A stretch of 64,000 nucleotides of DNA from Phaeacidiphilus oryzae TH49. GTDB taxonomy: Bacteria; Actinomycetota; Actinomycetes; Streptomycetales; Streptomycetaceae. Shown in pieces: positions 1 to 64,000 of this stretch (position 1 is its first letter; every line of letters starts with the position of its first letter). The DNA is taken from NCBI RefSeq assembly GCF_000744815.1, contig NZ_JQMQ01000005.1, positions 5,227,801-5,291,800 on the forward strand. The letters run 5' to 3'. Position numbers and translations under genes: made by a program. A model generated the notes under the pieces. That model searched no databases and was not told the DNA's origin. It saw only the letters and a list, made by a program, of their open reading frames with translations.

Positions 1-43
1 GCATCGCCGCCCGGGACCACTTGACCAAGGAGTTGCACCCTCC

Positions 44-292
44 ATGGCCCGACCGCACCCTACCGCGCGTGATCGCGCGGAGATCACCCCCGACCCTGCT
101 CCCATCACCGCGGAGCTCGCCGGCGACGTCGCCAACCGCGACCGCGTGCTGATCACCATCACCGGCACCCGCGGCCTGTGCGACCTCACCCTCCACCGCC
201 TCCGGCACGTGTTCTCCCACGTCGACGCGGACCAGCCCGAGGACACGGGCATGGCCGGCCTCGCCATCACCTGGGCCACCTGCACCCTCTGA
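44..292 (+). CDS. small hypothetical protein of the mobile element
   Basis: An 82-residue protein of unknown function, not recognised as any family. An AAGGAG ribosome binding site lies about 10 bases before the ATG, which supports this start. The protein is acidic and mixed alpha/beta in composition, with no signal peptide or membrane segment. It is the first of a run of same-strand genes leading to the FtsK-like translocase, a layout usual for actinomycete integrative elements. The gene to its left is outside the window. Confidence 0.55.
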   Translation: MARPHPTARDRAEITPDPAPITAELAGDVANRDRVLITITGTRGLCDLTLHRLRHVFSHVDADQPEDTGMAGLAITWATCTL

Positions 293-391
293 CCCCTCCG
301 CCACCGCCCGTGCGGGCACGGCGGAAGGCAGCGCACCCATGCGCCGACGTCACCGCCGCGCCCCGGGCCCAGCCCGGAAGGCCACGCACCC

Positions 392-583
392 ATGCGCTTC
401 TCCACCTGGCTCATCATCCTCACCGCCGCCGCGCTCCTCCTCACCCACCCCGCCGCCCTCGGCGCCGCACTCACCGCCGCCGGCTGGCTCCTGCACAGCA
501 CTGCCGCCCTGATCGGCCTGCTCGCCGCCGCACTGGCCTGGCGCCTGCTGCGGCCCCACCCGCTGGCCCGGTGGGGCCGATGA
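392..583 (+). CDS. small two-helix membrane protein
   Basis: A 63-residue hydrophobic protein with two predicted membrane helices (about residues 6-30 and 35-55) and a short basic tail. A GGAAGG site precedes the ATG. Its stop overlaps the start of the next membrane protein (ATGA), so the two are probably translationally coupled. Small membrane proteins next to the translocase resemble Spd (spread) proteins of Streptomyces conjugative elements in size and context only. Confidence 0.55.
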   Translation: MRFSTWLIILTAAALLLTHPAALGAALTAAGWLLHSTAALIGLLAAALAWRLLRPHPLARWGR

Positions 584-1785
584 CCACCGCGTCCTCCATG
601 TGGAAGCTGCTGGCCGACCACGGCACCGCCCTGGTTCTCACCAGCATCACCGCGGTGGCACTCGGCGCGCTCTGGCGCTCCGCCCGCCGGCCCCGCCTCG
701 CCCGCCCGCCGATCAACCGCCTGAGGCTCGCCAGCCTCGTCCTGGCCGTCCCCGGGCTGATGGCTCTCGGACTGTCCGCGAACACCTCATACCGCTACCT
801 GGGCGTCCACCTCGGCATCCACGAGACCACCGAACGCCTCGCCCTGGCCGGCGTCGCCGAGGGGGCCATCGTCGCCCTGAGCGTCTACTCCTGGGCCACC
901 AAGGCCAAGGGCCCGGCCTGGATCGCCTACGGCGCCGTACTCGTCCAGGCCATCCCCGCGTTCGCGGTCTCCGGCGGCTGGGGCGGCATCGTCCGCGTCC
1001 TGTTCGGCCCGCTGCTGCTCGCCACCGTGCTGCACTACCTCCTCGGCCTCGAACTCCGCGCCGCCGGCCTCCGCTCCGACGGGATCCTCGCCCAGGGCGG
1101 CCGGGAGATGCGCGAGCGCCTGGTCGCCTACCTCGGCATCGGACGCCGAGGCGCCGACTCAGCCGCCATCGCCCGCTCCCGCGCGGCCGACCGCGCCGTC
1201 GCCCTCGCCGACCACACCGCCGCCGCCGAACGGCCACGCCGCAAGCGCCGCCTGGCCGCCCGGCTCGCCATCGCGATGGACGCCGCCCGGCATGGCTTGC
1301 CCGAGCCCGACGCCGACGCTGCCGAGCGCGCGATCGTCGCGCGGATCAAGCGCCGCAAGTCCGCCGCCGCCCTCGCCGCCATCCCCGGCAACTACCAGTG
1401 GACCGCCGGTCGAGCCGAGGCCGGACCCGCTCCGGAGGTGGTCATCGACCGGGCCGCACCGGACAGGCCGGCCCTGCGCTACATCCCCATCGCCCGGCCA
1501 GCCGTACCGGTGGCTGCGCTACCAGCCAAGGACGATCGCCGGGCCCGGCGGGTGGTCACCGAGACCGTGACCATCACCCCCGCTGAGCTGCGACGCAAGG
1601 CACAGCGGCTGAACGCCAAGGTGGTCACTGAAACCGGCCGCCCGGTGACCATCGCCGTGCTCCGCGAAGCGTTCGACCTCTCCCGCCGCGACGCCACCGA
1701 ACTCCGCCGCCAGCTCGTCGGCCAACCGGTCACCCAGCGCCCCGCCGACGACCCCCAGGCCGCTACCACCGAGGGATACCTGTGA
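580..1785 (+). CDS. multi-pass membrane protein, DUF2637-like
   Basis: A 401-residue protein started at the ATG that overlaps the preceding stop; the reading frame is open further upstream, but the overlap fits the operon style. About residues 10-160 hold four or five hydrophobic segments. The C-terminal half is soluble, basic and Arg/Ala-rich, and ends in what looks like a helix-turn-helix-like stretch (about residues 340-385). The membrane half resembles the DUF2637 proteins often found beside FtsK-type genes of Streptomyces integrative elements; this comes from family memory, not a search. Its stop overlaps the GTG of the translocase gene, so the two are probably made together. A role as partner or anchor of the DNA pump is an inference. 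Confidence 0.55.
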   Translation: MTTASSMWKLLADHGTALVLTSITAVALGALWRSARRPRLARPPINRLRLASLVLAVPGLMALGLSANTSYRYLGVHLGIHETTERLALAGVAEGAIVALSVYSWATKAKGPAWIAYGAVLVQAIPAFAVSGGWGGIVRVLFGPLLLATVLHYLLGLELRAAGLRSDGILAQGGREMRERLVAYLGIGRRGADSAAIARSRAADRAVALADHTAAAERPRRKRRLAARLAIAMDAARHGLPEPDADAAERAIVARIKRRKSAAALAAIPGNYQWTAGRAEAGPAPEVVIDRAAPDRPALRYIPIARPAVPVAALPAKDDRRARRVVTETVTITPAELRRKAQRLNAKVVTETGRPVTIAVLREAFDLSRRDATELRRQLVGQPVTQRPADDPQAATTEGYL

Positions 1786-3983
1786 CCATCAACGGCCACA
1801 CCCGGCCGAGCCCGAAGCTCCTCCCCGCGTCTGGCGAGGACACCGTCCAGGACCGTGTCCCGGAGACGCTGCCCGCCGTCCCGGCCCCGATCGAGGGCAC
1901 CGTGCTGCCCGCCGACAGCGCCACGCCGCCCGCACGGCGGCCGCGCGTCCGCATCGTGCACGGCGCCGCCCGCACCGTCCGCGTCGTCAAGGTCGTCGCG
2001 ACCCACCAGCGCACCAAGGCCGGCGGCCGGATGCTGGTCCGGCACGGCCTCTACGTTGCGGCCGGCGCCGCCGTGGCCTACCGGCACGCCAAGGACGCGC
2101 GGACCACCGCCCGGCACGAGCGGATGATGCGCGCCGCTGAGGCTGCCGGCCAGCACGAGGTGGCGATGGAGTGGGAGCAGCGTGCCCACGCCTTCCGCGA
2201 GGCGAGGCACCGGCGCCGGATGGACATGCTCAGCGCGCCCGAGCGCCTGGCCAAGGGCGCTGCTCTCACGCTGGGGCTGACCGAGGGCTCCCTGCTGCTG
2301 CTCGGGATCGTGCTCGCGGTCGCCGAGAAGCGCGTTGCGGACGTGGTCGCCCCGACGATGTTCGTGATCCACGCCGTTCAGTGGATCGTGTTCGTGGCCG
2401 GCCTGGTCTGGGGCCCGCTGCTGCTCGCTGTCCCGTGGCTGGCGCTGCTCGGGCTGTGGCAGCTCGGCCGCGCCCGCGGCACCGTCCCGAACTGGGTACT
2501 GCCCGCCGACCAGCAGGAGAAGCGGGACCTGATCCCGGACGAGAACGCCATCGTCCAGGCCCTGCAGCACCTCGGCATCGCCGCCCTGAACAAGGCCTTC
2601 AAGGAGGGCTGGCAGCCGCGCTGGATCCAGCCCACGATGCGGATGGGCAACGGCTACCACGCCAAGCTGCAGCTTCCGATGCAGGTCCCCGTCTCCGAGA
2701 TCGTCAAAAAGAAGGCCGTACTCGCCCACAACCTGCTGCGGCTGCCCATCGAGGTGTGGCCGACCGAGCCCCGCAAGGAGCCCGGCGTCATGGACCTGTG
2801 GGTCGCCGACCAGGGCAGCACCTCGGGCCCAGTGCCCCCATGGCCGCTGCTGACCGAGGGCACCGCGGACTACTTCAAGGGCATTCCCGTCGGCGTCTCC
2901 CAGCGTGGCGAGCCGGTGATCGGCAAGCTCATGGCCTCCAACTACATGGTCGGCGGCATCATGGGCTCGGGTAAGTCGTCCCTGGTCATCGCTCTGTTGC
3001 TTGGTGCTCAGCTCGACCCTCTGGTCGAGATCGAGGTCTACGCCATGGCCTACAACGTCGACTACGACCCGATGAAGCCCCGCCTGCGGACCCTGATCAA
3101 GGGCGACGAAGACGAGCAGATCGAGGCCGCGATCCACGCCCTACGCGCCCTGCGCGACGAGGTCACCCAGCGCGGCAAGCTCCTCGAGGAGCTCGGCGGG
3201 GAGAGCACCGCGCTCACCCGGGAGCTGGCTGAGCGGGACCCGCGGATGCGTCCGAAGGTCGTGGTCTTCGACGAGTGCCACGAGTTGTTCATGCACAAGA
3301 AGTACGGCGACGAGGCCGAGGAACTCGCCATCAAGGTGATGAAGAAGGCCCGCAAGACGGGGATCACCCTGGTCTGGGTCACCGTCTCCCCGACTGCCGA
3401 CTCCATCCCGCGCGACGTCACCCGCAATACCAGCCACCGGGTGGCGTTCGCGGTCGGCGACCACGTCGCCAACGACGGCCTGCTCGGCTCCGGCAAGCAC
3501 AAGGCCGGCATCACCGCCACCACCCTCAACCCGGCTGAAGACGTCGGGACGTGCCTCACCGTGGGCTTCACCAAGAATCCCTTCGAGCTGGTCCGTGCCT
3601 ACTACGTCCGCAAGGACGCCCAGGCCGACCAGCGCACCCCCGTCGTCGAACGCGCCCTCGCCCTGCGCGACGGCATCACCCCCGCGCCGGCCCCGCCGGC
3701 CGCCGAGCGCGTCGACCACCTCGCCGACATCGCCACCGCCATCGGCGACGAACCCCGCATGCGCACCGGGGAGATGTTGCAACGCCTCGCCCAACTCAAC
3801 CCGGGCGCCTACACGGGCAAGGACGCGCAGTGGCTCGCCCAGGTCCTCCGCGACGCCGGCGCCCCGACCTACATGTCCAACGGCTACCCCTCCGTCTCCC
3901 GCGCCAGAGTCCGCGCCGCACTCGAAGAACGCGACGAGCTCGCCCCCGCGGACACCCCGAGCGACGAGATCGACGACCAGTGA
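1782..3983 (+). CDS. FtsK/SpoIIIE-family DNA translocase, TraB-like
   Basis: A 733-residue RecA-fold ATPase predicted to move double-stranded DNA, as Streptomyces TraB does in conjugation. Two hydrophobic segments lie at about residues 165-230. The Walker A motif GGIMGSGKSS is near residues 391-400, with the Lys at 398. Walker B is VVVFDE near 493-498. The last 80 residues form a small helical domain resembling the DNA-binding winged helix at the C-terminus of TraB/FtsK proteins. The GTG start overlaps the stop of the upstream membrane protein. Immediately downstream is a repeat and palindrome cluster that fits a TraB recognition locus. Chromosomal FtsK is longer and differently organised, and phages rarely carry such a gene, so a conjugative origin is favoured. 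Confidence 0.85.
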   Translation: MTINGHTRPSPKLLPASGEDTVQDRVPETLPAVPAPIEGTVLPADSATPPARRPRVRIVHGAARTVRVVKVVATHQRTKAGGRMLVRHGLYVAAGAAVAYRHAKDARTTARHERMMRAAEAAGQHEVAMEWEQRAHAFREARHRRRMDMLSAPERLAKGAALTLGLTEGSLLLLGIVLAVAEKRVADVVAPTMFVIHAVQWIVFVAGLVWGPLLLAVPWLALLGLWQLGRARGTVPNWVLPADQQEKRDLIPDENAIVQALQHLGIAALNKAFKEGWQPRWIQPTMRMGNGYHAKLQLPMQVPVSEIVKKKAVLAHNLLRLPIEVWPTEPRKEPGVMDLWVADQGSTSGPVPPWPLLTEGTADYFKGIPVGVSQRGEPVIGKLMASNYMVGGIMGSGKSSLVIALLLGAQLDPLVEIEVYAMAYNVDYDPMKPRLRTLIKGDEDEQIEAAIHALRALRDEVTQRGKLLEELGGESTALTRELAERDPRMRPKVVVFDECHELFMHKKYGDEAEELAIKVMKKARKTGITLVWVTVSPTADSIPRDVTRNTSHRVAFAVGDHVANDGLLGSGKHKAGITATTLNPAEDVGTCLTVGFTKNPFELVRAYYVRKDAQADQRTPVVERALALRDGITPAPAPPAAERVDHLADIATAIGDEPRMRTGEMLQRLAQLNPGAYTGKDAQWLAQVLRDAGAPTYMSNGYPSVSRARVRAALEERDELAPADTPSDEIDDQ

Positions 3984-4086
3984 CCCAAGCCAGGGCCAGT
4001 GAGATCTCACTGACCGGCTCACTGACCAGCCCCACCGCCACCACCTGCAAAAACACCGCCTCAGTGACCCAAGTGAGGCCAGTGAG
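3978..4086. repeat. direct repeats and palindrome, candidate clt/TRS locus
   Basis: CAGTGACCCAAG occurs at 3978-3989 and again at 4062-4073. GGCCAGTGAG occurs at 3994-4003 and 4077-4086, so a pair of motifs is repeated in the same order. Between them lie a perfect 16-bp palindrome (CAGTGAGATCTCACTG, 3997-4012) and two CTCACTGACC copies (4006-4015, 4018-4027). The first repeat overlaps the end of the translocase gene. In Streptomyces plasmids the clt transfer locus sits beside traB and carries short repeats bound by TraB, so this is the natural candidate. An iteron-type origin or a repressor operator is the alternative. Confidence 0.5.
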
Positions 4087-4169
4087 GCGCCCCGACGAGC
4101 AACCCAGAACCCGCGGAATCAGCCCTTCGAAGCACACCGCCCCGACTCACTCACCGAGGAGAGCCCACC

Positions 4170-4346
4170 GTGCCCAGCCACCCCAGCGCCGACGACATGC
4201 GCACCTACCTGACCGAGACCGCCAAGCTCGCCGCCGAGACCCCCGCCGGCGACCCGAAGCACGCCACTTACCACCAGAACATGAACGAGGTCCTCGACCA
4301 GATGCGCCGCGAGGGCGGCGTCAGCTACGGCCAGCAGCCGCGCTGA
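4170..4346 (+). CDS. 58-residue hypothetical protein
   Basis: A small GTG-started gene preceded by GAGGAGAG, ending in TGA. The product is hydrophilic and helical, with a stretch resembling a short amphipathic helix (TYHQNMNEVLDQMRREGG). There is no membrane segment. Position downstream of the translocase and a clear ribosome binding site support it as real. Function unknown. Confidence 0.5.
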   Translation: MPSHPSADDMRTYLTETAKLAAETPAGDPKHATYHQNMNEVLDQMRREGGVSYGQQPR

Positions 4347-4412
4347 CCCCCACTCGCCGCACCCGGGCCACCGTGCTGTGCCCGGGCCCGCCCCGACCGA
4401 TAGGAGCACGTC

Positions 4413-4748
4413 GTGACCGAGTACCGCGTGTACACCCCCGCTGAGAAGCGCCGCCGCTTGTGGCTGACCGCCCGCGGTGCCAAGCAGGCCATAGCCGGTG
4501 TCGACGCCGTGAACGCCGGCATCAACCGCGAGCTCGACCAGATCGAGGAGCGTGCCGCCGACCGCGGCGCCCACGAGGCCGCTGCCCTGATCGCGCAGAA
4601 CGAGACCGCGAAGAACGAGCTGGCCGCCGCGAGAGCGGCCGAGCGCGCCGCCCACGGCGACGACCGCCGAACGGCCAAGCAGGCCCGGCAGAAAGCCGAG
4701 GACCGCGTCCGCGACACCGAGCGCGCCATACGCCGCGCCGGCCTGTAG
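4413..4748 (+). CDS. helical coiled-coil hypothetical protein
   Basis: A 111-residue, strongly charged, Ala/Glu/Arg-rich protein that is probably one long helix or coiled coil (about residues 40-108). A GGAG site precedes the GTG start. It has no recognised domain and lies in the same-strand run of small element genes. A structural or DNA-associated role is possible but not shown. Confidence 0.6.
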   Translation: MTEYRVYTPAEKRRRLWLTARGAKQAIAGVDAVNAGINRELDQIEERAADRGAHEAAALIAQNETAKNELAAARAAERAAHGDDRRTAKQARQKAEDRVRDTERAIRRAGL

Positions 4749-4833
4749 ATACGCCCCGGGGCGGCCGCTGCCGCCAAGCCGTCGACCGCCCCGGGCCCCC
4801 GAGTCCAATCCACGAACCCTGGAGACCCACAGC

Positions 4834-5178
4834 ATGCCCCGCGCCTACCCGCCCATGCCGCAACCCGGCCCCGCTGAACAGCGGCCTGCGCCGCCGGCCG
4901 GGCCCCGACAGATCGGCATCGCCACCGACGGCCAGCCGATCTGGGACCAGAACGACCGCACACCCGTCGTCATCCACCACCACTACGCGCCCAAGGCACG
5001 CCTGGACCCACGCGACGTCTTCGCCTGGGTCATGGTCGCCGGCGCCGTGAGCGCGGTCCTCATCGCGGTCAGCTTCGCCGCCGTCGCTCTCGCCATCGCC
5101 GCCGTAGCCATCGCCATCTCCGTGCTCGTCCTCTACGGGCTGTACCGGCAGATGAAAACCGAGAAAAAGCGGCACTGA
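4834..5178 (+). CDS. small membrane protein with proline-rich N-terminus
   Basis: A 114-residue protein. About 65 Pro-rich soluble residues contain a HHHY cluster, then a hydrophobic region (about residues 66-105) long enough for one or two membrane helices, then a basic tail. The architecture and the position after an FtsK-like gene recall SpdB-type proteins of Streptomyces plasmids. That link is contextual, not sequence-proven. A GGAG site precedes the ATG. Confidence 0.6.
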   Translation: MPRAYPPMPQPGPAEQRPAPPAGPRQIGIATDGQPIWDQNDRTPVVIHHHYAPKARLDPRDVFAWVMVAGAVSAVLIAVSFAAVALAIAAVAIAISVLVLYGLYRQMKTEKKRH

Positions 5179-5189
5179 ACGCCATCCTG

Positions 5190-5237
5190 GCCGCACAGGC
5201 TCAACGGGAAAACGTGGAAAGTACCCACCTGTGCGGC
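5190..5237. terminator. long-arm inverted repeat after the small-protein run
   Basis: GCCGCACAGG at 5190-5199 pairs with CCTGTGCGGC at 5228-5237 across a 28-base loop. It lies just after a stop codon. A transcription end is likely, but there is no T-run. Confidence 0.35.
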
Positions 5238-5261
5238 GCCGCTCTGAGACGGTATCCCTAC

Positions 5262-5283
5262 CACCAAACGTGAAGGTTTGGTG
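5262..5283. promoter_or_regulatory. 8-bp-arm palindrome upstream of the TM2-like gene
   Basis: CACCAAAC and GTTTGGTG are perfect inverted arms separated by six bases. The element ends 36 bases before the ATG at 5320, a good place for an operator or leader hairpin. Confidence 0.35.
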
Positions 5284-5319
5284 ACTATGCATCACAACGT
5301 CTGCCCCCGAGGAGACACG

Positions 5320-5715
5320 ATGTCCGAGCAACGTCCGCCCTACCTGCCCCCGCAGCCGGGGCAGCAGCACCACCCGCAACAATGGGCCGCCACGCCGCAG
5401 CCCCAATACCTGCCCGACGTCCGGCAGGCAGGCGCCTACCCGATACCGCCAGCGCCCCAGATGCCAGTAGCCCAGGTCCTGCCGAAATCGCCCGGCGTCG
5501 CCGTCCTCGCCTCGTTCTTCATCCCAGGCCTGGGATCCATGATCAGCGGCAATGCCATGCTCGGCACCATCATCCTCATCGGCTACATCATCTCCTGGGT
5601 CCTGACACTCCTCCTGGTCGGCATCATCGGGGTCATCGGCTTCTGGGTATGGGGCATGATCCAGGCCCACCACGATGCAGTCGCCTGGAACCGTGCCCAC
5701 GGAATCCTCAGCTGA
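5320..5715 (+). CDS. proline-rich TM2-like membrane protein
   Basis: A 131-residue protein. The start is the ATG after CGAGGAGACACG; an in-frame ATG further up lacks this site. The first 60 residues are Pro/Gln-rich. The rest has two close hydrophobic helices separated by a short Gly turn and ends in a conserved-looking VAWNRAHGI stretch. That layout is like TM2-domain or similar actinobacterial small membrane proteins. Function unknown. The palindrome at 5262-5283 may control it. Confidence 0.6.
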   Translation: MSEQRPPYLPPQPGQQHHPQQWAATPQPQYLPDVRQAGAYPIPPAPQMPVAQVLPKSPGVAVLASFFIPGLGSMISGNAMLGTIILIGYIISWVLTLLLVGIIGVIGFWVWGMIQAHHDAVAWNRAHGILS

Positions 5716-5745
5716 CCGGCCACCAGAACCACTACGCTCCACACC

Positions 5746-5789
5746 GAGGGCCTGCCATCATCCCCCGTATGGCAGGCCCTCACCATGTC
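5746..5789. repeat. hairpin repeat copy 1
   Basis: GAGGGCCTGCCA at 5746-5757 pairs perfectly with TGGCAGGCCCTC at 5770-5781, and CACCATGTC-type sequence follows to 5789. A near copy lies at 6430-6474. Both sit in short spacers after one gene and before the next. Terminator or leader function is likely for each. Confidence 0.5.
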
Positions 5790-5843
5790 ACGGCATCATC
5801 ACATCGCCTTCGCCGGTTCCTCGGGCCTGCCACGGTGGCAGTC

Positions 5844-6326
5844 ATGCCCACGACCACGCGTCCCCTCGCGAGCGCCGTGCTCGCCGCTGCGGCGCTCACC
5901 CTCGCCGCCTGCTCCAGCAGCACCCCCCACACCCACCCGGACATCACCGGCAGCCCCGCCGTGACCGCGAGCAACCCCGCCGCCCCCGCCGGCGCCACCC
6001 TGTCCACCTGGTACACCAGCACCGGCACGACCGCGTTCAAGAGCTTCCTGACCGAGCAGACCCAGCTCAGCAAGGACGGCGCACACGCGCTGAGCGCCGA
6101 CTCGATGGACTGCTCGACGATCGACTCCACCGTGACCGCCGCCCAACAGGCCCCCGCCCCGCCGGACGCGTCGATCGCCGCCTCGTGGAAGCGCGCCCTC
6201 GACCAGCTCCACCAGGGCGCCACCGACTGCAACGGCGGCAAGAGCGGAGCCCTCGTCGAGCTCACCACCGGCATGACCCAGATGGACACCCTCGCCACCC
6301 AGATCCAGACCCGCATCCACGCGTAG
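5844..6326 (+). CDS. secreted lipoprotein, unknown function
   Basis: A 160-residue predicted lipoprotein: a short basic N-terminus, a hydrophobic core and a lipobox ending LTLAAC near residue 20, then a Ser/Thr-rich linker. The mature part contains two Cys residues and predicted helices. The ATG at 5844 places the signal peptide correctly; an upstream in-frame ATG at 5769 would add 25 residues and lies inside the hairpin repeat. Lipoproteins expressed from prophages can change host surface properties or exclude other phages. No such role can be read from the sequence. Confidence 0.65.
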   Translation: MPTTTRPLASAVLAAAALTLAACSSSTPHTHPDITGSPAVTASNPAAPAGATLSTWYTSTGTTAFKSFLTEQTQLSKDGAHALSADSMDCSTIDSTVTAAQQAPAPPDASIAASWKRALDQLHQGATDCNGGKSGALVELTTGMTQMDTLATQIQTRIHA

Positions 6327-6429
6327 ACATAGATCACGCACCCACCATGGCCGGTGGGAGGCGTGTGCCCTGGCAGACGAGTGGGTCCGCACGCCGTCCA
6401 GGAGAAGTAGCCACGCTACGCTGCGAGTT

Positions 6430-6474
6430 GAGGGTCTGCTGTCATCCCACAGTGCGGCAGGCCCTCGCCATGTC
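6430..6474. repeat. hairpin repeat copy 2
   Basis: This 45-base segment matches the copy at 5746-5789 at most positions: GAGGG(T/C)CTGC at the left, GGCAGGCCCTC at the right, then CCATGTC. The stem is less perfect than in copy 1. It lies upstream of the methyltransferase gene. Confidence 0.5.
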
Positions 6475-6650
6475 TGGCGTAGGTCACCGCCCCGCAGATC
6501 GGTTCGCGCATAGTTTTGATACGAACCAATCAGGGCATGATCGGCCGAGCATCCGGCTACCGGGCCGCCTCAAGACGGCAAGCCCTCCGAATGCCCCGAA
6601 GCACCGACTCGCTCGCCATACCGGCGCACGCGACCCGCAACGGAGGCATC

Positions 6651-7400
6651 ATGCCCACCTGGACCATGCACTGCGGCGACGCCCTCACCGTCCTCCACAC
6701 CCTGCCCACCAACTCGGCAGACGCCGCCATCACCGACCCGCCCTACAACTCCGGCGGACTCACCGCGGCCCAACGCACCAGCGACACCGCCCGCGGGAAA
6801 TACGTCAGCGGCGACGCCCAACACCAGCTGCCCGACTTCGACGGCGACAGCCGAGACCAACGCGGCTACCTCGCCTGGCTCAACCTCGTCCTCGGCCAGT
6901 GCTACCGCATCGCCCGCGCCGGCGGCCCGCTGCTCGTCTTCACCGACTGGCGCCAACTCCCGATCACCTCCGACGCGATCCAGGCAGCCGGATGGACCTG
7001 GCGCGGCATCGTGCCCTGGCACAAGCCCATCGCCAGGCCGGCGCGCGGCGGCTTCCGCCGCTCCTGCGAATACGTGCTCTGGGCCAGCAAAGGCCGCGTG
7101 GATGCGGACCGGAACCCGGTCTACCTCGACGGTCTCCTCTCCGCGTCGCAGCCGCGAGGCACGAAGCGGCGCCACATCACCCAGAAGCCCGACGAGCTGA
7201 TGCGCGACCTGGTGCAGATCTGCCCGCCCGGCGGCACCATCCTCGACCCCTTCGCCGGGTCCGGATCGACCGGCACCGCGGCGCTCGCCACCGGACGATC
7301 CTTCGTCGGCATCGAGCTGTCCGCCCGCTACGCCGCAGTGGCCGAAGACCGACTCCGGCTCACCCAGGAGGACTTCACCCTCGTGCCCGAAGGCGAATAG
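6651..7400 (+). CDS. orphan beta-class N6-adenine/N4-cytosine DNA methyltransferase
   Basis: A 249-residue protein predicted to transfer a methyl group from S-adenosylmethionine to an exocyclic amino group of A or C. The catalytic motif IV is DPPY (residues 29-32). The SAM-binding motif FAGSGSTG starts at residue 201. Motif IV before motif I is the beta arrangement. A GGAGG site precedes the chosen ATG, whereas upstream in-frame starts lack one. No restriction enzyme gene adjoins it, so it is probably a solitary phage methyltransferase for anti-restriction or self-marking. The terminase region 2.3 kb downstream is rich in GATC sites, a possible target, but specificity cannot be read from the sequence. 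Confidence 0.85.
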   Translation: MPTWTMHCGDALTVLHTLPTNSADAAITDPPYNSGGLTAAQRTSDTARGKYVSGDAQHQLPDFDGDSRDQRGYLAWLNLVLGQCYRIARAGGPLLVFTDWRQLPITSDAIQAAGWTWRGIVPWHKPIARPARGGFRRSCEYVLWASKGRVDADRNPVYLDGLLSASQPRGTKRRHITQKPDELMRDLVQICPPGGTILDPFAGSGSTGTAALATGRSFVGIELSARYAAVAEDRLRLTQEDFTLVPEGE

Positions 7401-7409
7401 CATCCGCGG

Positions 7410-7985
7410 TCAGCCGATCGGCTCGGACGACTCGCTCAGCGTCCCGTGCTCATCGAGAGCCCACCGCCTACCTCCTGCGTCGGTGAAGTAGGCCACGGGG
7501 TGCGAGATGTCCAACGTCGATTGATCCATCCGCGACGACTTGAAGACCACAGGTCGCCTGGGACCAAGCGTCGCCATCGGCCCCGAAGTCAACGCGGGCC
7601 TATCGGTCTCATGAGCGATCCAACCCGCTGCGAGATAGGCCGAGCCGAACTTGACCATGACGTCGTAAATCGGTTGATCACTTCGGTTGGCCACGCTAAC
7701 CGACCAGTTGCGTGCGTTTCCGGAGCCGATCCTCGAAGCCTTCATCTCGATCATGCGTGCTTGGGCCATGCGACGTTCCTCCGCATCGGCCGCAAGCTCT
7801 GCACGCTGGAGCTCTAGCACCTCCGACTGGCGCCGCATCAACTCGGCCTGTTCGTCGATGAACTCCCGCTGCTCACCGATCTGATTACGCTGGCTTATTA
7901 GCGTCCGGTAGGCCGCCCATGCCGCTACGCCCGCGAAGAGCGTTGCTCCCCACGTCGGGACGTCGCCCCAGTCAGGCCAACCCAT
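7410..7985 (-). CDS. membrane-anchored coiled-coil protein
   Basis: A 191-residue protein on the minus strand. One N-terminal membrane helix (about residues 10-30) is followed by a Gln/Glu-rich coiled coil (about 32-85) and a C-terminal beta-rich domain. Its ATG overlaps the stop of the upstream lipoprotein gene (TAATG), so the two form a coupled pair read against the phage genes around them. Base composition is less G+C-rich than the neighbours, which suggests separate acquisition. Unknown function; a host-surface or exclusion role is only an inference from the arrangement. Confidence 0.65.
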   Translation of the reverse strand: MGWPDWGDVPTWGATLFAGVAAWAAYRTLISQRNQIGEQREFIDEQAELMRRQSEVLELQRAELAADAEERRMAQARMIEMKASRIGSGNARNWSVSVANRSDQPIYDVMVKFGSAYLAAGWIAHETDRPALTSGPMATLGPRRPVVFKSSRMDQSTLDISHPVAYFTDAGGRRWALDEHGTLSESSEPIG

Positions 7986-8620
7986 TACGCGCTCACCGGG
8001 ATGGTGAACACCCGCTCCTGGTCCGCGTCATCGTTGGAGAACACCAACTGGCCGGACTCCTTCGGCACCTCGACCATCAGCGTCCCAGATACCGTCTCGC
8101 CCGGCATCGGATCCGGCTGGCCGGACATGTCCTCATCGGACATGCCGAGCGTGTCGCAGCCGACCCCGCCGACCGTGTCCGCGCTCGACAGATCTCCCTT
8201 GTCTCCCCGCCACGACGGGTTGTCGAACGGGCTCAGGTGGCCCTTCGCCGAGCCCGAGCTGACGTTCTTCACTCGCAGATCGACGCACACCATGCGCTTC
8301 CCCGGATCAGCCGTCACCGTGTAGTCATCCGAGTGGTCCGTCACCTGCGTCGCCGTCTTCAACGCGAGCACCGTGACCTGGTACTTCGTCTTCGCGAAGA
8401 ACGACGCGCCCTGCTCGACGATCGTCACCGTCGCCGTGTGCCCTGCAGCCAGCGGAGCCGACGCGCTCGGACTCGGCGAGGCCGGCGCCGTGGACGCCGA
8501 GGCGCTGCTCGCCGGCGCGATCGCCGGAGTGACGCTCGGCTTACTGCTGCCGCAGCCGGTCAGCGCCAAACCCAGAATCCCCGCTGCGGCGACGCCCGCT
8601 GCACACTTCCCCATCTTCAT
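7985..8620 (-). CDS. lipoprotein with DUF4352-like domain
   Basis: A 211-residue predicted lipoprotein. The signal peptide ends in a lipobox LALTGC near residue 23. A Ser/Ala/Pro linker follows, then a beta-sandwich-like domain of about 140 residues containing the VCVDLRVKNVSS-type strand typical of DUF4352/telokin-like proteins. A GGGGGA site precedes the ATG. It is first in the two-gene minus-strand operon and couples to the membrane coiled-coil gene. It is divergent from the HTH gene, so the spacer 8621-8828 holds promoters for both directions. Confidence 0.65.
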   Translation of the reverse strand: MKMGKCAAGVAAAGILGLALTGCGSSKPSVTPAIAPASSASASTAPASPSPSASAPLAAGHTATVTIVEQGASFFAKTKYQVTVLALKTATQVTDHSDDYTVTADPGKRMVCVDLRVKNVSSGSAKGHLSPFDNPSWRGDKGDLSSADTVGGVGCDTLGMSDEDMSGQPDPMPGETVSGTLMVEVPKESGQLVFSNDDADQERVFTIPVSA

Positions 8621-8784
8621 GATTCCCCCTCAAATACGATGCGGTTCCGCCATCTTGACGCAGCATCAGTCAGCTCCAGTTGCCGACCCCCGCGCCGTAA
8701 CCCCATCGCGACATCCCCCCGCCGCTTGCGCAAGATCCGTCACTCATGTCACGCTGCTGCCAGCACCACACGTATGCCCAGGCA

Positions 8785-8804
8785 GCCCCGCCACCGAGCG
8801 GGGC
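8785..8804 (+). terminator. GC hairpin upstream of the HTH gene
   Basis: GCCCCGC and GCGGGGC are separated by six bases and followed by ATTCGCACGTCTGAGG. The sequence after the hairpin resembles that after the hairpin at 18732-18754. It may be a terminator or leader element. Confidence 0.45.
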
Positions 8805-8828
8805 ATTCGCACGTCTGAGGAGGTGTCC

Positions 8829-9080
8829 TTGGACGGCAACCTGATGCTCGCCACCGAGCTCGCCGAGTGCCTCGGCGTCTCACCTTCGGCCGTTCGGAAG
8901 TGGAAGCAGCGCGAGAAGCTCCAGCCCGCCGGCCTTGACCACCTCGGCCGGCCGCTCTACCGCTACGACGACGCTGCGGAAGTCGAGTACGCCACCCGCC
9001 AGCGCTCTGGCCGTGACCCCTTGGTGCGCCGCACCTACGCGCCCGAACACCCCGACCGGCCACGCCGGACCGCGGCATGA
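8829..9080 (+). CDS. MerR-like helix-turn-helix protein
   Basis: An 83-residue DNA-binding protein. Residues about 6-35 form a helix-turn-helix with the signature LATELAECLGVSPSAVRKWKQ. A wing-like segment with RPLYRYDD follows. The TTG start is chosen because GAGGAGG lies at the right distance; the next ATG is five codons in. Its stop overlaps the start of the HNH gene. Small HTH proteins at this place, just upstream of HNH and terminase, are common in actinophages and may act in gene regulation or DNA recognition for packaging. Confidence 0.7.
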   Translation: MDGNLMLATELAECLGVSPSAVRKWKQREKLQPAGLDHLGRPLYRYDDAAEVEYATRQRSGRDPLVRRTYAPEHPDRPRRTAA

Positions 9081-9364
9081 GCGGCCGCTGGGCAGGCTCA
9101 GACCGCCGCCGCCGACTCCCGTCGAGCTGGCCCAAGATCCGCGCCCGCATCCTCGAACGCGACCCCATCTGCACCATCTGCGGCGTCCGGCCATCCGCCC
9201 AGGTCGACCACCACAAGGCCAAGACCGACGACCACGGAGACTCAGCCCTGCGCGGCGTCTGCGGCCCCTGCCACGGACAGAAGTCCAGCCGTGAAGGGAA
9301 CGAAGGCCGGCGCCCGCAGAACCCGCGCCTGAGGCCCAACGAGCCACATCCAGGACTCCGATAG
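9077..9364 (+). CDS. HNH endonuclease
   Basis: A 95-residue nuclease. It has the CTIC Cys pair, then VDHHKAK with the catalytic His region, then LRGVCGPCHGQKSSREGN, giving the second Cys pair and the C-terminal His/Asn of the HNH fold. The ATGA overlap with the HTH gene supports the start. HNH proteins encoded next to terminase assist DNA cleavage at cos sites in HK97-type phages, so this is probably part of the packaging machine rather than a homing enzyme. Confidence 0.85.
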   Translation: MSGRWAGSDRRRRLPSSWPKIRARILERDPICTICGVRPSAQVDHHKAKTDDHGDSALRGVCGPCHGQKSSREGNEGRRPQNPRLRPNEPHPGLR

Positions 9365-9388
9365 CGCCCGCGCCAGAAGGGCACCCTC

Positions 9389-9628
9389 ATGGCCAGCACA
9401 CGACGGCGCGGAGGCAACGCGCAGACACTCCGCGACTACTGGACCCACGGCAAGGGCGCAGCCAAGATCGGCTGGGGTGCGCCCGGCGACTTCAACCGCT
9501 GCGTCAGCCAGCTGTCCAAGTACCTCGGCCCGCGCGCCAAGGGCTACTGCGCACTCCGCCACCACGCGGCCACCGGCATGTGGACAGCCCAGCACGCCAA
9601 GGCCCTGCGTGGCGGCCGCAAGCGCTGA
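9389..9628 (+). CDS. conserved small actinophage protein
   Basis: A 79-residue basic protein with the segments KIGWGAPGDFNRCV and YCALRHHAATGMW. This pattern is, from memory, widespread in actinophage genomes near head or tail genes. No activity is known to me. A ribosome binding site is weak. Position between HNH and terminase suggests a packaging or virion-associated role, unproven. Confidence 0.65.
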   Translation: MASTRRRGGNAQTLRDYWTHGKGAAKIGWGAPGDFNRCVSQLSKYLGPRAKGYCALRHHAATGMWTAQHAKALRGGRKR

Positions 9629-10080
9629 CCCACCGACCGCCCGCCCGGCTGGTCCGGCTCCGGCCGGCTGGGCGGACATGCTGCCTGGCAGCGTCACGGT
9701 CACCGGCTGACCGACCATCGCTCGCGCGAGGCGTTGATCGTTGCGCGAATGCGCGAAGCGAAGTGATCACAAAGGAACTTCTTGATCAACAAGAAATGCG
9801 ATCAAGAAAGCAAGATCAAATAGATCTCATTGGCGATCAAGGCGCCGACCAGCACAGATCCATGGTCGCCATGCGCATTGCCCTGGGGGGATGCCCCTGA
9901 CCTGGGGTTTTGGCGGATCGGGGCCGTATAGCACCTGACCTCCTGTACGGGTTTCCATGATCCAGCCGCCCACCAGCACAAACACCGCTGACCTGCGCAA
10001 ATGCCCTGGAGGCATGATCGCTGGTCGCTGATCATCCCGCCCGCGCGCCCCGGCGGCGCGCCCTGACCCTGGAGGTCACC
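9629..10080. other. non-coding region before terminase; candidate cos/pac, GATC cluster
   Basis: No convincing gene lies in these 452 bases. About 9760-9860 is clearly more A+T-rich than the surroundings. GATC occurs 12 times between 9736 and 10033, seven of them within 9765-9860; four of these read GATCAA. The position, between the HNH and small terminase genes, is where a packaging start site (cos or pac) would be expected. A GGAGG site for the small terminase closes the region. The exact cut site cannot be read. Confidence 0.5.
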
Positions 10081-10518
10081 GTGGGAGCACGAGGCCCCAT
10101 CCCGAAGCGCTCAGAGGAGCGCCGCCGCCGCAACCGAGACGAGGGCCCCGAGCTGGCGCAGGCCCCATCTGGACCGCCGCTCGACCTGCCTGCCCTGCCG
10201 GACCCGGATCCGGACTGGCACCCGATCGCCACCGACTGGTACCTCAGCCTCCGCGAGTCCGGTCAGGCCGCGTTCTACCAGGCCTCGGACTGGGCGGTCG
10301 CCAGGTACGCGGCCGAGCTGATGTCCCGGATGCTGTCCTCGGAGCGGATGCCGAACGGCCAACTGGTCGCCGCAGTCGACGCGGTGATGGCGCGTCTGCT
10401 GACGACGGAGGGCGACCGGCGCCGGGCCCGGATCGAGCTGGCCCGGCAGTCCACGGAGCAGCAGGCGCCGGCAGGCGTGACCGCCATCGCGGACTACCAG
10501 GCCCGGATCGGTGGCTGA
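10081..10518 (+). CDS. terminase small subunit
   Basis: A 145-residue protein that should bind the packaging site and load the large subunit. The N-terminus GARGPIPKRSEERRRRN is typical of actinophage small terminases. The rest is helical, with a C-terminal basic helix. The GTG start has a GGAGG site. Its end overlaps the large-subunit start by eight bases, the usual coupling. Confidence 0.8.
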   Translation: MGARGPIPKRSEERRRRNRDEGPELAQAPSGPPLDLPALPDPDPDWHPIATDWYLSLRESGQAAFYQASDWAVARYAAELMSRMLSSERMPNGQLVAAVDAVMARLLTTEGDRRRARIELARQSTEQQAPAGVTAIADYQARIGG

Positions 10519-12235
10519 CGTCCCGGACGTCGTCCAGCCCGTAGCGATCGGCCCGACTTGGCGCCGCGGCCCCGACGGGAAGTTCGTGCTGCCGGCCTTC
10601 ACGCTCGGCTGGCAGTGCCTCGCCTGGACAGGCACCTACCTGCAGCATCACGTCGGGGCGCCATGGCGGTACACCTCGGAGCAGGCCCGGCTGACGCTGT
10701 GGTGGTACGCCATGGACCCGGTGAGCCACCGGTTCCTCTACCGGGACGGCGTGCTGCAGCGGCTGAAGGGCTGGGGCAAGGACCCGGTCAAGGCCACCTG
10801 GTCGGCGTTCGAGTTCGTCGGGCCCTGCCGGTTCGGGGGGATTGCCGAGGCCGGGAACCCGTGGGGCATCCCGGCCGGGCAGCCGGTCGGTGCCCAACAT
10901 CCGGCGGCCTGGGTGCAGATCGCGGCGGTCTCGCAGGACCAGACGCGGAACACGATGACCCTGTTCCCGTCCATCTTCACCAGGCGGGCGCTCGAGGAGT
11001 TCCGGATCGATCTCGGCAAGGAGATCATCTACGCGGACAAGGGGCGGGCCCGGATCGAGGCCGTGACGTCCTCTCCGAGGGCGCTGGAAGGCGGTCGGCC
11101 GACCTTCACGTCCATGGGCGAGACGCACCACTGGGTAGAGTCCAACGGCGGGCACGAGATGGCCGCGGTCATCGAGCGCAACGCCACCAAGTCCGCGGAC
11201 GGGCAGGCCCGGACGCTGGCGGACACCAACGCCTACGAGCCCGGCGAGGACTCGGTGGCGGAGCGGACCCGAGAGGCGTGGGAGTCAGCGCGGTCTGGCC
11301 GGGCGGCCGACACAGGGCTGTTCTACGACTCGCTGGAGGCGCCGGCGGAGGCGCTGCTGACAGAGGAATGGATCGGGCCGACGCTCCGGGCGGTGCGCGG
11401 GGACTCGGTGTGGCTCGACATCGACCGGCTGAAGGCGTCGATCCTGGACATCCGCAACCCGCCCTCGCGCTCCCGCCGGTTCTGGTTCAACCAGATCGTG
11501 GCCGCGGAGGACGCGTTCCTGGCGCCCTACGAGTGGGATGCATGCCCGCATGAGGGCCTGCAGCTCGCCTCCGGCGACGAGCTGGTGCTGTTCTTTGACG
11601 GCTCGAAGAGCGACGACGCGACGGGCCTGGTCGGCTGCCGGGTCTCGGACGGCCTGGTCGTGACGCTCGGGGTGTGGCAGCGGCCGGCGAACTGGCCGGA
11701 CGACACCCCGTGGCGGGTGCCGCGCGAGGACGTCGACGGGGTGGTCGAGCGCGCCTTCGCCGAGTACCGGCCGCTGGCGTTCTTCGCGGACCCCGGCTCG
11801 GGCCACGACGATGCGGATGGCGAGCGGTACTGGGACGGCTACATCGACGCGTGGGCGCAGCGCTACGGCAAGCGCCTGAAGGTGAAGGCGGTCACGGGCG
11901 GGGCGAACCGGCACGCCGTGCTGTGGGACATGCGCGACCGGCGCCGGCAGCAGGCGTTCACGGAGGCCGTGGACCGGTTCTACCGGGACGTCTTGGAACG
12001 CCAGTTGCTGCATGACGGGCACCGGGTGCTGCGCCAGCACGTCGCGAACGCCCGGCGGCGGACAAATGCCTGGGGCTACACGATCGGCAAGGAGCACCGG
12101 GAGTCCGCCCGGAAGATCGACCTGGCGGTGTGCGCGATCGGGGCGCGGATGCTGCGCCGGACGCTCCTGACCTCGGCTACCTGGGAGAAGCGCGCGAAGG
12201 CGCGCGGCAAGGGGAGGGTGGTGGTGCTGCGATGA
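10511..12235 (+). CDS. terminase large subunit
   Basis: A 574-residue packaging motor: N-terminal ATPase, C-terminal RNase H-like nuclease. The Walker A variant KGWGKDP starts near residue 86. A GETHHW segment near residue 200 replaces the usual DEAHHW Walker B/coupling box. The nuclease acidic motif LFFDGSKSDDATG begins near residue 357. Length is normal for the HK97-type family. GTG start; the stop overlaps the portal start (ATGA). Confidence 0.93.
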   Translation: MADVPDVVQPVAIGPTWRRGPDGKFVLPAFTLGWQCLAWTGTYLQHHVGAPWRYTSEQARLTLWWYAMDPVSHRFLYRDGVLQRLKGWGKDPVKATWSAFEFVGPCRFGGIAEAGNPWGIPAGQPVGAQHPAAWVQIAAVSQDQTRNTMTLFPSIFTRRALEEFRIDLGKEIIYADKGRARIEAVTSSPRALEGGRPTFTSMGETHHWVESNGGHEMAAVIERNATKSADGQARTLADTNAYEPGEDSVAERTREAWESARSGRAADTGLFYDSLEAPAEALLTEEWIGPTLRAVRGDSVWLDIDRLKASILDIRNPPSRSRRFWFNQIVAAEDAFLAPYEWDACPHEGLQLASGDELVLFFDGSKSDDATGLVGCRVSDGLVVTLGVWQRPANWPDDTPWRVPREDVDGVVERAFAEYRPLAFFADPGSGHDDADGERYWDGYIDAWAQRYGKRLKVKAVTGGANRHAVLWDMRDRRRQQAFTEAVDRFYRDVLERQLLHDGHRVLRQHVANARRRTNAWGYTIGKEHRESARKIDLAVCAIGARMLRRTLLTSATWEKRAKARGKGRVVVLR

Positions 12236-13674
12236 CCATCGAAGCTCCCGAGCTGCTGACGCTCGACCAGCTGTCGCCGGACGAGATGATGCTGATCGAG
12301 ATGCTGCGCGGGGAGTTGCAGCTCGAGCGCTGGCAGTTCGATGAGCTCGACGCCTATTTCAACGGCGAGCAGATCATCCGAGACCTGGGGATCTCCATTC
12401 CGCCGCAGCTCAAGGGCCTGCACACGGTGGTGGGGTGGCCGCGGATCGGCGTCACCGCGCTGGAGGAACGCCTCGACCTGGACAGCTTCCGGTGGGTCGA
12501 CGGGGCGGACTCCAGTGATCTGCAGGCGATCGCCGACGCGAACGATCTGTTCGACGAGGCGAGCTTGGCGCACACCGATGCGCTGGTGTTCGGCCGCAGC
12601 TACCTCGCGGTCGGTTCGGGGGACTGCGGGAGCGCGGACTGCCCGCCGCTGATCAGTGTGGAGTCGCCACGGGACATGGCGGTGATGTGGGATGCGCGGA
12701 CCCGCACGGTCACGGCGGCGCTGCGGGAGTGCGATGCCCCGTGGATGGGGCTGATCGGCCCGCGGGAGCAGTTGCTGGTGCTGTACCTGCCGGATCAGAC
12801 GGTGCAGGCGGTGCGGTCGCCGTCGGGCGGCTGGGAGGTCATCGACCGGGACATCCACAACCTGGGGATCGTGCCGGTGGTGCGGATGGCGAACCGGCAG
12901 CGTACCGGGGAGCGGTGGGGCCGGAGCGAGATCACGCCCGAGGTCATGTCGATCACGGACGCGGCGTGCAGGACGCTGCTGGGGATGGAGGTGGCGCGGG
13001 AGTTCTTCGCGGCGCCGCAGCGGTACATCCTCGGTGCCTCGGAGCAGGCGTTCCAGGACGCGGAGGGCAATCCGAAGGGCGCCTGGGAGACGTATATCGG
13101 CCGGGTTCTGGCGTTGGAGCGGGACGAGGACGGGAACGTCCCGGAGGTCGGGCAGTTCACGGCCTACGATCCGAGCGCCTACACGAAGATCATCGACCTG
13201 TATGCGCGGATCATGGCGACGCAGCTCGGCCTGCCACCGCACTACCTCGGCTACACCAGCGACAACCCGGCGTCGGCGGACGCGATCCGCTCCGCGGAAG
13301 CGCAGCTCATCAAGCGCGCGGAGCGGCGTCAGCGGCGGTTCGGGCATGCGTGGGTGCAGGCGCTGCGACTCGGCCTGTGGGTGCAGCAGGGGGAGCCGCC
13401 GGACAAGACGCGGGTGATCGAGCCAGTGTGGCGCAACGCCGCGACGCCGACGGTGGCGGCCTCGACGGACGCCGCGGTGAAGCTGGTGACCGCGGGGGTT
13501 CTGCAGCCGAACAGCGCGGTGACCATGCAGATGGTGGGCCTGACGGCATCGCAGCAGCAACAGGTCCTCGCGGAGCAGCAGCGAGCGGCCGGCCAGCAGG
13601 CGACGCAGGACATCCTGGCGCAGATCGCGAAGCTCAACTCGGTGAGCCTGCCTGATGCCGCAGAGAATCAGTGA
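12232..13674 (+). CDS. portal protein
   Basis: A 480-residue protein of the SPP1 gp6-like portal type. It forms the dodecameric ring at the capsid vertex through which DNA enters and leaves. Evidence is its position after terminase, its length, and recognisable core segments such as the N-terminal DAYFNGEQ and the mid-protein LPPHYLGYTSDNPASADAIR. A Gln-rich helical C-terminus (about residues 425-470) fits the portal crown. It overlaps both neighbours. Confidence 0.88.
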   Translation: MTIEAPELLTLDQLSPDEMMLIEMLRGELQLERWQFDELDAYFNGEQIIRDLGISIPPQLKGLHTVVGWPRIGVTALEERLDLDSFRWVDGADSSDLQAIADANDLFDEASLAHTDALVFGRSYLAVGSGDCGSADCPPLISVESPRDMAVMWDARTRTVTAALRECDAPWMGLIGPREQLLVLYLPDQTVQAVRSPSGGWEVIDRDIHNLGIVPVVRMANRQRTGERWGRSEITPEVMSITDAACRTLLGMEVAREFFAAPQRYILGASEQAFQDAEGNPKGAWETYIGRVLALERDEDGNVPEVGQFTAYDPSAYTKIIDLYARIMATQLGLPPHYLGYTSDNPASADAIRSAEAQLIKRAERRQRRFGHAWVQALRLGLWVQQGEPPDKTRVIEPVWRNAATPTVAASTDAAVKLVTAGVLQPNSAVTMQMVGLTASQQQQVLAEQQRAAGQQATQDILAQIAKLNSVSLPDAAENQ

Positions 13675-14428
13675 CGCGACCACCGCGGTCACCCGGTGGC
13701 GCGCGGCTCAGAGGGGCCTCACGCTGCTGCTCACCCGCGACATGCGGAAGATCCGACGGCTGATCGTCCCGGCTCGGATGCAGCAGACGGTGCCCACGTG
13801 GATCACCGCAGCGAACGCCCTGGTCGACCAGTACGGCCGAGCATCGGCGTCGTTGGCCGCGGACTACTACGACGCCGAGCGCCTGGCCGCGCGGGTGACC
13901 GGCAAGTTCACGGTGCCGCTGCTGGATCCGCCGCCGACCGAGCAGGTCGAGGCGTCCCTGCGGTGGGCCACGAAGGACCTGTGGCCGCGCGACCCTGATG
14001 CCCCGTCGGCGACGCCCGCGCAGCGCCCGCCGCTTGAGATTCGCCTGGATGCGGCGGAGGCCAAGGCCGAAGACGTGGCCCAGAAGCTGGTGACGGACAC
14101 AGGCCGGGGCACGGTCGTCCGGGCGGTGCGCCAGGATCCGCAGGCGGTCGGCTGGGCCCGCGCGGCGGCGCTCGGCGCCTGCGCGTTCTGCAAGATGCTC
14201 GCGACGCGGGGCATGGTCTACCGCTCCGAGGAGACCGCTGATTTCCGGGCTCACGACAGCTGCCACTGCGGCGTGATCCCGGTCTACAAGGGGCAGCGCT
14301 TCGAGCTGTCCGACCACGCCGCCGAGTGGCGGCGGCTGTATGAGGAGCACGCGCAGGGCCACTCCGGTGACCAGCTGCGCCTGTTCCGCCGGGCGCTGTC
14401 CGACAACGTCCACCAGCCAGCCAACTGA
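13655..14428 (+). CDS. MuF-like minor head protein
   Basis: A 257-residue protein overlapping the portal gene by 20 bases. The N-terminal half is helical. The C-terminal part has CAFCKM, then a His/Cys set (AHDSCHCG) typical of the MuF-type metal-binding fold of phage head morphogenesis proteins. It is expected inside the capsid, ejected or assembled with the portal. In some phages a protease is attached; none is evident here. Confidence 0.78.
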   Translation: MPQRISDATTAVTRWRAAQRGLTLLLTRDMRKIRRLIVPARMQQTVPTWITAANALVDQYGRASASLAADYYDAERLAARVTGKFTVPLLDPPPTEQVEASLRWATKDLWPRDPDAPSATPAQRPPLEIRLDAAEAKAEDVAQKLVTDTGRGTVVRAVRQDPQAVGWARAAALGACAFCKMLATRGMVYRSEETADFRAHDSCHCGVIPVYKGQRFELSDHAAEWRRLYEEHAQGHSGDQLRLFRRALSDNVHQPAN

Positions 14429-14492
14429 ACCGCCACAGGCGCCCTGGTGGCGCCCCGTCACCACCCCATGACCCCTGGAGGGTTGACCGCTC

Positions 14493-15107
14493 ATGCCCGA
14501 TGAGCCGACAGGCACCCAGACCCCGCAGACGCCGCAGCAGCCCCCGGAGGGCGAGCCGACGGAGCCGCAGGGCCAGCAGCCAGCCGAACCGACGGAGCCG
14601 ACCGAGGAGCCGTTCGACGAGGCGCGCGCGAAGGAGAAGATCCGCAAGGCCAACTCGGAGAACAAGGCTCTCCGAGAGCGGCTGAAGGTCGCCGAGCCGC
14701 TCGCCCAGCGTGCCAAGGAGCTGGAGGACGCGCAGAAGAGCGAGCTGCAGCGGGCCCAGGAGGCCCAGCAGGCCGCCGAGGAGCGCGCGAAGGCCGCCGC
14801 TATCCGTGCGGTACGCGCCGAGGTCCGGGTGCTCGCCGCGGACACCTTCGCGGATCCCGACGACGCCGCAGGCGCCCTCGAGTTGGGCTCCTACCTCGGC
14901 GCGGACGGCGAGATCGACTCCACTGCCATCAAGACCGAGCTGGCCGCGCTCCTGGAGCGCAAGCCGCACTGGGCCAAGGCGAGCGGCCAGCGCCGTCCCG
15001 CCCCGGATCCCGCGCAGGGGTCCAGCGCCAACCGGCGCACCGCTTCAACTCCGGGCGACGAGTTCGCCAACTTCCTGACCAGCGCCTTGAAGGGGCGCGG
15101 TCGCTGA
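14493..15107 (+). CDS. capsid scaffolding protein
   Basis: A 204-residue acidic protein. The Pro/Glu/Thr-rich N-terminus is followed by a long charged helix (about residues 45-110) and a C-terminal helix with basic end, the standard scaffold build. The gene lies directly before the major capsid gene. A GGAGGG site precedes the ATG. Confidence 0.8.
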   Translation: MPDEPTGTQTPQTPQQPPEGEPTEPQGQQPAEPTEPTEEPFDEARAKEKIRKANSENKALRERLKVAEPLAQRAKELEDAQKSELQRAQEAQQAAEERAKAAAIRAVRAEVRVLAADTFADPDDAAGALELGSYLGADGEIDSTAIKTELAALLERKPHWAKASGQRRPAPDPAQGSSANRRTASTPGDEFANFLTSALKGRGR

Positions 15108-15120
15108 ATTGAGGTAGATC

Positions 15121-16080
15121 ATGACCACGCCCACCCCTCCGGTCCAGCTGCCGGGCATTCCATCCACCCTGCTGCCGCCGACCATCACGGCGCCGATCTT
15201 CGCGAAGGCGCTGGAGACCAGCACGGTGATGCAGATGGCCCGGCGGGTGCCGCTGGCGATGGACGCCACCACCGCGATCCCGGTCCCGCTGGACGTGCCG
15301 ACCGCCGACTGGGTCTCCGAGGGCGGCGTGAAGCCGCTGTCCTCCGGGGGCGTGGGCGTGAAGACCATGACCGGCAAGAAGGTCGCCACCCTCGTGCCTG
15401 TGTCCATGGAGGTCGCGACGACCAACGCAGCCGGCCTGTACCAGCAGCTGCAGAACGACCTGCCGACCGCGATCAGCCGGGCCTTCGACACCGCGGCGAT
15501 CCACGGCAAGACCATGAAGGGCTCGGCCGGACCGTTCCAGGACTACCTGACACTCACCACGAAGAGCATCACGCTCGGCACCACCGCGCAGTCCAAGGGC
15601 GGCATCTACGCCGACCTGGTCACCGGCATGGCCGAAGTCACCGAGGACGACTGGGACTTCACCGGGTTCGTCGCGGACAAGCGCCTCAAGCCGCAGCTGC
15701 TGCTCGCGACCGACACCCAGGGCCGCCCGATCTTCGTGGACACCACCACGGGCGGTACCGACGCGGCGGGCAACGGGACGCTGCTCGGGGAGCCGCTGGC
15801 CTACGGATCGGGGATCTCCGGCAAGTACCGCCGGCAGTCGTCCTCGACCGACAGCGGACTGCGGGCGATCGGCGGCGACTGGTCGCAGTGCGCCTTCGGA
15901 ATCGGCCAGGACATCTCCGTAAAGGTGTCCACGGAGGCGACCTACGTCGACGAGGCCGGCACCGTGCACTCCGCGTTCCAGGAGAACCTGGTGCTGCTGC
16001 TGGTCGAGGCGTACTTCGGGTTCGTCCTGGGCGAGCCGGAGGCGTTCGTGAAGTACCTCGGCGCGCCGCAGGCTTCCTGA
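15121..16080 (+). CDS. major capsid protein, HK97 fold
   Basis: A 319-residue protein forming the capsid shell. Segments such as SEGGVKPLSSGGVGVKTMTGKK (read in parts) and the C-terminal FGFVLGEPEAFVK are typical of actinophage HK97-type capsid proteins. There is no long N-terminal delta domain, in agreement with a separate scaffold gene. GAGGTAG lies before the ATG. It is followed after one base by a glycosyltransferase gene. Confidence 0.88.
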   Translation: MTTPTPPVQLPGIPSTLLPPTITAPIFAKALETSTVMQMARRVPLAMDATTAIPVPLDVPTADWVSEGGVKPLSSGGVGVKTMTGKKVATLVPVSMEVATTNAAGLYQQLQNDLPTAISRAFDTAAIHGKTMKGSAGPFQDYLTLTTKSITLGTTAQSKGGIYADLVTGMAEVTEDDWDFTGFVADKRLKPQLLLATDTQGRPIFVDTTTGGTDAAGNGTLLGEPLAYGSGISGKYRRQSSSTDSGLRAIGGDWSQCAFGIGQDISVKVSTEATYVDEAGTVHSAFQENLVLLLVEAYFGFVLGEPEAFVKYLGAPQAS

Positions 16081-16081
16081 C

Positions 16082-17179
16082 GTGCCGCCCCGCACGAAGC
16101 GGCCCGCCGGGGCCGCGGCCCGCGCCAAGGCCACCTCCGCCGCCAACCCTGTCCCGGCGGAGGCGGCCGCACCCGCCGGCCGCTCGCTGCGGATCGTTGC
16201 CCGCCTGCACGCCTACGCCCCGCGGCACAACGCGGGCGCGGAGTGGATGGCGCACAGCCTGCTGCGCGCCCTGGCCGCCCGGGGTCACCAGGTCGAGGCG
16301 TGGCTGACCCGCTACTCACCGGACCGCGAGACCTACGAGCTGGACGGCGTCCGGGTGGTGCCGCTGCAGGCGCGCCTGGACGGCGCCGCCGCAGTCCGCT
16401 CGGCCGATGTGCTGCTCGCGCACCTGGAGACGGTGCCCGCGACGGGGGCGCTGGCTCGCGGCGCGGGCACGCCGCTGGTGGTGGTCTGCCACAACACGCA
16501 CCCGCCGACGTTCCGGGCGCTGGCGTCCGGGGAGACAGCGCTGGCGGTCTACAACTCGGCCTGGATGGCCCGCGAGGCGCAGGTGTACTTCGCGGAGTTC
16601 CCGGCCCGCCTGCGGCCGAAGAGCCAGGTCATCGTGCGGCCGCTGGTCGATGCCGCGGAGTACGCGACGGAACCCGGGGATCGGGTGACGCTGATCAACT
16701 GCTGCCCAGACAAGGGCGGCGAGGTCCTGCGGCGGCTCGCCAAGCGCATGCCCGACACCGAGTTCCTGGCGGTGCGCGGGGCCTACGGTGACCAGGTCGA
16801 CTACTCCAGCCTGGACAACATCGAGGTCCTCGACCATGTCGCGGGCAGCCGGATGCGGGATGCGGTGTACGGGCGCACGCGGATCCTGCTGATGCCGTCC
16901 CGGTACGAGTCGTGGGGCCGGGCCGGCACCGAGGCCCTGGCCTCGGGGATCCCGGTGGTCGCCCAGCCCACTCCGGGCCTGGTCGAATCCCTCGGCGACG
17001 CCGGCGTCTTCGTGGACCGGTCGGACCTGGACGGCTGGGTCGCCGCGCTGGAGCAGCTGCTCGGCGACGAAACAGAGTGGAAGGCCGCCTCGGAGCGGGC
17101 CCGCGCGCGCTCTGCCGAGCTCGACCCGAGACCGGAGCTCAAGGCATGGTGCGAGGCCGTCGAGGCGCTCGCACCCTGA
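16082..17179 (+). CDS. GT4-type glycosyltransferase within the head module
   Basis: A 365-residue GT-B fold enzyme. A basic Ala-rich leader of about 38 residues precedes the catalytic core. The C-terminal donor-binding half contains LLMPSRYESWGRAGTEALA, which carries the acidic pair spacing of GT4 enzymes, then GIPVVAQPTPG. It starts one base after the capsid gene and precedes the head-tail connectors, so it is made with virion proteins. In mycobacteriophages, glycosyltransferases beside the capsid gene modify capsid proteins; the same is inferred here. The sugar and acceptor are not determinable. Confidence 0.85.
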   Translation: MPPRTKRPAGAAARAKATSAANPVPAEAAAPAGRSLRIVARLHAYAPRHNAGAEWMAHSLLRALAARGHQVEAWLTRYSPDRETYELDGVRVVPLQARLDGAAAVRSADVLLAHLETVPATGALARGAGTPLVVVCHNTHPPTFRALASGETALAVYNSAWMAREAQVYFAEFPARLRPKSQVIVRPLVDAAEYATEPGDRVTLINCCPDKGGEVLRRLAKRMPDTEFLAVRGAYGDQVDYSSLDNIEVLDHVAGSRMRDAVYGRTRILLMPSRYESWGRAGTEALASGIPVVAQPTPGLVESLGDAGVFVDRSDLDGWVAALEQLLGDETEWKAASERARARSAELDPRPELKAWCEAVEALAP

Positions 17180-17192
17180 GGGGAGGTGCCTG

Positions 17193-17588
17193 GTGGGGTA
17201 CACGACTCCGACCGCCGAGGATCTCGGGCTGTTCCTCAACCTGGACACGATCCAGGGCGATCGGGCGGACCTGCTGATCAGCCTGGCCGAGGACCTGTGC
17301 AAGACGATCGTGTCGCCGCTGCCGGACGGCGCCGCCGCGGTGGTCCTCTCGGCCGCCTCCCGGGCCTACACCAATCCGCAGGCCACCACCTACGAGGTCA
17401 TCGGGCCGATGTCGGTGCAGCGCCCGCAGGGCTCCGGTGGCCTGTACCTGACCAAGGCGGACAAGACGGCGCTGAAGGCGTTGGCCGGCCGCGGCGGGGC
17501 GTTCACGATCGACCCGACGCCGAAGGACGCCACTCCGTGGCCGTCGTGGCCGCCGCTGGTCGAGGATGTCTGGCCGGGTGAGCGCTGA
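17193..17588 (+). CDS. head-tail adaptor protein
   Basis: A 131-residue helical protein beginning TTPTAEDLGLFLN, the style of gp6/gp15-type adaptors that bind the portal. GAGGGGAGG lies before the GTG. Its TGA overlaps the next ATG (TGATG). The assignment rests on position, size and fold style. Confidence 0.72.
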   Translation: MGYTTPTAEDLGLFLNLDTIQGDRADLLISLAEDLCKTIVSPLPDGAAAVVLSAASRAYTNPQATTYEVIGPMSVQRPQGSGGLYLTKADKTALKALAGRGGAFTIDPTPKDATPWPSWPPLVEDVWPGER

Positions 17589-17950
17589 TGGTGTGGCCGC
17601 TGCCGGCCGGGGAAACGGTCACGCTGCTGCGGCAGGCCCCATCACCCGGGCGAGACGCGAAGGGCGTACCGATCCCCGGACCCGTGACTGAGATCGACGT
17701 GGCGCAGTGCGTCGTGACGCCCCGGCAGGTCACGGTGGCGCTGGGCGGCCCCGAGCAGCAGAGCCGGGATGCGACGACGACCGGCTGGACTGTCTACGCG
17801 CCGCCGGGCACAGAGGTGCTGACGACGGACCAGGCCCGGATCCGCGGCACGGTCTACCCGATCACCGGAGAGCCGTCGGTCTGGGACCGGAACCCCTTCA
17901 GCGGGCTGCGCGGGCCGGTGCAGTTCGACGCAGACCGGCCGCACGGATGA
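17588..17950 (+). CDS. head-tail stopper protein
   Basis: A 120-residue beta-rich protein. Its Gly/Pro turns and the segment VYAPPGTEVLTTDQARIRGTVYP (read in parts) fit the SPP1 gp16-like stopper family, which closes the portal channel after packaging. Second of four connector genes in standard siphophage order. Confidence 0.72.
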   Translation: MVWPLPAGETVTLLRQAPSPGRDAKGVPIPGPVTEIDVAQCVVTPRQVTVALGGPEQQSRDATTTGWTVYAPPGTEVLTTDQARIRGTVYPITGEPSVWDRNPFSGLRGPVQFDADRPHG

Positions 17951-17963
17951 CAAGGAGGCGCGG

Positions 17964-18290
17964 ATGGCGAACAAGTTCACCTTGGACAAGGGCGGCGTCG
18001 GCGAGCTGCTGCGCTCGGAGGGGATGCGCGCAGAGATGCTGCGCCGGGCGGAGCTCATCAAGGCCGCGGCCGAGGAGACCGCCCCGGAGGGCGGCCCGCG
18101 GGACCCCCACCGCGGCCTCTACCGCTCGTCGTTCGTGGTCGTGAGCAGCACGCGAGGCGGCTTCAAGGACGACCGGGCGGCGGCCGCGGTCGGCAACACC
18201 GCGCCGTATGCGGCCGACGTGGAGTACGGCAACGGCCACGTCGAGGCCCACCACACGCTGGCCCGGGCGGCGCAGGCCGGGGGCGGCTGA
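17964..18290 (+). CDS. neck/tail-completion protein, HK97 gp10-like
   Basis: A 108-residue protein. The early KAAAEETAP, central GLYRSSFVV and late GNTAPYAADVEYG segments match the HK97 gp10 family that joins head and tail. An AAGGAGG site precedes the ATG. Its last base overlaps the next gene. Confidence 0.78.
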   Translation: MANKFTLDKGGVGELLRSEGMRAEMLRRAELIKAAAEETAPEGGPRDPHRGLYRSSFVVVSSTRGGFKDDRAAAAVGNTAPYAADVEYGNGHVEAHHTLARAAQAGGG

Positions 18291-18691
18291 TGGGCGCCGC
18301 GGTCGGCTCGGTCGACGTCGAGGAACTGCTGATCGCGTGGCTCGGCGAGCAACTCGGCACGGGCGTCGTGGTGACCACCGAGCTCGGCAACGACCTCGCC
18401 GACCAGCTCCCGACCATCCAGGTGACCCGGACGACGGGCACGGACGACGGATTCCGGCTCGACCGGGCCGTGGTCGACATCGACGCCTACGCCGCGGACC
18501 GCGTGGCCGCCTCCAATCTCGCCGCGCGGATCCACGGGCTGATGCACACGGTGCTGCGCGGCAGCACCCAGCCGACGGCCGTGGTCGGCTCCGTCGTCAC
18601 GGTCTCCTCGCCGTCCTGGCGCCCGTACACCAACACGCTGGTGCGCCGGGTCGGTGCGACCTACGCGATCCATCTGCACCCGGTCTCCTGA
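18290..18691 (+). CDS. tail terminator protein
   Basis: A 133-residue alpha/beta protein of the size and position of lambda gpU-like tail terminators, which cap the tail tube. The N-terminal DVEELLIAWL helix and later beta strands fit. TGATG-type overlap with the preceding gene. Function by synteny. Confidence 0.68.
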   Translation: MGAAVGSVDVEELLIAWLGEQLGTGVVVTTELGNDLADQLPTIQVTRTTGTDDGFRLDRAVVDIDAYAADRVAASNLAARIHGLMHTVLRGSTQPTAVVGSVVTVSSPSWRPYTNTLVRRVGATYAIHLHPVS

Positions 18692-18731
18692 CGGCCGGCC
18701 TGGGCCCGCGCCGGACCCACACCAACCCGCC

Positions 18732-18756
18732 AACCCCGCGTGACCAGCGGGGTTTT
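18732..18756 (+). terminator. rho-independent terminator before tail tube gene
   Basis: AACCCCGC at 18732-18739 pairs with GCGGGGTT at 18747-18754 and a short T tract follows. It lies in the spacer between terminator-protein and tube genes. Partial termination here would set head and tail dosage. Confidence 0.6.
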
Positions 18757-18776
18757 CGCATGTCTGGAGACCTTCC

Positions 18777-19379
18777 ATGACCACACCCACCCCTCCCGCC
18801 ATTGCGCGGGCGACGGACCTGTCGATCGTCGGAGCGAACGGCGGCGGCTGGGTCGCCCCGGCCGGCAGTGCGTCCCCGGCGGACCCGGCCGTGCAGCCGG
18901 TCAGCCCGTGGGCCGCCTTCGGCGCGATCTCCGACGACGGCCTCGTCAACGGAGTCTCCGAGGACAGCACCGACTTCACCCCGTGGGGCCTGACCGCGCC
19001 GGTTCGCACCGTCATCACCAAGAGCGTCCGTACCTTCAAGGCCACGCTGTGGGAGACCGCCAACCCCATCGCCATGAGCCTGATGTACCGCATCCCGGCA
19101 TCCGGCTTCACCGCGGACGGGCAGGGCATCACCAGCTACGCCGAGACCGGCAGCCCGGAGCCGGACCGCCGGGCGTTCTGGTTCGTGGTCCTGGACGGCA
19201 GCACGATGCGCGGCTTCTACGTGCCGCAGGGCGAGGTCTCCGACCGCAACGACATCACCTTCAAGCAGGACGAGATGTCGGGCTACGAGCTGACCATCAC
19301 CGCGTACCCGGACGACGCCGGCAGCACGGTGTACCACTCCGACCGCCTGCCGGTGGCGGGTGGCTCGGGCGACTCCTGA
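18777..19379 (+). CDS. major tail tube protein
   Basis: A 200-residue beta-rich protein. The DLSIVGANGGGWVAPAG start, the WGLTAPVRTVITKSVRTF middle and the C-terminal YELTITAYPD strand are typical of actinophage tail tube subunits. A GGAG site precedes the ATG. Hairpins stand on both sides of the gene, in line with its need for high expression. Confidence 0.85.
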   Translation: MTTPTPPAIARATDLSIVGANGGGWVAPAGSASPADPAVQPVSPWAAFGAISDDGLVNGVSEDSTDFTPWGLTAPVRTVITKSVRTFKATLWETANPIAMSLMYRIPASGFTADGQGITSYAETGSPEPDRRAFWFVVLDGSTMRGFYVPQGEVSDRNDITFKQDEMSGYELTITAYPDDAGSTVYHSDRLPVAGGSGDS

Positions 19380-19394
19380 TCGCCCCCTTCGACG

Positions 19395-19435
19395 GGTGGG
19401 TGGGCCGACTCTGGCGCGGGCCCGGTCCACCCACC
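19395..19435 (+). terminator. strong hairpin after tail tube gene
   Basis: GGTGGGTGGGCC at 19395-19406 pairs with GGTCCACCCACC at 19424-19435 with one non-Watson-Crick position. No long T-run follows. It probably reduces transcription into the chaperone genes. Confidence 0.55.
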
Positions 19436-19482
19436 TCTGTACCTCTGTCCGCCCGCGCCGCTCACGATGGAGGCTCGCGCCC

Positions 19483-19908
19483 ATGAGCAACACCCGCACC
19501 GCCAAGCCCCGCTCGACCGCCGCCACCCGGGCGGCCGCCGCACGCCGCGCTGCTCGGCCCGCCCCGGAGCCGGAGGTCGACGACCTGGACGAGGCCCTGG
19601 CCGACGCCGCGGCCCAGCAGGCCGACGCCACCGAGGGCTACGTCACCGTGGCGCTGGCCGGTGAGCCTGTGCGGGTCCTGCACGCCGGGGTCTGGCGTAA
19701 CTCGGCCATGCGCGCGCTGCGGCAGGGCGACTTCGACGCCTTCGCCGAGGCGGTCCTGCACGAGGACGACGTCGAGCTGTTCGAGGAGCTCGACCCCACC
19801 CAGGACGAGCTGGCCACTTTCGTGCAGGACGCGCAATCCCTCGCCGGAGCCGCGGGGGGAAAGTTCGGTGGGCCGCGCAGGTCCTCGAGGAGCACGCGGC
19901 GGCGGTAG
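19483..19908 (+). CDS. tail assembly chaperone G
   Basis: A 141-residue protein made by normal decoding. An Arg/Ala-rich N-terminus precedes a folded region (about residues 48-125) whose sequence ends in GAAGGKFGGPRR. It should bind the tape measure protein during tail assembly. The ATG follows GATGGAGG. The last codons overlap the frameshifted T region. Confidence 0.8.
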   Translation: MSNTRTAKPRSTAATRAAAARRAARPAPEPEVDDLDEALADAAAQQADATEGYVTVALAGEPVRVLHAGVWRNSAMRALRQGDFDAFAEAVLHEDDVELFEELDPTQDELATFVQDAQSLAGAAGGKFGGPRRSSRSTRRR

Positions 19909-20315
19909 AGGCCGACCTGGCCCGCTACTACCAGCTGGACGTCGGCGAGGTGTGGCGGGACCGGATGTCGCTGCGGCGCCTGTCCGTGCTGCTGGAGTTC
20001 CTGCCGCCGGAGTCGGCGACGCTGACCGCGATCCGCCGGGCACTGCCGGCCGGGGAGCGGGAGAAGCGGGCGACGGCGGATCCGGAGGCTGGCCGCTGGT
20101 CGCAGCAGGAGATGCTCCTCGCCTCCGTGATCGATGCGCTGCGCCGGATCGAGTACTACACGCTGCGGATCAACGGGGCGAAGCGGCTGGAGAAGCCGAC
20201 GCCGCTGCCACGGCCTGGAGTTGCCGATCCGAAGCGGCGCAAGCCGATCCCACAGCACGCCTACGACGCGCTGTGGGAGCTCATGCACGGGACGCCGGGC
20301 GCGCCGCCCGGGTGA
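19483..20315 (+). CDS. tail assembly chaperone GT, -1 frameshift product
   Basis: The frame from about 19863 to the stop at 20315 has no good start of its own and continues chaperone G in the -1 frame. Joining 19483-19860 with 19860-20315 gives 277 residues. The T part contains RYYQLDV-like sequence, RDRMSLRRLSVLLEFLPPES and EYYTLRINGAKR, typical of T domains. The G:GT ratio is set by frameshift frequency, and the fusion links the tape measure to tube subunits in lambda-like tails. Confidence 0.8.
19854..19860 (+). promoter_or_regulatory. slippery heptamer G-GGG-GGA
   Basis: In the zero frame the ribosome reads GGG GGA at 19855-19860; slipping back one base gives GGG GGG and the next codon becomes AAA. 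The heptamer sits at the end of G, exactly where siphophages place this signal. Confidence 0.75.
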
Positions 20316-20333
20316 GGGTGAAGGGGGTGGCGT

Positions 20334-23300
20334 GTGTCCATCAGCATCGGGACCGTCCAGGTCGACGTCATCCCCAACACCAAGGGCATCCAGAAGCGGA
20401 TGCAGGAAGGCACTGCTGCGCCGTCTGCCGCGACCGGCGAGCAGATGGGGAAGATCATCGGGGATCGGGTGTCCGCCGCGATCACCGATGCGCTGAAGGA
20501 CTCCATCCCGAAGGGCGTCCCGAAGACGATCCCGCCGGCGACGAAGGGCGGCGACGAGGTCGGGGGCGCGTTCGGCCGGGCGATGTCCGCCCGGATCCGC
20601 GCCGCGATGGCGTCCCTGCCGAACATCAAGGTCGACGCGGACACCTCGGAGGCGGACAAGGAGCTGGCGGCTCTCCGAGAGCGGCTGAAGACGCTGGCGG
20701 GCAAGTCGGTCGGCGTAGATATCGACGCTGCGGATGCCGAGGCGGAGCTCGCGGCGATCCAGGCCGAGCTGGAGCGCGTCTCCGCCGACCACCCGAACAT
20801 CGTGATCCGGACGGACGCCGCGAAGGCCCTCAGCGAGGTGCAGGCGGTCCGGACCGAGCTGGCCGGGCTCGGCCAGGAGAAGGTAGAGCCCGAGGTCGAA
20901 CCGAAGGTCAACGAGGGCGCCTTCGCCGCGCGGCTGCGAGCGCAGCTCGCTGCGGCGCAGACCGCGCTGCCGACGATCGAGGTCGACGCGGACGCCGACC
21001 CTGCGCTGGTCAAGATTCAGACGGTCCGCGGGTCCCTGGCGGAGCTGTCCAGCATGCGCCTGGGCGTGGATATCGACGCGGCCAGCGCGCTGGCCAAGGT
21101 CGCCGAGATCCGCGCCTCGCTGGAGGCCCTGGGTGGCGAAGACGCCCCGATCGACGTCCAGGTCGACTCGGCCCGGGCGATCGCGGCCCTGGCGGTCATC
21201 CAGGCCCAGGTCGACGCGCTCAGCAAGGAAGAGCCCGAGGTACAGGTCGATGTCGAGCCGCCGGCCGACGGTGTCTTCGGGGCGCGGCTGCGGGCCCAGG
21301 TGGCGGCGGCGCAGGCCGCGCTCCCGGACATCCAGGTCGATGCGGACACCGATCCGGCTGCGGCCAAGGTCGCCGAGATCCGCGCGGACCTGGCGGCCCT
21401 GTCCACCGCCCGGGTCGGGGTGGACATCGACGCTGCCGCGGCCCTGGCGAAGGTCGTCGAGATCCGCGCGGCCCTCGCGGAGATCAACGGCAAGAACGCC
21501 TCGATCGATCTGCAGGTGGACGCCGCGCGGGCGGAAGCCCAGCTCGCTGCGTTCCAGGCCGAGGTCGAGGCGGTGGGGGCGCAGAGCCCGTCGGTGCGGG
21601 TGAGCGCGGACACCGGCTCGGCCATGGCCCAGCTGACGGCGCTCGGCGTGGAGCTGGCCATCATCGGGGCGATCCAGGTGGGGCCGGTCGCCGCGGCGGG
21701 GATCGGGTCGATCGCGGCCGCGGCGGGTGCCGCGGCGGCCGGCGTCGGCGTCCTCGCCGCGGTGGCCGGCCCGGCGATCGCCGGCATCAGCAAAGCATTG
21801 CAGGCGCAGACCGCAGCCCAGCAGGCGTCCACCACCGCGACGAACTCCGGCGCGTCGGCGATGGTGCAGGCCCAGCAGAAGGCGATCCAACTCGCCTCGG
21901 CCCGGGCGGCGCTGGCCACGGCGGAGCGCAACGGGGCCCAGCAGGTACAGCAGGCTGAGCAGCAACTCGCCCAGGCCCGCACCTCGGCGGCCCAGCAGGT
22001 CCAGCAGGCCGACCGGCAGGTCCAGCAGGCCGAGGAGTCTCTCCAGCAGGCGCAGCAGCAGGAGACCCAGGCCCAGCAGGCCCTCACCCAGGCCCGCAAG
22101 GACGCCGCGCAGCAGCTGCAGGACCTCGCCAACCAGCTCGCCGACTCGCAGCTGTCGCAGCGTCAGGACGTCCTCAACGTCACGGACGCCGAGAAGCAGC
22201 TCGCCGCCGACCGGGCGGCCGGCGCGAAGGTGTCCGCGGAGCAGATCGCCAAGGACCAGCTGGCCTACGACCAGGCGGTGCAGGCCCTCAAGGAGCAGCA
22301 GCTCCAGACCAGCCGCCTGACCCAGCAGAAGGCCGCGGCGGACAAGGCCGGCATTTCCGGCTCGCAGGCGGTCAAGACGGCTGAGCAGCAGCTCGCCCAG
22401 GCCCAGCAGGAGGTGCGGGACCGCACCCAGGCTGTGGCGGACGCCGAGCAGGCCGCGGCGCAGGCCCGGGTGCAGGGGCAGCAGCAGATCGCGCAGGCCC
22501 AGCAGCGGGTGGCGCAGGCGCAGGCCTCTGCCGCGGACTCGATCGCCTCGGCGCAGCGGCAGATCCAGTCCGCTGAGCTGTCGACCGCGTCCAGCGCCGG
22601 CGTCGCGTCCACGGCGCAGCAGAAGTACCAGGCTGCGCTGGCGAAGCTCAGTCCGAGCGCGGTCGGCCTCATGCATGCCTTCACGGGGCTGAAGACCGAG
22701 TACTTGGCCTGGTCGACGGCGTTGCAGCCGGAGGTGCTGCCGCTGCTCACCCGGGCGATCAACGGCGCCGCGGGGAGTCTCCACCTGTTCACCCCGATGG
22801 TGCACGAGGCGGCGGCCGGCGTCTCCGACCTGGAAGGCACCGTCAGCAAGGACGTGAAGTCCCCGTTCTGGGACCGGTTCCTGGTTGACCTCACCGGCAA
22901 CGTGCGCCCGGCGATCAGCGGACTCGGCATCGCCTTCGCCAACGTCTTCACCGGCATGGCCGGGGTGGTCGACGCATTCCTGCCGCACACCAAGGGCTTC
23001 GTCGGCTTCCTCGACGACGTGACCGCGAAGTTCTCCAGGTGGGGGACTGGGCTGAAGGGCAGCCCGGCCTTCGAGGCCTTCATGAGCTACGTCGCCACCA
23101 ACGGGCCGCGCGTGGGCCAGCTGGTCGGCGACATCCTCCAGGCTGCCCTGGCACTCTCCCAGGCCCTGGCGCCGCTGACCGGTCCCCTGATGACCGTCGT
23201 CGATGACGTGGTCAAGGGCATCGGCTGGCTCGCCACGAACTACCCGGGCGTCATCCAGGTCCTGTGGATCGGGGTGGCCGTGTGGAAGGCCAGCCAGTTG

Positions 23301-25274
23301 GCCGCAGGGCTCGCCGCGGCCGCGATCGGCGCGTACTCGGCCGCCACGGCGTTTGCCACGGACGAGACCGTGGCGTTCGACGCCGCGATCCAGGGCACGG
23401 TGATCGTGCCGATCATCGAGGCGATCATCGCGGCGGTCGCCCTACTGGTCATCGGCGTGATCTACGCCTACAACCACTGGTCCTGGTTCCGCACCATCGT
23501 CGACGGCGCGGTTCACGGGATTGCCACGGTCGCCCTGTGGCTGTGGAACGTCGTGCTCAAGCCGACGTTCAACTTCATCTGGGCCGCGATCCAGCTGGTC
23601 GGCCAGGTCGCGGTGTGGCTGTGGAAGAACGCGATCGCGCCCGCCTTCAACTTCATCGGCCTCGCCGCCCGGGTCCTCTTCGCGATCTTCCTCACGGTGC
23701 TGATCACCCCGGCTGTGATCCTCTTCCACCTGCTCGGGGCCGCCGCATCGTGGCTGTGGACCAACGCGATCAAGCCCGCCTTCACCTGGATCGGCGCCCT
23801 GGCGGGCTGGCTCTACCAGCACGCCCTCCAGCCCGCCTTCCACGGCATCTCGGTCGCCGCCTCAGCGGTCGGGGCCGCAGCCATGTGGCTGTGGCAGCAC
23901 GCCATCTACCCCGCCTTCCACTGGATCGCGGACCTCGCCATCTGGCTCTATCAGCACGTGATCGGCCCTCAGTTCCACGCCATTGCGGCGGTCGCCACCT
24001 GGCTCTGGGACCACGGCCTCAGCCCCGCGTTCTCGCTGATCAACCAGGGCGTCAACCTCGTGGCCGGCGCCTTCAAGAGCGCGGTCGGCTTCATCGGCAC
24101 CTGGTGGGGGAAGCTGGAAGACGTCGCCAAGAAGCCCGTCAACTTCGTGATCAACACCGTGTACACGCACGGGATCAAGGAGGTCTGGGACAAGATCGCG
24201 GGCGTCGTTCACCTGCCGAAGCTGCCGAACGCCCCCAAGCTCCTGGCCGCGGGTGGCACCGTCGGACCCGGCTGGGGCCCGGCCGTGCCGATGGTCACCA
24301 ACCGGCCGACCGCGATCGTCGGCGAGGGCCGGACGCAGTACCCCGAGTACGTGATCCCCACCGACCCGCGCTACCGGGGTCGGGCGCAGGCGCTGTGGCA
24401 GGCCGCCGGCACCCAACTCATGGCCGACGGCGGGATCCTGGGCGACGTCTGGGGCGGCATCACCGGCTTCGGGAAGGGGCTGCTGTCCGGGCTCTCCTCG
24501 GCCGCCGACATCCTCGCCGACCCCGGGAAACTCTGGACGAAGGCCACCAGCCCGATCACGTCCACGGTCAACAGGCTGGCGGGGCAGTCGCCTTGGGCCA
24601 AGATGGTCATGCAGTTCCCGCGGAAGATGATCAGCGGGCTGAAGGATCACCTGCTGAGCCTGATCGGTCTCGGCGGCGGCTCCGGCGGTGCAGGCGGGGA
24701 CACCTCGGTGCATGGTGCCTCGGCGGCCGCGGCGCAGGCCATCGCCCGCCAACTCCTGCCGTCCTACGGCTGGGGCCCGGGCCAGATGACGCCCCTGATC
24801 AAGCTCTGGAACCAAGAGAGCGGGTGGCGCTGGAACGCGCTCAACCCCTCCAGCGGCGCCTACGGCATCCCGCAGAGTCTCCCCGCGAGCAAGATGGCGT
24901 CGGCCGGCCCGGACTGGCGCACCAACCCGGCCACGCAGGAACGCTGGGGTCTGAGCTACATCAAGGGCCGGTACGGCTCGCCGGCGGGCGCCTGGGCGCA
25001 CGAGGTCGCAATGAACTGGTACGACTCCGGCGGCTACATCCCGCCGGGCCTGTCCCTGGTGGCCAACGGAACCGGCAAGCCGGAGCCGGTCCTCACCGAC
25101 TCCCAGTGGTCCGCGATCGCCGCGGCGACCAAGGGCGGCGACAGCGCCGGCGGCCAGTTCACCGGCCAGCTCTACCTCGACTCGGGCGAACTCCTCGGCC
25201 TGGTGCGCGGCGAGATCGAATCCGAGACCACGCGGCACACCGCCGCTCTTACCGCAGGAAGGAAGTCCGCATGA
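20334..25274 (+). CDS. tape measure protein with tail muralytic domain
   Basis: A 1646-residue protein that sets tail length and helps DNA entry; the length implies a tail near 240 nm by the usual rule. Residues about 77-425 hold three repeats of about 118 residues, each with ARLRAQxAAAQ, VDAD and GVDIDAA. Hydrophobic segments lie near 440-485 and 975-1060. A Gln-rich coiled coil spans about 500-770. Residues about 1062-1242 repeat WLWxxAIxPAF. About 1462-1572 resembles a lytic transglycosylase (LWNQESGWRWNALNPSSGAYGIPQ), probably for local peptidoglycan cutting. GTG start after a G-rich site. Confidence 0.92.
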   Translation: MSISIGTVQVDVIPNTKGIQKRMQEGTAAPSAATGEQMGKIIGDRVSAAITDALKDSIPKGVPKTIPPATKGGDEVGGAFGRAMSARIRAAMASLPNIKVDADTSEADKELAALRERLKTLAGKSVGVDIDAADAEAELAAIQAELERVSADHPNIVIRTDAAKALSEVQAVRTELAGLGQEKVEPEVEPKVNEGAFAARLRAQLAAAQTALPTIEVDADADPALVKIQTVRGSLAELSSMRLGVDIDAASALAKVAEIRASLEALGGEDAPIDVQVDSARAIAALAVIQAQVDALSKEEPEVQVDVEPPADGVFGARLRAQVAAAQAALPDIQVDADTDPAAAKVAEIRADLAALSTARVGVDIDAAAALAKVVEIRAALAEINGKNASIDLQVDAARAEAQLAAFQAEVEAVGAQSPSVRVSADTGSAMAQLTALGVELAIIGAIQVGPVAAAGIGSIAAAAGAAAAGVGVLAAVAGPAIAGISKALQAQTAAQQASTTATNSGASAMVQAQQKAIQLASARAALATAERNGAQQVQQAEQQLAQARTSAAQQVQQADRQVQQAEESLQQAQQQETQAQQALTQARKDAAQQLQDLANQLADSQLSQRQDVLNVTDAEKQLAADRAAGAKVSAEQIAKDQLAYDQAVQALKEQQLQTSRLTQQKAAADKAGISGSQAVKTAEQQLAQAQQEVRDRTQAVADAEQAAAQARVQGQQQIAQAQQRVAQAQASAADSIASAQRQIQSAELSTASSAGVASTAQQKYQAALAKLSPSAVGLMHAFTGLKTEYLAWSTALQPEVLPLLTRAINGAAGSLHLFTPMVHEAAAGVSDLEGTVSKDVKSPFWDRFLVDLTGNVRPAISGLGIAFANVFTGMAGVVDAFLPHTKGFVGFLDDVTAKFSRWGTGLKGSPAFEAFMSYVATNGPRVGQLVGDILQAALALSQALAPLTGPLMTVVDDVVKGIGWLATNYPGVIQVLWIGVAVWKASQLAAGLAAAAIGAYSAATAFATDETVAFDAAIQGTVIVPIIEAIIAAVALLVIGVIYAYNHWSWFRTIVDGAVHGIATVALWLWNVVLKPTFNFIWAAIQLVGQVAVWLWKNAIAPAFNFIGLAARVLFAIFLTVLITPAVILFHLLGAAASWLWTNAIKPAFTWIGALAGWLYQHALQPAFHGISVAASAVGAAAMWLWQHAIYPAFHWIADLAIWLYQHVIGPQFHAIAAVATWLWDHGLSPAFSLINQGVNLVAGAFKSAVGFIGTWWGKLEDVAKKPVNFVINTVYTHGIKEVWDKIAGVVHLPKLPNAPKLLAAGGTVGPGWGPAVPMVTNRPTAIVGEGRTQYPEYVIPTDPRYRGRAQALWQAAGTQLMADGGILGDVWGGITGFGKGLLSGLSSAADILADPGKLWTKATSPITSTVNRLAGQSPWAKMVMQFPRKMISGLKDHLLSLIGLGGGSGGAGGDTSVHGASAAAAQAIARQLLPSYGWGPGQMTPLIKLWNQESGWRWNALNPSSGAYGIPQSLPASKMASAGPDWRTNPATQERWGLSYIKGRYGSPAGAWAHEVAMNWYDSGGYIPPGLSLVANGTGKPEPVLTDSQWSAIAAATKGGDSAGGQFTGQLYLDSGELLGLVRGEIESETTRHTAALTAGRKSA

Positions 25275-25564
25275 CCAACGCCACGCCCGCCGGCAGCGAG
25301 GGCACCCCAGACCCGGCGCCCGATCCGACCGGAGATCTCCCGGTCTTCACCCCGGATCCGATCCCGGATCCGGTGACTTCGCCGACAGATCCGTCCCATC
25401 CGCAGAGGACGCCGTCCCGGCCGGTGCCGAACCCGACCGACCCGATCCCGCAAGACCCGGACCCGGGCGCCGACGGCTCGGGCACCGGGGATACCGGCAC
25501 GGACGGCTCCGGGACTGGGAGTTCCGAGGACACCGGGACGGCGCCGGCCGCCCCGGCCGAGTAG
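25271..25564 (+). CDS. Pro/Asp/Gly-rich low-complexity protein
   Basis: A 97-residue protein whose ATG overlaps the tape measure stop. It is made almost entirely of PDP, GTG and SGT runs with no hydrophobic core, so it is probably disordered. Start overlap and frame conservation across the low-complexity run support translation. It may be a spacer or linker protein of the tail; no family is recognised. Confidence 0.5.
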   Translation: MTNATPAGSEGTPDPAPDPTGDLPVFTPDPIPDPVTSPTDPSHPQRTPSRPVPNPTDPIPQDPDPGADGSGTGDTGTDGSGTGSSEDTGTAPAAPAE

Positions 25565-25582
25565 CAGTAAGGAGGCCCCGCG

Positions 25583-27817
25583 GTGTCGCTCGCGACGAAC
25601 CTGCTCAGCGCCAACGTGTCCTCGATGGAGACCGACGTCTCCGGGTGGACTGCGGGCTCCTCCACCACCGCCAGCCAGGGCGTCGCCGGATACGCCGGCA
25701 CCCACTGCCTCAAGCTCACCCGCGGCTCGACCGCCGGTGCGGTCTCGGCAACCATCGCAGCCCGCGTCGCGGTCACCGCCGGCGTCGAGTACTACGCCGA
25801 GGCCTACTACGCCCCCGGGGCGGTCACCGCCGGCTACACGGCGACCATCGCCGTGTCCTGGTACTCGGCGGCCACCGGGGGCACCGCGATCTCCACCAGC
25901 ACCAGCCCGGCAGCGAGCCTGGCCTCCACCGGCTGGACCACCCCGCCCGCAATCCTGATCGCCACCGCCCCGGCCGGCGCTGCCTACGCCGCCGTCACCG
26001 TCACCGTCTCCGGCCTTGCCGCAAGCTCCGCCGCCCTGGTCGACGCCGTGGGTTTCGGGCTGCCGCAGTCGATCAGCGGCAACGTCTTGCCCTATGCCAC
26101 CCAGTCGGTCGAGCAGGACACGAGCGGCTGGGGCGCCGTCAAGAACTGCACGATCTCCCGCAACAGCGCGGACTCCTGGGAGGGCTGGTGGTCGCTGACC
26201 GTCACCGCGACGGCGGCCGGCGATACCGAGGCCTGGGCCTCCGTCATGCAGCCTGCGACTGGCGGCACCGAGTACATCGCCAGCGTCCTGATCAACCCGC
26301 AGGGCTCCGCGGCCGGGGCACAAATCAAGGCCGAAATCTGGTGGTACAACAGCAACGGCTCGTTCATGTCCCTGACGTCGGTCACCTGGACGCCGACGGG
26401 CTGGACCCCGATCCAGGTGATCGGCACCGCCCCGGCCGAGGCCACCGGCATGCGCTTGATCGTGCGCCCGCAGGCGACCGCAGCCTCCCAGGTCTGGCAC
26501 GTCGACCAGGCCAGCCTCATCCCAACTGCCCTGCTCTTGGAGGCCGACAACCTCCTCACCTACAACGAGCAGAGCGTCGAGCAGGACACCAGCGGCTGGA
26601 CGCTGACCGGCGGCGCCACCATGGCCCTGGACTGGTCCACGTCCCTGGACGGCTGGTACCAGCTGCTCATCACCGCCACCGGCGCCTCCGACCCGGTGCT
26701 CACCCTCGCCCGCGACATTCCCGTCACCCCAGGCACGGTGTACAAGTGGGCGCCTCCGGTGACCGCCTCACAGCCGCAGACCTACACCCTGACTATGCGC
26801 TGGCTGGATGCCTCCGGCACGGTGCTGCGCACCACCACCGGCTTCTGGTCGGTTACCTCGGCTGGGGTGGGAGCCTGGCAGCTGGGCGCCATCTCCGACA
26901 TCGCCCCGGCTGGCTGCGCGAGCGTAAGCGTCTCCCTCACCCTCACCGGAAGCGCGGCCGGCGCCAGGGTCGCCCTGGATGGCATGGTCGTCGGCCCCGG
27001 GGGCCTCGCGGCCACCGCGCAAGCGCTCCCCACCGGATACGCCGCCCAGATCAACGTCCAGGGGCTTACCGTCTACGGATTCGACACATGGGGGATCTGG
27101 CGGATCGGCCCCGACGGCAGCCTGCTGCCGGTCCGCGGCGTCGGCGGGGACATGACCGCGGTCACCACAACTGGAGCCACCGCGATCGTCACCGACTACG
27201 AGGCCCCCCTCGGCGTGCCGGTGCGCTGGCAGGTCCGCACCTGGTACTCCTCCGGCGCCTCCGGCGAGTTCTCCTACATCACTGATCCGATCACCATCGA
27301 CGGGCCCGGCCCGCAGGTGGTCGTCCTCAAGGACCCTGGACTGCCGGCCCGGTACATGGAGCTGGTGGCCGCATCCCCGCCGTCGTGGACCCGGTCGGCC
27401 CGCTCCGCCCGCTACGACCCCCGCCGCGCGAAGCGGCCGATCATCGTGAGCGACGTCCGCGGCCCGCACGAGGGCTCCCTCGGGGTGTTCACCCGCACCG
27501 ATGACGAGCGGCAGCGCCTCGACTGGATCCTGGACGCCGGATCGGTGTTGCTGCTGCAGGTCCCGCAGGGCACCGGCTGGGACGCGGACATGTATGTGTC
27601 GGTCGGCGACAGCACCGAGGCCCGATCCGGGGTGGTTACCGAGCCGTGGCGCACGTGGACGCTGCCGCTGGTCGAGGTCGACCGGCCCGGCGGCGGACTG
27701 GCCGGATCCGCTGGCCGCACCTGCCAGACGGTGCTGAATGAGGCCGCCACGGGGCAGGTCCTCCTCGCGATGTATGCCAGCGGGCTGGGGTTGCTTACCG
27801 GAATCCAGGGCAGCTGA
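25583..27817 (+). CDS. distal tail protein with three jelly-roll modules
   Basis: A 744-residue protein. Three modules of about 160 residues each begin with a similar segment: NLLSANVSSMETDVSGW near residue 5, NVLPYATQSVEQDTSGW near 167, NLLTYNEQSVEQDTSGW near 326. Each continues with Trp/Tyr-rich strands like carbohydrate-binding jelly rolls. The last 250 residues are a different domain, probably the part docked to the tail. Position after the tape measure fits a distal tail or baseplate protein that touches cell-surface sugar. AAGGAGG precedes the GTG. Confidence 0.75.
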   Translation: MSLATNLLSANVSSMETDVSGWTAGSSTTASQGVAGYAGTHCLKLTRGSTAGAVSATIAARVAVTAGVEYYAEAYYAPGAVTAGYTATIAVSWYSAATGGTAISTSTSPAASLASTGWTTPPAILIATAPAGAAYAAVTVTVSGLAASSAALVDAVGFGLPQSISGNVLPYATQSVEQDTSGWGAVKNCTISRNSADSWEGWWSLTVTATAAGDTEAWASVMQPATGGTEYIASVLINPQGSAAGAQIKAEIWWYNSNGSFMSLTSVTWTPTGWTPIQVIGTAPAEATGMRLIVRPQATAASQVWHVDQASLIPTALLLEADNLLTYNEQSVEQDTSGWTLTGGATMALDWSTSLDGWYQLLITATGASDPVLTLARDIPVTPGTVYKWAPPVTASQPQTYTLTMRWLDASGTVLRTTTGFWSVTSAGVGAWQLGAISDIAPAGCASVSVSLTLTGSAAGARVALDGMVVGPGGLAATAQALPTGYAAQINVQGLTVYGFDTWGIWRIGPDGSLLPVRGVGGDMTAVTTTGATAIVTDYEAPLGVPVRWQVRTWYSSGASGEFSYITDPITIDGPGPQVVVLKDPGLPARYMELVAASPPSWTRSARSARYDPRRAKRPIIVSDVRGPHEGSLGVFTRTDDERQRLDWILDAGSVLLLQVPQGTGWDADMYVSVGDSTEARSGVVTEPWRTWTLPLVEVDRPGGGLAGSAGRTCQTVLNEAATGQVLLAMYASGLGLLTGIQGS

Positions 27818-27832
27818 CGGGAGGCCACCTGC

Positions 27833-28937
27833 ATGTACCCGGTGACCTCCCAGTTCCTGGACGCCATCGCGCACAGCCACACCATGTCCGCCCGCGTCGA
27901 CGCCGCCTACAACGGCGCGGCGACGAAGAACGATCTGACGTTCCATGACGGCACGGTCACCCTCGACCGCGGCAGCAAAATCCGCCGGCAGCTGTCGCTG
28001 ACCGTCAGTGATCCGAGCCTCCTGCCGCGGGCGGTCACGGACACGCTGGGGGCCGGGGGGCAGACCCTGACCGCCTACCGCGGGGTGCGCTACCCCAGCG
28101 GCGTGGTCGAGCTGGCCACGCTCGGCACGTTCTCCATCACCGAGGTGTCCGGCGATCGGGACCTCGGCCCGGTCACCCTCTCGGCGAGCAGCGCCGAGGC
28201 ACTGCTGCAGGCCGACCCGTTCGAGACCGCGACCACCACCAAGGGCTACAGCACCTGCCTGGACGCGATCACCTACCTGATCCACCAGACCATCCCCGGC
28301 GCCACCATCACCAACCGCACCGGCGCCAACCCGGCGCTGCCCACGATGAGTTGGGACGCCGGCGCCGACCGGTGGGACGCGGTCACGTCGATCGCCACCG
28401 CCATGAGCGGCGAGATCTACGTCGACCACGGCGGGGCGTTCATCATCGCTCCCGTCCCCAACCCGCTGACCGGGCCGGTTGTGTGGGAGATCGCGCCGGG
28501 TGGCGTGATGCTCACCGATACCCGCGGGCAGACCTTGACCGGCGTCTACAACGGCGTCGTCGTGACCGGCGACAACACCAGCAGCGGCAGCGCTCCGGTG
28601 ACCGGCTCCGCGTACCTCACCGACACCAGCAACCCCCTGTACTGGGGCGGCCCGGCCGGCAAGCGCACCTACAGCTACCAGTCGTCTGCCGTGGTGACGT
28701 CCGGACAGGCCACGCAGGTTGCCCAGACCCTGCTCGCGCAGTACGGCGCGCCGCACACCACGGTCGGCGTGGGCTGCGTCCCTAACCCGGCCCTGCAGCC
28801 GGGAGACATCGTGCGCGTGCGGCACAACGGACGGCAGCGCCGACCTGGCCGTCGTCCAAACCGTCACCATCCCGATGGCGCTCAGCGGGGATTTCGGCGT
28901 GACCTTCTGGGATGCCCGTTCCGACACGACCAGCTAG
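27833..28937 (+). pseudogene. minor tail protein, broken by a single-base frameshift
   Basis: Codons from the ATG at 27833 give a normal protein to about residue 332 (ending IVRVRHN). From 28829 the frame becomes Arg/His-rich and runs to 29128 across the next gene, while the +1 frame continues sensibly as DGSADLAVVQTVTIPMALSG to a stop at 28937. One extra G in the run near 28829-28830 explains this. The restored protein would be about 368 residues, with an N-terminal beta domain and a central domain of the gpD/gp44-like tail hub type. It is either a mutation, an assembly error or, less likely, programmed shifting. Confidence 0.7.
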
Positions 28938-28946
28938 GAGGGCCCG

Positions 28947-29192
28947 GTGACCGCGCTCGCAGACGCCATCACCCGCGCCATCAACAAGGCCGTCGGCCAG
29001 GCCGCCGACTGGCAGCGCGGCACCGTCACCGCGCTGAACGGCACCACCACCGTCGATGTGCAGATCGGCGGTGCCACCGTGCCCGACGTCCCGCGGCTGG
29101 CCACCTACACCACTGCCGCCGTCGGTGATGTTGTCATCGTTCACCGCTCATCCACCGGCGCCCGCTACACCCCCGGCCCGCTCCACACCTGA
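28947..29192 (+). CDS. small OB-fold-like tail protein
   Basis: An 81-residue protein started by GTG after GGAGGG. An N-terminal helix is followed by strands (GTVTALNGTTTVDVQIGG), the style of small OB-fold or spike-associated phage proteins. Placed among distal tail genes. Exact role unknown. Confidence 0.65.
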   Translation: MTALADAITRAINKAVGQAADWQRGTVTALNGTTTVDVQIGGATVPDVPRLATYTTAAVGDVVIVHRSSTGARYTPGPLHT

Positions 29193-29208
29193 ACGACGGA
29201 GGACCACC

Positions 29209-29805
29209 GTGCCCGCCACCGACTCCTACGGCCAGAACGTGCAGTACTTGCAGCTGTCCGACGCGCCCAATCTGGAGCAGCTCGGACAGTGGCTCACCAG
29301 CGGCCTGGTCCCGCAGAGCATCATGCGCTTCGAGTCCTCTACGGCCCGCGCCGCGCTTCTCACCGGCGCCCAGGCGCCGCAGGCCGGCATGGTCACCTGG
29401 CTCGACTCCGAGCAGCGCATCGACTACTACGACGGGGCCGCGTGGCAGGCCTGGACGCCGGGCGCGTGGATCCCGCTCACCCTGTCCAGCGGCTTCGCCG
29501 CGTTCTCCGGGTCCCCTGCGTACCGGATCCTCAACCAACGCGTAGAGATGCGCGGGACCATCCAGAAGAGCGACGGCACCCCCTTCATCAAGAACAGCCT
29601 GTTCACCTTCTGCACCCTGCCGGCCGCAGCGGTGCCGAACGGCTACCGCTACTTCACCGTCGCCACCCAGTGGGCCACCGACCTGTACGGCCGCGTCGAG
29701 GTGCACCCGGCGCCGGACAACTTCATGCAGGCCCTGATCCCGCAGAGCACCACGACCGGCGCCGCGTGGCTCTCCCTCGACCAGGTCGCCTACTCCCTCG
29801 TTTGA
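29209..29805 (+). CDS. minor tail protein, probable receptor-binding
   Basis: A 198-residue protein. GTG start after ACGGAGGA. The first 80 residues include the MVTWLDSEQRIDYYDGAAWQAW segment (read in parts), which is common in actinophage tail-tip proteins. The rest is a beta-rich C-terminal domain (about residues 85-198). It is the last tail gene before the lysis cassette, where host-range proteins are usual. Confidence 0.65.
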   Translation: MPATDSYGQNVQYLQLSDAPNLEQLGQWLTSGLVPQSIMRFESSTARAALLTGAQAPQAGMVTWLDSEQRIDYYDGAAWQAWTPGAWIPLTLSSGFAAFSGSPAYRILNQRVEMRGTIQKSDGTPFIKNSLFTFCTLPAAAVPNGYRYFTVATQWATDLYGRVEVHPAPDNFMQALIPQSTTTGAAWLSLDQVAYSLV

Positions 29806-29822
29806 TCTCGCCAGGAGCAACA

Positions 29823-30722
29823 GTGATCCAGGGCATCGACGTCTCCGACATCCAGGGGACGCGCTTCTCCACCAAGGGCATCAGCTTCGGCTTCGTGAAG
29901 GCGACTGAGGGCCACACCTACACCAACCCCGACCAGAAGGCGCAGGCCGCGATGCTCCGCGGCGCCGGCGCCGTCGTCGGTTTCTACCACTTCCTGTGGC
30001 CCGGGAACATCGAGGCCCAGGCCGAGTACTTCGTCAGCAGGTGCGCCAGCGTCGACGGCGACCTGCTGGCCTGCGACTGGGAGACCACCTCGGCCGGCAC
30101 GGCCGCCAGCGGCGCGGAGAAGGACGCCTTCCTCGCCGCGGTCCGGCGCCTGCGCCCGCAATACAAGGTGCTCCTCTACTGCAACCGCTCGTTCTGGCTG
30201 GACCGCGACACCACCTCGGACTGCGGCGACGGCCTGTGGATCGCTGACCCGTCCTCGCCGATGGGGAAGCCCGCGGTGCAGCACCCCTGGACGGTGCACC
30301 AGTACTCCGACGTCGGCGGCCTTGACCGCAACGTCGCCAACTTCCCCACCCCCGCCGCGATGCGGGCGTGGGGCGCAGCCACGACCACCACGACCACCAC
30401 CAGCGAGGACGACATGCCCACTGCCCAGGAAATCGCCGAGGCCGTCTGGGCCTACCAGGTCGACGACGCCACCAAGAGCGGCCCCCAGTACGTGGCGGCC
30501 AAGGCCCAGCTCTGGGACGCCACGGCCGCGGCGGCCCACTCCGACAGCGCCACCAAGGCCCTGGTCGCCCAGATCGGCGCGCTGCAGGCCACTGTCGCGG
30601 CCATGGCCGCCACCGGCGGCATCACCGCCGAGCAGGTCCAGGCCGCCGCCGAGGCCGGCGCCAAGGCCGCGCTCATCGAGCTCGGCCAGACCCTCCAAGC
30701 CACCACTCCCTCGTCCTCCTGA
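29823..30722 (+). CDS. endolysin, GH25 muramidase
   Basis: A 299-residue lysozyme. Residues 1-195 are a GH25 domain: GIDVSDIQG at the N-terminus (Asp6), FVKATEGHTY, FYHFLWPG and the catalytic DWE at residues 85-87. A Thr-rich linker (about 197-204) leads to a helical C-terminal region of about 90 residues that probably binds the wall or forms oligomers. GTG start after AGGAGC. There is no signal peptide, so export depends on a holin, probably one of the two small membrane proteins downstream. Confidence 0.9.
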   Translation: MIQGIDVSDIQGTRFSTKGISFGFVKATEGHTYTNPDQKAQAAMLRGAGAVVGFYHFLWPGNIEAQAEYFVSRCASVDGDLLACDWETTSAGTAASGAEKDAFLAAVRRLRPQYKVLLYCNRSFWLDRDTTSDCGDGLWIADPSSPMGKPAVQHPWTVHQYSDVGGLDRNVANFPTPAAMRAWGAATTTTTTTSEDDMPTAQEIAEAVWAYQVDDATKSGPQYVAAKAQLWDATAAAAHSDSATKALVAQIGALQATVAAMAATGGITAEQVQAAAEAGAKAALIELGQTLQATTPSSS

Positions 30723-30764
30723 CGCGACCCGACTACACCTCACCTCGCAGAAAGAGCCCGCACC

Positions 30765-31199
30765 ATGGACACCGTCTACTCCCTCGCCTCCGGCGCGCTC
30801 GGCGTCGCCCTCGCGGCTGTCGCCTGGCTGATCGCTCACTCCCAGCAGATCCTCAAGGTCGTCTCCGCCCTGCCGACCGTGCAGAAGGATCTGGAGACTG
30901 TGAAGGCCTCCGTCGAGGAGCACATGGCCGCTGTGAAGAGCGGAACCGAGACCACCGGCCGGGACGTCGAGCAGCTCGCCGAGACCGTCGCCAAGAAGCT
31001 CACCGGCTTCGTCTCTGCTCCGGCCATCTCTCCGACCGTGGACTCGACTCCGGACACCCCCGCCCCCGCCGCGGCGCCGGCGGCCACCGCTGAGACCGCG
31101 ACCACCGCGGTGGTGCCGGGCACCGCCTACGCCGTCACCGCAGACGCCTCCGGCCGCCTGGTCCTCCCGGACGGCTCCGTGCTCACCCCCGCCGCCTGA
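30765..31199 (+). CDS. small membrane protein, holin candidate
   Basis: A 144-residue protein with one hydrophobic helix (about residues 8-25), a coiled segment (about 35-80) and an Ala/Pro/Thr-rich tail. Placement directly after the endolysin suggests a holin or spanin-like role. Ribosome binding site is only AAAGAG. Confidence 0.6.
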   Translation: MDTVYSLASGALGVALAAVAWLIAHSQQILKVVSALPTVQKDLETVKASVEEHMAAVKSGTETTGRDVEQLAETVAKKLTGFVSAPAISPTVDSTPDTPAPAAAPAATAETATTAVVPGTAYAVTADASGRLVLPDGSVLTPAA

Positions 31200-31216
31200 C
31201 CCGAGGGACGTGATCC

Positions 31217-31525
31217 ATGCCTGACGAGCTGACGCTCGGCGAGCTCGGGCGCCGGCTCGCCGACATGCACGGCGACCTGAAAGAGGACATCAAGACCCTC
31301 TCGGGCCGGGTCGACGGCAAGGTCAGCGCAGACGTGCTCGCGCTCCAGCAGGCGGCACAAGACGAGCGCCATAAGGCCCTGGCCGAGCGGGTCACCTCGA
31401 TGGAGGCCGCCCGCGCCGCCGACGCCCGACGCATCCACGAGACGCGCCGCTGGCTGATCGCCGCAGTCATCATCCCGATCTTGGCGATCATCATCCCCCT
31501 GCTCGCGACGAAGGGAACGCTGTGA
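31217..31525 (+). CDS. C-terminally anchored coiled-coil protein, second holin candidate
   Basis: A 102-residue protein. Residues 1-70 are charged and helical with heptad-like spacing. Residues about 76-98 form a membrane helix ([18 protein letters not shown]). This build is known among actinophage lysis-cassette membrane proteins. GAGGGA site; the stop overlaps the next GTG. Confidence 0.62.
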
Positions 31526-32244
31526 CCACCCGGCGAATGAGGCTCAGCAGACGGCGGCGAGCCGACCTGTGGGCCGGGATCGGCATCGTGCTCGCCTCCG
31601 GCTTCGTCGCGTGGATCGTCCTCACCCTGACCCACCTTGGGGCCCAGGTTCGCACGGACGAGGCGGCCCGGGACGCGCTGGCCCGTCAGGTGCAGCAGCT
31701 CGGCGGCACGCCGGTCGCCGGTCCCCCGGGGAGCCGGGGCGCGCCGGGCGGCAGCGGCCCCTCCGGGCCGGCCGGGGCGCCGGGCGCGGCCGGGCCGAGC
31801 GGCGCGGCTGGCCCGCCGGGGGCGACCGGGGCCTCGGGGAAGACCGGAGCGACCGGGAAGACCGGGCTGGCCGGGGCCACCGGTCCGTCCGGAGCAGCAG
31901 GCGCTCAAGGGTCGCCCGGCGCGGCCGGGCCGAGCGGTGCGGCCGGCCCGGCCGGCCAGAACGGCGCCCAGGGCGAGCAAGGACCCCAAGGCCCCGAGGG
32001 GCCGCCCGGCCCGGCTGGCCCTACTGGTCCAGCCGGGGCGGACGGCAAGGACGGCTCGCCGCCGGCGTCGTGGACCTGGACGGACGAACTCGGCTCGACG
32101 TACACCTGCACCCAGACCTCGGCCAGCTCGACTGACTACAGCTGCACCCGCACCAGTGGCCCCCTCAGCGGCGGATCCGGCTCGGGATCCGGATCAACAC
32201 CGCAGGCGATCGCCCCCGGTCTCATCGCCTACCGCAGGGAGTGA
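31522..32244 (+). CDS. membrane-anchored collagen-like protein
   Basis: A 240-residue protein. A basic N-terminus is followed by a membrane helix (about 17-36), a short coil, then about 39 G-x-y triplets (residues about 65-180), some GPPG and GATG. A C-terminal domain contains [17 protein letters not shown] with two Cys. GTG overlaps the previous stop. Collagen-like repeats occur in phage tail fibres, but the N-terminal anchor suggests placement on the host membrane. It may be a lysis or surface protein rather than a fibre. Confidence 0.75.
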
Positions 32245-32319
32245 CCCGCGCCCCCTCGTCTGCTTCGGCGGCCGAGAGGGGCGCTCGATCATGCTAAGAA
32301 CTTCACGAACTGCCCCACA

Positions 32320-32352
32320 TTCCTCCGTAAGCTGAGGCATCGTTCCTCCGTA
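32320..32352 (+). promoter_or_regulatory. paired direct repeat upstream of the toxin gene
   Basis: TTCCTCCGTA occurs at 32320-32329 and 32343-32352, spaced 23 bases start to start, about two helical turns. It lies 71-104 bases before the toxin ATG. It is a candidate operator for the HigA-like antitoxin; the spacer 32245-32423 holds no other clear feature. Confidence 0.35.
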
Positions 32353-32423
32353 TAGGGAAGCGGGCAACCCGTAAGGCTGACACCGGGCCAATCTCAGGTG
32401 TAGACGCCCCACCACTAGCCATC

Positions 32424-32861
32424 ATGAAGAAGGGCGGTACAGTCATAACTGAACTGGAGCGGGCCGACTGCCCTGACTGTGGACGCGTCTACTACGAGCG
32501 GGGGCCTCATCACATGATCGAAGCTGCCCATAGCCCGGGCGCTGACTTGGCAGATGCCTACCTGCGTGACCTAGAGCACTCTCGTAGTGGCAAGAAGCTG
32601 GACCAGCTTGCCGACATCGCGGTGGTCTTCGAGGAGTTCGCCCACACGGGCGAACTTGCCATCCCCCGCGAGCTAAATGATCTTGTGGATGGCCTCAGGG
32701 AGATCAAGGTGGGCAAGCATCGCTTCCCCTTCTTCCATCCCCGCAGCGACACGAAGTACCCTCTCCGGCTCACCCATGGCTTCGAGAAGCAGACGGAGAA
32801 GACGCCCCGCAAGCACATCGACAAGGCGAAATGGGTGCGACGAAAGGATTTGGAGTCGTGA
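32424..32861 (+). CDS. HigB/Gp49-like toxin with extended N-terminus
   Basis: A 145-residue protein. Residues from about 60 follow the RelE/HigB (phage Gp49-like) pattern: LREIKVGKHRFPFF, then LRLTHGFEKQTEKTPRKHIDKA. These toxins cut mRNA on the ribosome. The first 30 residues carry a CPDCG pair and HH, not usual in the family; the ATG at 32517 would drop them. The 32424 start has no clear ribosome site, so leaderless translation or the later start is possible. The gene overlaps the antitoxin by four bases and has lower G+C than the phage genes. Confidence 0.75.
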   Translation: MKKGGTVITELERADCPDCGRVYYERGPHHMIEAAHSPGADLADAYLRDLEHSRSGKKLDQLADIAVVFEEFAHTGELAIPRELNDLVDGLREIKVGKHRFPFFHPRSDTKYPLRLTHGFEKQTEKTPRKHIDKAKWVRRKDLES

Positions 32862-33382
32862 CCTTGCTATACGAGCGCCTCGCCCGAACAAGCGACGGCT
32901 CCCGGCGGCTCGCGGTTGCGCGCCTGAAGCGCGAGGCCCTCAAGCTGATCTACGCAGCCCTTGATGCCTCCGGAGTGACTCAAACCGAGCTGGCGGAGCG
33001 TCTTCGCGTCCGTAAGTCCGCCGTAAGCCAAGTGCTGCGTGGCGACGGGAACCTGCGCATCAAGACCATGGCCGAGTACTTGCACGCGCTGGGATACGAA
33101 GTAGACATGCGCCTCGTTCAAGCAGGAGAGCCACGGCGCGCCGTCAAGGAGTCACGTGACGTCGTGCCTGCCTTCCCAAGCCGCGATCCGCGATCGGAAC
33201 AGATCGTCCAGAGCTACGACGTTGGCGATGGTCATCTTCTTCTGGGACTCACCCTTCATGGGGACGGGCACACAGGCGTCACCTTCGAAGGTTCGGCCCA
33301 CCATGTGCCGAAGGCTCCGTCCCAGGTGAAGGTCGAGGCGAGCGCAGGCCCCTACCAGGTTGGAATGAAGGTCGAGGCGTGA
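32858..33382 (+). CDS. HigA-like XRE antitoxin
   Basis: A 174-residue protein. The GTG start overlaps the toxin stop. Residues about 35-75 form a helix-turn-helix of the XRE type (GVTQTELAERLRVRKSAVSQVL), followed by AEYLHALGYEVDM, common in toxin-first HigBA pairs. The C-terminal 90 residues form an extra beta-rich region longer than in minimal HigA proteins. It should neutralise the toxin and bind the promoter. Confidence 0.78.
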   Translation: MTLLYERLARTSDGSRRLAVARLKREALKLIYAALDASGVTQTELAERLRVRKSAVSQVLRGDGNLRIKTMAEYLHALGYEVDMRLVQAGEPRRAVKESRDVVPAFPSRDPRSEQIVQSYDVGDGHLLLGLTLHGDGHTGVTFEGSAHHVPKAPSQVKVEASAGPYQVGMKVEA

Positions 33383-33819
33383 AACTCACGGTCTACACGC
33401 TCTGCGACCGGGCAACCGTGCGTGAAGGTCTCCTCCATGTCCTCGGCGGAGGCATCACGAGCGCTCAGCTGACGACGCCTGGCGCCCTCGATCTTGACCT
33501 GGCGCTCCTCTTCCTGCCGGATAGCAGGGAGGACATGACGGCGCAACATGAGGCGACCGTCACCATGAGGCAGGTCACTGCGAACGCTGACTTGGCCAAG
33601 GTCCAGGTCGCATGGCAGGCGGCTAATATCCCAGATGTGGATCCGCTGCCGGCACTTCCGCTGTCAGTGCCCCTACGCCAAGTGCGTATCGACGCTCCCG
33701 GGGACTTCGAAATCACGATCGCCGTAGACGGGAAGCAAGCCGCTCAGCTGAAGCTGGGGCTGCGCGAGCGTTCCAACCCTGTACATACAGCACTCACGAG
33801 CGTCGGACCTCCGTCGTAG
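33379..33819 (+). CDS. third gene of the TA operon, DUF6941-like
   Basis: A 146-residue protein whose GTG overlaps the antitoxin stop. It begins with a beta strand and continues GLLHVLGGGITSAQL, then paired strands and a DFEITIAVDGK segment, predicted beta sandwich. It recalls the DUF6941 style of small actinobacterial proteins from memory only. Function unknown. Strict overlap suggests that it belongs with the toxin-antitoxin pair, perhaps as a third regulator. Confidence 0.65.
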   Translation: MKLTVYTLCDRATVREGLLHVLGGGITSAQLTTPGALDLDLALLFLPDSREDMTAQHEATVTMRQVTANADLAKVQVAWQAANIPDVDPLPALPLSVPLRQVRIDAPGDFEITIAVDGKQAAQLKLGLRERSNPVHTALTSVGPPS

Positions 33820-33882
33820 CCAGTACGCCGCGCGGCTCTCCGTTTCCGGCTGCCGACGGGCACGCGCCCGAGATCCGCAGGT

Positions 33883-33920
33883 CGCCCATGCGGCGGCCCG
33901 AACTCTCCGCCGCATGGGCG
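33883..33920. terminator. perfect 14-bp-arm hairpin
   Basis: CGCCCATGCGGCGG and CCGCCGCATGGGCG pair perfectly around a ten-base loop between convergent genes. It is a likely bidirectional terminator closing the toxin-antitoxin operon. Confidence 0.65.
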
Positions 33921-33987
33921 GCGCCCCGTCAGCAACTAGCGAGCCCGGCCGTTGCTGATAGCCGCGGCAACGAGGTGTAGTCCTGGC

Positions 33988-34254
33988 CTACTGCCAGCCC
34001 AGCCCGTGTCGCTTCCGCAGGTCCCACACCGGCCGCCACGCGGCGAGTGCGGCCTCCCGCAGCCGGGCCAGCTCCGCCGACTCCGTCTCCGGCCATGTGG
34101 CGCGGTCCAGTACCTGCTCCGGCGCGGGGAAGGCTTGCTTCCGCTCGGCCGTGACGCGCTCGACGTACTCGGTCACCGCGGCATCAGCCGCCTTCGCTCG
34201 GGCAGTCAGGGTCTCCAGCTCAGCGCGGATCTCAGGTGAAGGTTCGTCGGTCAC
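33988..34254 (-). CDS. small helical hypothetical protein
   Basis: An 88-residue acidic, Ala/Glu-rich, all-helical protein with GTG start on the minus strand. Ends in RPVWDLRKRHGLGW. No family recognised. It lies downstream of the HAD gene on the same strand, 45 bases away, probably one transcript. Confidence 0.5.
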   Translation of the reverse strand: MTDEPSPEIRAELETLTARAKAADAAVTEYVERVTAERKQAFPAPEQVLDRATWPETESAELARLREAALAAWRPVWDLRKRHGLGWQ

Positions 34255-34299
34255 CTCGTGATCGTAGATCGTGGGTCTGACAGAACGATGAGAAGGCGC

Positions 34300-34998
34300 T
34301 CAGCTGCCTGTCCGCGACGCCGCGAGGTCTCGGGTGAGGGCGACCACGCGCTCGGTGTCGGTGAGGTCCGCCAGCACCACGTCAGCGCCAGCATCCTCCA
34401 GCTCGGTCGCGGGGGTGCGGCCCGTCGCCACGCCGACGGTGAATACCCCGACGTCGCGGCCGGCGGTCACGTCGGCCGGGGTGTCTCCGAAGAGGATGGC
34501 TGCGGCCGCTGGCGCCTCGGCGCGCTGAAGAGCGACGCGCACCATGTCGGGGCGGTCGTCGGCGTCCTCGCCGTAGGCGCCCCGCGTCAGGTCGAGGTGT
34601 TGGTCGAGGCCGAAGGTGGCCACCTTGATCTCGGCGACCCGCCGGGCGTTTCCGGTGGCCGGGACCTGGACGGTGTCGGCGAGTTGGGCGAGCGCATCGA
34701 GGGCCGCGGCGGCGCCGGGCAGCGCGTGGCCGCGCGCCCGGAGCTCGCCGGCGCGGCGCAGGTAGGCCGCGGCCAGGGCTTCGGCGTACTCTTCGAACGG
34801 CCATGCGTCGCGGGGGAGGCCGTGGGCAGCGAGCGTCTCGCGGAAGATCACCGCTTCGCTCTTGCCGGTGACCTCGGCCGGGTTCTCCAGTGGGCGGCCG
34901 GTGACCTGCTCGAAGGCGTCCGCGAAGCAGTCGCGGCCGACGCCCTGCGTCGCCAGCAGCGTGTGGTCAAGGTCCCACAGGACCACCCGGTCGGCCAT
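34300..34998 (-). CDS. HAD-superfamily phosphatase
   Basis: A 232-residue hydrolase like phosphoglycolate phosphatase. Motif I is WDLDHTLL with the nucleophile Asp9 and Asp11. The four-helix cap follows (about 20-95). VPATGNARR stands at the motif II place and ILFGDTPADV gives motif IV acids. Substrate unknown. It diverges from the XRE/TPR regulator over a 118-base spacer that should hold both promoters. Confidence 0.8.
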   Translation of the reverse strand: MADRVVLWDLDHTLLATQGVGRDCFADAFEQVTGRPLENPAEVTGKSEAVIFRETLAAHGLPRDAWPFEEYAEALAAAYLRRAGELRARGHALPGAAAALDALAQLADTVQVPATGNARRVAEIKVATFGLDQHLDLTRGAYGEDADDRPDMVRVALQRAEAPAAAAILFGDTPADVTAGRDVGVFTVGVATGRTPATELEDAGADVVLADLTDTERVVALTRDLAASRTGS

Positions 34999-35116
34999 GC
35001 CGCACCCCCAACTCGTCGGATCCTCAGCGTGCCATACCCCGGAGCACCCGACCTCGTCACAGGGCGTACCGGAGGGCCCTACTCTGGGTTCAAGTTTCAG
35101 GTGAGGGGAGGCGGTT

Positions 35117-36316
35117 GTGGTCGCGGCAGACCTGCCGATCGGGCAGCGTATCCGCCATTACCGCAAGCGCGCCGGGCGTGAGCAGGCGGTGGTAGCCGGC
35201 CTGTGCGGCCTCAGCACCGACTACCTCTCCCAGATCGAGCGCGGCATCAAGACCCCGTCCCTGCAGGTGCTCCAGGCGATCGCCCGCGAACTCGGCGTCC
35301 CGGTCTCCGCTCTCCTCGACGACACCCCCGCCCCCGCCCCGGCCGCCGTAGACGCGACGCCCGCGCCGATCGTCGAGGCCCTCCTCGGCTACGGCCCCGC
35401 CCGATCAGCCGCCCCGGCCGAGCCGGCCGCGCTGCGTGAGCGAGTCGAAGGGGCATGGCGCATCTGGCAGTCCAGCCCGAGCAGGTTCAGCGACACCGCC
35501 GAGCTGCTGCCGGTGCTCGTCGCCGACGTCGAGCATGCCGTCCGCGCTCTTCGCTCCGACCAAGCCCCGCGCCGCGAAGCACTACGGGCGTCCGCCGACC
35601 TCTACTTCCTGCTCCGTTCGTACCTGCGGCGCACCGGCCGGCCAGACCTGGCCATGATGGCCGCCGACCGGGCGGTTCGGGCGGCCGAGGACGCAGACGA
35701 CCCGCTGCGGATCGCCGCCGCGCAGTGGAACTTGGGGCATGCCCTGCTCGGCGCCGACGAGCCGGAGGGCGCGGAGCAGGTGGCTCTCCGCGCCGCCGAG
35801 CGCGTCCGAGCCGATGCACCGGCCAACGCGGAGGCGAAGGCTCTGGACGGTGCCCTGCAGCTGGTAGCCGTCATCGCAGCGGCGCGCCGCCGCGACTGGT
35901 GGGGTGCCCGCGACCGGCTGGAGGAGAAGGCCACGCCGACCGCCCGGGTCGCCGGCGAGGGGAACGTCTTCTGGACCGTGTTCGGTCCGACCAACGTCGA
36001 GCTGCACAACGTCAGCATCGAGATGGAGGCCGGTCAGGCCACCGAGGCCCTGCACATGGCAGATGCGGTGGACACGAGTCATCTCCCGAGCATGGAGCGG
36101 GCGTTCACGTTCACCTTGGACGTGGCGCGGTGCTACGACCTGCGCCGCGAGGATGCGTCGGCGCTGCTGCGTCTCCTCGACCTTGAGCGCATCGCCCCGG
36201 AGGACCTGGCCCGGACGCCGGTCGCCCGGCAGATCATCCTGACGCTGCTCGGCCGTGCAAGGGGGATGCATGCGCGGCAGGTCGAGGGCCTGGCGACGCG
36301 TCTGGGTATCGTGTGA
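35117..36316 (+). CDS. XRE regulator with TPR-like C-terminus
   Basis: A 399-residue protein. Residues about 8-65 are an XRE helix-turn-helix (GQRIRHYRKRAGREQAVVAG, then LSTDYLSQIERG). Residues about 110-390 are helical repeats of the TPR kind seen in many Streptomyces regulators and in peptide-sensing systems. GGGGAGG lies before the GTG. It may control the divergent HAD gene or the nearby element. The ligand is unknown. Confidence 0.8.
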   Translation: MVAADLPIGQRIRHYRKRAGREQAVVAGLCGLSTDYLSQIERGIKTPSLQVLQAIARELGVPVSALLDDTPAPAPAAVDATPAPIVEALLGYGPARSAAPAEPAALRERVEGAWRIWQSSPSRFSDTAELLPVLVADVEHAVRALRSDQAPRREALRASADLYFLLRSYLRRTGRPDLAMMAADRAVRAAEDADDPLRIAAAQWNLGHALLGADEPEGAEQVALRAAERVRADAPANAEAKALDGALQLVAVIAAARRRDWWGARDRLEEKATPTARVAGEGNVFWTVFGPTNVELHNVSIEMEAGQATEALHMADAVDTSHLPSMERAFTFTLDVARCYDLRREDASALLRLLDLERIAPEDLARTPVARQIILTLLGRARGMHARQVEGLATRLGIV

Positions 36317-36390
36317 AGGCGCCCGCCCCGCCAGCTCACTCGACCTGACAGCTCGGGTCGTGATCCGGCCACGCTCATACGGTCGGCGGC

Positions 36391-36675
36391 ATGGAAGCAC
36401 GATTCCGGAACCGGCGAGCAGGTGAGGCCCTCGCGGGTACCGCGTCTGCGGAGGCCGCCGCGCCGGAGGTCTACCTGTCTCCGCGATGTCGCGACGGTCG
36501 GCACGAAGCGCCGCCGACCGGCTGCGGCGGCCGGTACCTCGAGCGGGACGCCCGCGGAGTGCCGACCGGGCGACTCGCGGCCGGCTGCGAGTGCAGCTGC
36601 CACGAGGAGCGCCATGCCCGGCTGCTGCGTCTCGCCGCCGAGGAGATCGCCGAGGCAGCAGGGCGGCAGTTCTGA
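36391..36675 (+). CDS. Cys-rich small hypothetical protein
   Basis: A 94-residue protein. Four Cys and two His cluster at about residues 32-75 (SPRCRDGRH, TGCGG, GCECSCHEE), which suggests a small metal site. The C-terminal helix is acidic. No ribosome site is clear. The stop overlaps the next ATG (TGATG). Accessory genes of this kind are common in actinomycete mobile elements. Confidence 0.5.
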   Translation: MEARFRNRRAGEALAGTASAEAAAPEVYLSPRCRDGRHEAPPTGCGGRYLERDARGVPTGRLAAGCECSCHEERHARLLRLAAEEIAEAAGRQF

Positions 36676-36929
36676 TGCCGCGCATGAGCCCTTGGGCGAT
36701 CCGTTGGGACCGGGAGGGGCGCGCGTGGCGCTTGGAGGACCTCGACGGACCGATCAGCGACGCGCACGGTCGGCTGCTCGGATGGGTGCGCTTCGCGGCG
36801 GCCGAGGCTGACCGGGAGCGGCTGGAGGCTGGTCTGCCCCTGCACCCGGACTACGTCGGAGTCGTGCCTGCCGAGCAGATGGGGAGCACGCGCGTGGGGC
36901 TGACTCGCGTGCAGGTCACCCGGGAGTGA
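36675..36929 (+). CDS. 84-residue hypothetical protein
   Basis: The ATG at 36675 overlaps the preceding stop, so this start is preferred to upstream in-frame codons. The product begins with a beta-hairpin-like part (WAIRWDREGRAWRLED) and ends in short strands and Arg/Val-rich residues. No family recognised. Probably coupled to the Cys-rich protein. Confidence 0.5.
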   Translation: MPRMSPWAIRWDREGRAWRLEDLDGPISDAHGRLLGWVRFAAAEADRERLEAGLPLHPDYVGVVPAEQMGSTRVGLTRVQVTRE

Positions 36930-37600
36930 TCCCCTCATCTCGGCCGCCGTCCCTGCCCCTGACGTCCGGCCGGCCGCCCCGGTCCTCCGCACGCTCGGGG
37001 CGGCGCCGCCGCTCGGCGACCACCGTCGGGCTGCGGCACAACCTCCCGGCGAAGGTGCTCGATCGCATCCCTGTCGCCACGCCGGGGGTAGGTGGTCCAG
37101 TCGCGGTGACGTGAACCGCGGCTGGACCACGGGGCGGCGCCTACTTGGCGGGGTCTCTCCAGTCGTCCGCGAAAAGGTCGCAATACGCCCGCCCGGACCC
37201 GTGTGGAGGCGACCGGGTGGGACGAAGGCAGCCCCCGGCTACGCACTCGCCGGGGGCTGTCGCCTGTGTCTGGGGCGGGATCGGATCGGCCGAGGGCAAC
37301 AGAACGCCCTCCGCCTTGCGGCGGAGGGCGCCTTCCCCAGCGGAGCGGACCGCCTCCACACGTATCCAGCTCCGCCAGGCATCGGCGGAGCGCACTTAGG
37401 GCGGCTGGGGATGGCCGCCCCTCCGGACCGCGACCGATGCTACTGAGCCGTTAGTTCGGAACCGTGGGTGCAGTTGATCAAACCGCCCGATCGTGTGATG
37501 AGCCGTCGGAGGCCATGATCCACGCGGGATGTGGACGGGATGTGGACTCTGGGCAGCAATAAGCCCGCTGCGTTCGAATATGCAGCGGGCTTTGACCTGG
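36930..37600. other. 671-bp gene-poor region with three hairpins
   Basis: No convincing gene. Hairpins: 37229-37259 (CAGCCCCCGGC with its complement), 37305-37330 (CGCCCTCCGC with GCGGAGGGCG, six-base loop) and 37561-37592 (AAGCCCGCTGC with GCAGCGGGCTT). The last lies just past the 3' end of the tRNA and may terminate it. A minus-strand frame (37141-37395) ends with a Cys-containing stretch (GECVAGGCLRP, GRAYCDLF) and may be a remnant. The region lies where an element/chromosome junction would be. Confidence 0.5.
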
Positions 37601-37675
37601 TGGTGGGCGCAGACGGTTTCGAACCGCCGACCCCTGCTTTGTAAGAGCAGTGCTCTACCACTGAGCTATGCGCCC
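37601..37675 (-). tRNA. tRNA-Val (anticodon UAC)
   Basis: Reading the minus strand from 37675: acceptor GGGCGCA pairs with TGCGCCC, D-arm AGCTCAGTGGTAGAGC, anticodon stem CTGCT/AGCAG around loop CTTACAA (anticodon TAC), T-arm with GGTTCGAAACC, and CCA encoded at 37603-37601. All cloverleaf elements are intact. The 3' end faces the element on the left, the standard orientation for integration into a tRNA gene. Confidence 0.95.
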
Positions 37676-37825
37676 CGGCCGCGCGCGGGCATGCGGAACG
37701 CACGCGGAACGAGGGGGACAGACTACCGGATCAGGGGGAGTGGGCGTGCGACGCGGGTCCGGCGGCAGGTGCGGCGCATCGTTGATTGTCATGGTTCCGC
37801 AGGACGGAATGGATAGGCTCGCCCG

Positions 37826-38452
37826 GTGAGCTCGGATGAGGTGGTTTCTTCCGCGGGGCGCTCGGTCGCGGGCGGCGGCGGGTACCGGGTCGTCGCCATC
37901 GCGGCGTCCGCGGGCGGCGTGTCCGGTCTCTCGGATCTGCTGGGGGCGCTCGGCGCGAAGCTGGCGGTGCCGGTGCTGATCGTGCAGCATCTGGATCCGC
38001 GGCACCAGACGGTGCTCGCCGAGGTGCTGGCCCGGCGGGCGCGGATGCCGGTGAAGCTGGCCGAGGACGGGGAGGCGGCGCGGCCCGGCCGGGTGTACGT
38101 GGCGCCGCCCGACCATCATCTGCTGGTGGAGGAGAACGGCCGGTTGACTCTCTCCAGCAGCGCCTCGGTGCATTTCGTCCGGCCTTCCGCAGATCTGCTC
38201 TTCAAGTCGGCGGCCGAGGTGTACGGGTCGGGTGTGATCGCCTGCGTGCTGACCGGGACGGGGAGCGACGGGGCCTCCGGGGTACGAGCGGTGAAGGACC
38301 GCGGCGGCACGGTCGTGGTGGAGGATCCGGAGACGGCCGCGTTCGGCGGGATGCCGCAGGCGGCGGTGGAGACGGGGGCGGCGGATCACGTTCTGCCGCT
38401 GCCGGAGATCGCGTCGAAGATCATTGGACTTGTGGAGGCCAAGCGGAAGTGA
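37826..38452 (+). CDS. CheB-like protein-glutamate methylesterase, no receiver domain
   Basis: A 208-residue protein with only the CheB esterase domain. The catalytic triad is visible: Ser28 in ASAGG, His55 in VQHLDP, Asp148 in LTGTGSDGA. There is no N-terminal receiver domain, so it is not regulated by phosphotransfer in the usual way. Its stop overlaps the start of the CheR-PAS gene (GTGATG). In non-motile actinomycetes such pairs are part of light, stress or redox sensing rather than chemotaxis; that is inference from family context. Confidence 0.85.
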   Translation: MSSDEVVSSAGRSVAGGGGYRVVAIAASAGGVSGLSDLLGALGAKLAVPVLIVQHLDPRHQTVLAEVLARRARMPVKLAEDGEAARPGRVYVAPPDHHLLVEENGRLTLSSSASVHFVRPSADLLFKSAAEVYGSGVIACVLTGTGSDGASGVRAVKDRGGTVVVEDPETAAFGGMPQAAVETGAADHVLPLPEIASKIIGLVEAKRK

Positions 38453-40434
38453 TGGCGGAACGACGACCCGGACGGCAGTCCGAGCGGCCGGGCGGACGGC
38501 GTGTTGAGCCGCACGGCGCTCCAGGACCCGTGGACGGCGAGCAGAACGCGGTCGACGAGGAACTCGAGGCCCTGCTCGGATTCCTCCGTGAGACCCGCGG
38601 CTTCGACTTCACCGGCTACAAGCGCTCCTCGCTCGGACGCCGGATCCGCAAGCGGATGGCCGATGCCGGCGTCCGCTCCTATGTGGACTACCAGGACCGG
38701 CTGGAGACCAACGCCGACGAGTTCAGCGCGCTCTTCAACACCATCCTGATCAACGTCACCTCCTTCTTCCGGGACACCGAGGCATGGACCTTCCTGCAGC
38801 GGGAGGTCCTGCCCGAGGTGCTCTCCTGGGCGGCGGACCAGGATGAGATCAGGGTATGGAGCGCCGGCTGCTCCACCGGTGAGGAGGCCTACTCCCTCGC
38901 GATCATGTTCGCCGAGGCGATGGGTCTGGAGGAGGCGGTCGCCCGGGTCAAGATCTACGCGACGGATGTGGACGACGAGGCGCTGCGCGACGCCCGGGCC
39001 GGGCTGTACTCGGCGAAGGCCCTGGAGCAGCTCGACCCCGAGCTGCGGGAGAAGTACTTCGAGCAGAACGGCGCGCAGTACGGCTTCCGCCCCGACCTGC
39101 GGCGGCGGGTGATCTTCGGGCGGCACGACATCACCCGGGACGCCCCGATCTCCCGGCTGGATCTGCTGGTCTGCCGGAACACCCTGATGTACTTCAACGT
39201 CGAGGCGCAGACCCAGATCGTGGACCGCTTCCACTTCGCGCTGCGCGAGGGCGGGTTCCTCTTCCTCGGCAAGGCCGAGATGCTGCTGAACGACGCGGAG
39301 AGGTTCGATGTGCTGAGCATGCGCCAGCGAATCTTCCGCAGGCGGCCCGGCGATTCCGGTCCGCCGTACAACTCGGCGCCGGTGAAGCTGCGCTCCGGAC
39401 CGCTGGGCGGGCAGTTCGGCGCGGGGCGGCACCGTCAGATCCGGGATCTGATCATGGACGCGGTACCTGCCGCCACCCTCGCGGTGGACGAGGGCGGAAC
39501 GGTGCTGATGATCAACAGCACTGCCCGCCAGCAGTTCGGCCTGACCCCGAACGACGTCGGCCGGCCCTTCCAGGATCTGGAGATCTCCTACCGGCCGGTG
39601 GAGCTGCGCTCGCTGATCGAGCAGGCCAGGCACGAGCGCCGGCCGCTGCGGGTGAGCGGGGCCGAGCGGCGGGTCGGTGAGGAGCTGCAGTACTTCGACA
39701 TCCTCATCCAGCCGGTGACCGGGGCCAACGGGCTGGTCGCGGCGACCGGGGTGACCTTCACCGACGTCACCGTCGCCACCCAGCTGCGCAGCGAGATAAA
39801 GCGGGTGCGCGAGGACCTGGAGACCGCCTACGAGGAACTCCAGTCCACGAACGAGGAGTTGGAGACCACCAACGAGGAACTCCAGTCCAGTATCGAGGAG
39901 TTGGAGACTACCAACGAGGAACTCCAGTCCACGAACGAGGAGTTGGAGACCACCAACGAGGAACTCCAGTCCGGTAACGAGGAGCTGGAGACCATGAACG
40001 ACGAGATGCGCACCCGCACCGAGCAGTTGGACGAGGCGCGGGCCTTCCTGGAGGGCGTGGTCGGGTCGATCGCGGCCGGACTCGTCGTGCTGGACGGGCA
40101 GTTGGCGGTGAAGTGCTGGAACCGGGGCGCGGTCGACCTGTGGGGCCTGCGGGAGGACGAGGTGCTCGGCCGGACCTTCTTCGACCTGGACTTCGGGCTG
40201 CCGGTGGAGCGGTTGCGGGCCGCCGTGGAGTCCTGCCGGGAGCGCGGGGAGCGGGTCGGTCCGCTCGCGCTGCCCGCGCTCAGCCGACTCGGCCGCTCCA
40301 TCGTCTGCTCGGTGACCTGCAGTCCGTTCGACGGTCACAACGGCGGGGTGGTGCTGATGATGGAATCGGGGGAACGCGAGGAAGGCAGGGACGGCGAGGA
40401 AGGCAGGGACGGCGAGGAAGGCAAGGACGGCTGA
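38452..40434 (+). CDS. CheR-type methyltransferase with PAS domains
   Basis: A 660-residue protein. Residues about 35-290 are a CheR methyltransferase: an N-terminal helical domain, then the SAM site GCSTGEEAYS from residue 139 and NTLMYFN near 242. Residues about 325-440 form a first PAS-like domain. A coiled coil of four 14-residue repeats (EELQSTNEELETTN-like) spans about 461-525. A second PAS follows (about 535-635). The C-terminus has three EGRDGE repeats. ATG 38452 is preferred over GTG 38449. It should methylate partner proteins in answer to PAS signals. Confidence 0.88.
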   Translation: MAERRPGRQSERPGGRRVEPHGAPGPVDGEQNAVDEELEALLGFLRETRGFDFTGYKRSSLGRRIRKRMADAGVRSYVDYQDRLETNADEFSALFNTILINVTSFFRDTEAWTFLQREVLPEVLSWAADQDEIRVWSAGCSTGEEAYSLAIMFAEAMGLEEAVARVKIYATDVDDEALRDARAGLYSAKALEQLDPELREKYFEQNGAQYGFRPDLRRRVIFGRHDITRDAPISRLDLLVCRNTLMYFNVEAQTQIVDRFHFALREGGFLFLGKAEMLLNDAERFDVLSMRQRIFRRRPGDSGPPYNSAPVKLRSGPLGGQFGAGRHRQIRDLIMDAVPAATLAVDEGGTVLMINSTARQQFGLTPNDVGRPFQDLEISYRPVELRSLIEQARHERRPLRVSGAERRVGEELQYFDILIQPVTGANGLVAATGVTFTDVTVATQLRSEIKRVREDLETAYEELQSTNEELETTNEELQSSIEELETTNEELQSTNEELETTNEELQSGNEELETMNDEMRTRTEQLDEARAFLEGVVGSIAAGLVVLDGQLAVKCWNRGAVDLWGLREDEVLGRTFFDLDFGLPVERLRAAVESCRERGERVGPLALPALSRLGRSIVCSVTCSPFDGHNGGVVLMMESGEREEGRDGEEGRDGEEGKDG

Positions 40435-40542
40435 GGGCGTCGAGGACGGCAGGATCGGCGGCCCACGGAACCCGGTAGACGCGGAGGTCTGACGGAAAGT
40501 GAACACACAGCCTCGCAGGTGCCGTTGGCGTAGGCTTTCCGC

Positions 40543-41412
40543 ATGACTGCGGAAGGCGCGGCCTCCGCCCACGCCGAGCTGGCTCAGCTACGGGCGGCGC
40601 GGGCGCGGCAGCGCGCCGCGCGGGCGGCCGCGGCCGCCGAGCGCCAGGAGCGTCAGGCGGAACGCACGGGCCAGGCGATCTTCGCCCGTTCCGCCGAGCT
40701 GCTCCGCTCCACCGCCCGGGTGCAGGCGACCTCGGCCGAACTCCAGGAGGCGTACGCCCGCCGGCTGCTGGAGGACGCCCGGCGCGGTGGCGCCGAGTCG
40801 AACTTCATGACGGGGGTCGCCGAGGCCTGCGGGGCGCCCCGTGCGGCGCTGACGCTGGTCGGCGGCGACGGGACGCAGGTGGCCGTGGCCGCCTCGGACG
40901 TGCCGGGCCGGAGAGCGCAGGAGCTGGAGTTCGTTCTGGGCGAGGGCCCGGTGACGGAGGCGGTGGCCGGACGCTCGGTGATCACGGCGGCCGAGCGGGA
41001 ACTGGTGGAGCGCTGGCCGGCGGCGGGGCCCGAGCTACTGAGGCTCGGGATCGGCGTGGTGCAGGCGGTGCCGCTGGCCGGCTCGACGGCGGGCAGCTGC
41101 CTGGGGGTACTGGCGGTCTTCGGTGCCGGCCCCGGGCTGCCGGCGCCACCGGACCGGGTGCGGGACTGCGCGGAAGGACTGCTCCGCGAGGTGCTCCTGG
41201 GGACCGACGCGGACCCCGAGCTCTACGGCGGGATCGATCACCGGGACGTGGTGCACCAGGCGGCGGGGATGCTGTCGGCGCGGCTCGGCCGGCCGACGCT
41301 GGATGTGCTGGCGATGATCAAGGCGAGAGCATGGACCGAGAGCAGTACGACCTCCGCGATCGCCCGCCAGATCGTGGACGGCCAACTCGACCTGTCGGGG
41401 GAGCAGCAATGA
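40543..41412 (+). CDS. GAF-ANTAR regulator 1
   Basis: A 289-residue protein. An Arg/Ala/Gln-rich coiled coil occupies about residues 8-80. A GAF-like domain follows (about 85-215, LTLVGGDGTQVAVAASD). The C-terminal ANTAR domain (about 230-285) has DVVHQAAGMLSARLG. ANTAR domains bind nascent RNA hairpins and act as antiterminators. Four-base overlap with the next ANTAR gene. No His kinase lies beside it; the CheB/CheR-PAS pair upstream is the likely signalling partner. Confidence 0.85.
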   Translation: MTAEGAASAHAELAQLRAARARQRAARAAAAAERQERQAERTGQAIFARSAELLRSTARVQATSAELQEAYARRLLEDARRGGAESNFMTGVAEACGAPRAALTLVGGDGTQVAVAASDVPGRRAQELEFVLGEGPVTEAVAGRSVITAAERELVERWPAAGPELLRLGIGVVQAVPLAGSTAGSCLGVLAVFGAGPGLPAPPDRVRDCAEGLLREVLLGTDADPELYGGIDHRDVVHQAAGMLSARLGRPTLDVLAMIKARAWTESSTTSAIARQIVDGQLDLSGEQQ

Positions 41413-42611
41413 CGACAAACACGCCCGAGGAGCACCGGGCTCCGGGGGCGCTGACGGGGCCGGGCGGCGGCTCAGGCGGGGTCGAGCACCCCCCGGAGGC
41501 GCTGCGGGCCACCGAGCGGCGCACCGCGGAGGCGTTCGTCGAGCTCGCCGGCGGGGCTTTCGGCGAGGGGCTTGATCCGCGCGGGCTGCTTCAGACACTG
41601 GTGGTGCAGTGCGCCACCTTCCTGCCGGGATGCGCGGCCCAGGCGGTGGCTGTGGTGCCGGCAATGCCGCCGGTGCGGCAGGGGGGCGGCGCCGGCAGCC
41701 GTGGAGGGGCGCCGGGCTCCGGTGGGGCGGTCGAGGGGCCGGCCGGGGGGTCGGGCAAGAACGGGGGACGGAGCTGCGACGTGCCGCTGCTGTGCGCCGG
41801 CTCGGATCGACGATCGACCGATCTCGCGTGCAGTGCCGCCGAGTTGGACGAGGGGCCGGCCGCCGACTGCCGGCGGGCCGGGCGCGCGCTCGGCTGGACC
41901 GCGCTCGAGGGCGCGCACGCCAGGCAGCGCTGGCCGCGCTTCGCACCGCACGCGCTGCGGCTCGGCCACCGCCGGGTCGCCGCGGTGCCGATGCGCGGGC
42001 GCGGGCGCACCGTGGGCGCGCTGGTGCTGCTCGACTCGGCGAGCAGGTGGGAGCCGGGGGCGGCGGGGCCGCTGGACGGGGCTCGGCCGCTGCCGGGGGT
42101 GGAACTGCTCGACGGTGGGCGGCAGCACGGGGCCGGACGGCCCGGGGCGGCAGGGGCGCCGGGGGCGCCCGGGGCGCCCGGGGCGTGGGACGGCGGCGGG
42201 GCGCGGGGGCCGGGCGGCAGGCCGGAGGCCTCGGACTCGGGCGCGGGCCCCGGAGTGGGCCCGGGAGCGGGCGCGGGCCGGGAAGGGGCGGGGCAACCGC
42301 CGAGGGTCCGCCGGGAGCACGAACGGCCGTTCTCCGGTGATGAGTTGGAGCTTGCCCAGGCGATGGCGGATGCCGCCGGGATCGCCCTCGCCCGGGAGCT
42401 GGAGGTGTGGGACAGCCGCAACCGCGCCGAGCAGCTGGAGTACGCGCTGAGCCACCGGGTGGTGGTGGAGCAGGCGAAGGGGGTGCTGGCCACCCGGCAG
42501 GGGATCGGCGTGGACGAGGCCTTCGAGCTGCTGCGGGGGTATGCGCGGCGCAATCGGCGGCGGGTCAGCGAGGTCGCCCGGGAGATCGTCGACGGCAAGG
42601 AGCTGTTCTGA
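41409..42611 (+). CDS. GAF-ANTAR regulator 2 with low-complexity insertion
   Basis: A 400-residue protein starting at the ATGA overlap. GAF-like sequence from about residue 35 is interrupted by two Gly/Pro/Ala-rich stretches (about 95-125 and 215-300), the second largely Gly-Ala-Pro runs. ANTAR domain at about 340-395 (VVVEQAKGVLATRQGIGVDEAF). The insertions are probably surface loops. It forms a two-protein ANTAR set with its neighbour and may compete for the same RNA targets. Confidence 0.82.
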   Translation: MTTNTPEEHRAPGALTGPGGGSGGVEHPPEALRATERRTAEAFVELAGGAFGEGLDPRGLLQTLVVQCATFLPGCAAQAVAVVPAMPPVRQGGGAGSRGGAPGSGGAVEGPAGGSGKNGGRSCDVPLLCAGSDRRSTDLACSAAELDEGPAADCRRAGRALGWTALEGAHARQRWPRFAPHALRLGHRRVAAVPMRGRGRTVGALVLLDSASRWEPGAAGPLDGARPLPGVELLDGGRQHGAGRPGAAGAPGAPGAPGAWDGGGARGPGGRPEASDSGAGPGVGPGAGAGREGAGQPPRVRREHERPFSGDELELAQAMADAAGIALARELEVWDSRNRAEQLEYALSHRVVVEQAKGVLATRQGIGVDEAFELLRGYARRNRRRVSEVAREIVDGKELF

Positions 42612-42842
42612 GCGGGGGCGCGGCATGGCGGGTAGCGGACGGCGGACGGCGGACGGCTGGAAGGTTCGCCCCGGCGTCGCCGCCCTTCGCCGCCTCCCGG
42701 GGCCGGGCGCCCCGGTCCGGCCAGAAGCCGCAACGGTCACGGTCACGATCACGGTCACGGGTAGGGAGCCGGGGCCCGGGCCTGCGACGGGCACGGGGCC
42801 GTGGTGGGCGGCGCCGGGACGCGGTTGCCGGCCCCGCGCAGG

Positions 42843-43436
42843 CTAGGCGTTGATCGCCTCGTAGACGCTGAAGGCGGCCATCGCGAGCATCGCCGCCGCG
42901 GCGATCCGCTGGATCATGTGCATGGGGATCCAGCGCAGCAGGGTCCGGCCGCCGACGATGGCGAGGCCGCCGACCGCCCAGAGGGCGAGGAGCGAGCCGA
43001 TCGCGACGGACAGCGGATCGTTGTACTTGGCGGCCAGGTTGGCCGTCATGATCTGGGTGAGGTCGCCGAACTCGGCGACCAGGACCACCAGGAAGCTGGT
43101 GCCGGCGACCTTGCCGAAGGAGCGTGAGGCGGGGGTGCGGGTGCCCTCCTCGGCCTCCTCCTCGCCGTCCCCGAAGCTCTGCTTCAGCAGTACGGCCGCG
43201 CCGATCAGGAAGAGGACCGCGACCACCCCCTGCAGCCAGCGGTGGGGGAGGAGGGCCAGCAGGCTGCCGGCCGCGACCGCGAGCGCCACATGCACGGCGA
43301 AGGCGGCGGCCACCCCCGCGAAGACGTGGCTCGCGCGGTAGCGGGTGCCGAGCATCAGGCTGGCCAGGGCCGTCTTGTCCGGGAGTTCGGCGACGAAGAT
43401 GATGCCGAAGACGATCAGTAGGACGCTGAGGTTCAC
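42843..43436 (-). CDS. GDT1/TMEM165-family cation transporter
   Basis: A 197-residue membrane protein with six or seven predicted helices in two halves. The two family motifs are FVAELPDKTALA in the first half and LVAEFGDLTQIM in the second; the usual ExGD has become ELPD in the first. Members export Mn2+ or Ca2+. The GTG at 43436 with AGGAAG upstream is preferred to an in-frame start 18 codons earlier. A yybP-ykoY-type Mn2+ riboswitch lies just upstream. Confidence 0.85.
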   Translation of the reverse strand: MNLSVLLIVFGIIFVAELPDKTALASLMLGTRYRASHVFAGVAAAFAVHVALAVAAGSLLALLPHRWLQGVVAVLFLIGAAVLLKQSFGDGEEEAEEGTRTPASRSFGKVAGTSFLVVLVAEFGDLTQIMTANLAAKYNDPLSVAIGSLLALWAVGGLAIVGGRTLLRWIPMHMIQRIAAAAMLAMAAFSVYEAINA

Positions 43437-43514
43437 GCGGGGGTCTTCCTGCTGGGTCGGGCGGCTGCCGCGACCGAGCGACATCCTCAACGGCGACGCC
43501 TCGGCGCAGCAGCG

Positions 43515-43672
43515 TGCGCACGACGGCTTACACGCTGGGCCGAAGGTCTCGCCGACGCCCGCTCCGTGCCGGCCCGCTGACCGGCACTGCGCGCGCCCCG
43601 GGCGCCGCCCGCCCAGAGGGCGGGGATATGTCGACGTTCCGGTGGAGGGCTACTCCCCTTCGCTCGGAGGAG
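43515..43672 (-). ncRNA. yybP-ykoY-type manganese riboswitch
   Basis: On the minus strand the leader contains CGAAGGGGAGTAGCC (plus positions about 43648-43662) and, after several GC-rich stems, GGCGAGACCTTCG (about 43540-43552). These two conserved blocks and their spacing match the yybP-ykoY Mn2+ sensor that often controls GDT1-type and other Mn export genes in Actinobacteria. The recognition is by motif, not by covariance search. Bounds are approximate. Confidence 0.8.
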
Positions 43673-43694
43673 TCTAACCCAGGACGCCGGCGGT

Positions 43695-44456
43695 TCAGGC
43701 GGACGGCCGACGGAGCCGTCCCCTGGCGACCAGTTCCAGGGTGGCCAGGATCGCCACCGACTCCACCAGCAGCAGCGCGATCAGCACGAACAGCTGGACC
43801 GCGCCCGCGGCCAGCGGCTTCGCCCCGCCGAGGAGGACGCCGACGAAGGCCCCGGGGAGGGTGACCAGGCCCACGGTGCGGGTCTGGTCGAGGGCCGGGA
43901 TGAGGGAGGAGGCGCCGGAGGTGCGGCAGATCTCCAGCCGGGCCTCCCGGTCGTCGAGACCGAGCGAGAGGGCGGCCTCCACCTCGCCCCTTCGCTGGTG
44001 GAGCTCGTCCAGGGCGCGGCGGCCGGCCAGGGTGGTCGCGGTGAGCGCGCCGCCGATCAGGATGCCGGCGACCGGGATCAGTGAGATGCCCTTGAGCGGC
44101 AGCAGCCCGGTGAGGAGGAGGACCGCCAGGACCGGCAGCACGCCGAGGGCGAGCGGCACCGCCGCCCACCACCAGCCGGGGCCGGGGGTGATCCGGCGGC
44201 CGGCGGTGCGGGACGCGACCGAGAACATCAGCAGCACGAAGAGCAGCAGCAGCGGCAGCGACTTCACGACGAAGGCGATGACCACCGAGACCGCGGCGAG
44301 CTGCACGGCCGCCCGCAGGCCGGAGCGGAGCACGGCGTGGCCGAAGCCCAGCCGGCCGCGCCCGGCCACCGCGACCGCGGCGACCAGCAGCACGGCGAGG
44401 ACGACCGCGAGGGTCGCGTTGACCGGCAGCAGCGAGGAGGACGAACCGGAACTCAC
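43695..44456 (-). CDS. FetB-like (UPF0014) ABC transporter permease
   Basis: A 253-residue membrane protein with about seven hydrophobic helices. It contains the PLKGISLIPVAGILIGGALTATTLAGRR (read in parts) and VTLPGAFVGVLLGG segments typical of the FetB/YbbM family, linked to iron export with an ABC partner FetA. No ATPase gene adjoins it here. GTG start; no clear ribosome site. Only the riboswitch leader of the GDT1-type gene separates the two on the same strand, so they may share transcription. Confidence 0.82.
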   Translation of the reverse strand: MSSGSSSSLLPVNATLAVVLAVLLVAAVAVAGRGRLGFGHAVLRSGLRAAVQLAAVSVVIAFVVKSLPLLLLFVLLMFSVASRTAGRRITPGPGWWWAAVPLALGVLPVLAVLLLTGLLPLKGISLIPVAGILIGGALTATTLAGRRALDELHQRRGEVEAALSLGLDDREARLEICRTSGASSLIPALDQTRTVGLVTLPGAFVGVLLGGAKPLAAGAVQLFVLIALLLVESVAILATLELVARGRLRRPSA

Positions 44457-44573
44457 CGCGTCAGGTTACGCGCGCCACCACGACGCCGGAGCCCCCCTGC
44501 GGCTCTGCGGGGGTCCGACAGACCTACCTTCGGTGCTCGACATGGGCGGGGCGGGCGGTTCAGGGTAGACAGT

Positions 44574-45569
44574 ATGGAATACACGCAGCTTGGGCGTACC
44601 GGTCTGACGGTGAGTCGGCTCTGTCTGGGGACGATGAACTTCGGGCCTCAGACCGATGAGCCGGACTCGCACCGGATCATGGACACCGCTCTCGAGAAGG
44701 GCATCAACTTCTTCGACTCGGCGAACGTCTACGGCTGGGCGGAGAACCGCGGCCGCACCGAGGAGATCATCGGCAACTGGTTCGCGCAGGGCGGCGGGCG
44801 CCGGGAACGCACCGTCATCGCCACCAAGGTCTTCGGCGCGATGCCGGTCGAGGGCTACTCGGGCGACTCCCCGTGGCCGAACTCGGACCGGCTCTCGGCG
44901 CGCAACATCCGCCAGGCCGTGGACGCCAGCCTGCGGCGGCTGCAGACGGACCACATCGACCTCTACCAGATGCACCACGTCGACCGCCGGACTCCGTGGG
45001 AGGAGATCTGGCAGGCGATGGAGACCCTGGTCGAGCAGGGCAAGATCCTCTACGTCGGCAGCTCCAACTTCGCCGGCTGGCACATCGCCACCGCGCAGGA
45101 GGTGGCCCGGCACCGGAACTTCCTCGGGCTGGTCAGCGAGCAGTCGCTGTACAACCTGATGGAGCGGAGCGTCGAGCTGGAGGTGCTGCCGTCCGCGGAG
45201 TACCACGGGCTGGGCGTCATCCCCTGGTCGCCGCTGCACGGCGGGCTGCTCGGCGGCGTGATCCGGAAGACCGAGGAGGGCCGGCGGCGCACCACCGGGC
45301 GGGCGGCCGAGGCGCTGGAGGAGAACCGCGCGCAGATCCAGGAGTTCGAGGACTTCTGCGACAAGCTCGGTCAGGCGCCGGGCACGGTCGCTCTGGCCTG
45401 GCTGCTGCACCAGCCGGCGGTGACGGCGCCGATCGTGGGGCCGCGTACCGACGCGCAGTTCGCCTCGGCGCTGGACGCGCTGGACGTGAAGCTGAGCGCC
45501 GAGGAGCTGGCCCGGCTGGACGAGATCTTCCCGGGGCACAAGACGGCTCCGGAGGACTACGCCTGGTGA
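44574..45569 (+). CDS. aldo/keto reductase
   Basis: A 331-residue NADPH-dependent oxidoreductase with a TIM-barrel fold. Catalytic tetrad: Asp48, Tyr53 (FFDSANVYG), Lys85 (ATKVFG) and His134 or His135 (YQMHHVD). The cofactor site at the C-terminus includes GPRTDAQF. It resembles the YajO/AKR class acting on aldehydes or sugars. There is no strong ribosome site and a -10-like TAGACA lies about eight bases before the ATG, so it may be leaderless. Confidence 0.88.
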   Translation: MEYTQLGRTGLTVSRLCLGTMNFGPQTDEPDSHRIMDTALEKGINFFDSANVYGWAENRGRTEEIIGNWFAQGGGRRERTVIATKVFGAMPVEGYSGDSPWPNSDRLSARNIRQAVDASLRRLQTDHIDLYQMHHVDRRTPWEEIWQAMETLVEQGKILYVGSSNFAGWHIATAQEVARHRNFLGLVSEQSLYNLMERSVELEVLPSAEYHGLGVIPWSPLHGGLLGGVIRKTEEGRRRTTGRAAEALEENRAQIQEFEDFCDKLGQAPGTVALAWLLHQPAVTAPIVGPRTDAQFASALDALDVKLSAEELARLDEIFPGHKTAPEDYAW

Positions 45570-45592
45570 TCCGGGCGTGAGTTGACGGCTCG

Positions 45593-46183
45593 TCAGCGGA
45601 ATTGGGGCTCCGGGGAGTTGGCCGGACGGACCTCCTGGAGGAGGCCGTGGGTGAAGTCCGCGGTCCAGCGGGAGCCGTCCTGCGGGTCGGTGAAGTCCAG
45701 CTGACTGCGGGTCGGCGCGGAGCCCTCGCGCGGTACGGCCGGCGGGAAGGCCGCGGCCACGTCCGCCACCACGCAGGACCACGGGGTCAGCTCGGCGACG
45801 GTGGCGGGGGTGGGCGCGGTCTTCGCGTCCGCGCGCACCAGCCACTCGTTCCAGGGCGCCCCGCCGCCGGGGGCGAGCAGCACCTCGAAACGGAGGTCCG
45901 GCCAGAGCGGCAGGGTCCACTGCCGGGCCGTGCAGACCAGGTCGCCGAACCGGCGGCGGAGGGTGCGCTCGGGCGGCCCGAGGATCTCCGGGTGGCGGCG
46001 GGCGCCGCGGGGGAAGCCCGAGGAGCGGATCATCGCCTGCCAGCGGCGGTTGGCCTCGCGCATGGAGGTACGGGTCTCGCCGAGCTCGCGGACCGCCCGG
46101 TCCACCAGGTCCGGGTTGAAGTCGGCCATCCGCCGGAGGAGGACCAGCTGGAACTCGGTGCTGCCGAAGCGCGGGATGCTCAT
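45593..46183 (-). CDS. conserved hypothetical protein
   Basis: A 196-residue soluble protein, mostly alpha/beta, with a Trp-rich centre (WTLPLWPDLRFEVLL, WNEWLV) and a C-terminal Asp/Pro segment. No domain recognised. GGAGG lies two bases before the ATG, closer than ideal. Convergent with the aldo/keto reductase. Confidence 0.6.
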   Translation of the reverse strand: MSIPRFGSTEFQLVLLRRMADFNPDLVDRAVRELGETRTSMREANRRWQAMIRSSGFPRGARRHPEILGPPERTLRRRFGDLVCTARQWTLPLWPDLRFEVLLAPGGGAPWNEWLVRADAKTAPTPATVAELTPWSCVVADVAAAFPPAVPREGSAPTRSQLDFTDPQDGSRWTADFTHGLLQEVRPANSPEPQFR

Positions 46184-46287
46184 GGCCTCCAGCCTGTCAC
46201 CGCGGCGGGTGGGCCGGGGCCCCCGGGGCTGGAGGTCCCCAGGTCCCCAGGTCTCCGGGGCCGGGTCTCCGGGTCCGGGTCTACGGG

Positions 46288-47364
46288 TCAGCCGCCCGTG
46301 ATCCGGTCCAGGACGGCGGCGGTGGCCGGGCCGTAGACCCCGGCGGGGTCCGAGGTGATGTGGTAGTCGGCCTGGAGCTGGGTCACCTCGGCCGCGGTCA
46401 TCTGGTCGTACTGGCCGGTGGGGCGGGCGTGGCGGTAGTGGGCCTCGCGGAGCCGGTACTGGAGATCGGTCACGGCGGGGCCGGAGTCGCCGGGGACGAG
46501 CTCGCCGGAGCCTGCGGACGCGGAGCCGGAGCCGGTGCCCGAGCCGGTGCCGGATGCGGAGGTCGTGGCCGAGGCCGGAGCGGAGGCCGGGCTGCTGCCG
46601 CCGGTGCCGGTCGGGCCGGGGGTCGGGCTCGCCTTGCCGGGACTCGACGTCGCGGTCGGCGTGGCCGAGGGGCGGTGCGTCGCCGAGGCGGTCGGTGAGG
46701 CGGGGGCGGTGCTGGGCGCGGCGGAGGTGCCGCCCGCGCTGCCGGACTCCGTGCTGGGCAGCGGCGCGACCGAGGTGCCGACGGACGGACGGGCGGCGGG
46801 CCTGCCCCCGCCGCCGCTGGTGAGGGCGGCGGCGAAGGTCCCTGCCCCAGCCAGTACGACGACGGCCGCGGCGGCGCCGAGCAGCCCGCGCCGACGGCCG
46901 CGGGGGCCGCCGGGGTCGCCCGAACCGCTGGGATCGCCGGGACCACCCGAACCGCCAGGGCTCCCGGGCCGCGCGGCCCGGGAGGCGTGCGGCGGCGGCG
47001 GCGCTCCGGCGCCCGCGCCCGCGCCGTGCCTGGCCCGGCCGGTGCCGCCGCTGCCGCGGACGCCGGTGCCGCCGCTGCCGCCGCTGCCGCGGACACCGGC
47101 GCGGTCCGCGCGGCCCGCGCGGCCCGCCCGGCTGGTGCGCTGGGCGTCGTCGGTGATGCGCGGGATCGGGGCGGTGGCCTGCTGGTCCGGGGCGGGGAAG
47201 AGGGCCACGTCGGCGGGCGCGGGCCCGGGCGCGGCCGGATCGCCGACGGGCAGCAGCACCGTGCGTGCGGTGTTCTCGTCCGGAGCGACGGCCTCCGGCT
47301 GTCCTTCCCGCCCCTCGGGTATCTCGGTGCCGGCGGTCTCCGAGCGATCATGCGCGTCGTGCAT
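46288..47364 (-). CDS. membrane protein with C-terminal peptidoglycan-binding domain
   Basis: A 358-residue protein. About 155 residues of cytoplasmic Gly/Pro/Arg-rich sequence precede one membrane helix (about 165-185). A long Ser/Thr/Pro/Ala wall-spanning linker follows (about 190-285). The C-terminal 65 residues form a PG_binding_1-like domain (LVPGDSGPAVTDLQYRLREA). It probably attaches the membrane to the wall. ATG start on the minus strand. Confidence 0.75.
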   Translation of the reverse strand: MHDAHDRSETAGTEIPEGREGQPEAVAPDENTARTVLLPVGDPAAPGPAPADVALFPAPDQQATAPIPRITDDAQRTSRAGRAGRADRAGVRGSGGSGGTGVRGSGGTGRARHGAGAGAGAPPPPHASRAARPGSPGGSGGPGDPSGSGDPGGPRGRRRGLLGAAAAVVVLAGAGTFAAALTSGGGGRPAARPSVGTSVAPLPSTESGSAGGTSAAPSTAPASPTASATHRPSATPTATSSPGKASPTPGPTGTGGSSPASAPASATTSASGTGSGTGSGSASAGSGELVPGDSGPAVTDLQYRLREAHYRHARPTGQYDQMTAAEVTQLQADYHITSDPAGVYGPATAAVLDRITGG

Positions 47365-47487
47365 GGGGCCTGATTATGCAGCAGCCGTGAAGCCGGGCGC
47401 ACATCTCCCGGAGGTGGTGAAAGTCATGTGGGTACGCCGGGTGACCTATGCCGCAGCGCTGCTGACCGGGCGTCAGCCCCGGCGGGC

Positions 47488-48720
47488 TCAGCTGTACGCC
47501 ACCCGCAGCTCCTTGATGCCGTTGAGCCAGGCGGAGCGCAGCCGGCGGGGCTCGTCGAGCAGCCGGATGTCCGGCGCCGCGTCGGCCAGCGCGTTGAAGA
47601 TCAGCTCGATCTCCAGCCGCGCGAGGTTGGCGCCCAGGCAGAAGTGCGGGCCGCCGCCGCCGAACCCGAGGTGGGGGTTGGGGTCGCGGGTGATGTCGAA
47701 GGAGTCCGGCTGCTCGAAGACCTCGGGGTCGTGGTTGGCCGAGGAGTAGAACATGCCGACCCGGTCGCCGGCCCTGATCCGCGCCCCGCCCAGCTCCACG
47801 TCCTGGGTGGCGGTGCGCTGGAAGGACATCACGGGGGTGGCCCAGCGGATGATCTCGTCCGCGGCGGTCCTCGGCCGCTGCTCCTTGAAGAGCTTCCACT
47901 GCTCGGGGTTGCTGAGGAGGGCGTGGATGCCGTGGCTGATCGCGTTGCGGGTGGTCTCGTTCCCGGCCACCGCGAGCACCAGCACGAAGAAGCCGAACTC
48001 GTCGCTGCCCAGGTTGCCCTGGCCCTCGGCGTTGACCAGCTGGGTGACGATGTCCTTGGCCGGGCAGGCCTTGCGCTCCTCGGACATCCGCATCGCGTAG
48101 GCCAGCAGTTCGGCGGCGGACTCGGTGCCGACCTCCTGGGTGATGGACAGCTCGGGGTCGTCGTAGCCGACCATCCTGTTGGACCAGTCGAAGATCTTCG
48201 AGCGGTCCTGCTGCGGCACCCCGATCAGCTCGGCTATCGCCTGGAGCGGGAGTTCGCAGGCCACGTCGGTGACGAAGTTGCCGCCGCCCTCGGCGAGGGC
48301 GCCGGAGACGATCCGGTGGGCGCGCTCGCGCAGGGTGTCCTCCAGCGCCTTGATGGCGCGCGGGGTGAAGCCGCGCTGGACGATCTGCCGCAGGCGGGTG
48401 TGCTCCGGCGGGTCCATGTTGAGCATGATCAGCTTCTGCATCTCGATCCCGTCCCGCGGGATGTCGGGGTGGAAGCGGATCACGGCGGTGTTGGTGTGGG
48501 AGGAGTAGATCTCCGGGTGGGTGGAGACCTCCTTGACGTCCGCGTGCCGGGTCACGGCCCAGTAGCCGCCGTCGTCGAAGCCGCTGGTGTGCGGGGGCTG
48601 GGCGATCCAGCTGACCGGGGCGGTGCGGCGCATCACGGCCAGCTCCGGGAGAGGCACGCGCTGCTGGTTGAGGTCGGGGTCGGTGAGGTCGAAGCCCTCG
48701 GGGAGTGCCGGGCAGGTCAT
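47488..48720 (-). CDS. cytochrome P450, CYP125-like steroid C26-monooxygenase
   Basis: A 410-residue P450. The heme-ligand segment FGGGGPHFCLGANLAR carries Cys361; the I-helix segment is VAGNETTRN and the ExxR region DEIIRW. The sequence follows mycobacterial CYP125 closely in recalled landmarks: MLNMDPPEHTRLRQIVQRGF, CELPLQAIAELIGVP, RSAWLNGIKEL. CYP125 oxidises the terminal carbon of cholesterol or cholestenone side chains. The ATG with GGAGG (spacing five) is chosen over an upstream in-frame codon. Divergent from the FadA5-like thiolase; a likely redox partner is the ferredoxin at 61.2 kb. Confidence 0.88.
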   Translation of the reverse strand: MTCPALPEGFDLTDPDLNQQRVPLPELAVMRRTAPVSWIAQPPHTSGFDDGGYWAVTRHADVKEVSTHPEIYSSHTNTAVIRFHPDIPRDGIEMQKLIMLNMDPPEHTRLRQIVQRGFTPRAIKALEDTLRERAHRIVSGALAEGGGNFVTDVACELPLQAIAELIGVPQQDRSKIFDWSNRMVGYDDPELSITQEVGTESAAELLAYAMRMSEERKACPAKDIVTQLVNAEGQGNLGSDEFGFFVLVLAVAGNETTRNAISHGIHALLSNPEQWKLFKEQRPRTAADEIIRWATPVMSFQRTATQDVELGGARIRAGDRVGMFYSSANHDPEVFEQPDSFDITRDPNPHLGFGGGGPHFCLGANLARLEIELIFNALADAAPDIRLLDEPRRLRSAWLNGIKELRVAYS

Positions 48721-50198
<1,478 letters not shown>

Positions 50199-50215
50199 CG
50201 AGGGGCGGCCACTGT

Positions 50216-50234
50216 GCCTGACGACCCGTCAGGC
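50216..50234. terminator. palindrome between convergent genes
   Basis: GCCTGACG and CGTCAGGC are perfect arms with three bases between them, in the spacer of convergent genes and overlapping the stop of the minus-strand one. It may be a bidirectional terminator; its core TGACG-N3-CGTCA also occurs at 48785 and 59634 in promoters. Confidence 0.45.
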
Positions 50235-50981
50235 GCTCGGCCGCAGACGGGCGATGGAGCGGAGGAGGCAGTCGAGGTTGACCACCTTGTGGGCGCCCAC
50301 CCGGGCGAACGGCAGCCGCTTGCCCCGGGCGTGGATCCGCACCTCGCCCTGGAGGACGGTGACCCGCTCCAGAGCCTCCCAGGCCAGCAGGCCGCGCGGG
50401 GTGGCTATCCCCTCCGGCCGCAGCGCGTACGGGCCGAAGGGGGCCTCCTGGCCCGCGCGGACGGCGGCGACCGCGGAGTCCGCCTGGGCCAGGGTGATCT
50501 CCTGCTGGAGGCGGGCGCCGAGCTCGGCGATGTCCTGGTAGAGGTTGGAGAGGGTCTCGGTCCGGCCCTCGGGGTCGGTGAGGACGAAGGCGTAGCGGGT
50601 GTTGAGCCGGATCCCGTAGACGTTCGGGGTGACGATGTTCTGCCGCAGCCCCGTGGAGTCGAAGCGGTAGACGGCCTCCGGGCCGTTCCGCCCGCAGATC
50701 ATCACGCCCCGCTGGTAGAGGTCCACGCGCTTGGCGGCGCTCGCCGCGGAGAGGTTGGGCGAGCGCCGGAGGAGGACGAGCAGCCGGACGGCGAGCGGGA
50801 TGGTGATCACCATCGCGGTGTTCACCACGATCAGCAGCACATGGGAGAGCACCAGCAGGGTGCTCCAGCGGACCGCCGGGTAGGAGGCGAGCCGGCGGCC
50901 CAGGGCGGGGTCCTGCGACGGCGGTTCCTGCGCGGCGGCGACCCGCGCGGCAGCGCCCTGCGGGGGTTGGGGGACGGTCAT
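50229..50981 (-). CDS. DUF6585-like membrane protein
   Basis: A 250-residue protein. A membrane helix lies at about residues 43-70. The remainder is a cytoplasmic beta-rich domain with the YQRGVMICGRNGPEAVYRF segment that recalls DUF6585 proteins, from memory. Last gene of a three-gene minus-strand operon; its ATG overlaps the stop of the TPR-like gene (ATGA). Function unknown. Confidence 0.6.
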   Translation of the reverse strand: MTVPQPPQGAAARVAAAQEPPSQDPALGRRLASYPAVRWSTLLVLSHVLLIVVNTAMVITIPLAVRLLVLLRRSPNLSAASAAKRVDLYQRGVMICGRNGPEAVYRFDSTGLRQNIVTPNVYGIRLNTRYAFVLTDPEGRTETLSNLYQDIAELGARLQQEITLAQADSAVAAVRAGQEAPFGPYALRPEGIATPRGLLAWEALERVTVLQGEVRIHARGKRLPFARVGAHKVVNLDCLLRSIARLRPSA

Positions 50982-52243
50982 CGGGCTCCCCCTCGGCCGT
51001 TCCAGTACGGCTGGGCAGCCGGACCCGCAGCAGGACCCGGACCCGCAGCAGGACCCGGACCCGACGCCAGCTCCGGCCCCTGGCCCCAGCCCGCCGCCGG
51101 CGTCGCGTCGAGCGGTGAGCGGCCGTTCGGAAGCGCCGGCCGGCCCGCGTCCTCCCAGCCCAGCACGGCCTCCACGCGGTTCGCCGTGAACAGGGCGGTG
51201 CCGTCGGCGGAGTAGCTCCAGGGCGCGGTCGCCACCCGGTCGCCCAGCTGCCGGAACATCCACACCGCCTCGGCGTACCGCCCGGAGCGGGTGAGGAAGT
51301 AGGCGAGCCAGCCGCGCAGCGCGTCGATCCGCAGGTGGGCGGGGTGTGCCGCGGCCAGGTCGGCCAGGCCCTGGTCCACCGCGTGGCGGACCTCCGGGCC
51401 GCGCCAGAACGCCCGGCGTTGCTCCTGGTCCTCGGGGCGCAGCTCGTTGTTGAGGAGGTCCAGCCGCAGCAGCGTCAGCAGCGATCCGATCGGCGCGGTG
51501 GCGATGGCCTCCTCGACGAAGCCGGTCACCAGCTCGCGCGAGCCGTGCCAGCGGGGCAGCCAGTAGTTCATCGCGCCGAGATGTGCCGGAACGTGGTACG
51601 GCGCCCGGGACCTGACCATCGCCCACAGCTCACGGAAGGCCTCGTGGGGGTAGGAAAGGCCGGTGGCCGCGCCGAGGTGGACGATCCACGGGACCGGGTC
51701 CTCGGGCAGCAGCGCGGCGGCCTCCTGGCAGGCTCCGGGGGCCGCGGACAGCGTGCGGTGGAACCCCTGCCACTGCTCGGCGGTGACGCCCTCGGCCCGG
51801 CCGGTGCCGCGGACCGCCCAGGCGACCTCGACCAGCGACCGCGCGTAGACCACCGCGGCGCCCGGGTCCCGCGGCGCGGCCTGGCGCCAGGCGCGCAACC
51901 AGGCGTCCTCCCGCACGGCGAGCTCGGCCAGGTGGCAGGCGCAGAGGTAGCGGAGCTCCCAGTCCGCGCCGACCGCCTCCAGCAGTGCCGAGGCGGGCCG
52001 CCAGTCGCCGGTGCGCTCCGCCGCCTCCCCGGCCGCGGTCAGTGCGGGCAGCGGCCGGATGAGGCCGGTCCGCAGCGCCGCCCGCGGAGGCATGCCGTAG
52101 GCGGCGGGGTCGATGGTGCGCGCCTCGGCGGCGTCCCGCGGGGGAGCGGGCGCGGCGCTGCGGCGCGCGGCGGCGGCGGCGACGGCGGCCGCCGCCTCGT
52201 CCAGCTTGGCGCGGCCGCTGAGGCGTCTCAGGAATCCGGACAC
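50978..52243 (-). CDS. helical-repeat (TPR-like) protein
   Basis: A 421-residue all-helical protein. Residues about 60-350 contain repeated two-helix units (AAGEAAERTGDWRPASALLEAV, YLCACHLAELAVREDAWLRAW, YAEAVWMFRQLGD), followed by a Pro/Gly/Ala-rich tail. GTG start. Middle gene of an operon with an M48 protease and a DUF6585-like protein, so it may be a scaffold for them. Confidence 0.65.
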   Translation of the reverse strand: MSGFLRRLSGRAKLDEAAAAVAAAAARRSAAPAPPRDAAEARTIDPAAYGMPPRAALRTGLIRPLPALTAAGEAAERTGDWRPASALLEAVGADWELRYLCACHLAELAVREDAWLRAWRQAAPRDPGAAVVYARSLVEVAWAVRGTGRAEGVTAEQWQGFHRTLSAAPGACQEAAALLPEDPVPWIVHLGAATGLSYPHEAFRELWAMVRSRAPYHVPAHLGAMNYWLPRWHGSRELVTGFVEEAIATAPIGSLLTLLRLDLLNNELRPEDQEQRRAFWRGPEVRHAVDQGLADLAAAHPAHLRIDALRGWLAYFLTRSGRYAEAVWMFRQLGDRVATAPWSYSADGTALFTANRVEAVLGWEDAGRPALPNGRSPLDATPAAGWGQGPELASGPGPAAGPGPAAGPAAQPYWNGRGGAR

Positions 52244-52316
52244 GGGGTGTTCCTCCGGGGGGGTCGGCAGCGGTTCGACTGCCGTGGGTTCAGGGGGCGT
52301 GCGCTCGGTCCTGCGC

Positions 52317-53837
52317 TCAGCCCTGCGCCAGCAGGGCGCGCAGGGGCGCGGTGCTCGGGGTCATCGCGACCATGGCGGCGACCGCCTCGCGCAGGGCCTC
52401 GGCCGGAATCCCCGGGGCCTCGAAGGCGCCCACCCGCGACCAGCTCACCGGCCAGCCGCCGCGGCCCGAGTCGGCCAGTGCGAGGCGTACCAGTGCGAGG
52501 AGGCGCGGCTCCAGATCGGTGCGGAGATGCTGGACCCGGACCGGTCCTGTGGTGCCCTTGGCGAACTCCGGCTCCGGCAGGCGGGCGGCCAGCTCGTCCA
52601 GCCAGCCGGCGTCCACCAGGTCGAGGACCAGCGCGAGCGGCGGATACTGCGGCTGGGGCCCGATGCCGACCGGCAGTGCCTCGACGGCCGCGCGCAGCGG
52701 CTTCGCCGCCGCCTCGGCGCGGGCCCGGCCGAGGCGGTGGACCAGTGTCGGCCAGTCCGCCTCCGCCAGCCCCGCCGTCCCCTCGGACTTGGCGAGCACA
52801 TCCCTGGCGACCGTGGCGAAGAGCGCCGCCGGATCGGCCACCAGGGAGAGGGCGCTTCCGGTGTCCCGGCCCCGGCCGTCGTCCGGCATGGCCTCGATCG
52901 CGGCGATGCGGGCGGTGATCGGCGGATGGGTGTCGAACGGGGAGGTCTCGGTCTCCGGGGGCTCCCTGCGCAGCTTCTCCAGTTCGGCGGCGCGCTCGGG
53001 GTCGGCCAGCAGATGGCGGAAGCCGCCCAGGAACTCGTCGGCGGTCGGCAGCAGCCCGATGCTCCGCCCGGCGGCCGCGTAGCGGTCCAGATAGAAGTCG
53101 TATCCGGCGTCCAGCGCCGGGAGTTGGCGCAGTGCCAGCGCGGCGTTGTCGCGGCCGGCGATGCGGGCGGCCTCCCGGTCGGCGGCGATCTCCTGCTGGC
53201 GGCTGAGGGCCTCGGTGGTCCGCAGGTAGTGCTCGGCGTACGAGCGGTAGAGGCGGAACAGGGCCGCGTTGCCGGTGCGCCGGCCGGCGAACATCCGGAC
53301 CGTGTTGAGCATGGACTGCCGGCCCCGCTGGACCAGCCCGGCGAGTCGGGTGTCCTTGTTGGAGTAGTGGCCCAGCTCGTGGCAGAGGACGGCCTCCAAC
53401 TGCCCCGGCGTCAGCCCGATCAGCAGCGGTACGCCGACGAACATCCGCCGCCTGCCCGGCAGCAGCCCGGCCAGGTGGGGGTTCTCGTGGACGAAGGCGT
53501 TGACCTCCGGGACGATCCGCAGCTCGCGCGGCGGGCGGGTGCCCATCCGGTCGGCGAGCCGGCTGACGCTCTGCCAGAGCAGCGGCTGCTGCTGCGGGGT
53601 GACCGGGACGCCGGGGGGATTGCGCATGCGGTTGCCCCGGGTGAAGAAGATCCCGCGGACCAGCGGGATGGCGATCAGCACGCTGAGCACCATGAAGCGC
53701 CCCACCCCGGTGCCGGAGTAGCCGCTCGCGATCAGACCGGCGTCGATCGCGGCGAGGGCGGCGAGCAGCCCGAAGCCCATGCAGTAGAACCCGATGAGAA
53801 GCACCAGCGCCCGGACGGCACGTCTCGGTATGCCCAC
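52317..53837 (-). CDS. M48-family metalloprotease
   Basis: A 506-residue membrane protease. Two N-terminal helices (about 8-30 and 42-62). Zinc motif HELGH at residues 153-157 (VLCHELGHYSN), with the third ligand region QQEIAADREA about 60 residues further. The C-terminal 200 residues are helical and unusual for small M48 members, perhaps substrate binding. GTG start with GGGGGAATC upstream. First gene of a three-gene operon. Confidence 0.85.
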   Translation of the reverse strand: MGIPRRAVRALVLLIGFYCMGFGLLAALAAIDAGLIASGYSGTGVGRFMVLSVLIAIPLVRGIFFTRGNRMRNPPGVPVTPQQQPLLWQSVSRLADRMGTRPPRELRIVPEVNAFVHENPHLAGLLPGRRRMFVGVPLLIGLTPGQLEAVLCHELGHYSNKDTRLAGLVQRGRQSMLNTVRMFAGRRTGNAALFRLYRSYAEHYLRTTEALSRQQEIAADREAARIAGRDNAALALRQLPALDAGYDFYLDRYAAAGRSIGLLPTADEFLGGFRHLLADPERAAELEKLRREPPETETSPFDTHPPITARIAAIEAMPDDGRGRDTGSALSLVADPAALFATVARDVLAKSEGTAGLAEADWPTLVHRLGRARAEAAAKPLRAAVEALPVGIGPQPQYPPLALVLDLVDAGWLDELAARLPEPEFAKGTTGPVRVQHLRTDLEPRLLALVRLALADSGRGGWPVSWSRVGAFEAPGIPAEALREAVAAMVAMTPSTAPLRALLAQG

Positions 53838-53919
53838 GATTCCCCCACGGTTGCCCTATGAAGCCGACACACTATGCCGCAGGCTCGGCGGGCACCGCCA
53901 GTCGCCGGGGTGGGGACGG

Positions 53920-54876
53920 TCAGAGCGAGTCCACCAGGGTCTGGAGGCCGTCCAGGAAGCGTTCCAGGGTGAACTCGAAGAAGCGGTCGACCGAGAGGTC
54001 CTCGATGTCGGCCATCCGCCGCAGTCCGGTGAGCCCGAACTCGAGCATGACGGCCGCGTAGCGGTGGCCCTGGCGGGCGGTCCACTCGTCGGCGTCCTGG
54101 CCGGTGGCGTCCAGCAGCTCGGTCTCCCGTTCCAGGTCGACCGCGAAGCCGCGCGGGATACCGGAGTTGGTGATCGCGGCCAGCACGGCGGCCTCGTCGT
54201 CGAGCCCAGTGGCGGTCAGGGCGCGTATCGACCAGTCGGTGATCGACATGCCGTTCCGGCCGATCAGGGGCCGGGTGAACGAGGTGATGTGGGCCGCCCA
54301 CGGGTGCCGGTTGTACGCCGCCCAGGAGGCCCGGGCGACCAGCGTCAGCGCCTCCCGCCAGGGCGGGGGCGGTTCGGGGAGGCTGCGGCGCACCTCCCCG
54401 TAGACGCGGTCGCACATCACGGTGAGGAGTGCCTCGCGGGTGGGGACCAGGGCGTTGACCGCGCTGGTGGGGACGGAGAGGGCGGCGGCGATCCGGCGCA
54501 TGGTCAGGGTGCGGAAGCCCTCCGTGTCGGCCAGGCGGACGGCGGTGTCGGCGATCCGGGCGGTGGTGAGCTCGCGGGGCGGGCGGACCGGCTGCCCGGC
54601 CTCCGCCGGCGCCGGGGCCGGGGCGCCGGTGACGAAGGTGCCCGCGCCGGGACGGGTCTCCACAAGGCCCGCGTCGCGGAGGATCGCCAGGGCGCGGGTG
54701 GCGGTGGCCATCGCCACCCCGAACTCCCTGACCAGCGCCCGGGTGGAGGGCAGCCGGGCACCGGGCGCGAGCTCGCCGTCGTCGATCCGGCGGCGGAGGG
54801 CGGCGGCGATCCGCGCCGCGGGGGAGGGGCTGGGCGCGGGACTGGGCGAGGGGCTGGGCGAGGGGCTGTCGGTCAA
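53920..54876 (-). CDS. GntR-TetR fusion regulator
   Basis: A 318-residue protein. After a Ser/Pro repeat (residues 4-18) comes a GntR winged helix (about 20-90: LPSTRALVREFGVAMATATRALAIL, read in parts). Then a TetR helix-turn-helix (about 105-150: MRRIAAALSVPTSAV) and a TetR C-terminal ligand domain (to 318). TTG start after GGGAGG. It diverges from the DHA2-type exporter gene, which it probably represses. Combined GntR/TetR regulators occur in Streptomyces beside efflux genes. Confidence 0.82.
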   Translation of the reverse strand: MTDSPSPSPSPSPAPSPSPAARIAAALRRRIDDGELAPGARLPSTRALVREFGVAMATATRALAILRDAGLVETRPGAGTFVTGAPAPAPAEAGQPVRPPRELTTARIADTAVRLADTEGFRTLTMRRIAAALSVPTSAVNALVPTREALLTVMCDRVYGEVRRSLPEPPPPWREALTLVARASWAAYNRHPWAAHITSFTRPLIGRNGMSITDWSIRALTATGLDDEAAVLAAITNSGIPRGFAVDLERETELLDATGQDADEWTARQGHRYAAVMLEFGLTGLRRMADIEDLSVDRFFEFTLERFLDGLQTLVDSL

Positions 54877-54998
54877 GGCGGCCTCCCGGGTCGAAGCGCA
54901 CTAGTGCGCTCGGGGAGTCTCGCACAGAGCGCTCCACCCCGGCGGGCGGACGGCCGGGGACTCTGATCCCTGTTCGCAGACGGATCGGAGGGGGAGTC

Positions 54999-56543
54999 AT
55001 GTCCCAGGCGGTACAGGCGGCGGAACCAAGGTCGGAGGGCTTGCCCGCGCCCCGGGCGGGGCGGCGGGAGTGGACCGGGCTGGCGGTGCTGCTGCTGCCG
55101 CTGCTGCTGGTCTCGATGGACGTCTCGGTGCTGTACTTCGCCGTCCCGTTCATCAGCCGGGACCTGCGGCCCAGCGCCACCCAGCAGCTCTGGATCATGG
55201 ACATGTACGGCTTCGTGCTGGCCGGCCTCGTCCTCACGATGGGCTCGATCGGCGACCGGATCGGGCGGCGGCGCCTGCTGCTGGCCGGCGCGGCGGCGTT
55301 CGGGGCGGCCTCGGTGGGGGCGGCGTACTCGGGCAGCGCGGAGATGCTGATCGTGATGCGGGCGCTGCTCGGACTCGGCGGGGCGACGCTGATGCCGTCC
55401 ACGGTGGCGCTGGTGCGGAACATGTTCCACGACCCGAAGCAGCGGGCCACCGCGATCGCCATCTGGACCGGGGCGATGACGGGCGGGGTGGCGCTCGGGC
55501 CGGTGCTCTCCGGGCTGCTGCTGGAGCACTTCTGGTGGGGGTCGGTGTTCCTGATCAACCTGCCGGCCATGGTGCTGCTGGTGGTGCTGGCGCCGCTGCT
55601 GGTACCGGAGTTCAGGAATCCCCGGGCCGGGCGGTTCGACCTGGCGGGCTCCGCGCTGTCGCTGGGCGCGGTGCTGCCCGCGATCTACGGGATCAAGCGG
55701 GGCGCGGCCGAGGGCTGGGACGGGTACGCCTGGGGCGCGCTGGCGACCGGGCTCGTGGTCGGGGCGCTGTTCGTCCGCCGGCAGCGGACCGCGCGGCACC
55801 CGATGGTCGACCGGCTCGTGCTGCGGGCGCGAGGGTTCGCGGCGGGACTCACCGTCAACTCGGTCGCGATGTTCGCGATGATCGGCTTCGTCATGTTCAC
55901 CACGCAGTACCTGCAGTCGGTGCGCGGGTACAGCCCGCTGGGGGCGGCGCTGTGGGCGGTGGCGCCCTCGGTGGTGGTCGGCGCGGCGGCGCCGGTCGCG
56001 GCGCAGGTGGCCCGGCGGACCGGGCGGACCGCGGTGATCGCGGGCGGGTTCGCCGTCTCGGCGGCGGGCTACGGGCTGATGGCCACGGTGGGGGTGGAGG
56101 CGCCGCTGTGGCGGGCGCTGGTGTTCCTGACCGTGGGGTCGGTGGGCGTCATCGCGGTCACCACCCAGGTGATGGACATGGCGCTGACCGAGGTCCCGGC
56201 CGAGCGGTCCGGAACGGCGGGGGCGCTGATGGAGACCGGGTCGGAGTTCGCGGGGGCGCTGGGGATGGCCCTGCTGGGCTCGCTGGGAACGGCGGTGTAC
56301 CGGGGCCGGGTGGAGGTGTCCGGGTCGCTGCCGGGACCGGTGCGCGGAGCGGTCCGGGAGACTCTGCCGGACGCGCTGGCGGTGGCCTCGCGGTTGCCGG
56401 GCGGGGCCGGCGCGGGGGTCCGGGCGGCGGCCCGATCGGCGTTCATGGACGGCCTGCATGTGGCCGCGCTGGGCGCGGGGGGCGCGATGGTGGTGGGGCT
56501 GGCGGTGACGCTGCTGGCGCTGCGCGGGCGCTCGGCGTCCTAG
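54999..56543 (+). CDS. MFS exporter, DHA2 type
   Basis: A 514-residue transporter with about 14 membrane helices. Motif A is GSIGDRIGRRRLL near residue 82. The segment LVSMDVSVLYFAVPFISRDL (helix 1) and GGVALGPVLSGLLLEHFWWGSVF (motif C region, read in parts) fit the QacA/Stp group, which uses proton exchange to expel drugs. GGAGGGGG lies before the ATG. Regulated probably by the divergent fusion repressor. Confidence 0.88.
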   Translation: MSQAVQAAEPRSEGLPAPRAGRREWTGLAVLLLPLLLVSMDVSVLYFAVPFISRDLRPSATQQLWIMDMYGFVLAGLVLTMGSIGDRIGRRRLLLAGAAAFGAASVGAAYSGSAEMLIVMRALLGLGGATLMPSTVALVRNMFHDPKQRATAIAIWTGAMTGGVALGPVLSGLLLEHFWWGSVFLINLPAMVLLVVLAPLLVPEFRNPRAGRFDLAGSALSLGAVLPAIYGIKRGAAEGWDGYAWGALATGLVVGALFVRRQRTARHPMVDRLVLRARGFAAGLTVNSVAMFAMIGFVMFTTQYLQSVRGYSPLGAALWAVAPSVVVGAAAPVAAQVARRTGRTAVIAGGFAVSAAGYGLMATVGVEAPLWRALVFLTVGSVGVIAVTTQVMDMALTEVPAERSGTAGALMETGSEFAGALGMALLGSLGTAVYRGRVEVSGSLPGPVRGAVRETLPDALAVASRLPGGAGAGVRAAARSAFMDGLHVAALGAGGAMVVGLAVTLLALRGRSAS

Positions 56544-56562
56544 GGGGTGCGTTCGAATCCCC

Positions 56563-56582
56563 GTGCGGCGCGGGCGCCGCAC
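56563..56582. terminator. hairpin between convergent genes
   Basis: GTGCGGCG and CGCCGCAC pair around four bases in the spacer between the exporter and the prenyltransferase-repeat protein. Confidence 0.55.
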
Positions 56583-56658
56583 TCGGTGGCGGCGATCGGG
56601 CGGCGACCCGGGCTCCGCCGCCGGGTGCGGCGCCGTCCGCGTCGCGAGGGGAGCCGCT

Positions 56659-58119
56659 TCAGTGCCGCCGGGGGCGGGAGTAGCGGCGCAGCAGGGGGGC
56701 CGCGATGGCCGCCGTCGCCGCCAGGCCGACGATCCACCAGAGGGTGGAGACGCTGTCCTCGGCCCGCCGCGGGGACGCCGTCTCGGCGGGGCGGACCGGG
56801 GCCGAGGGCGTCGCCGCCGGCCGCGGCCCCTGCGCGAGCAGCGCGGCCAGCCGGTCGCCGCCGCCCAGGTCGCGGGGGTTGAGGTCGGTGGCGTCCGCGG
56901 TCAGCACGAGGAGCGAGAGCGCCGAGGTGGGGTCGGCGGTGCTGGACGTCCAGTCGTCGGCGTGGGAGGCCAGCCAGTCCATCGCGTCCCGGGCGTCCGC
57001 CGGGCGGCCGGCGTGGGCGAGGGACAGCACCGCGTAGGCGGTCGACGCGTAGTCGGGCTGGGCGGGGCTGCTGCCGGGGAGGTCGAGGTGCTCGCCGCCG
57101 GCCCGGATCCGGGTGCTGAGGTAGGAGGCGGCGTACGCGGCCGGCGCGGTGTTCTCGGCGCGGCCGGTGAGCGGGAGGTAGCCGCCGCCGATGGGCAGGG
57201 CCGCCCGCGCGGTGAGGGCGTCGTCCGGGGGCGGGGCGTGGCCGGGGCTGCTGCGGAGGGTGGAGAGGTCGGCGAAGGCCCCGCGCTGGCTGCTGGGCAC
57301 GGTGGTGCCCAACTGGAAGGAGTGGAGGGCGTCGTAGGCGTTGGGGGCGTTCCCGCCGCCGCCGGCGCCGCCGCCCTCGCCGCCGTCGCCGGCGGTCGCG
57401 CTCGGGCTGCTGCTGCTGCCGCCGCTGCTGCCGCCGCCCGTGCCTGTCTCTGTGCCCGTGCCGACGCCGACGCCGACGCCGATGCCGGTTCCGGTTCCGA
57501 GGACGGGCCGGACCTGGCGCGGGTCGAGGCGTGCCGCGCGCAGGGCGCTGTTCGCGGCGGCGGTGGCCGCCGCGGCACCGTGGGCGTGCGGCGCGTCCGG
57601 GAGGTCGGCCCAGGTGCCGTCCGCGGCCTGGGTGCGGCGCAGCCAGTCGACGGCCTGGTCCACCGCGTGCTGGTGGCCGCCGAGCGCGGACAGGGCCTGG
57701 ATGGCGGCGGCGGTCGCGGTGGTGGACTCGACGCCGGCCGGGCAGGCCGCTGTCCCCGGTTCCGGGCGGTACGCCGTCCAGCCGCCGTTCTCGCACTGCT
57801 GGGCGGTCAGCCAGCGGACCGCCGAGGCGGACGGGGTGATGTGCTGCGAGTCGAGCGCGAGGAGGGCGAGCGACTGGCGCTCGACGCCGTCCTGGTCGGG
57901 GGAGGCCAGGCCGTAGAGGCCGGTGCCGGTGCCGGTGCCCGCACCGGCGGTGGCGGCGGACGAGGTCGCGTCTGCCGGGGCCGCGCCGGCGGGCGCCGCG
58001 GGTCCGGTCGAACCGGCCGGGGCGGCGGGGGCGGTGGACGGGGTCGCCAGGGCGAGCGCGCCCATCGCGCCGACCGCGGCGGCGAGCGCGGCGGCACGCG
58101 GCCGCACTGTCTTGACCAT
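56659..58119 (-). CDS. secreted prenyltransferase/squalene-oxidase-repeat protein
   Basis: A 486-residue exported protein. Signal peptide at 1-28 (VKTVRPRAAALAAAV start, AxA cleavage region). Alpha-toroid repeats appear twice: VRWLTAQQCENGGW and AVDWLRRTQAADGTW in the first half, and LTARAALPIGGGYLP, AMDWLASHADDW in the second. A Gly/Thr/Ser-rich linker (about 215-250) separates them. A C-terminal helix (LWWIVGLAATAAIAAPLL) and a basic end anchor it. It resembles the squalene-cyclase/prenyltransferase repeat family used as binding modules outside the cell. No catalytic site is evident. Confidence 0.78.
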   Translation of the reverse strand: MVKTVRPRAAALAAAVGAMGALALATPSTAPAAPAGSTGPAAPAGAAPADATSSAATAGAGTGTGTGLYGLASPDQDGVERQSLALLALDSQHITPSASAVRWLTAQQCENGGWTAYRPEPGTAACPAGVESTTATAAAIQALSALGGHQHAVDQAVDWLRRTQAADGTWADLPDAPHAHGAAAATAAANSALRAARLDPRQVRPVLGTGTGIGVGVGVGTGTETGTGGGSSGGSSSSPSATAGDGGEGGGAGGGGNAPNAYDALHSFQLGTTVPSSQRGAFADLSTLRSSPGHAPPPDDALTARAALPIGGGYLPLTGRAENTAPAAYAASYLSTRIRAGGEHLDLPGSSPAQPDYASTAYAVLSLAHAGRPADARDAMDWLASHADDWTSSTADPTSALSLLVLTADATDLNPRDLGGGDRLAALLAQGPRPAATPSAPVRPAETASPRRAEDSVSTLWWIVGLAATAAIAAPLLRRYSRPRRH

Positions 58120-58296
58120 GCTGGGCGTACCTCGGCCGGCTCGGGCTGACGGGCGGACTGACAACTGGGTCAGGAGGGCGGGACAGTCTACCCCGCCGTC
58201 CGCTGCGCACTTCGCAACCCAGGCGGAACCGGTGCCAATCGGATGCCGGACGGTCACCGGGCGGGCGCGGCTTCGGCACAACCCCGTCCGTGCCGG

Positions 58297-58338
58297 CGGT
58301 CGGCAGCCCGCGGTCGGCAGCCCGCGGTCGGCGGCCGG
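58297..58338. repeat. 14-bp tandem repeat
   Basis: CGGTCGGCAGCCCG appears at 58297-58310 and 58311-58324, and a variant follows at 58325-58338. It lies just past the stop of the MBL-fold gene. Confidence 0.6.
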
Positions 58339-58351
58339 CGGCCGGCGCGGT

Positions 58352-59611
58352 TCAGAGCGCCCGGTAGAGGAACGGCTGAGCCTCCGGGATCTGCTCGGCG
58401 AGGCCGGTCTTGACCAGCCTGCGGAGGTGGGCGGCGGCCTCGGAGAGCGCCATGTGCCGGGAGAAGAAGGAGAGTTCGGCCCACGGCCGGTTCCAGGTCA
58501 TCGCCTGGGCGCACTCCCACTGGGTGAGCGGCTTGGCGCGCAGCGCAGCGTGGAGCTCGGCCAGCCGGTGGGCGTGGTGCTCCAGCAACTCGCGGACCCG
58601 GGCCGGGGCGCCGGTGAAGCGGTACTGGTGGGCGGGCAGCACCTCGTGCGGGTCGAGGGCGGCGATCCGCTCCAGGGAGTCCAGGAAGTCACCGAGGGGG
58701 TCCCCCCCGCTCGAGCCCATTCGAGAGCCTGGGGGAGGGTCGGAGTTCTCGCCGGCGTCGTCGGGATAGAGGGAGATCTGCGGCGAGATGGTCGGCAGCA
58801 GGTGGTCGCCGGTGAGCAGCCGGGTGCGGTCCCCGTCGGTGAGGTGGAGGCAGACGTGCCCGGGGGTGTGCCCCGGCGTCCAGACCACCCTGACGTCCCG
58901 GCCGGGGACGCCGGCCTGCTCGGAGTGGACAAGCTCGCGGTCGGGGAGGGCGTTGACCAGGTCGCGGTCGAGGGCGGGCTCCTCCGCGCCGCCGCTGCCG
59001 TGGAACTGCTCCTCGGGGAAGCCGCCCTCGGTGTCCGAGACGGCCTCCGCGTCCGCGCCGGCGGCCGAGCCGGCGCCCGAGCCGGCGGTGTGCCGGGAGC
59101 GGCCGGACCGGCCCGGGCGGCCGCGGAGGGAGCGCAGGGCGTCGGCGTAGTCCTCGGGGAGGCCGGCGTGCCGGAGGTGTTCCAGCATCCGCCGGCCCCA
59201 CTCGGCCTCGGGGATCGTCCGCATCGCGCGGACCACCTGCGCCTCGGCCGCGTGCATCCCGATCCAGGCGCCGGACTCGGCCCGCACCCTGCCGGAGAGG
59301 CCGTGGTGGTCGGGGTGGTAGTGGGTGACCAGGATGCCGTGGACGTCGGAGACCGAGGCGCCGGTGGCGGCGATGCCGTCGGCCAGGATGTCGTAGCAGT
59401 CCGGCGAGTCCCAGCCGGTGTCGACCAGCACCGGGCCGCGGTCGCTCTCCAGCAGGTAGACGAGGGTGTACTGGAGGGGGTTGTCCGGGATCGGGACGGG
59501 CACCGCCCACACCCCGCCGCCGACCGACCGCACCGGCGGGCGTACGCGGTTCCGCCAGGCGCTCCGCTCCTCGGCGGACACGGGGGTCACCGGGGCTGCG
59601 TCTGCGTCCAC
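58352..59611 (-). CDS. MBL-fold metallohydrolase
   Basis: A 419-residue hydrolase. Metal-binding HYHPDHHG near residue 95, then WTPGHTPGHVCLH near 245 and GDHLL near 268. The GTG at 59611 with GAGGAG is chosen; an in-frame TTG 22 codons earlier is weaker. Two insertions break the fold: an Arg/Gly/Ala-rich loop (about 160-210) and about 16 residues encoded by a palindromic repeat (58701-58740). A C-terminal helical domain (about 330-419) resembles that of hydrolases acting on acyl-thioesters. Divergent from the aldehyde dehydrogenase, so it may belong to the same pathway. Confidence 0.82.
   Translation of the reverse strand: MDADAAPVTPVSAEERSAWRNRVRPPVRSVGGGVWAVPVPIPDNPLQYTLVYLLESDRGPVLVDTGWDSPDCYDILADGIAATGASVSDVHGILVTHYHPDHHGLSGRVRAESGAWIGMHAAEAQVVRAMRTIPEAEWGRRMLEHLRHAGLPEDYADALRSLRGRPGRSGRSRHTAGSGAGSAAGADAEAVSDTEGGFPEEQFHGSGGAEEPALDRDLVNALPDRELVHSEQAGVPGRDVRVVWTPGHTPGHVCLHLTDGDRTRLLTGDHLLPTISPQISLYPDDAGENSDPPPGSRMGSSGGDPLGDFLDSLERIAALDPHEVLPAHQYRFTGAPARVRELLEHHAHRLAELHAALRAKPLTQWECAQAMTWNRPWAELSFFSRHMALSEAAAHLRRLVKTGLAEQIPEAQPFLYRAL
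58701..58740. repeat. palindromic interspersed repeat inside the MBL gene
   Basis: CCCCCGCTCGA followed by GCCCAT and TCGAGAGCCTGGGGG forms a hairpin with small bulges. Similar C-rich/CTCGAG palindromes recur in Streptomyces genomes, as I recall. Here it is read in frame, encoding a DPPPGSRMGSSGG stretch. Confidence 0.5.
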
Positions 59612-59782
59612 GGGGCTCTCCTCGTACTCGGCCTGACGGGGCGTCAAACCCGCGCCAGAGGCGGATGTGTCATACAACCAACATTCCGTCGAGCGTACTC
59701 GACGGTCGGTGCACGAGCATTGATACCTGAAACTAGAACTGGTATCAGTTCTGCGGGATGCCAGCTCGGAGGGAGCACGGTG
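59612..59782. promoter_or_regulatory. divergent promoter region MBL/aldehyde dehydrogenase
   Basis: TGACG-GGG-CGTCA (59634-59646) lies before the MBL start. TGATACC (59721-59727) and GGTATCA (59741-59747) are inverted arms. At 59731-59755 is the 25-base segment shared with the thiolase promoter; its core TAGAACTGGTATCA fits the KstR pattern with one mismatch. No other gene is present. Confidence 0.6.
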
Positions 59783-61246
59783 ATGGCCGAACTACTGGAG
59801 AAGGACCGGCTGTTCATAGGCGGCGAGTGGGTCGCCCCGCAGGGCGGGGAGGTCATCGAGGTCGTCTCCCCGCACACCGAGAAGGTCTTCGGAAGGGTGC
59901 CGCACGCCTCGCGGGCGGACGTGGACCGGGCGGTGGCGGCCGCCCGAAAGGCCTTCGACGAGGGGCCGTGGCCGCGGATGCCGCTGGCGGAGCGGCTCGC
60001 GGTGATCACCCGGATCAAGGACGGACTCGCCGCCCGCGCCGAGGAGTTGGCCCGGCTGATCAGCTCCGAGAACGGCTCGCCGATCTCCTTCTCACTGATG
60101 GCGCAGGGCTTCGGCCCGGTGATGATCTGGGACACCTACCTCCAGGTCGCCCGGGACCACGCGTTCCAGGAGCGGCGCGACGGCGTCCTCGGACCGATCC
60201 TGGTGCGCCGGGAGCCGGCGGGCGTGGTGGCGGCCGTGGTGCCGTGGAACGTACCGCAGTTCACGGCGGCGGCGAAGCTGGCGCCCGCGCTGGCGGCGGG
60301 CTGCACGGCGGTGCTGAAGCCCTCGCCGGAGGCGCCGCTGGACTCCTATCTGCTGGCCGAGGTGGTGGCGGAGGCCGGGCTGCCGGAGGGCGTGCTGTCC
60401 ATCCTGCCGGCGGACCGGGAGGTCAGCGAGTACCTGGTCGGGCATCCCGGGGTGGACAAGGTCTCCTTCACCGGCTCGGTGGCCGCGGGCAAGCGGATCA
60501 TGGAGGTGGCCGCGCGCAACCTCACCCGGGTGACGCTGGAGCTGGGCGGCAAGTCGGCGGCGGTGCTGCTGCCGGACGCCGACCTGGACGCGGCGGTCAC
60601 CACCCTGATGGGGGCCTCCTACATGAACAACGGGCAGGCCTGCGTCGCGCAGACCCGGGTGCTGGTGCCGGCCTCGCGGTACGAGGAGATCGCGGAGCGG
60701 ATGGTCGCGGCCGTCGGCGAGTTGACGGTCGGTGACCCGCTGGACGACGCCACGAAGATCGGGCCGCTGGTCGCACAGCGGCAGCAGAAGCGGTCGCTGG
60801 ACTACATCCGGCTCGGGCAGGAGGAGGGCGCCAAGGTCCTCACCGGCGGCGGCGTCCCCAGCTCGCAGCCGACGGGGTGGTACGTCGAGCCGACGCTGCT
60901 GGGCGGCGTCGACAACCGGATGCGGGTGGCCCGGGAGGAGATCTTCGGGCCGGTCGTCGGGCTGATCCCGTACGCGGACGAGGCGGAGGCGCTGCGGATC
61001 GCCAACGACTCGGAGTACGGGCTCTCCGGGAGCGTGTGGACGGCGGACGTGCGGAAGGGCATCGAGTTCGCGTCGCGGGTGCGGACCGGGACGATCTCCG
61101 TCAACACCTTCAGCCTGGACTTCCGCGGGCCGTTCGGCGGCTTCAAGAACTCCGGTCTGGGAAGGGAGTTCGGGCCGGAGGGGCTCGCGGCGTACCTTGA
61201 GGACAAGACGGTCAACCTGCCGCAGGGATGGACGGATTCGGAATGA
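59783..61246 (+). CDS. aldehyde dehydrogenase (NAD(P)+)
   Basis: A 487-residue enzyme oxidising an aldehyde to the acid. Catalytic Cys287 in NNGQACVAQTR, general base Glu253 in LELGGKSA, Asn in VVPWNVPQ, and NADP-binding FTGSVAAGK. ATG 59783 follows GGAGGGAG; GTG 59780 is the alternative. Shared operator with the thiolase promoter suggests oxidation of a steroid side-chain or related aldehyde, possibly made by the P450. Couples to the ferredoxin gene (ATGA). Confidence 0.9.
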   Translation: MAELLEKDRLFIGGEWVAPQGGEVIEVVSPHTEKVFGRVPHASRADVDRAVAAARKAFDEGPWPRMPLAERLAVITRIKDGLAARAEELARLISSENGSPISFSLMAQGFGPVMIWDTYLQVARDHAFQERRDGVLGPILVRREPAGVVAAVVPWNVPQFTAAAKLAPALAAGCTAVLKPSPEAPLDSYLLAEVVAEAGLPEGVLSILPADREVSEYLVGHPGVDKVSFTGSVAAGKRIMEVAARNLTRVTLELGGKSAAVLLPDADLDAAVTTLMGASYMNNGQACVAQTRVLVPASRYEEIAERMVAAVGELTVGDPLDDATKIGPLVAQRQQKRSLDYIRLGQEEGAKVLTGGGVPSSQPTGWYVEPTLLGGVDNRMRVAREEIFGPVVGLIPYADEAEALRIANDSEYGLSGSVWTADVRKGIEFASRVRTGTISVNTFSLDFRGPFGGFKNSGLGREFGPEGLAAYLEDKTVNLPQGWTDSE

Positions 61247-61476
61247 CGGATCGCTGGAGGGTCGAGGTCGACCGGTCGCTGTGCATCGGCTCGGGGCTGT
61301 GCGCGGCGACCGCGGCGGGGGAGTTCTCGCTGGACTCGGCGCGGCAGTCGCGGCCGGTCGCGCCGGAGGTCGACGCGAGCGAGGCGGTCCTGGAGGCGGC
61401 CGAGGGCTGCCCGGCCGAAGCGATCACGCTCCGCGTGGCCGGCACCGACGAGGCGGTCTTCCCCCCGGCGGAGTAG
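61243..61476 (+). CDS. 3Fe-4S ferredoxin, P450-type
   Basis: A 77-residue electron carrier. Cys14 and Cys20 (LCIGSGLCAATAAGEFSLD) and Cys56-Pro (EGCPAEAI) hold a 3Fe-4S cluster; the usual second Cys of a 4Fe-4S site is absent. These ferredoxins feed electrons to cytochromes P450. ATG at the overlap with the aldehyde dehydrogenase stop is preferred to an ATG five codons earlier. The likely client is the CYP125-like P450 at 47.5 kb. Confidence 0.88.
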   Translation: MTDRWRVEVDRSLCIGSGLCAATAAGEFSLDSARQSRPVAPEVDASEAVLEAAEGCPAEAITLRVAGTDEAVFPPAE

Positions 61477-61503
61477 CCACAAGTGCGCGCGCCCCTCGCC
61501 CCC

Positions 61504-61678
61504 GATTCGCGCGGCGAATCAAGGAGCGCGGGGAACTGCGCGCCAGCCGCCCGCGGCGCCGGCGCCGGGGTTTGCCCCCCGCACTCCGCTGTCGGCTGCG
61601 GCACGGTTCGCGGCGGGCCGCGCAGTTCCCCGCGCCCCTGAAGCGGCCCTTCGGGCCCCGGTTCGCGCAGCGAATCCG
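61504..61678. repeat. Streptomyces-type palindromic element
   Basis: GCGCGGGGAACTGCGCG (61526-61542) and its perfect complement (61619-61635) face each other across about 76 bases. Small palindromes flank them: GATTCGCGCGGCGAATC (61504-61520) and GGTTCGCGCAGCGAATCC (61661-61678). The 17-base word is a familiar repeated sequence in Streptomyces intergenic DNA. It lies between convergent genes, so it may terminate both. Confidence 0.65.
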
Positions 61679-61690
61679 CACACCCCCGCG

Positions 61691-62290
61691 TCAATCCAGC
61701 GTCAGCAGGCGGCAGACCGTCTCCAGGTCGACGCGGACCTGCGCGATGGACGCGCGCCCGGAGAGCCAGGTGACCAGCGCCGAGTGCCAGGTGTGCTCGA
61801 TGACCCGGATCGCGGACAGCTGCTCGCGGGTCGGCGCCCGGTCCAGGCCCATCGCGTCCACGATGATCGTCGTGGTGATCCGGGAGACCTGGTCCACCTC
61901 CGCGGAGACCGAGCGGTCCGCGAAGGTCAGCGACCTGACCATCGCCTCGGCCAGCTGCGGCTCCCGCTGCAGCGCGCGGAAGGCCCGCATCAGCGTCTCC
62001 GCGACCCGCGCGCTCGGCTCCTTCGCCGTCGGCGGGTGCTTGCGGATCTGGTCGAGCATCAGCTCCAGCTGGTCCTGCATGGTCGCGACCAGCAGATGCA
62101 CCTTGGAGGGGAAGTAGCGGTAGAGGGTGCCCAGCGCCACCCCGGAGTTCTCGGCGACCTCCCGCATCTGCACCGCGTCGAACCCGCCGCGCGACGCCAG
62201 CTGCGCGGCGGTGTGGAGGATGCGCCTGCGCCGCGCCTCCTGCCGCTCCGTCAGCGGCGGCGTTCGCGTTGCACGCTGCAGGTTCTGCAT
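61691..62290 (-). CDS. KstR-like TetR-family repressor
   Basis: A 199-residue regulator. Helix-turn-helix at about residues 35-65: MREVAENSGVALGTLYRYF, followed by PSKVHLL. Landmarks GGFDAVQMR, RSVSAEVDQV and WLSGRASIAQV match mycobacterial KstR as I remember it. KstR controls cholesterol catabolism and is released by a 3-oxo-cholestenoyl-CoA compound. Putative sites at 48.8, 48.9, 59.7 and 62.5 kb agree with this role. ATG start. Confidence 0.85.
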   Translation of the reverse strand: MQNLQRATRTPPLTERQEARRRRILHTAAQLASRGGFDAVQMREVAENSGVALGTLYRYFPSKVHLLVATMQDQLELMLDQIRKHPPTAKEPSARVAETLMRAFRALQREPQLAEAMVRSLTFADRSVSAEVDQVSRITTTIIVDAMGLDRAPTREQLSAIRVIEHTWHSALVTWLSGRASIAQVRVDLETVCRLLTLD

Positions 62291-62365
62291 GTCGGCGGCC
62301 TCCGGTACGTCCTGCGCTGCGGCTGATGATGGCGTATCACCGCCGCGTGGCGCGAATCACCCCAC

Positions 62366-62383
62366 GATTCACCGGTGAATCGG
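62366..62383. promoter_or_regulatory. 18-bp perfect palindrome
   Basis: CGATTCACCGGTGAATCG lies 76 bases upstream of the KstR-like start on the minus strand. It is a candidate operator for this divergent region. Confidence 0.5.
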
Positions 62384-62500
62384 TCGGCCCGAGGCCCCGA
62401 GGTGCCGCGAAAAGCTACGGGCGGGTAATGTTTGCGCCTGTTCAGCTCCCGCGCTGCCCCTCGGCTACCCCTGGCCCGTTGGGGCCTGCTCCCGGAGCGG

Positions 62501-62514
62501 TGGAACTTGTTCTA
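62501..62514. promoter_or_regulatory. KstR-pattern site, exact match
   Basis: TGGAACTTGTTCTA fits TnnAACnnGTTnnA at every fixed position. It lies 40 bases before the glycosyltransferase GTG and 210 bases from the regulator start. Confidence 0.55.
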
Positions 62515-62553
62515 GATTACCCTGGCCGGGATCTCCAGCGAGAGGGGCCGACC

Positions 62554-63906
62554 GTGACCGTACGCGCGGAGAGCGAGCGCGCAGCAGAGCGGGCCGACCG
62601 GCCGTTGCGGATCGCGCTGCTCTCCTATAAGGGGAATCCTTTCTGCGGGGGCCAGGGGGTGTACGTACGCCACCTCTCCCGCGAACTGGCCCGGCTCGGG
62701 CATTCGGTGGACGTGATCGGCGCCCAGCCCTACCCCGTCCTGGACGACGTCTCGGACGCGCCCGGCTCGGTGCGCCTGGTCGAGCTCCCCAGCCTGGACC
62801 TCTACCGCCAGCCCGACCCCTTCCGGACGCCCGCGCTCAGCGAGTTCCGGGACGCGATCGACCTCCTGGAGGTCGCCACCATGTGGACCGGCGGCTTCCC
62901 CGAGCCGCTGACCTTCTCCCTCCGCGCCCGCCGCCACCTGGCCAGGCACCGCGGCCGGTACGACGTGGTCCACGACAACCAGACCCTGGGCTACGGCCTC
63001 CTCGACGTAGAGCGCCACGGCTTCCCGCTGGTCACCACGATCCACCACCCGATCACCGTGGACCGGGAGTTGGAGCTGGCCGCCGCCCGGGCGAGCGGCA
63101 GCCTGCGGAAGCGCTTCGGGGTACGCCGCTGGTACGGCTTCACCCGGATGCAGAAGCGGGTGGCCCGCTGCCTCGGCTCGGTGGTCACCGTCTCCGGCAG
63201 CTCGGCGCGGGAGATCACCGAGCATCTGGGCGTCCACCCGAGCCGGGTGCACGTCGTGCCGATCGGGGCCGACGTGGACCTGTGGTCGCCGGACCCCTCC
63301 GTTCCGGTCGTCCCCGGGCGGATCGTCACCACCTCCAGCGCCGACGTCCCGCTGAAGGGCCTCGTCCATCTGGTGGAGGCGCTGGCGAAGGTCAGGACCG
63401 AGCGCGAGGCGCATCTGGTGGTCGTCGGCAAGTCCCGGGAGAAGGGCCCGGTCGCGGAGGCGATCCGGCGGCTCGGGCTGGAGAAGCAGATCACCTTCCG
63501 CAGCGGGATCAGCGACGACGAGTTCGTCGACCTGGTGCGCAGCGCCGAGGTCGCCTGCGTGCCCTCCCTCTACGAGGGCTTCTCGCTGCCGGCCGCGGAG
63601 GCCATGGCCACCGGGACACCGCTGGTCGCCACCACCGGCGGGGCCATCCCCGAGGTCGCCGGGCCGGACGGGGAGACCTGCCTGGCCGTGCCGCCCGGCG
63701 ACGCCGGCGCGCTGGCCGCCGCCCTCGGCCGGCTGCTCGACGACCCCGGGCTGCGGGCCCGGATCGGCGCGGCCGGCCGGTCCCGGGTGCTGGAGCGCTT
63801 CACCTGGAAGCGCGCGGCCGAGCTGACCGTGGAGCGCTACCGGGCCGCGATCGCCACCGGCGACGGGCGCCGGGCCCGCGAGGGCGCCGGCTGGCGGTAC
63901 GTCTGA
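62554..63906 (+). CDS. GT4-type glycosyltransferase
   Basis: A 450-residue GT-B enzyme. N-terminal acceptor domain begins LRIALLSYKGNPFCGGQGVY, with the Gly-rich loop. The donor half has IVTTSSADVPLKGLVHL, VVGKSREKG and the family acid pair in PSLYEGFSLPAAEAMA. GTG start after GAGAGGGG. Directly downstream another gene begins with a clear ribosome site, so an operon for a glycosylated lipid or polymer is likely. Substrate unknown. The KstR-pattern site upstream may link it to the steroid set. Confidence 0.85.
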   Translation: MTVRAESERAAERADRPLRIALLSYKGNPFCGGQGVYVRHLSRELARLGHSVDVIGAQPYPVLDDVSDAPGSVRLVELPSLDLYRQPDPFRTPALSEFRDAIDLLEVATMWTGGFPEPLTFSLRARRHLARHRGRYDVVHDNQTLGYGLLDVERHGFPLVTTIHHPITVDRELELAAARASGSLRKRFGVRRWYGFTRMQKRVARCLGSVVTVSGSSAREITEHLGVHPSRVHVVPIGADVDLWSPDPSVPVVPGRIVTTSSADVPLKGLVHLVEALAKVRTEREAHLVVVGKSREKGPVAEAIRRLGLEKQITFRSGISDDEFVDLVRSAEVACVPSLYEGFSLPAAEAMATGTPLVATTGGAIPEVAGPDGETCLAVPPGDAGALAAALGRLLDDPGLRARIGAAGRSRVLERFTWKRAAELTVERYRAAIATGDGRRAREGAGWRYV

Positions 63907-63978
63907 CCTCCCGCCCCGACTCCGTACCGTCCCGTCGTCCGACGCACCGTCAACTCCCTCGATAGGAGCACATCCACC

Positions 63979-64000
63979 GTGCTGACCGTGGACTTCTCCC
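63979..64000 (+). CDS. start of a further gene, cut by the window end
   Basis: GTG with ATAGGAG upstream begins a protein MLTVDFS before the window ends. In related genomes a SAM-dependent methyltransferase with such a start often follows this glycosyltransferase, as I recall. Seven codons cannot prove it. Confidence 0.45.

Follow-up and report, generated by a model that had tools for sequence, protein, structure and literature searches.

A GATC array beside the cos site of a temperate tailed phage and its relatives in the Streptomycetaceae, and the host protein that may bind it

A window of 64,000 nucleotides from Phaeacidiphilus oryzae TH49 (the whole stretch of DNA that was analysed, to whose numbering bare coordinates refer) holds an array of GATC sites at the right end of the genome of a temperate tailed phage, where they crowd into some 250 bp to one side of cosN. 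An array recurs at this position in related phages whose upstream sequence is otherwise unrelated, and in the arrays of this clade GATC is frequently followed by (A/T)T, written GATCWT below. I read the feature, tentatively and with a little less than even confidence, as a cos-linked GATC array for the host nucleoid protein Gbn, which I infer to occupy the sites and to have a role there. No such cos-linked arrays have been reported before in the open-access literature that was searched.

The GATC cluster and the packaging site

GATC begins at positions 9736, 9765, 9784, 9800, 9814, 9823, 9835, 9857, 9916, 9959, 10016 and 10030 of the window, which bears out the count of an earlier note on this DNA (12 sites in the 298 bp of 9736-10033, seven of these in 9765-9860). 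When GATC density is followed along the element, 12 is the top count among the window's 298-bp stretches, the best stretch without overlap to the cluster having 8 and the window averaging 2.3 per 298 bp; 5000 dinucleotide-preserving shuffles of the stretch gave a mean of 2.53 and a maximum of 8, and a Poisson model gives 12 sites a probability of about 5e-6 with the GATC rate of the window and of 7e-7 with that of the host, for one window and uncorrected. The density is also clearly raised, as the note had claimed, against chromosomal DNA, where 439 kb of the host chromosome reach at most 8 per 298 bp and 713 kb taken from eight genomes (the host, family members and Streptomyces) at most 9 per 300 bp; the densest of these chromosomal stretches lies upstream of a gene for a Gbn-like protein in S. 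rishiriensis. The cluster is flanked by the gene of a 79-aa basic protein, P0002 (9389..9628, plus strand; phrog_6439), and by terS, which starts at 10081, and it is crossed by ORFs at 9580-9900 (plus) and 9802-10035 (minus); since the codon-position G+C of both is unlike that of coding sequence in this genome, the stretch is taken as non-coding, in agreement with the note, which had also described it correctly as A+T-richer DNA before the terminase genes (one 100-bp bin has a G+C as low as 0.48).

Judged from its sequence, the packaging site looks like a cos and not like a P1-type pac. The gene order of HNH endonuclease (9077..9364, plus; phrog_333), cos, terminase small subunit (TerS; 10081..10518, plus; PF25673) and terminase large subunit (TerL; 10511..12235, plus; phrog_9) is that of HK97-like and actinophage cos regions, where the Pfam assignment of TerS is preferred over that of its PHROGs family, phrog_226, which is labelled 'minor tail protein'. 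The cos core itself, GGGGCCGTATAGCACCTGACCTCCTGTACGGGTTTCC (9920..9956, plus), is a 37-base block conserved in relatives, and cosN is preceded by an inverted element of a G-run and a C-run, CCTGGGGGGATGCCCC (9882..9897, plus), versions of which are seen by eye at the annotated ends of phages D29 and Mulciber. A 44-base query around the core has matches in 146 phage records, 140 of them of Mycobacterium, and most of the 60 matches listed of these 146 cover bases 9-30 or 14-30 of their record, for example those in Mulciber and D29, two phages with records that start at the genome end; in D29, 9941-9957 corresponds to bases 14-30 (blastn E 9). Because the E-values of the core matches are 3-9, the weight rests on the record-end position in many phages and not on the score. 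The core also aligns by eye with the annotated ends of Streptomyces phage Itza once these are joined, and it is from alignment by eye with the annotated record ends of Itza, D29 and Mulciber that the cut is placed near 9929/9930. The claim that the cluster lies at the packaging site stands, whereas a P1-type pac is not supported, the block matching annotated genome ends. The inferred cut divides the span of 9736-10033 into an array of nine sites on the right-end side of cos (9736..9919, sites 9736 to 9916) and three sites on the left-end side (9959..10033; 9959, 10016 and 10030).

Downstream of the inferred cut, by 14-27 nt, lies the deeply conserved CTGTACGGGTTTCC (9943..9956, plus), and since HK97 TerS binds 15-29 nt downstream of its own cut according to the available part of an account (PMC11331095), this block is likely, by analogy of position, to be the TerS recognition site. 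HK97, like the window, has its cos ahead of terS and terL and an HNH gene close by; the window phage has a GATC array, whereas none is mentioned for HK97 in that part of the account (PMC11331095). A fold search with the TerS model, itself of middling confidence, gave no significant match, the best being HK97 TerS at E 0.51. Further on, GCCCTGGAGGC (10003..10013, plus) holds the word GCCCTGGNGGC, of which 22 of 26 loci, the window included (locus L038 ends too early to tell), have one or two copies in the interval from cos to terS; the word moves with terS and not with cos.

As for the wider surroundings, about 24 to 21 kb before the window (L095 15-2907; C5 5203815-5206707) a gene for a RepSA-like replication protein is followed, as judged by eye, by one for a tyrosine integrase, an arrangement as in actinomycete integrative conjugative elements; a second integrase-like ORF (L095 3235-5163, minus) faces the tyrosine integrase and an FtsK/SpoIIIE-like gene lies at 1782-3983 of the window. 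The RepSA-like, integrase and FtsK/SpoIIIE-like genes suggest that the phage adjoins, or is mixed with, an integrative conjugative element. At the other side, a gene with a CheB methylesterase domain (PF01339; 37826-38452) lies just beyond a tRNA-Val gene (37601-37675) and outside the likely extent of the phage.

The array across related phages

Relatives were collected with the pattern TATAGCA-N9-CTGTACGGGTT, which found 19 genome contigs, and with a stricter form of it, in which two of the nine N were fixed and which found 27 virus contigs, making with the window 47 loci, 39 of them distinct. The clade set consists of the 28 loci with a related TerS (27 by tblastn, plus L038, which ends before terS); the other 11 of the 39 (L064, L065, L066, L070, L071, L075-L079 and L082) were left out, having no TerS match at E 1e-5, and carry 0-4 GATC, with just 81 and 110 bp available for the count in L064 and L075, respectively. 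Flanks and 6-mers were counted on a set of 29 loci whose upstream sequence spans 300 bp or more, a set that includes the left-out L070, L071, L077 and L082, and whole records were compared in a set of 19 long records (18 virus records, and the window region standing for G321), of which those above 60 kb were often covered to position 60,000 only.

Across the 28-locus clade (25-28 loci per bin), mean GATC per 50 bp is about 0.1-0.7 farther out, then 1.16, 1.56, 2.20 and 2.00 over the last four bins ahead of the cut, and stands at 0.29 directly after it; a second rise at +250 (1.30 per 50 bp) falls within terS in most loci. Between 6 and 15 GATC in up to 330 bp are found in 19 of the 28 loci, and 1-5 in the other nine, two of which have short upstream DNA (L047 with 78 bp, L052 with 46 bp), so the array is dispensable. 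It is the densest GATC stretch of the whole record in 9 of the 19 long records. When each record was shuffled 1000 times, at most one shuffle reached the observed count in eight of the 19 (G298, G300, G310, G322, G304, G307, G309 and the window), an intermediate 2-23 did so in G299, G303, G312, G314, G319 and G305, and 152, 86, 532, 432 and 359 did so in G301, G306, G316, G308 and G315, in which five the count is not significant. None of 120 protein clusters over the 19 records correlates with array size in a way that survives 120 tests, the best (rho 0.59, p 0.007) being present in four records.

The sequences that carry these sites are diverse. With the last 75 bp excluded, the arrays of 26 loci (L047 and L052 being too short) fall into 15 families without blastn homology to one another (E 1e-3, 50 bp), from which it follows that the GATC motif has recurred; some arrays are non-coding and some overlap small unrelated ORFs, and where true ORFs lie under an array there is only a mild GATC excess over synonymous recoding. 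Loci L026 and L036 illustrate the point: they agree in the cos core, in 119 of the 120 bases that follow it and in all but two of 144 TerS residues, but their upstream DNA is dissimilar and holds 6 and 13 GATC, respectively. Similarly, terS starts 874-884 bp after cos in L029, L037, L041 and L048, and despite this distance there are 15, 2, 9 and 7 GATC sites, respectively, at cos.

Among Streptomyces phages outside the clade, the last 300 bp of the record hold one GATC in Itza, R4 and Loofah, two in Joe and Verse and none in Caelum and phiC31 (nor are there any in D29 and Mulciber), and the 400 bp before the TerS match hold five in Shady, one in Shaeky, none in Sycamore and four in Spernnie, the last of which has no recognisable cos motif. 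Most of the other Streptomyces phages checked thus lack an array, which makes it a habit of the clade and not a need of all Streptomyces phages.

Two further kinds of repeat were noticed in these records. In G322, G319 and G308 a region of TGAGCAG/TGATCAG/CTGCTCA repeats lies about 8.0, 5.5 and 5.8 kb before cos, just before a gene; the repeats are possibly operators or iterons and were judged a different element and not part of the cos array. Many records also have a GATC-rich spot (about 7-11 per 300 bp) some 13 kb after cos, which in the window is near 23,000, inside an ORF (20334-25274) that is probably the tape measure gene, making the spot probably coding.

Site flanks and the candidate host binder

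The flanks of the array sites depart from random. TGATCA makes up 46 of 180 array sites as opposed to 3% of 1821 control sites (29 loci), and among the 6-mers with the strongest enrichment are TGATCA (46 seen, 2.1 expected), ATGATC (63 and 4.5), GATCAA (45 and 3.1) and AAGATC (46 and 4.9), together with the C-run of the inverted element. ATGATC is the complement of GATCAT and AAGATC that of GATCTT, and both GATCAT and GATCTT are reported binding sites of Gbn (SCO1839), a Streptomyces nucleoid protein of 73 aa and pI 10.53 (PMC9239103); this identity of enriched words and published sites supports Gbn as the binder, GATCAA being outside the Gbn consensus. In the available part of the same study, nearly all Gbn-bound regions contain GATC and 84-88% contain GATCWT, several copies load a single fragment, and the DNA is slightly stiffened with its shape barely changed (PMC9239103). 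Over the 280 bp before cos in 28 loci, GATCWT reaches 13.2 per kb compared with 1.09 elsewhere, and other GATC 13.9 compared with 6.0, so that GATCWT accounts for 95 of 195 GATC in arrays and 290 of 1893 elsewhere (Fisher p 1.5e-24, an optimistic value since related loci are pooled, the 15 families being the fairer unit). Two hundred shuffles of the arrays gave means of 80.8 GATC and 15.4 GATCWT, with maxima of 105 and 28. At least five GATCWT occur in some member of nine of the 15 families (L028/L032, L051, L030, L033/L039, L027, L029, L031, L036 and L038). The window's family is outside these nine, with GATCWT at one of its nine upstream sites; the preference, marked over the clade, is weak for the window array alone, where GATCWT accounts for 4 of 12 sites (p 0.035 against a host background of 11%) and GATCAA/TTGATC for 5 of 12 (background 3.5%).

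A candidate gene for the binder was sought near cobN, whose neighbourhood I take to be that of gbn, and this approach gave one in one of eight sampled genomes, that of S. rishiriensis (L074; G325), where a protein of 73 aa and pI 10.53 that matches PF19575 (HTH_58) is encoded 11 kb from cobN with 10 GATC in the 650 bp upstream. The window host (G000) has a relative 88% identical over 73 aa, with the same upstream neighbour gene (by eye) and 5 GATC in 700 bp, and from length, pI and upstream GATC I infer that these Gbn-like proteins are Gbn. The published reverse primer (PMC9239103), used as a 17-base pattern, was found in none of 392 genomes. In the phage sequence fetched there was no Gbn-like protein, only weak matches (E at least 0.4), so the binder would be host-made. 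Separately, an unrelated virus contig, L199, encodes a Gbn-like protein, and Gbn-like small HTH proteins occur in 31 records of Streptomyces and related plasmids and in one cultured phage, Gilgamesh, suggesting that mobile elements may carry GATC binders of their own.

If Gbn is indeed the ligand, several copies of the host protein would occupy the fragment beside cosN and slightly stiffen the DNA there, and the coated array may act as a host-supplied accessory to terminase, or as a brake on it, comparable to the help that IHF gives at lambda cos. Alternatively, the array could be a label on the DNA end that leads the way into a new cell, the right end being, in a lambda-like gene order, the one that is packaged last and enters first. 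Occupancy might affect cos cleavage, the termination of packaging, the silence of the packaging region in the prophage or the fate of that end, and methylation would be unnecessary for any of these. Counting against Gbn are the low GATCWT share of the window array (4 of 12), the nine relatives with only 1-5 sites, and the other Streptomyces phages with 0-2 GATC at the record end, even though their hosts should have Gbn.

The strongest competitor to Gbn, which I nevertheless regard as unlikely, is that the sites are bound by a phage protein (TerS, HNH or P0002) and make up an extended cosB-like region for loading terminase. The array is strictly tied to cosN, the genes of all three proteins adjoin it, and P0002, present in 16 of the 19 long records including the window, is absent from three that have 7, 2 and 1 GATC; furthermore, the TerS sites at the P1 pac are TGATCA/G hexamers (the PacA hexamers, which are Dam-methylated), and TGATCA is likewise the top 6-mer in the arrays. 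However, across 21 sequences TerS shows strong conservation, with a mean column identity of 82%, while arrays vary from 1 to 15 sites, the near-identical TerS and cos of L026 and L036 go with unlike numbers of sites in unlike DNA, and HK97 TerS binds on the downstream side of the cut (PMC11331095), a place held here by the conserved CTGTACGGGTT. P0002, for its part, is present also where the array is small (G305, G308), and its model (pLDDT 70, weak) has no significant fold match.

A little less likely still is that Gbn or another repressor uses the array to silence a late or terS promoter in the lysogen, the adjacency to cos being incidental. The array does lie upstream of terS, promoters bound by Gbn generally show lower expression, and the integrated element SCO4615-4627 is up in a gbn mutant, as given in the available part of the Gbn study (PMC9239103). 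Silencing fits poorly with an array that stops at cosN and not at terS, and that stays with cos in three of the four loci whose terS is some 880 bp away, to which it may be countered that a promoter could precede the extra gene too; and a search of 9600-10120 for sigma-70-like promoters, the one type covered, found none.

Adenine methylation of GATC by the element's own methyltransferase, controlling packaging as in P1, is what the earlier note had proposed, and I consider it very unlikely. GATC is a known adenine-methylation site, and the beta-class DNA methyltransferase that the note had placed in the same element is there (6516..7400, plus; PF01555, 3.9e-29), 3.4 kb upstream of cos. The arrays, however, do not travel with methyltransferases in relatives. 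PF01555 occurs in 5 of the 27 virus records with this cos (four over the cut-off, and one of the five the window's own phage), PF02086 in one of 27 and PF05869 in none, while among the 19 long records PF00145 occurs in seven and PF02384 in none; eight of the 19, which may be fragments, have none of these five DNA-methyltransferase families and carry 15, 14, 13, 11, 10, 9, 7 and 2 GATC in 280 bp. Over the 19 records array size shows no association with the presence of an N6-type enzyme (p 0.64), and records with any methyltransferase have slightly smaller arrays (p 0.046, uncorrected); as a side observation, C5-type enzymes (PF00145) tend to go with smaller arrays (p 0.037, uncorrected). The window enzyme itself is neither conserved in the clade nor linked to the array in relatives, having in the 18 other records (E 1e-5) three partial matches only (33-52% over 57-85 aa), each 20 kb or more from cos. 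The note had further cited the beta-class enzyme DpnA to show that this class can act on GATC, and the nearest solved relatives do include entries named DpnA (PDB 5hek/5hfj) and CcrM; the name of 5hek/5hfj does not show GATC specificity. Among nine host genomes PF02086 was found in one and is missing from eight, although PF01555 occurs in several, which would allow for a host enzyme that went unrecognised. The arrays do resemble the P1 pac in having a cluster of GATC-containing hexamers at the packaging site, with TGATCA prominent; they differ in that the sites lie mainly on one side of the cut, that no methyltransferase is conserved in the clade and that the flanks favour GATCWT, and, whereas P1 packages by headful from a pac without fixed ends, the site in the window looks like a fixed-end cos, by homology to annotated phage ends only. 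The flanks, moreover, are not free, as a target of GATC alone would have allowed, and in the available part of the Gbn study the site that they favour is bound less by Gbn when its adenine is methylated, while S. coelicolor is described as lacking Dam and as degrading methylated DNA (PMC9239103).

Finally, a mutational or compositional accident of an A+T-richer pocket is hardly credible. In its favour, the window array is richer in A+T than the DNA around it, the G+C of the 19 upstream stretches is 0.54-0.72 and CATG is also raised 2.9-fold in arrays; against it, the shuffles of the window stretch never exceed 8 against the 12 observed, GATC is the most raised of the 16 4-bp palindromes (3.8-fold; AATT follows at 3.4-fold on two counts) and the same position recurs in unrelated sequences.

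Parallels and meaning

A cos-linked array for Gbn would have two instructive parallels. In lambda, the IHF site I1 places a site for a host nucleoid protein within cos, at cosB (PMC4669245), as the array would here; IHF, however, bends DNA sharply at one cosB site, whereas the window has many small sites on the other, right-end side of cosN for a protein that barely changes DNA shape (PMC9239103). The promoter of gbn (SCO1839) itself has 8 GATC in 322 bp and is bound by Gbn in vitro (PMC9239103), a GATC cluster of the same kind, although it is a chromosomal promoter and not a phage end, and the phage arrays are denser, with up to 15 in 280 bp.

A broader and more doubtful proposal, which I would entertain as a possibility, is that a clade of Streptomycetaceae phages has repeatedly evolved dense Gbn arrays beside cosN at the right end, each time from unrelated DNA, through which a sporulation-linked chromatin protein couples the state of the host to cos cleavage, to the termination of packaging or to protection of the end that enters first. 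Should the Gbn reading be true, the combination of cos and array would offer a sequence handle for locating the packaging ends of Streptomyces prophages, and a tempting story of methylation would become one of binding sites. A host chromatin protein would then form part of a phage packaging site in Actinobacteria, as IHF does at lambda cos, but in the form of a many-site array; Gbn, so far known as a subtle chromosomal regulator, would gain a sharp and testable target, and phage packaging or entry would be linked to the development of the host.
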